Origin: Flavobacterium psychrophilum
Lineage (GTDB): Bacteria; Bacteroidota; Bacteroidia; Flavobacteriales; Flavobacteriaceae
Reading direction: 5' to 3'
Length of the DNA: 14,272 nt
Assembly (NCBI GenBank): GCA_945897545.1
Contig: CAMDGJ010000048.1
Location: 1 to 14,272, forward strand
Position 1 is the first letter of the stretch; every line of letters starts with the position of its first letter. The notes beneath the pieces were generated by a model. The model made no database searches, was not told where the DNA came from, and saw only the letters and a list, made by a program, of their open reading frames with translations. Shown piece after piece: positions 1-14,272 of this stretch. Position numbers and translations under genes: made by a program.

Positions 1-999
1 GATTTTATTACTAAACCAAAAGTTTTTATACGGAGTTTCTCTGCCCTACAGGATACTTTATTTTTTGGAAATGGAAAAAGTACGACTATAAAATATAAAA
101 TCCCATATCAATCCAATTATGTGAAATTCAATTTTTCCTCACCATCTTATGAAAATATCGAAAACATTAAATTCTCTTATTTATTGGATGGCTTTGATGA
201 TAACTGGAGTAATTGGTCAACGTCATCACTAAAAGAATATACAAATTTAAGGGAGGGCAACTACACAATGAAAGTCAAAGTGTTGAATAGTTATGGAATC
301 CAATCTGATGAAGCAACCTTTCCCTTTAAAATATCTCCTCCTTGGTACAGACATTTTTTAGCTTTGATTTTTTACATTATCGTTTTCAGTATAATAATTT
401 ATTATATAAGGAAAAATATTCAAGCTAAAATTAGAAAAAACAAATACTACGAGACTATTGAGCAGAGAAGACTTTACCTGGAAAAAGAATCCAGGATAAA
501 ACAGGAACAATTTGATTTAGAAAAAGAAATAGAACGATTAAAAAACGAAAAACTTAAAATTCAAATCTTATCAAAGGACAAGGAATTAGTGACTAATTCA
601 TTGCAAGTTGTTAAGAAAAACAAGATTTTAAATGGAATTATACATAAACTTAAAGACATAAATACGGAAACATTTGATGAATCTTCTAAATTTCAATTTA
701 CAAAATTAAACAAAAGCATTGTAAAAGAAGTAAATGCTGATCATAGCTGGAAAGACCTAGAAAAACACATCAAAAATGTTCATTTTGACTTTTTAAAACG
801 ATTAAAAGAAAAATGCCCTACCATTTCTCCGCGAGAGTTGGATTTATCTACCTATTTATTGATGAATATGTCAACGAAGGAGATAGCCGAAATCATGAAT
901 ATTTCAGGAGGAGGTGTGGAACTGGCGCGTTATAGATTGCGGAAAAAACTGGATCTCAACAAGAAGGAGAATCTCATTGGATATCTAATGAGTATTTAA
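1..999 (+). CDS. Membrane-anchored Y_Y_Y-domain regulator with C-terminal HTH (3' part)
   Basis: The frame is open from base 1, so the true start lies left of the window; 332 residues are visible. A Y_Y_Y domain (about residues 55-115), ending in the typical PPWY, precedes one membrane helix (about 118-136). A charged coiled coil follows (about 145-200), then a LuxR/GerE-like helix-turn-helix (about 275-318) containing SPREL, STKEIAEIMNIS and RYRLRKKL. In related Bacteroidota proteins the missing N-terminus is a periplasmic beta-propeller that senses a ligand. No histidine kinase domain or receiver is present between membrane and HTH, so this is inferred to be a one-component transmembrane regulator that binds DNA directly. 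The ligand and target genes cannot be told from the sequence. The recognition helix reads SGGGVELARYRL. The gene ends at TAA and converges on murF. The domain call is firm; the role in the cell is inference. Confidence 0.85.
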   Translation, partial: DFITKPKVFIRSFSALQDTLFFGNGKSTTIKYKIPYQSNYVKFNFSSPSYENIENIKFSYLLDGFDDNWSNWSTSSLKEYTNLREGNYTMKVKVLNSYGIQSDEATFPFKISPPWYRHFLALIFYIIVFSIIIYYIRKNIQAKIRKNKYYETIEQRRLYLEKESRIKQEQFDLEKEIERLKNEKLKIQILSKDKELVTNSLQVVKKNKILNGIIHKLKDINTETFDESSKFQFTKLNKSIVKEVNADHSWKDLEKHIKNVHFDFLKRLKEKCPTISPRELDLSTYLLMNMSTKEIAEIMNISGGGVELARYRLRKKLDLNKKENLIGYLMSI

Positions 1000-1007
1000 T
1001 TAAAAAG

Positions 1008-1040
1008 ATAACGCCATTTCAGTTCTTAAAATGGCGTTAT
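1008..1040. terminator. Hairpin terminator between the convergent regulator and murF genes
   Basis: A perfect 12-bp inverted repeat (1008-1019 with 1029-1040, core ATAACGCCATTT) encloses a 9-nt loop. It lies 8 nt after the regulator stop codon and 16 nt from the murF stop. On the minus strand the stem is followed by CTTTTTAATT, and on the plus strand by a looser TTATAGTTTATT. It probably serves both genes, with the better U-tract on the murF side. Confidence 0.75.
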
Positions 1041-1056
1041 TTATAGTTTATTGTCG

Positions 1057-2340
1057 TTATAAAAAGTCTAATGTACGCTCTAAAGCCATTCCCCTAGAAC
1101 CTTTAATTAGAATCGAACTGTTATCGATTTTTACCTCTTTCAAATAATTAGAAAACTCCTCGAAAGTTTTGTAAAAATGAAAATTATTTACGTTCATTTG
1201 ATTCTCGAAAAAATCCTTTCCAATAAAGAAACATCTAATATCTTTTTCGTTTAAAAGTAAACTCACAATTGTTTTATGCTCTTTACTACTTTCTTCTCCC
1301 AACTCAAACATATCGCCTAAAATCATAATTTTGTTAACATCGCCTAATTGCAAAAAATTTTCAATAGCAACAGCTATACTACTAGGATTGGCATTATAAG
1401 CATCTAAAATAATTTGGTTTGTACCTTTCAGCAAAAGTTGCGATCTGTTATTTTCAGGAATATAACTTTCTAAAGCTTCTTTTATAGCTAAATCCTCAAC
1501 TTTAAAATACTTTCCGATGGTCAGCGCTGCATTAACATTATTCGCATTATACAGTCCTATTAAATGAGTTTTAATGACAATATCTGAATAGCCGATTTCA
1601 ACGAATGGATTTGCTTTTATGCCAATTATATTTACAGCTGCATTTTCATTATTGATGCCAAAGGAAAAGTAATCTAACGCTTTAGCTTTAATAACCTGTA
1701 TCGGGTCTTCTAAATTGATGAAAGCTATTTTATTTGTTTCGGATAGATAATTATACATCTCACTTTTTCCTTGTATAACACCTTCTACTCCGCCAAAACC
1801 CTCTAAATGCGCCTTACCAAAATTAGTGATGTAGCCAAAATCAGGTTTCGCCAATTCGCATAGAAATTCTATTTCTTTTTGATGGTTAGCGCCCATTTCT
1901 ACTATTCCAATCTCAGTTTCGCTATCGAAAGACAATAACGTCAACGGAACACCTATATGATTATTTAAATTTCCAATTGTAGCTTTGGTGTTATACTTTT
2001 TAGATAGTACAACATTAATAAGTTCTTTTGTGGTTGTTTTTCCATTACTACCAGTTAGAGCTATTATGGGCAATTTTAAATGCTGCCGATGAAATTTTGC
2101 TAATTCTTGCAAGGCTAACAAACTGTTTTCGACCAGTACAGTCCTATGATCAATAAAATAGTCTTTATTGTCAATTAGAACATAAGAAGCTCCCTTTTCG
2201 AGTGCTTCTTTAGCAAATGTATTGGCATCAAAATTCTCTCCTTTAATTGCAACAAAAAATGAATTTTTTTGAATTTTACGTGTATCAATCGAAACAGAAT
2301 TGCATTTTAAAAATAAACTATGAATATAATTTATGTCCAT
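1057..2340 (-). CDS. murF: MurF, UDP-MurNAc-tripeptide--D-Ala-D-Ala ligase
   Basis: This cytoplasmic Mur ligase adds D-alanyl-D-alanine to UDP-N-acetylmuramoyl-tripeptide using ATP, the last soluble step before the lipid stage of peptidoglycan synthesis. The protein has 427 residues, close to the usual 430-460. The N-terminal UDP-binding domain (about 1-85) includes SIDTRKI. The ATP loop is GSNGKTTTKEL (97-107, P-loop Lys 101). Other Mur-ligase landmarks are GNLNNHIG (123-130), EMGANHQKEI (148-157), GKSEMYNYL (191-199, with the lysine that is normally carbamylated), the MurF-typical DAYNANP (313-319), LGDMFELG (341-348) and KGSRGMALE (413-421). YNANP and the D-Ala-D-Ala ligase type of C-terminal domain separate it from MurC, D and E. 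The ATG at 2340 gives a full N-terminus. A terminator hairpin for gldJ ends only about 20 nt before this start, and no promoter fits between them. Confidence 0.95.
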   Translation of the reverse strand: MDINYIHSLFLKCNSVSIDTRKIQKNSFFVAIKGENFDANTFAKEALEKGASYVLIDNKDYFIDHRTVLVENSLLALQELAKFHRQHLKLPIIALTGSNGKTTTKELINVVLSKKYNTKATIGNLNNHIGVPLTLLSFDSETEIGIVEMGANHQKEIEFLCELAKPDFGYITNFGKAHLEGFGGVEGVIQGKSEMYNYLSETNKIAFINLEDPIQVIKAKALDYFSFGINNENAAVNIIGIKANPFVEIGYSDIVIKTHLIGLYNANNVNAALTIGKYFKVEDLAIKEALESYIPENNRSQLLLKGTNQIILDAYNANPSSIAVAIENFLQLGDVNKIMILGDMFELGEESSKEHKTIVSLLLNEKDIRCFFIGKDFFENQMNVNNFHFYKTFEEFSNYLKEVKIDNSSILIKGSRGMALERTLDFL

Positions 2341-2349
2341 TTGAAACGG

Positions 2350-2386
2350 TTTAAAAAAATAAAAGCCCTAATCAAAGGGCTTTTAT
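2350..2386 (-). terminator. Intrinsic terminator after gldJ, just before murF
   Basis: An 11-bp stem (2359-2369 with 2376-2386, core AAAAGCCC/GGGCTTTT) has a 6-nt loop. On the minus strand it is followed by a run of seven T (2352-2358). It begins 17 nt after the gldJ stop codon. The U-tract ends about 10 nt before the murF ATG, so it lies in the path of any transcript that would read from gldJ into murF. Confidence 0.85.
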
Positions 2387-2403
2387 ATGTATTTTAGATA
2401 TAT

Positions 2404-4101
2404 TTAATTTCTAGCTCTTCTTCCTTTGTCGGACTTAGCACCTACCTTAGACATTGCACATCTAAATCCAATATAGTCTGTAGCCATATCTTGAGGAAAA
2501 TATCTTCTTTGAGCTGGATTTAACCAATAGGCTCTATCTCGCCAAGACCCGCCTTTATAAACTCTTATGTTATCATTTATTAGGGTAGTCCTTTTATTTG
2601 ATTTATCGTAATTTCTAACCATTTTGCCTAAACTGTCTGTTGAAACGTTATGTTTAGGAGAGTTATACATTGATCTTTCTTCTTTTACTTTCTTAGTATC
2701 AGACTCTGAATCTGCAAAATTAAAAAACTTAGTAGACTCTTTATCCCCATCTCTATATCCAATGTTGTCACTTTTGTCAAAATTTTGTCTCAAATAAGTT
2801 TCCTTTTCATCAACTGGAACTTGTGCGATTTGACCCGGTAAGCCTGTTGCCACTCTTTTACCGTTACTTAAAGTGGCATATTGAATACTATCTTTACTAA
2901 TAATAATACTCCTTCCATCTTTTCCAATTTTGTTTTTGGTATATTGATTCCCTCTAAAATAATTGAAATCATTTGCCTCATTATCAATAATTGGTCTGTA
3001 AACGTCAAGAACCCATTCGGCTACATTTCCAGCCATATCATAAAGTCCAAAATCATTAGCTGGATGTTTTTTAACTTCATCCGTAATATCGGCGCCATCA
3101 TCAGACCATCCCGCAATACCACCATAATCGCCATTTCCTTGTTTGAAATTGGCTAATTGATCACCTTTACTTTGTCTTTTTCCAGAACGTGTGTAGCTTC
3201 CTGACCAAGGATATTTTTTCTGTCCCTTGTAAATATTATACTCTCTTTGTCCCACATCAGCTGCTGCCGCATATTCCCATTCCGCTTCGGTAGGAAGTCT
3301 ATATTCTGGAAGAAGAATTCCAGAGGAACGCTGGGCATAAATATTTGTTGGTTCAATAACTTTGCCATCTTTACCTGGCTTAGTGACTCTTTTACCACCT
3401 TTTTTATCAGTATATTTTCCTGGCAAAACTATTTCCGCGTTTCCACCATACGTTAACGTTGGTGAGTTCAAATAGGTTTCTGTGTCAAAATTACTTTCGG
3501 CAGTTACGTCTAATGTTTTAGCATTTTTCTTAAGATATCCGTTTTTTTCTAGCAAAGCTTCATTTACACGTTGCGTTCTCCATTTGCTGAACTCAACAGC
3601 TTGAATCCAGTTTACACCCACAACAGGGTAATCTCCATAAGATGGATGTCTTAAATAATTGTTGGTCATAGTTTCGTTATAACCCAATCTATCTCTCCAT
3701 ACAAGCGTGTCTGGCGACGCTCCTTCGTAAATGTTTTTATAGTTTTCGTCAGTTGGAGGAAATACTTTTTTTACCCAATCTAAGTATTCTAAATACATTT
3801 TATTGGTTACCTCAGTTTCATCCATAAAAAAAGACTGAACATGTTGTTGAGTTGGAGTATTATTCCAATCATGCATCACATCGTCTTCTACTTTACCCAT
3901 TGTGAAAGTTCCTCCTTCAATGAAAACAAGACCTGGACCAGCTTCTTGTTTCTTATTAATCGACCCTTTCTTGTTACCTACATTCCACCCTGTTCCTCTT
4001 GAAGATACTGAAGTAGAATTCTTTTTGCTACAACTGGCAAAACCCGTAATCAACATCATTGACAATATCAATTGTAAAACCTTGTTTATGTTTACTTTCA
4101 T
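2404..4101 (-). CDS. gldJ: GldJ, gliding motility / type IX secretion lipoprotein
   Basis: This is an outer-membrane lipoprotein required for gliding and, through stabilisation of its paralogue GldK, for type IX secretion in Flavobacterium. A short basic start and hydrophobic segment lead to a lipobox (FASC, acylated Cys 24). Segments of an FGE-sulfatase (SUMF1-like) fold follow: GGTFTMG (63-69), DETEVTNKMYLEYL (94-107), PVVGVNWIQAVEFSKW (159-174), RLPTEAEWEYAAA (268-280), FGLYDMAGNVAEW (351-363) and KGGSWRDRAYW to GFRCA (516-549). A long insertion separates the last two. The paired redox cysteines of true formylglycine-generating enzymes are absent from the KGGSW segment, so the role is structural. 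Its 565 residues, and divergence from porU-porV as I recall for F. johnsoniae, favour GldJ over GldK. The basic tail (KSDKGRRARN) is intact; in F. johnsoniae the extreme C-terminus is, as I recall, needed for gliding but not secretion. Confidence 0.93.
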   Translation of the reverse strand: MKVNINKVLQLILSMMLITGFASCSKKNSTSVSSRGTGWNVGNKKGSINKKQEAGPGLVFIEGGTFTMGKVEDDVMHDWNNTPTQQHVQSFFMDETEVTNKMYLEYLDWVKKVFPPTDENYKNIYEGASPDTLVWRDRLGYNETMTNNYLRHPSYGDYPVVGVNWIQAVEFSKWRTQRVNEALLEKNGYLKKNAKTLDVTAESNFDTETYLNSPTLTYGGNAEIVLPGKYTDKKGGKRVTKPGKDGKVIEPTNIYAQRSSGILLPEYRLPTEAEWEYAAAADVGQREYNIYKGQKKYPWSGSYTRSGKRQSKGDQLANFKQGNGDYGGIAGWSDDGADITDEVKKHPANDFGLYDMAGNVAEWVLDVYRPIIDNEANDFNYFRGNQYTKNKIGKDGRSIIISKDSIQYATLSNGKRVATGLPGQIAQVPVDEKETYLRQNFDKSDNIGYRDGDKESTKFFNFADSESDTKKVKEERSMYNSPKHNVSTDSLGKMVRNYDKSNKRTTLINDNIRVYKGGSWRDRAYWLNPAQRRYFPQDMATDYIGFRCAMSKVGAKSDKGRRARN

Positions 4102-4130
4102 AGTATTTAGTAGGTAATAATTTCAGTGGT

Positions 4131-4160
4131 GCAATATAATAATTAAGCATTAAAATGCAA
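4131..4160 (-). promoter_or_regulatory. Candidate gldJ promoter
   Basis: On the minus strand, TTG (4158-4160) is separated by 19 nt from TATATTGC (4131-4138). This resembles the Bacteroidota TTG-N19-TAnnTTTG pattern but has two mismatches in the -7 box. The implied transcript start would leave a leader of roughly 20-25 nt before the gldJ ATG. A small palindrome, GCATTAAAATGC (4147-4158), lies between the two boxes. The rest of the 212-bp gldJ-porU gap is very AT-rich and shows no perfect plus-strand promoter for porU. Confidence 0.35.
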
Positions 4161-4313
4161 CAAAATTTTTTTAATATTTATAATAGAACTGCCTATTATC
4201 GCATATAATATACATCACAACGCAAATATATATTATTTATTATTTACAATTACACTAAATGATTTATTTTTACTCCTCGTAATAAATTGCCCATAATCAC
4301 GTTTAAAAAAATA

Positions 4314-7300
4314 ATGAAGAAAAAATTATTTATATATTTCGCACTAATCCCTTTTATTTCTTTTGCACAGATTAAAGGAGACGTGGCTATTGAATGGCTT
4401 GATAAAAATGAAATGTCGTTTGGGGATTTCAAAATTAATGCCCCGCAATTTATTGGCAGTAGTTATCATTATGACACATCGAAAAGAGCTATTTCTTTTA
4501 TCTTAAACATAACAGAATCAAGTTCTTTTAGCGGAAACACCGTTCAAATTACTAATGTAGTTTACGAATCATTAACAACATCACAACTCGGTGATTTAGA
4601 CCCTGCAAACATCCAAAAAAATCCTTCAGCATCTTTAAAAATTAATGAATCAAGAGGTTTAAAACAAGTTTTTCTTGTCTTGTCTCCAATTGTAAAAGCT
4701 GATTTTGGATTTAAAAGGATTACTTCTTTTTCCTATTCTGTTAGTAGTGAAAACTCTTCAAGAATTTCACAAACTAATAAAACGAGTGTCATCACAAATT
4801 CGGTTTTATCAACAGGTGATTGGTATCAGTTTTATATTGAAAAATCAGGTGTATATAAAATTTCAAAAAGTTTTCTGCAACAATTAGGTCTCAATTTTAA
4901 TGCGATAGATCCAAAAAAAATAAAAATTTACGGAAATGGAGGAAGAATGGTCCCGTTATCAAACAGCATTCCCTATCCAATAGATTTAACAGAAAATGCT
5001 ATTCAAATCATTGGCGAAAGCGATGGCGTTTTCAATAATGAAGACTATATATTATTTTATGCAGAAGGGGTTGATGTCTTTAATAACGAAAGCCAGACCA
5101 ACAATAATTTATACGATTCAAAGTCTTATTATTATGTAACGGTTCAAGGTACTGACGGTAAAAGAATTTCAACTATGGCTCAACCAAGCGGGAATAGTAT
5201 TTTAAATCTAAATACCTTTGACGATTATCAATTTCACGAAGAAGACCTTGTAAATATTGCGCGTCTTGGTCGACAATGGTATGGCGAATCATTTGATATC
5301 AATCAAGATCAAGAATTTACTTTTAGTTTTCCAAATATTGACACAACAACACCTGTAAAACTAAACGCAACTGTTGCTGCGGCTTCTTTTACACTCACTT
5401 CCTTCAAAGTTGTTGCGAATGGGCAAGAGGTGGGAACCATTTCACTTTCGTCTATAGTGCCCAATTCTAGTACTGTGTTTAATGTAGGCTCTCTGGCTAG
5501 CAACACGCCGATTCCAGCTTCTGAAACTATAAAAATAAAATTTTCTTACAATAATAACGGCGTCCCAGGTTCAAAAGGATACCTTGAAAAAATAAGTCTT
5601 ATTGCAAAAAGCAAGCTACAAGGGTATGGGAAACAATTTCGATTTCAATACGATTTGTCCATTTCAAGTTCGGGTATTGTGAGTTATAATGTTTCGAATG
5701 CTGCTGGTATTTCCCAGATTTGGGATGTTACTGATATATATAATGTAACCAAGGCCGAAAATGCAAATCAAACTTCTTTTTCTTTTAAAGCAAATCTAGG
5801 AGAGATTCGTAAATATGTAGCTATCGACCCCTTGGATTTTTATACTCCTTTAAAAACTAATAAAACAAAAATTGCAAACCAAAATATAAAAGGAACCATT
5901 TTTAAAAATGCACAAGGCCAATTTCAGGATATCGATTACGTGATAATAACACCCTCCTTTTTGTCTTCTCAAGCTGAAAAATTAGCAAATTTTCATCGCT
6001 CTTATTCTAAATTAAATGTAAAAGTAATAACTCTTGAATCTATTTATCAAGAATTTTCGTCAGGAAAACAGGATGTTGCCGCAATAAGAAATTGTATCAA
6101 ATATATTTATGACAATGCATCAGACCTTTCAAAAAAAGTGAAATATGTCAATCTTTTTGGCGATGCAACCTATGATTTTAAAAATCGAATCCCAAACAAT
6201 ACTAATATAGTTCCTATTTATCATGCATTAAGAAGTAACACAGTAGGTGAAGGATCATATGCATCTGATGATTTCTTTGGACTAATGGACGCAGGCGAAG
6301 GAAACATAGGCTCATTTTATGGAGGAATCGACATCGCTGTGGGAAGAATGATACATGACAATGCCCAACAAGCTGATGAAATGGTTAATAAAGTTATAGA
6401 ATACCACGACATAAAATCCTATGGAAGCTGGAGAAACAATTATTTGATGATATCAGATGATTCTGATAAGACATCAGACGCTAGCTTGCAAAACAGGCAT
6501 AATATTTTGGCAGATAAAATCACTTTTGAAAAACCCTTTTTAAACGTTAATAAAATACTATTAGATTCTTATGTTCAGGAAGCTTCCGCAGGCGGATCAC
6601 GGTATCCTAAAGCTCGCACGGAAATGTTCAGTGCATTCGAAAAAGGCGCGTTGGTTTTAAATTATCTTGGTCATGGCGGAGAAGACGGCCTTACGAGCGA
6701 ACGAATTTGGGAAAAATCAGACGGACAAAATTTAAATAATCAATACAGATACCCATTATTTATTACCATCACCTGCGATTTTTCACGGTTTGACAATCCA
6801 ACCAGGCCGACAGCTGGCGAATATACCTACTGGAACCCAAAAGGCGGCGCCATCTCTATGATTACTACCATTCGATCCATTGGGCAATTTAGCGCCGAAA
6901 ATTTTAATGATGTTCTAGCTAACTATTTATTTTCATATGGCTCTAACCAATATACTTCAATAGCAGAGTCCTTGCGAATGGCTAAAAACAGCAATCCAAA
7001 TTCCTCAACGAATGTCGTTTTCTATATAGGGGATCCAGCCCTTATGCTTGCCATAGCCAAACCTAAAATCAGATTAACAAAAGTAAATGATATTCCCGTA
7101 ACACAACCTATTGACGATTTCAAATCATTGGCAAAAATGAAAATATCAGGCGAAATTACAGACGAAAATAATGTTCCCTTAACTAACTATAATGGAGAGC
7201 TTTCAACTACTATGTTCGATAAATTTATTACAAGAACAACCTTAAATAATGATGGAAATAGCCCGTCAATGCCATTTAACGTGCTTGGTGAAACCATTTT

Positions 7301-8144
7301 TAGAGGTAATGCTTCAGTGACAAATGGTCAATTTGAATTCAGCTTTATAGTTCCAAGAGATATTCGAATTCCATTAGCCAATGGGAAAATTAGTTTTTAT
7401 TCCAAAAAAAATCAACTTTTCGAGAATCAAACTGGCTCTGACACTAACATAAAAGTGGGCGGAATAAATGAAAATGCGATTGTAGACAATATAAGTCCTA
7501 CAGTAAAGTTATATATGAACGACGAAACTTTTGTTTCGGGTGGCACAACGAATGACTCTCCATTCTTACTCGCAAACCTCGAAGATGAAAACGGCATTAA
7601 TACTGCGAGCGGAATAGGGCATGATATGATTGCAATATTGGATGGCGACGTTAATAATCCTTACATTTTAAACGATTATTATCAAACGAATCTGGATGAT
7701 TTTACAAAAGGATCATTGCGCTTTCCTTTTCGAAATTTAGCTGCTGGTTTGCACACTATAACTTTCAAGGCTTGGGATGTTTATAATAATCCAATCACCT
7801 CCGAAATTCAATTTATTGTAGCTGGTAATGAATCGCTTACATTAACAAATGTTTTGAATTATCCCAACCCATTTGTCAATTATACAGAGTTTTGGTTCTC
7901 ACATAACAAACCTTTTGAGCCCTTAGATGTTCAGGTTCAAGTGATGACAATAACAGGAAAAGTGGTTTGGACAAAGAATCAAATCATTTCTACTGAAGGG
8001 TTTCTGTCAAAAGAAATTACCTGGGACGGAAAAGATGATTTTGGAAATAGAATAGGAAAAGGAGTTTATGTTTATAAACTTACCGTTAAGTCGAACTCGA
8101 CTAATACAAAAACTGAAAAATTTGAAAAACTTGTAATACTTTAA
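4314..8144 (+). CDS. porU: PorU, type IX secretion system C25-family sortase
   Basis: PorU is the cell-surface sortase of the type IX secretion system. It removes the C-terminal signal domain of secreted proteins and transfers many of them to a surface glycolipid. I place the start at the ATG at 4314 (1276 residues): it begins MKKKLFIYF, a signal peptide cleaved near ISFA-Q. The frame extends to a TTG at 4287, but that would put nine extra residues before the signal peptide. The N-terminal part has GDWYQFYIEKSGVYKI (about 168-183), typical of PorU. The gingipain-like C25 domain spans about 540-913, with catalytic His 787 (YLGHGGEDG) and Cys 821 (TITCDFSRFD). The last 100 residues form an Ig-like CTD starting NYPNPF with the GKGVYVYKL strand; PorU keeps this domain in the attachment complex. 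It is followed after 35 bp by its partner porV. Confidence 0.95.
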   Translation: MKKKLFIYFALIPFISFAQIKGDVAIEWLDKNEMSFGDFKINAPQFIGSSYHYDTSKRAISFILNITESSSFSGNTVQITNVVYESLTTSQLGDLDPANIQKNPSASLKINESRGLKQVFLVLSPIVKADFGFKRITSFSYSVSSENSSRISQTNKTSVITNSVLSTGDWYQFYIEKSGVYKISKSFLQQLGLNFNAIDPKKIKIYGNGGRMVPLSNSIPYPIDLTENAIQIIGESDGVFNNEDYILFYAEGVDVFNNESQTNNNLYDSKSYYYVTVQGTDGKRISTMAQPSGNSILNLNTFDDYQFHEEDLVNIARLGRQWYGESFDINQDQEFTFSFPNIDTTTPVKLNATVAAASFTLTSFKVVANGQEVGTISLSSIVPNSSTVFNVGSLASNTPIPASETIKIKFSYNNNGVPGSKGYLEKISLIAKSKLQGYGKQFRFQYDLSISSSGIVSYNVSNAAGISQIWDVTDIYNVTKAENANQTSFSFKANLGEIRKYVAIDPLDFYTPLKTNKTKIANQNIKGTIFKNAQGQFQDIDYVIITPSFLSSQAEKLANFHRSYSKLNVKVITLESIYQEFSSGKQDVAAIRNCIKYIYDNASDLSKKVKYVNLFGDATYDFKNRIPNNTNIVPIYHALRSNTVGEGSYASDDFFGLMDAGEGNIGSFYGGIDIAVGRMIHDNAQQADEMVNKVIEYHDIKSYGSWRNNYLMISDDSDKTSDASLQNRHNILADKITFEKPFLNVNKILLDSYVQEASAGGSRYPKARTEMFSAFEKGALVLNYLGHGGEDGLTSERIWEKSDGQNLNNQYRYPLFITITCDFSRFDNPTRPTAGEYTYWNPKGGAISMITTIRSIGQFSAENFNDVLANYLFSYGSNQYTSIAESLRMAKNSNPNSSTNVVFYIGDPALMLAIAKPKIRLTKVNDIPVTQPIDDFKSLAKMKISGEITDENNVPLTNYNGELSTTMFDKFITRTTLNNDGNSPSMPFNVLGETIFRGNASVTNGQFEFSFIVPRDIRIPLANGKISFYSKKNQLFENQTGSDTNIKVGGINENAIVDNISPTVKLYMNDETFVSGGTTNDSPFLLANLEDENGINTASGIGHDMIAILDGDVNNPYILNDYYQTNLDDFTKGSLRFPFRNLAAGLHTITFKAWDVYNNPITSEIQFIVAGNESLTLTNVLNYPNPFVNYTEFWFSHNKPFEPLDVQVQVMTITGKVVWTKNQIISTEGFLSKEITWDGKDDFGNRIGKGVYVYKLTVKSNSTNTKTEKFEKLVIL

Positions 8145-8160
8145 TAAAATACTATATTTG
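8131..8160 (+). promoter_or_regulatory. Near-consensus Bacteroidota promoter for porV
   Basis: TTG (8131-8133) is followed after exactly 19 nt by TATATTTG (8153-8160), a full match to TAnnTTTG. The -33 box lies in the last codons of porU and the -7 box in the 35-bp gap. A transcript start a few bases downstream would give a leader of about 12-15 nt before the porV ATG at 8180. Confidence 0.7.
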
Positions 8161-8179
8161 TACCTTTAATTTTACATCC

Positions 8180-9358
8180 ATGAGAAAAACAGCATTACTT
8201 TTTGTCTTTTTATTTATAATTACGTTTGCTACAGCTCAAACACCAACAAATGTTATTACCACAGGTGTTCCCTTTTTGTTAGTAGCTGCCGATGCCAAAG
8301 CTGCAGGTATGGCAGACAATGGCGTAGCTAGTTCGCCTGACGCTTTTTCGCAACAATGGAATCCAGCAAAATATGCCTTTGCAATAGATAAAACAGGTTT
8401 TTCTATTAGCTACACGCCCTATCTTACTGATCTTGTTAATGATATATCCTTAGGACAACTGAACTATTATAACCGGATAAATGAACGAAGTGCATTTGCT
8501 GGAAGTTTTAGATTTTTTGGACTTGGTGAAATCGAACTTCGCCAAACTGGTGATCCAAACGAAATTCCTAGGACAGTGTCACCAAGCGAATTAACCTTTG
8601 ATGGATCTTATTCTTTGAAACTAAGCGAGAAATTCTCTTTGGCTGTTGGTGGTCGATTTATCAGTTCTAATTTAGAAGTAGCTTCAGAGGTAGGCGATGC
8701 TTCTGCTGCAAACGCCTTTGCATTTGATGTTGCGGGATTCTTTCAATCAGAAGAAGTGGCCTACAATGATTTCAATGGGAGATGGAGAGCAGGATTCAAC
8801 ATTCAAAATTTAGGTCCAAAAATAAGCTACGACAACACTGAATTTAGCAACAATTTTTTACCTGCAAATTTAAAAGTAGGAACTGGTTTTGATTTTATTT
8901 TAGACGATTATAACAAAGTTGCTGTAAATGTTGAGTTTAACAAATTGCTAGTGCCAAGTCCGCAAACGGTTGTTGATTTAAATAACGATGGGATTGTCAA
9001 TAGCGCTGATTCTTCTATAAATAATCAAAATTACAGTTCTATAGGATGGTTTGAAGGAGCTACTCAATCCTTCTCTGATGCTTCAGGCGGTTTCAGTGAA
9101 GAGTTAAAAGAAATCACTTATTCCGCAGGTGCAGAATACTTGTACCAAGATTCCTTTGCTTTGCGAATGGGTTATTTTCATGAAAGTCCAGAAAAAGGAG
9201 CTAGACAATTTTTCTCTCTTGGAGCAGGATTCAAATATAATGTAGTCAAAGTTGATGTTTCTTATTTATTTTCTACATCTCAAATCAAAAACCCTTTGGA
9301 AAACACATTACGATTCTCGCTTACCTTTAATTTTGGCGATCAATACGATGAATACTAA
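8180..9358 (+). CDS. porV: PorV (LptO/PG27 family), type IX outer-membrane shuttle protein
   Basis: PorV is a 14-strand FadL-like outer-membrane barrel. It takes C-terminal-domain proteins from the translocon and delivers them to the PorU sortase as part of the attachment complex. The 392-residue product starts with a signal peptide (MRKTALLFVFLF, cleavage near residues 19-20, ATAQ). The family hallmark follows: GVPFLLVAADAKAAGMADNGVASS (about 29-52, read in segments), then SQQWNPAKYAF. The rest alternates in the manner of a beta-barrel and ends in a barrel-like strand (LRFSLTFNFG) with a short acidic tail (DQYDEY). The length matches P. gingivalis PorV (about 390). A DLNNDGIVNSAD loop (about 265-276) resembles a calcium-binding or dockerin-like turn and is probably an exposed loop. 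It follows porU, carries its own promoter candidate, and is closed by a strong terminator. Confidence 0.93.
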   Translation: MRKTALLFVFLFIITFATAQTPTNVITTGVPFLLVAADAKAAGMADNGVASSPDAFSQQWNPAKYAFAIDKTGFSISYTPYLTDLVNDISLGQLNYYNRINERSAFAGSFRFFGLGEIELRQTGDPNEIPRTVSPSELTFDGSYSLKLSEKFSLAVGGRFISSNLEVASEVGDASAANAFAFDVAGFFQSEEVAYNDFNGRWRAGFNIQNLGPKISYDNTEFSNNFLPANLKVGTGFDFILDDYNKVAVNVEFNKLLVPSPQTVVDLNNDGIVNSADSSINNQNYSSIGWFEGATQSFSDASGGFSEELKEITYSAGAEYLYQDSFALRMGYFHESPEKGARQFFSLGAGFKYNVVKVDVSYLFSTSQIKNPLENTLRFSLTFNFGDQYDEY

Positions 9359-9377
9359 AAACTATTAACCAATAATT

Positions 9378-9426
9378 AAAATCCAAATTTCTGCCGAAGC
9401 ATCGTGAGAAATTTGGATTTTTTGTC
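9378..9426 (+). terminator. Strong intrinsic terminator after porV, just before cdd
   Basis: A perfect 15-bp stem (9378-9392 with 9407-9421, arm AAAATCCAAATTTCT) encloses a 14-nt loop. The loop can form a further 3-bp CGA/TCG pairing. The stem runs into T residues up to 9423 (GGATTTTTTTG). It starts about 19 nt after the porV stop codon, and its end is only about 11 nt from the cdd ATG. Confidence 0.85.
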
Positions 9427-9434
9427 TAAAAAAA

Positions 9435-9917
9435 ATGAAAGAAATCAGCATTACTAGCCAATTCTCCGTTTTTGATTCCATGGAGGAATTACCTATAGAT
9501 ATTCAAAATCTAATGGAACAAGCTGTTGCAGTCAGAAAAAAGGCTTATGCTCCCTATTCTAAATTTAGAGTTGGCACTTCTCTTTTATTGGATAACGGGA
9601 AAATAGTTATAGGTTCCAACCAAGAAAATGCAGCTTATCCTTCTGGACTTTGTGCAGAACGTGTCGCTGTTTTTCATTCTGGAGCAATGTATCCAGATGC
9701 GAAAATTCTAAAAATGGCTATTACCGCAGCTTCAGACACAAATACAACGACTGCGCCAATTCCTCCTTGCGGTTCTTGCAGGCAATCTATAGCTGAATAT
9801 GAGATAAAACAAGAATCTCCAATCGAAATCTATTTTATGGGCGAAGTGGGAAGTATATACAAGTCTGCATCGTTAAAAAACCTACTTCCCTTTATGTTTG
9901 ATAAAAAGTTTTTATAA
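9435..9917 (+). CDS. cdd: Cytidine deaminase
   Basis: This small zinc-dependent cytidine deaminase converts cytidine and deoxycytidine to uridine and deoxyuridine in pyrimidine salvage. The 160 residues fit the tetrameric class. Substrate-side motifs are RKKAYAPYSKFRVG (34-47) and SNQENAAYPSG (61-71). Zinc ligands are Cys 73, Cys 112 and Cys 115, in GLCAERVAV and PPCGSCRQ; Glu 75 is the proton shuttle. The replacement of His by Cys in the first motif (CAE) is normal for this class. The start at 9435 gives an N-terminal extension before SMEELP; an in-frame ATG at 9480 is possible, but the longer form agrees with what I recall of Flavobacterium homologues. No clear promoter lies between the porV terminator and the start. 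A TAATTTTG box at 9328-9335, inside porV, lacks a matching -33 element. Confidence 0.93.
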   Translation: MKEISITSQFSVFDSMEELPIDIQNLMEQAVAVRKKAYAPYSKFRVGTSLLLDNGKIVIGSNQENAAYPSGLCAERVAVFHSGAMYPDAKILKMAITAASDTNTTTAPIPPCGSCRQSIAEYEIKQESPIEIYFMGEVGSIYKSASLKNLLPFMFDKKFL

Positions 9918-9952
9918 AAAGAACAAAATTAGTACTAAAAGTGTACTTTTAA

Positions 9953-9984
9953 TTTTACTACTTCCTTGAAATGTCCTATTTTTG
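9953..9984 (+). promoter_or_regulatory. Promoter candidate for pdhA-pdhC
   Basis: TATTTTTG (9977-9984) fully matches the Bacteroidota -7 box TAnnTTTG. About 19 nt upstream is TTTTAC (9953-9958), a weaker version of the -33 TTTG. Just upstream is a short symmetric stretch, AGTAC (9931-9935) facing GTACT (9943-9947) followed by TTTAATTTT. It could be a weak end signal for cdd or an operator. Confidence 0.55.
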
Positions 9985-10149
9985 CATTTCGATAATTCCT
10001 ATTCTAAATACGTCGGAAAGAACCTACTATTAGTATTGGAAACAATTAAAAATACAACAAAAACTATAAAATTGAGATAGCGTTGAACTGTTTTATACTG
10101 CTCAATTCAACTAATTTTAAGTTAACTACACATTACAAAAGAAAAACAA
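9985..10149 (+). other. Long untranslated leader of pdhA
   Basis: If transcription starts just after the -7 box, the leader is about 155-160 nt, much longer than that of porV. It is AT-rich and holds two short inverted repeats. AATTGAG (10070-10076) can pair with CTCAATT (10101-10107), and GTTGAA (10082-10087) can pair with TTCAAC (10106-10111). The pairings cross and share two bases, so they would be alternatives or a compact pseudoknot. No known riboswitch or T-box pattern is recognised, and there is no small reading frame I would support. Confidence 0.3.
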
Positions 10150-11148
10150 ATGAAAGAAGTTACAAAGGAAGTTTATTTAAAGTGGTATGAAGATATGCTG
10201 CTTTGGAGAAAGTTTGAAGACAAACTAGCAGCACTTTACATTCAACAAAAAGTTAGAGGATTTCTACATTTATACAATGGTCAAGAAGCCGTTTTGGCGG
10301 GCGCTTTGCACGTTATGGACTTGACAAAAGACAAAATGATTACCGCATACAGGAACCATGTGCAACCTATTGGTATGGGAGTTGATCCTAGAAGAGTTAT
10401 GGCCGAACTAATGGGAAAAGTTACTGGAACATCAAAAGGAATGGGTGGTTCTATGCACATTTTCTCAAAAGAACACCGTTTTTATGGTGGTCATGGTATC
10501 GTGGGAGGTCAAATCCCAATTGGAGCTGGACTTGCCTTTGCCGATAAATATTTTGAAACTGGCGGAGTAACGATGACTTATTTTGGAGACGGCGCTTCTC
10601 GTCAAGGTTCATTACACGAAGCCTTCAATATGGCTATGCTATGGAATCTTCCCGTAGTTTTTATAGTTGAAAACAATGGCTATGCAATGGGAACTTCTGT
10701 AGAAAGAACGGCAAACCACTCAGATATTTGGAAGCTAGGTTTAGGATACGAAATGCCTTGCGGACCAGTTGACGGAATGAACCCAGTAAAAGTCGCTGAA
10801 GCAATGAGCGAAGCAATCGAGCGCGCGAGAAGCGGTGGCGGACCAACTTTTCTTGAAATGAAGACCTATCGCTATAGAGGGCACTCTATGTCAGATGCGC
10901 AATTATACCGTACAAAAGAAGAAGTGGAAGAGTATAAAAAAATTGACCCGATCACCCAAGTTTTAGACGTAATCAAAGATCAAAAATATGCTACCGAAGC
11001 AGAAATTGAAGCAATCGACCAAAGAGTTAAAGATTTAGTAGAAGAATGTGTAAAATTCGCTGAAGAATCTCCATACCCAGAAGTACAACAATTATACGAT
11101 GTAGTTTACGAACAAGAAAACTACCCATTTATTCCTCATAAACTATAA
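10150..11148 (+). CDS. pdhA: Pyruvate dehydrogenase E1 component, alpha subunit
   Basis: This is the alpha subunit of the alpha2-beta2 type E1, which decarboxylates pyruvate with thiamine diphosphate and passes the acetyl group to lipoyl-E2. The 332 residues match the family. FLHLYNGQEAVLAG (38-51) and TAYRNH (65-70) begin the fold. GMGGSMHIF (97-105) and HGIVGGQIPIGAGLA (115-129) line the cofactor site. The thiamine diphosphate/Mg motif starts at GDG (146-148) and ends at ENNGYAMGT (174-182). YRYRGHSMSDAQLYRT (240-255) is the conserved active-site loop. The GHSMSD loop and its pairing with an E2 of the pyruvate type favour pyruvate over branched-chain keto acid as substrate. The stop codon is 8 nt before pdhC, so the two are co-transcribed. 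The beta subunit gene is not in this window and must be elsewhere. Confidence 0.94.
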   Translation: MKEVTKEVYLKWYEDMLLWRKFEDKLAALYIQQKVRGFLHLYNGQEAVLAGALHVMDLTKDKMITAYRNHVQPIGMGVDPRRVMAELMGKVTGTSKGMGGSMHIFSKEHRFYGGHGIVGGQIPIGAGLAFADKYFETGGVTMTYFGDGASRQGSLHEAFNMAMLWNLPVVFIVENNGYAMGTSVERTANHSDIWKLGLGYEMPCGPVDGMNPVKVAEAMSEAIERARSGGGPTFLEMKTYRYRGHSMSDAQLYRTKEEVEEYKKIDPITQVLDVIKDQKYATEAEIEAIDQRVKDLVEECVKFAEESPYPEVQQLYDVVYEQENYPFIPHKL

Positions 11149-11156
11149 AATCAATT

Positions 11157-12809
11157 ATGGCTACAATTGTAACGATGCCTCGTTTAAGCGACACAATGAC
11201 AGATGGAACGGTGGCAACCTGGTTAAAAAAAGTAGGAGACAAAGTAAGCGAAGGCGATATGCTGGCTGAAATTGAAACCGACAAAGCAACAATGGAATTT
11301 GAATCTTTCAACGAAGGAACACTTTTATATATTGGAATTCAAGAAGGAGAAACTGCACCTGTAGATTCACTTTTAGCAATTATAGGAAACGAAGGCGAAG
11401 ATATTTCCGCTTTAATAAGTCAAAGCCCCCCAACCCCCGAAGGGGGAGTTTCGGAGAGCGTTAATAAAAATGAATTAGAGGCACAAAAATCCACCCCAAC
11501 AACTCCCCCTTCGGGGGCTGGGGAGCTTCCAGCGGGAGTTGTCGTAGTGACAATGCCACGTTTGAGCGACACGATGACTGAAGGAACTGTAGCTACCTGG
11601 TTGAAAAAAGTAGGCGATAAAGTTACCGAAGGCGATATGCTTGCTGAAATCGAAACCGATAAAGCAACAATGGAATTCGAATCTTTCAACGAAGGAACTT
11701 TGTTATATATAGGAATTAAGGAAGGAGAATCTGCTGCAATTGATAGCTTATTAGCTATTATTGGACCCGCAGGCACAGATGTTAGTGTAATTATTGCTAA
11801 TGTAGGAATTGCACCTTTATCCGCTCCATCTGAAGAAGCAAAATCGGCACCAGCTACTCAAACCGCTGCACCAGTTGTGCAAGAAGTTCCAGCTGAGGGA
11901 CAAAGAATTTTGGCTTCGCCATTGGCAAAGAAAATTGCAAGCGAAAAAGGCATTCAATTATCACAAGTAAAAGGTTCAGGAGAAAACGGACGAATTACCA
12001 AAAGTGATGTGGAGAACTATACGCCAGCAAGCATTCCTCAGGTTGCAGATCACAAACCTCAGGAAGTTGCTCCATCAAAATCAGAACCAATTGCAGCAGT
12101 TGCAAAACCTTACGTTCCAGCAGGACAAATAGCTACTGAAGAGATTAAAAACTCTACAATGCGTAAAATCATTGCAAAACGTTTGGCAGAATCTCTATTC
12201 ACTGCACCACATTACAATTTGGTCATCGAGGTTACAATGGACGAAGCAATGAAATCAAGAGCTATTATTAACAGCGTTCCAGATACCAAAGTATCTTTTA
12301 ACGATATGATAATTAAAGCCTCTGTAATGGCTTTGAAAAAACACCCAAAAATCAATTCACAATGGACTGCTGAATCCATCATCATCAACTATCACGTGAA
12401 TATTGGTGTTGCCGTTGCTGTTGAAGACGGATTGGTTGTTCCAGTATTGCCATTTACGGATGGTATGAGTTTGTCTCAAATTGGAGCAAACGTAAGAGAT
12501 TTGGCCGGAAGAGCCAAAAACAAAAAATTATTACCTACCGAAATGGAAGGAAGTACTTTCACGATTTCCAACCTTGGAATGTTTGGAATTACCGAATTCA
12601 ATTCCATCATCAACCAACCAAATTCTGCCATCCTATCCGTAGGAGCAATTGTAGAAAAACCAGTGGTGAAAAATGGACAAATTGTAGTTGGAAACACGAT
12701 GATGCTATCTTTGGCTTGCGATCACAGAACTATCGACGGTGCAACCGGAGCACAGTTCTTGCAAACTTTGAAACAATATATTGAAAACCCAGTCACGATG
12801 CTAGCATAG
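11157..12809 (+). CDS. pdhC: Pyruvate dehydrogenase E2, dihydrolipoamide acetyltransferase
   Basis: E2 forms the core of the pyruvate dehydrogenase complex and transfers acetyl from its lipoyl arms to CoA. The 550 residues contain two lipoyl domains (about 1-80 and 130-206), with lipoylated lysines 43 and 169 in ETDKATMEF. A peripheral-subunit-binding domain lies at about 250-286 (ILASPLAKKIASEKG and GSGENGRITKSDV). The catalytic domain spans about 328-550, with the DHRTIDGA motif (His 523, Asp 527). The lipoyl domains are 67/74 identical. The linkers after domain 2 and after the binding domain are Ala/Pro-rich as usual. The first linker (about 88-128) is instead encoded largely by a GC-rich inverted repeat and reads SPPTPEGGV and TPPSGAGEL at its ends. 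The gene ends with TAG and a hairpin terminator. The symbol follows usage for pdhA-linked E2 genes; aceF is a synonym. Confidence 0.95.
   Translation: MATIVTMPRLSDTMTDGTVATWLKKVGDKVSEGDMLAEIETDKATMEFESFNEGTLLYIGIQEGETAPVDSLLAIIGNEGEDISALISQSPPTPEGGVSESVNKNELEAQKSTPTTPPSGAGELPAGVVVVTMPRLSDTMTEGTVATWLKKVGDKVTEGDMLAEIETDKATMEFESFNEGTLLYIGIKEGESAAIDSLLAIIGPAGTDVSVIIANVGIAPLSAPSEEAKSAPATQTAAPVVQEVPAEGQRILASPLAKKIASEKGIQLSQVKGSGENGRITKSDVENYTPASIPQVADHKPQEVAPSKSEPIAAVAKPYVPAGQIATEEIKNSTMRKIIAKRLAESLFTAPHYNLVIEVTMDEAMKSRAIINSVPDTKVSFNDMIIKASVMALKKHPKINSQWTAESIIINYHVNIGVAVAVEDGLVVPVLPFTDGMSLSQIGANVRDLAGRAKNKKLLPTEMEGSTFTISNLGMFGITEFNSIINQPNSAILSVGAIVEKPVVKNGQIVVGNTMMLSLACDHRTIDGATGAQFLQTLKQYIENPVTMLA
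11166..11765 (+). repeat. Duplicated lipoyl-domain coding segments in pdhC
   Basis: Segments 11166-11387 and 11544-11765 encode two 74-residue lipoyl domains that differ at only seven positions (67/74 identical). At the DNA level I count at least 20 silent codon differences, so the duplication is not recent and the protein sequence is held by selection. Most changes are at third positions (for example GTA/GTG and CCT/CCA). Multiple lipoyl domains are common in E2 proteins. Confidence 0.85.
11424..11527. repeat. GC-rich inverted repeat captured in the pdhC reading frame
   Basis: The arms 11424-11450 and 11501-11527 are inverted copies matching at 25 of 27 positions, separated by a 50-bp AT-richer spacer. 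Each arm carries its own small palindrome (CCCCCGAAGGGGG, or CCCCCTTCGGGGG on the other strand), which can fold as a hairpin with a UUCG-type loop. The stretch stands out sharply from the AT-rich surroundings. It keeps the reading frame: the left arm encodes SPPTPEGGV (residues 90-98) and the right arm TPPSGAGEL (116-124). I recall similar CCCCCTTCGGGGG repeats, usually between genes, in Flavobacteriia genomes. No T-run follows either hairpin, so it is not a terminator. Confidence 0.8.
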
Positions 12810-12830
12810 CAGATCGTTGATTTATATATG

Positions 12831-12865
12831 AAATCCCGTTTCTTTTTAAAGAGACGGGATTTTTT
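12831..12865 (+). terminator. Terminator after pdhC, shared with the convergent glycosyltransferase gene
   Basis: A hairpin with arms 12831-12843 and 12850-12862 (AAATCCCGTTTCT facing AGAGACGGGATTT, with one G-U pair) has a 6-nt loop. It is followed on the plus strand by more T up to 12865. It starts 21 nt after the pdhC stop. The T-run overlaps the stop codon of the glycosyltransferase gene on the other strand (12864-12866), so the two genes meet tail to tail at one structure. Confidence 0.85.
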
Positions 12866-14105
12866 ACTTATTCTTCTCCTCTATCCAACGCGACATATAT
12901 TTTGTACTTGCCAAAGTATGATGTTGCAATAGTGTTCCCATAAAATTTTGCAATCGATGTTGTTTTAAATAGGTTTGTACTTTCAAAATATGCTCAACGA
13001 AATCATTCGCAAATAAAGATTTTAAATACCGTTTTTCTATAATTTCAAAACCGTTTTCTTGGGCTTTGAGCCAAAGGATTTCATCTTGATACAATTCAAC
13101 TGCTCTATCAGCAAAAACTGACGCATCATCTGTAACAAAGCCATTCCAAGACAAATCGCCACACATCGATTCGGCTCCGTTAGTTGTCGTCACGGAAGGA
13201 GTTCCGCACTGCATTGCTTCCAATAATTTTCCTTTTATTCCTGCACCAAAACGTAAAGGAGCTAAAACTAATCGGGCATTTCTTACCACTTCTTGAGCAT
13301 CATTGGCACGACCCATAATATGAAAACCTTGTTTGGGTTGGTGTATTTGCAATGCTTTTTGGCTAGGATACGCTCCGTAAATCTGCAAAACCGCTTCTGG
13401 CATTTGCTTTCTGATAAGTGGCCAAATCGTTTCTTTTAGGTATTGAACTGCATTCCAATTGGGTTCGTGAAGGAAGTTTCCAATGAAGACAAAGTTGTTT
13501 CTTTCTTCAAAAGAAGGCGAATTTTGAATAGTTGAATCTTCAATTGGTTCTAACAACAAAGGCAAATCATACAGTAATTCTTTATCGATTTTGAAAACAG
13601 ATAGCAACAATTCTATTTCATATTCTGAAATCATTAGCGAAACATCACAACGCAAAATACTGGCAATTTCTCGTTTTGCAACATCTTCTACCAATAAATC
13701 ATCGGTAGTAAATTGTCGATTCTCTTTGAATGCTTTTTGGCGAGCCAAACGCAAACAATGCAAATCTTCTGTATCCAACAATCGTAAAGCATCCGGGCAA
13801 TTTTCGGCAACACGCCAACCAAACTGTTCTTCCATCATAAAACGGTCGAATAACACAATTGAAGGATTCAATTCTTTTACAAAAACATCAAAACTAGAAC
13901 AATTTAAAGTAATCGATTTTTTGGAAACCCCCAAAGATTGCAAATCAACCATATAATCACTATCCATTGCGGGACTAGCAAAAGTAACAGTGAAACCTTG
14001 TTCCATAAAAATGGAAATCAATTGTACCATCCTTCCCCCCGCTGCCGATGAATTAGGCTCTGGAAAGACAAATCCAAGAATTAAAACGCGCTGATTAACC
14101 ATCAT
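12864..14105 (-). CDS. GT-B glycosyltransferase (GT4-like)
   Basis: This cytoplasmic glycosyltransferase has a GT-B fold and probably transfers a sugar from a nucleotide donor in cell-surface glycan synthesis; donor and acceptor cannot be read from the sequence. From the ATG at 14105 it has 413 residues. The N-terminal Rossmann half opens with RVLILGFVFPEPNSSAAGG (6-24). The C-terminal donor-binding half has FVFIGNFLHEPNWNAV (205-220), LQIYGAYPS (240-248), HIMGRANDAQEVVRNA (262-277) and the signature PLRFGAGIKGKLLEAM (283-298), then GTPSVTTTNGAESM (301-314). There is no signal peptide or membrane helix. The frame stays open to 14153, but that TTG start would overlap a promoter candidate. An ATG at 14102 directly follows the chosen one and is equally possible. 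It converges on pdhC and appears to stand alone, with no other polysaccharide genes in the window. Confidence 0.85.
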   Translation of the reverse strand: MMVNQRVLILGFVFPEPNSSAAGGRMVQLISIFMEQGFTVTFASPAMDSDYMVDLQSLGVSKKSITLNCSSFDVFVKELNPSIVLFDRFMMEEQFGWRVAENCPDALRLLDTEDLHCLRLARQKAFKENRQFTTDDLLVEDVAKREIASILRCDVSLMISEYEIELLLSVFKIDKELLYDLPLLLEPIEDSTIQNSPSFEERNNFVFIGNFLHEPNWNAVQYLKETIWPLIRKQMPEAVLQIYGAYPSQKALQIHQPKQGFHIMGRANDAQEVVRNARLVLAPLRFGAGIKGKLLEAMQCGTPSVTTTNGAESMCGDLSWNGFVTDDASVFADRAVELYQDEILWLKAQENGFEIIEKRYLKSLFANDFVEHILKVQTYLKQHRLQNFMGTLLQHHTLASTKYMSRWIEEKNK

Positions 14106-14124
14106 AAAATTATAATTTGCAATG

Positions 14125-14153
14125 CAAAATAAGGAAAATAAACTGCAAATCAA
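14125..14153 (-). promoter_or_regulatory. Candidate promoter for the glycosyltransferase gene
   Basis: On the minus strand, TTG (14151-14153) lies 18 nt upstream of TTATTTTG (14125-14132), one base off TAnnTTTG. The implied transcript start is about 10-15 nt before the ATG at 14105. This supports the shorter start over the upstream TTG. Confidence 0.45.
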
Positions 14154-14205
14154 TCTATTTTACAATAAATAAAATCACTACTAAACGACTAATATTTTTT
14201 AAAAC

Positions 14206-14237
14206 AAAGGGCTACTTTTAACAGTAAGCCCTTTTTT
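14206..14237 (-). terminator. Hairpin terminator downstream of a gene beyond the right edge
   Basis: An 8-bp stem (AAAGGGCT 14206-14213 with AGCCCTTT 14227-14234) can be extended by ACT/AGT past a one-base bulge. T runs flank it on either strand (six T at 14232-14237; TTTGTTTT on the minus strand). No plus-strand gene lies upstream, so it most likely ends a leftward transcript entering from the right. It would sit about 17 nt after the proposed stop at 14254-14256. Confidence 0.55.
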
Positions 14238-14253
14238 CATACTTTTCGAGTGA

Positions 14254-14272
14254 CTAAAAACCAAAAGTAATG
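14254..14272 (-). CDS. Possible 3' end of a minus-strand gene, ending ITFGF
   Basis: Read leftward from the right edge, one frame gives Ile-Thr-Phe-Gly-Phe and then TAG (14254-14256). A terminator-like hairpin follows after 17 nt. A C-terminal strand ending in Phe with alternating hydrophobic residues is the usual insertion signal of outer-membrane beta-barrels, so this may be the tail of such a protein. Only five residues are visible and another frame is open to a TGA slightly further on, so this is tentative. Confidence 0.3.

Follow-up and report, generated by a model that had tools for sequence, protein, structure and literature searches.

An inverted doublet of a dispersed Flavobacterium palindrome, read in frame, as the probable replacement of a PdhC interdomain linker

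Introduction

How does a palindromic, repeat-like stretch of DNA come to be read in frame inside the gene of a core enzyme? The question is raised by pdhC in the window, by which we mean the whole stretch of 14,272 nucleotides of Flavobacterium psychrophilum DNA that was analysed. The original prediction, made from the letters of this stretch, held that inverted arms between two lipoyl domains of PdhC are a mobile or dispersed repeat, tolerated because the linker only needs to be flexible, and likened them to the Rickettsia palindromic elements (RPEs), which are described as 105-146 bp long and specific to Rickettsia (PMC2229807). We followed this up in the window and in related genomes, and concluded that the arms form an inverted doublet of a dispersed Flavobacterium palindrome of REPIN-like build, which is read in frame where an Ala/Pro-rich linker once joined the first and second lipoyl domains of PdhC. 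We put the probability of this reading at about 0.8.

Results

A repeat search of the window recovered two inverted arms of 28 nt, complementary at 26/28 positions (93%) and separated by 50 nt (Table 1), which agreed within one base at either end with the predicted 27-nt arms at 11424..11527 (25/27). A CCCCC-TTC-GGGGG palindrome was present in both, so that each arm is itself palindromic, as had been claimed. The 23-mer of the right arm had two matches in the window at ≤3 mismatches, one in each arm (expected 0.00), and at least two such matches occurred in 0/200 dinucleotide shuffles of the window. The RNA of 11420-11530 gave a predicted fold of -53.7 kcal/mol (z -6.1; equally stable shuffles 0/200). 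Arms and spacer were open throughout in the 550-aa frame, confirming a stop-free PdhC linker that encodes SPPTPEGG...TPPSGAGE between the lipoyl domains. The full translated segment is SQSPPTPEGGVSESVNKNELEAQKSTPTTPPSGAGE, followed by a conserved LPAGV, and the CTT of the right arm encodes the conserved Leu of LPAG. The two later PdhC linkers were Ala/Pro-rich in the ORF translation, again as predicted. A linker that needs only flexibility might in principle be Pro/Gly-rich and palindromic by accident of composition. This reading was rejected with near certainty, given that 0 matches were expected, that the reversed-pattern control gave 0 in every genome pattern-searched, and that copies occur elsewhere. 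A structure model of PdhC was set aside (mean pLDDT 36; built from 36 sequences, the window protein and 35 of 119 other homologues).

Table 1. Coordinates of pdhC, its domains and the element pair in the window
Feature	Position	Strand	Basis and remarks
pdhC, E2 (dihydrolipoyl acetyltransferase) of pyruvate dehydrogenase complex, 550 aa	11157..12809	+	ORF; Pfam Biotin_lipoyl (2 stretches), E3_binding, 2-oxoacid_dh
left arm	11423..11450	-	element copy on - strand; translated SPPTPEGGV; GGGGGCTT end leftward, toward lipoyl domain 1
spacer	11451..11500	.	SESVNKNELEAQKSTP; differs in arm-bearing relatives
right arm	11501..11528	+	second element copy; translated TPPSGAGEL; GGGGAGCTT end rightward
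second lipoyl domain, shortly 3' of element pair	11544..11762	+	Pfam PF00364, best stretch residues 130-202
E3-binding domain	11907..12014	+	Pfam PF02817, residues 251-286
acyltransferase catalytic domain	12135..12803	+	Pfam PF00198, residues 327-549

The arms belong to a dispersed family with a 27-nt unit and the consensus ATTCCCCCTTCGGGGG[TC]T[AG]GGGGGCTT. The relatives G001, G023, G037 and G064 carried 48, 61, 29 and 26 copies, respectively (≤3 mismatches over 24 nt; reversed control 0). These counts are not fully independent: the element-rich genomes are for the most part MAGs in which loci recur in near-duplicate form, and many copies are common to G001 and G023 through shared ancestry. 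A 13-mer of the element was present in 21/100 relatives, G001 included. A copy survey that took the genomes of 50 of 80 pdhC loci found at least one copy within one mismatch in 30/50 and none in 20/50, those of the F. johnsoniae type among the latter. Within one mismatch, there were 37 copies in the genome of locus L016, 20 in that of L012, 16 in Flavobacterium sp. 28A, 15 in F. sandaracinum and 11 in F. tiangeerense, and an exact copy was found in only 7/296 genomes drawn from the wider order. The named hosts were all Flavobacterium, such as F. sandaracinum (locus L020, genome G119) and F. tiangeerense (locus L023, genome G121), with none in Rickettsiales. The family thus has a patchy distribution, with its centre in one part of the genus Flavobacterium. 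Among IMG/VR records, 14 contigs (L385-L398) carried 15 copies, six of them in ORFs of at least 80 aa and four of these six in the SPxxPEGG frame. Phage records yielded no more than two entries, both for the same Gordonia phage (E 4), and plasmid records yielded no element match.

For the four relatives, copies were catalogued at ≤4 mismatches (161 in all; G001 48, G023 57, G037 29, G064 27). The catalogue is limited to the stretches fetched, hence 57 copies in G023 versus 61 counted genome-wide; it includes the near-duplicate loci L226/L286 (G023) and L217/L298 (G037), and two copies and one pair were probably counted twice, as L216 and L219 (G037) probably represent one stretch of DNA present at two contig ends. 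We found 99/161 copies in ORFs of at least 150 aa, and the dispersal between and inside Flavobacterium genes that had been predicted was therefore seen in relatives, at 26-61 copies per genome. Fifty-six copies lay deep inside ORFs, at 38 distinct sites. NCBIfam models matched 25/30 host ORFs tried at E ≤1e-20, several of them under the curated cut-off, and 5/30 were unmatched. By best NCBIfam match, the hosts included AspRS, MetRS, ValRS, IleRS, LeuRS, PurL, MetH, IcmF, PdhC, HemE and HemF, as well as BioA, MnmE, AroA, MurC, TrpG, HisH, a RecB/AddA-like helicase and an ABC-F-like ATPase. SucB was also a host, with four copies as two pairs, and the element segment was N-terminal in HemE, BioA, TrpG and HisH. 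In F. sandaracinum and Flavobacterium sp. 28A, 9/33 copies in the fetched stretches were inside ORFs of at least 200 aa, and some of these nine had flanking peptides as at the IleRS, MetH, MetRS and HisH sites, the hosts here being named by peptide match only. In PurL of G001 (L153 near 2752) and G023 (L278 near 2181), the element seemingly lies within an older one (SPLT, then TAPQPPKGE); PurL of G037 (L212 near 2048) has a simple SPLTPEGG.

The reading frames of the copies inside proteins were mostly of two kinds. At the 38 deep sites, 19 were read in an SPxTPxGG-type frame, 17 in a PPSGxxGL-type frame (some PPLG, SPSG or LPSG) and two in another frame, so that 36/38 were confined to two of six frames. 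This bias is not merely stop avoidance, since A-type copies are open in two frames per direction (two of four: p ~3e-9). The variable base also differed with position, being G in 33 and A in 23 of the deep copies versus G in 15, A in 88 and T in two of the others (Fisher p 1.6e-8 for G versus A; p 6.7e-6 without G023). A change from A to G at this base turns Arg into Gly or Leu into Pro. These sequence counts suggested that protein-level selection may lie behind the A-to-G shift in deep copies; a coding-prone subfamily would look alike.

The copies were also arranged by rule. Of the adjacent copies within 250 bp of each other, 40/42 were inverted pairs in which the GGGGGCTT ends pointed away from each other, and the other two were gaps between pairs in sucB. 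The pair spacers were mostly unrelated and formed no single family, with the exception of a CCTAnTnACCCCTAnTAGG-like motif beside copies before start codons; this second hairpin motif precedes the start-codon-touching copy of unrelated genes at L146, L149, L189, L228, L276, L287 and others. Borders were scored on 100 non-deep copies, with both sides treated equally and copies without such a codon within 400 nt excluded. The GGGGGCT end faced a stop codon within 2 nt in 29/36 cases versus 0/41 for the other end, and the first ATG within 6 nt in 24/33 versus 1/62. Both borders were recognised in 12/40 pairs, and all 12 bridged the stop and start of genes of the same direction. These borders argue for a functional RNA hairpin in operons, whose ends touch stop and start codons and which would couple or insulate translation, coding copies being a by-product; the conservation of the left pdhC arm next to an unconserved spacer, and the mostly unrelated spacers of pairs, point the same way. 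However, solo copies are common, the host genes are unrelated, the orthologous hemE, hemF and valS of relatives lack the element, and no Rfam family matched in the window or in eight element loci. We therefore consider the hairpin explanation unlikely.

To return to pdhC itself, the element was found in L027, the locus from G001, a genome with 31 cores, alone among the best 80 of 568 pdhC genome loci. In the 1.05 Mb comprising these loci and the window, the CCCCTTCGGGG core occurred four times, each time in a pdhC linker, either of L027 or of the window, and a second palindrome, CCGAAGCTTCGG, occurred ten times, nine of them inside pdhC. Among 118 readable PdhC proteins (2/120 were omitted, having no second lipoyl motif), most had Ala/Pro-rich linkers; in 17, the window's protein included, one or both arms were of the element type. 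A FastTree phylogeny of PdhC was built without linker 1 from 141 of 200 labelled rows. The element was present in 20/141 rows, in a pattern needing 16 changes of state, a count that is a guide only as many forks of the tree are weak; the well-supported branches alone forced eight changes for the commonest element type. The row nearest to the window, P0002 (97%), was without the element. The same linker DNA is thus not shared by all related pdhC genes.

Several observations in this gene pointed to recombination. A spacer of the type ATKV(E/D)EK, together with its arms, was common to nine PdhC rows on scattered branches, and P0014 consisted of the left half of one linker type and the right half of another. 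Linker recombination therefore contributes to the spread in pdhC, and part of that spread looks like recombination of whole linkers, not fresh transposition. Since nine rows share spacer type and arms, the window's copy may likewise stem from recombination instead of transposition. In linker 2 of G023, the left arm was followed by the same 11 nt as in linker 1 (13 of the next 14 match), and the sister G001 had an older-looking GIAENFKSG-type linker instead, resembling that of G037. The linker-2 copy and the shared spacer type both favour a cassette that spreads solely through homologous recombination from one pdhC gene to another and through gene conversion among the lipoyl repeats, with no insertion in this lineage. 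The window's spacer, however, was unlike the other spacer types seen in PdhC rows, and the element in dozens of unrelated genes requires a dispersal mechanism anyway, so that recombination as the only route is a possibility which we hold with considerable doubt.

The age of the copy was approached by comparing the arms with the rest of the gene. The left PdhC arm of the window was 26/27 identical to each of those of G001, G023 and G037, whereas only 74/171, 73/173 and 87/172 four-fold sites, respectively, agreed in the rest of pdhC. The right arms agreed less (13/27, 13/27 and 11/27), in a count blurred by gaps and by the existence of two types. The nearer relatives L003 and L004 (four-fold agreement 133/199 and 121/194) had no element in pdhC. 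Judged from these alignments, long neutral inheritance does not fit the left-arm identity well, and a recent arrival, recombination or homogenisation would fit.

Other repeats were seen in the same linkers. The pdhC linkers of F. johnsoniae-type genomes carried another palindrome, TTCCGAAGCTTCGGAA-like (SSEASEPK), at L026, L030, L040, L047, L049, L050 and L063 near 6287-6290 and at L040 and L066 near 6686-6689. Different repetitive peptides (NQKSEIKNQKSEI, and PVAEPQTTNNKPQTAE with variants) occurred in the pdhC linkers of L005, P0026, P0042, P0047 and P0057, so the pdhC linker may collect repeats in general. The L003 record is titled as a Klebsiella pneumoniae MAG, yet its pdhC is of the Flavobacterium type; it is probably mislabelled.

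The original prediction had envisaged insertion with clean edges. Orthologues with and without the element were aligned for HemF (20/22 loci), ValRS (20/29 high-scoring loci) and HemE (22/26 loci), and 8, 8 and 6 of these aligned loci, respectively, were used for a closer comparison of empty sites. The N-terminal segment of HemE was present only in G001 and G023 among the 22 aligned loci, and HemE of G005 (97% identical over the shared part) begins MIKNDLF, without the segment. In HemF, TPPSGAGGL was found only in G001 of 20, the others having a 9-residue turn; the DNA had a net gain of 24 nt and the turn itself was altered. In ValRS, SPPTPKGGA was found in G001 and G023 of 20. ValRS of G016 (L332) had a different palindromic pair, CTCTCCGAAGGAGAGG ... 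CTCCCCTCCTTCGGAGGGGTTGGGGGAG, in the same loop, which therefore accepts more than one palindromic family. At all four sites, the HemE start, the HemF loop, the ValRS loop and PdhC linker 2, the old sequence was gone, and the GGGGGCTT end lay at, or a few nucleotides from, conserved sequence. No target-site duplication or fresh insertion was recognised at these four sites. Clean edges were therefore not borne out, and the element occupied the place of the old loop or linker.

We also searched for an enzyme that might move the element. A true REP/REPIN family with an unusual tag could owe its movement to a RAYT (Y1 tyrosine transposase) acting in trans. Its inverted doublets with spacers fit the definition of REPINs (PMC3116915), and one RAYT subclass is described as mainly in Bacteroidetes, with atypical flanking structures (PMC6006769). 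Moreover, a RAYT-like gene of 226 aa (NHFH, YVHLNP) directly follows the element-bearing hemE in G001 (L152:3966-4643) and G023 (L225:4024-4701), and the hemF near this gene carries an element copy in G001. However, its motif fits RAYT subclass 2.1, which is given without REPs (PMC6006769), and in G016, whose locus L188 has no copy, a Y1 match was likewise seen between hemF and hemE. When 28 Y1 stretches were all scanned for the element (the intended ORF was recovered in 15 of these), a copy was found within the flanks of about 1.5 kb of only 3/28, all three in the hemE-hemF region. In the opposite direction, Y1 profiles run across 98 element-bearing loci matched only in that region, and no RAYT/IS200 transposase flanked by the element was found beyond it in 12 genomes. 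The number of Y1 genes was alike in element-rich and element-poor genomes (26 in 10 versus 50 in 20). With no GTAG or CGTC in the consensus either, movement by a RAYT appears rather improbable to us.

Discussion

The element was compared with the known classes of small palindromic repeats. RPEs and their Wolbachia relatives are palindromes that lie between genes and in frame in many conserved proteins (PMC2229807), and the resemblance noted in the original prediction was upheld by in-frame copies at 38 distinct deep sites in unrelated conserved proteins. The Flavobacterium element differs in its 27-nt unit, alone or as a doublet with a free spacer, and in its host genus; the likeness to RPEs is one of description. 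REPINs of Pseudomonas are described as inverted doublets of a short palindrome with a spacer and a predicted hairpin, extragenic and linked to RAYTs, and in SBW25, 14 of the REPIN 16-mers overlap genes (PMC3116915). The likeness is a dispersed short palindrome at 26-61 copies per genome in four relatives, with hairpin-forming inverted doublets. The differences are that more than half of the catalogued copies here are in ORFs (99/161, with 56 deep), that copies beside Y1 genes were seen only in the hemE-hemF region, and that neither strand of the consensus has the GTAG or CGTC tag of REPs and REPINs.

REPs and REP dimers have been described within ORFs, including those of tRNA synthetases and recB, with REP ends supplying stop codons (PMC3733652). 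Those intragenic GTAG/CGTC REPs share the setting, but the rules of frame, outward pairing and replacement found for the Flavobacterium element are not described in the portion of that article available to us (PMC3733652), and 'flavobacter' occurs 0 times in its text. RepRanger defines REPs, and its table has REP counts for F. urumqiense and F. ginsenosidimutans (PMC12306157); the part of the article at hand gives these counts without sequences or intragenic copies, and this element may be among the REPs counted. MITEs (Correia/NEMIS, ERIC) end in inverted repeats, and copies of them form in-frame fusions with genes (PMC2229807). Their terminal inverted repeats are comparable to the outward arms of the element, but the spacers of element pairs are mostly unrelated save for one motif, and no target duplication was seen. 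As the consensus has no tag and Y1 genes beside copies were seen only in the hemE-hemF region, the element was not filed as a REP, REPIN or RPE. Within the titles and abstract openings of the open-licence literature, from which subscription journals are mostly absent, no account of a Flavobacterium element of this kind with copies inside coding sequence was found.

For the replacement of the PdhC linker by an inverted doublet of this palindrome, we propose the following course. The element would multiply as selfish or nearly neutral DNA via some copying machinery. Most copies in constrained sequence would be lost, leaving survivors only where a Pro/Gly/Ser-rich segment can replace a loop or linker. 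The surviving copies in proteins would be read as a Pro/Gly/Ser-rich coil, a translation predicted from the open frames, and would drift toward Gly and Pro, and pdhC linkers would additionally move by recombination and gene conversion. The idea of a mobile or dispersed repeat tolerated as a linker thus stood as far as the family in relatives and its patchy presence in pdhC are concerned, and had to be amended in that the element replaces old sequence at the empty sites seen and that recombination probably accounts for part of the spread.

A bolder and quite tentative proposal is that the element acts as a mobile linker cassette, swapping whole variable segments (intergenic gaps, loops and interdomain linkers), with its outer ends facing conserved coding sequence where it stops. 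Copying might then proceed by template switching and gene conversion, with no classical transposase, and the cassette would repeatedly rebuild the loops of core enzymes.

Palindromic DNA within proteins has been chiefly a Rickettsia story, and it occurs here at high density in Flavobacterium, cultured species included. As the hosts are easily assayed enzymes with insert-free relatives, it becomes testable whether selfish palindromes supply protein segments, by which route they enter, and for what reason their ends fall where conserved sequence begins. Such N-terminal and internal segments should be recognised as repeats in gene calling. As a minor observation on the same locus, a terminator-like inverted repeat, AAATCCCGT...ACGGGATTTTTT, lies 3' of pdhC at 12830-12866 of the window.
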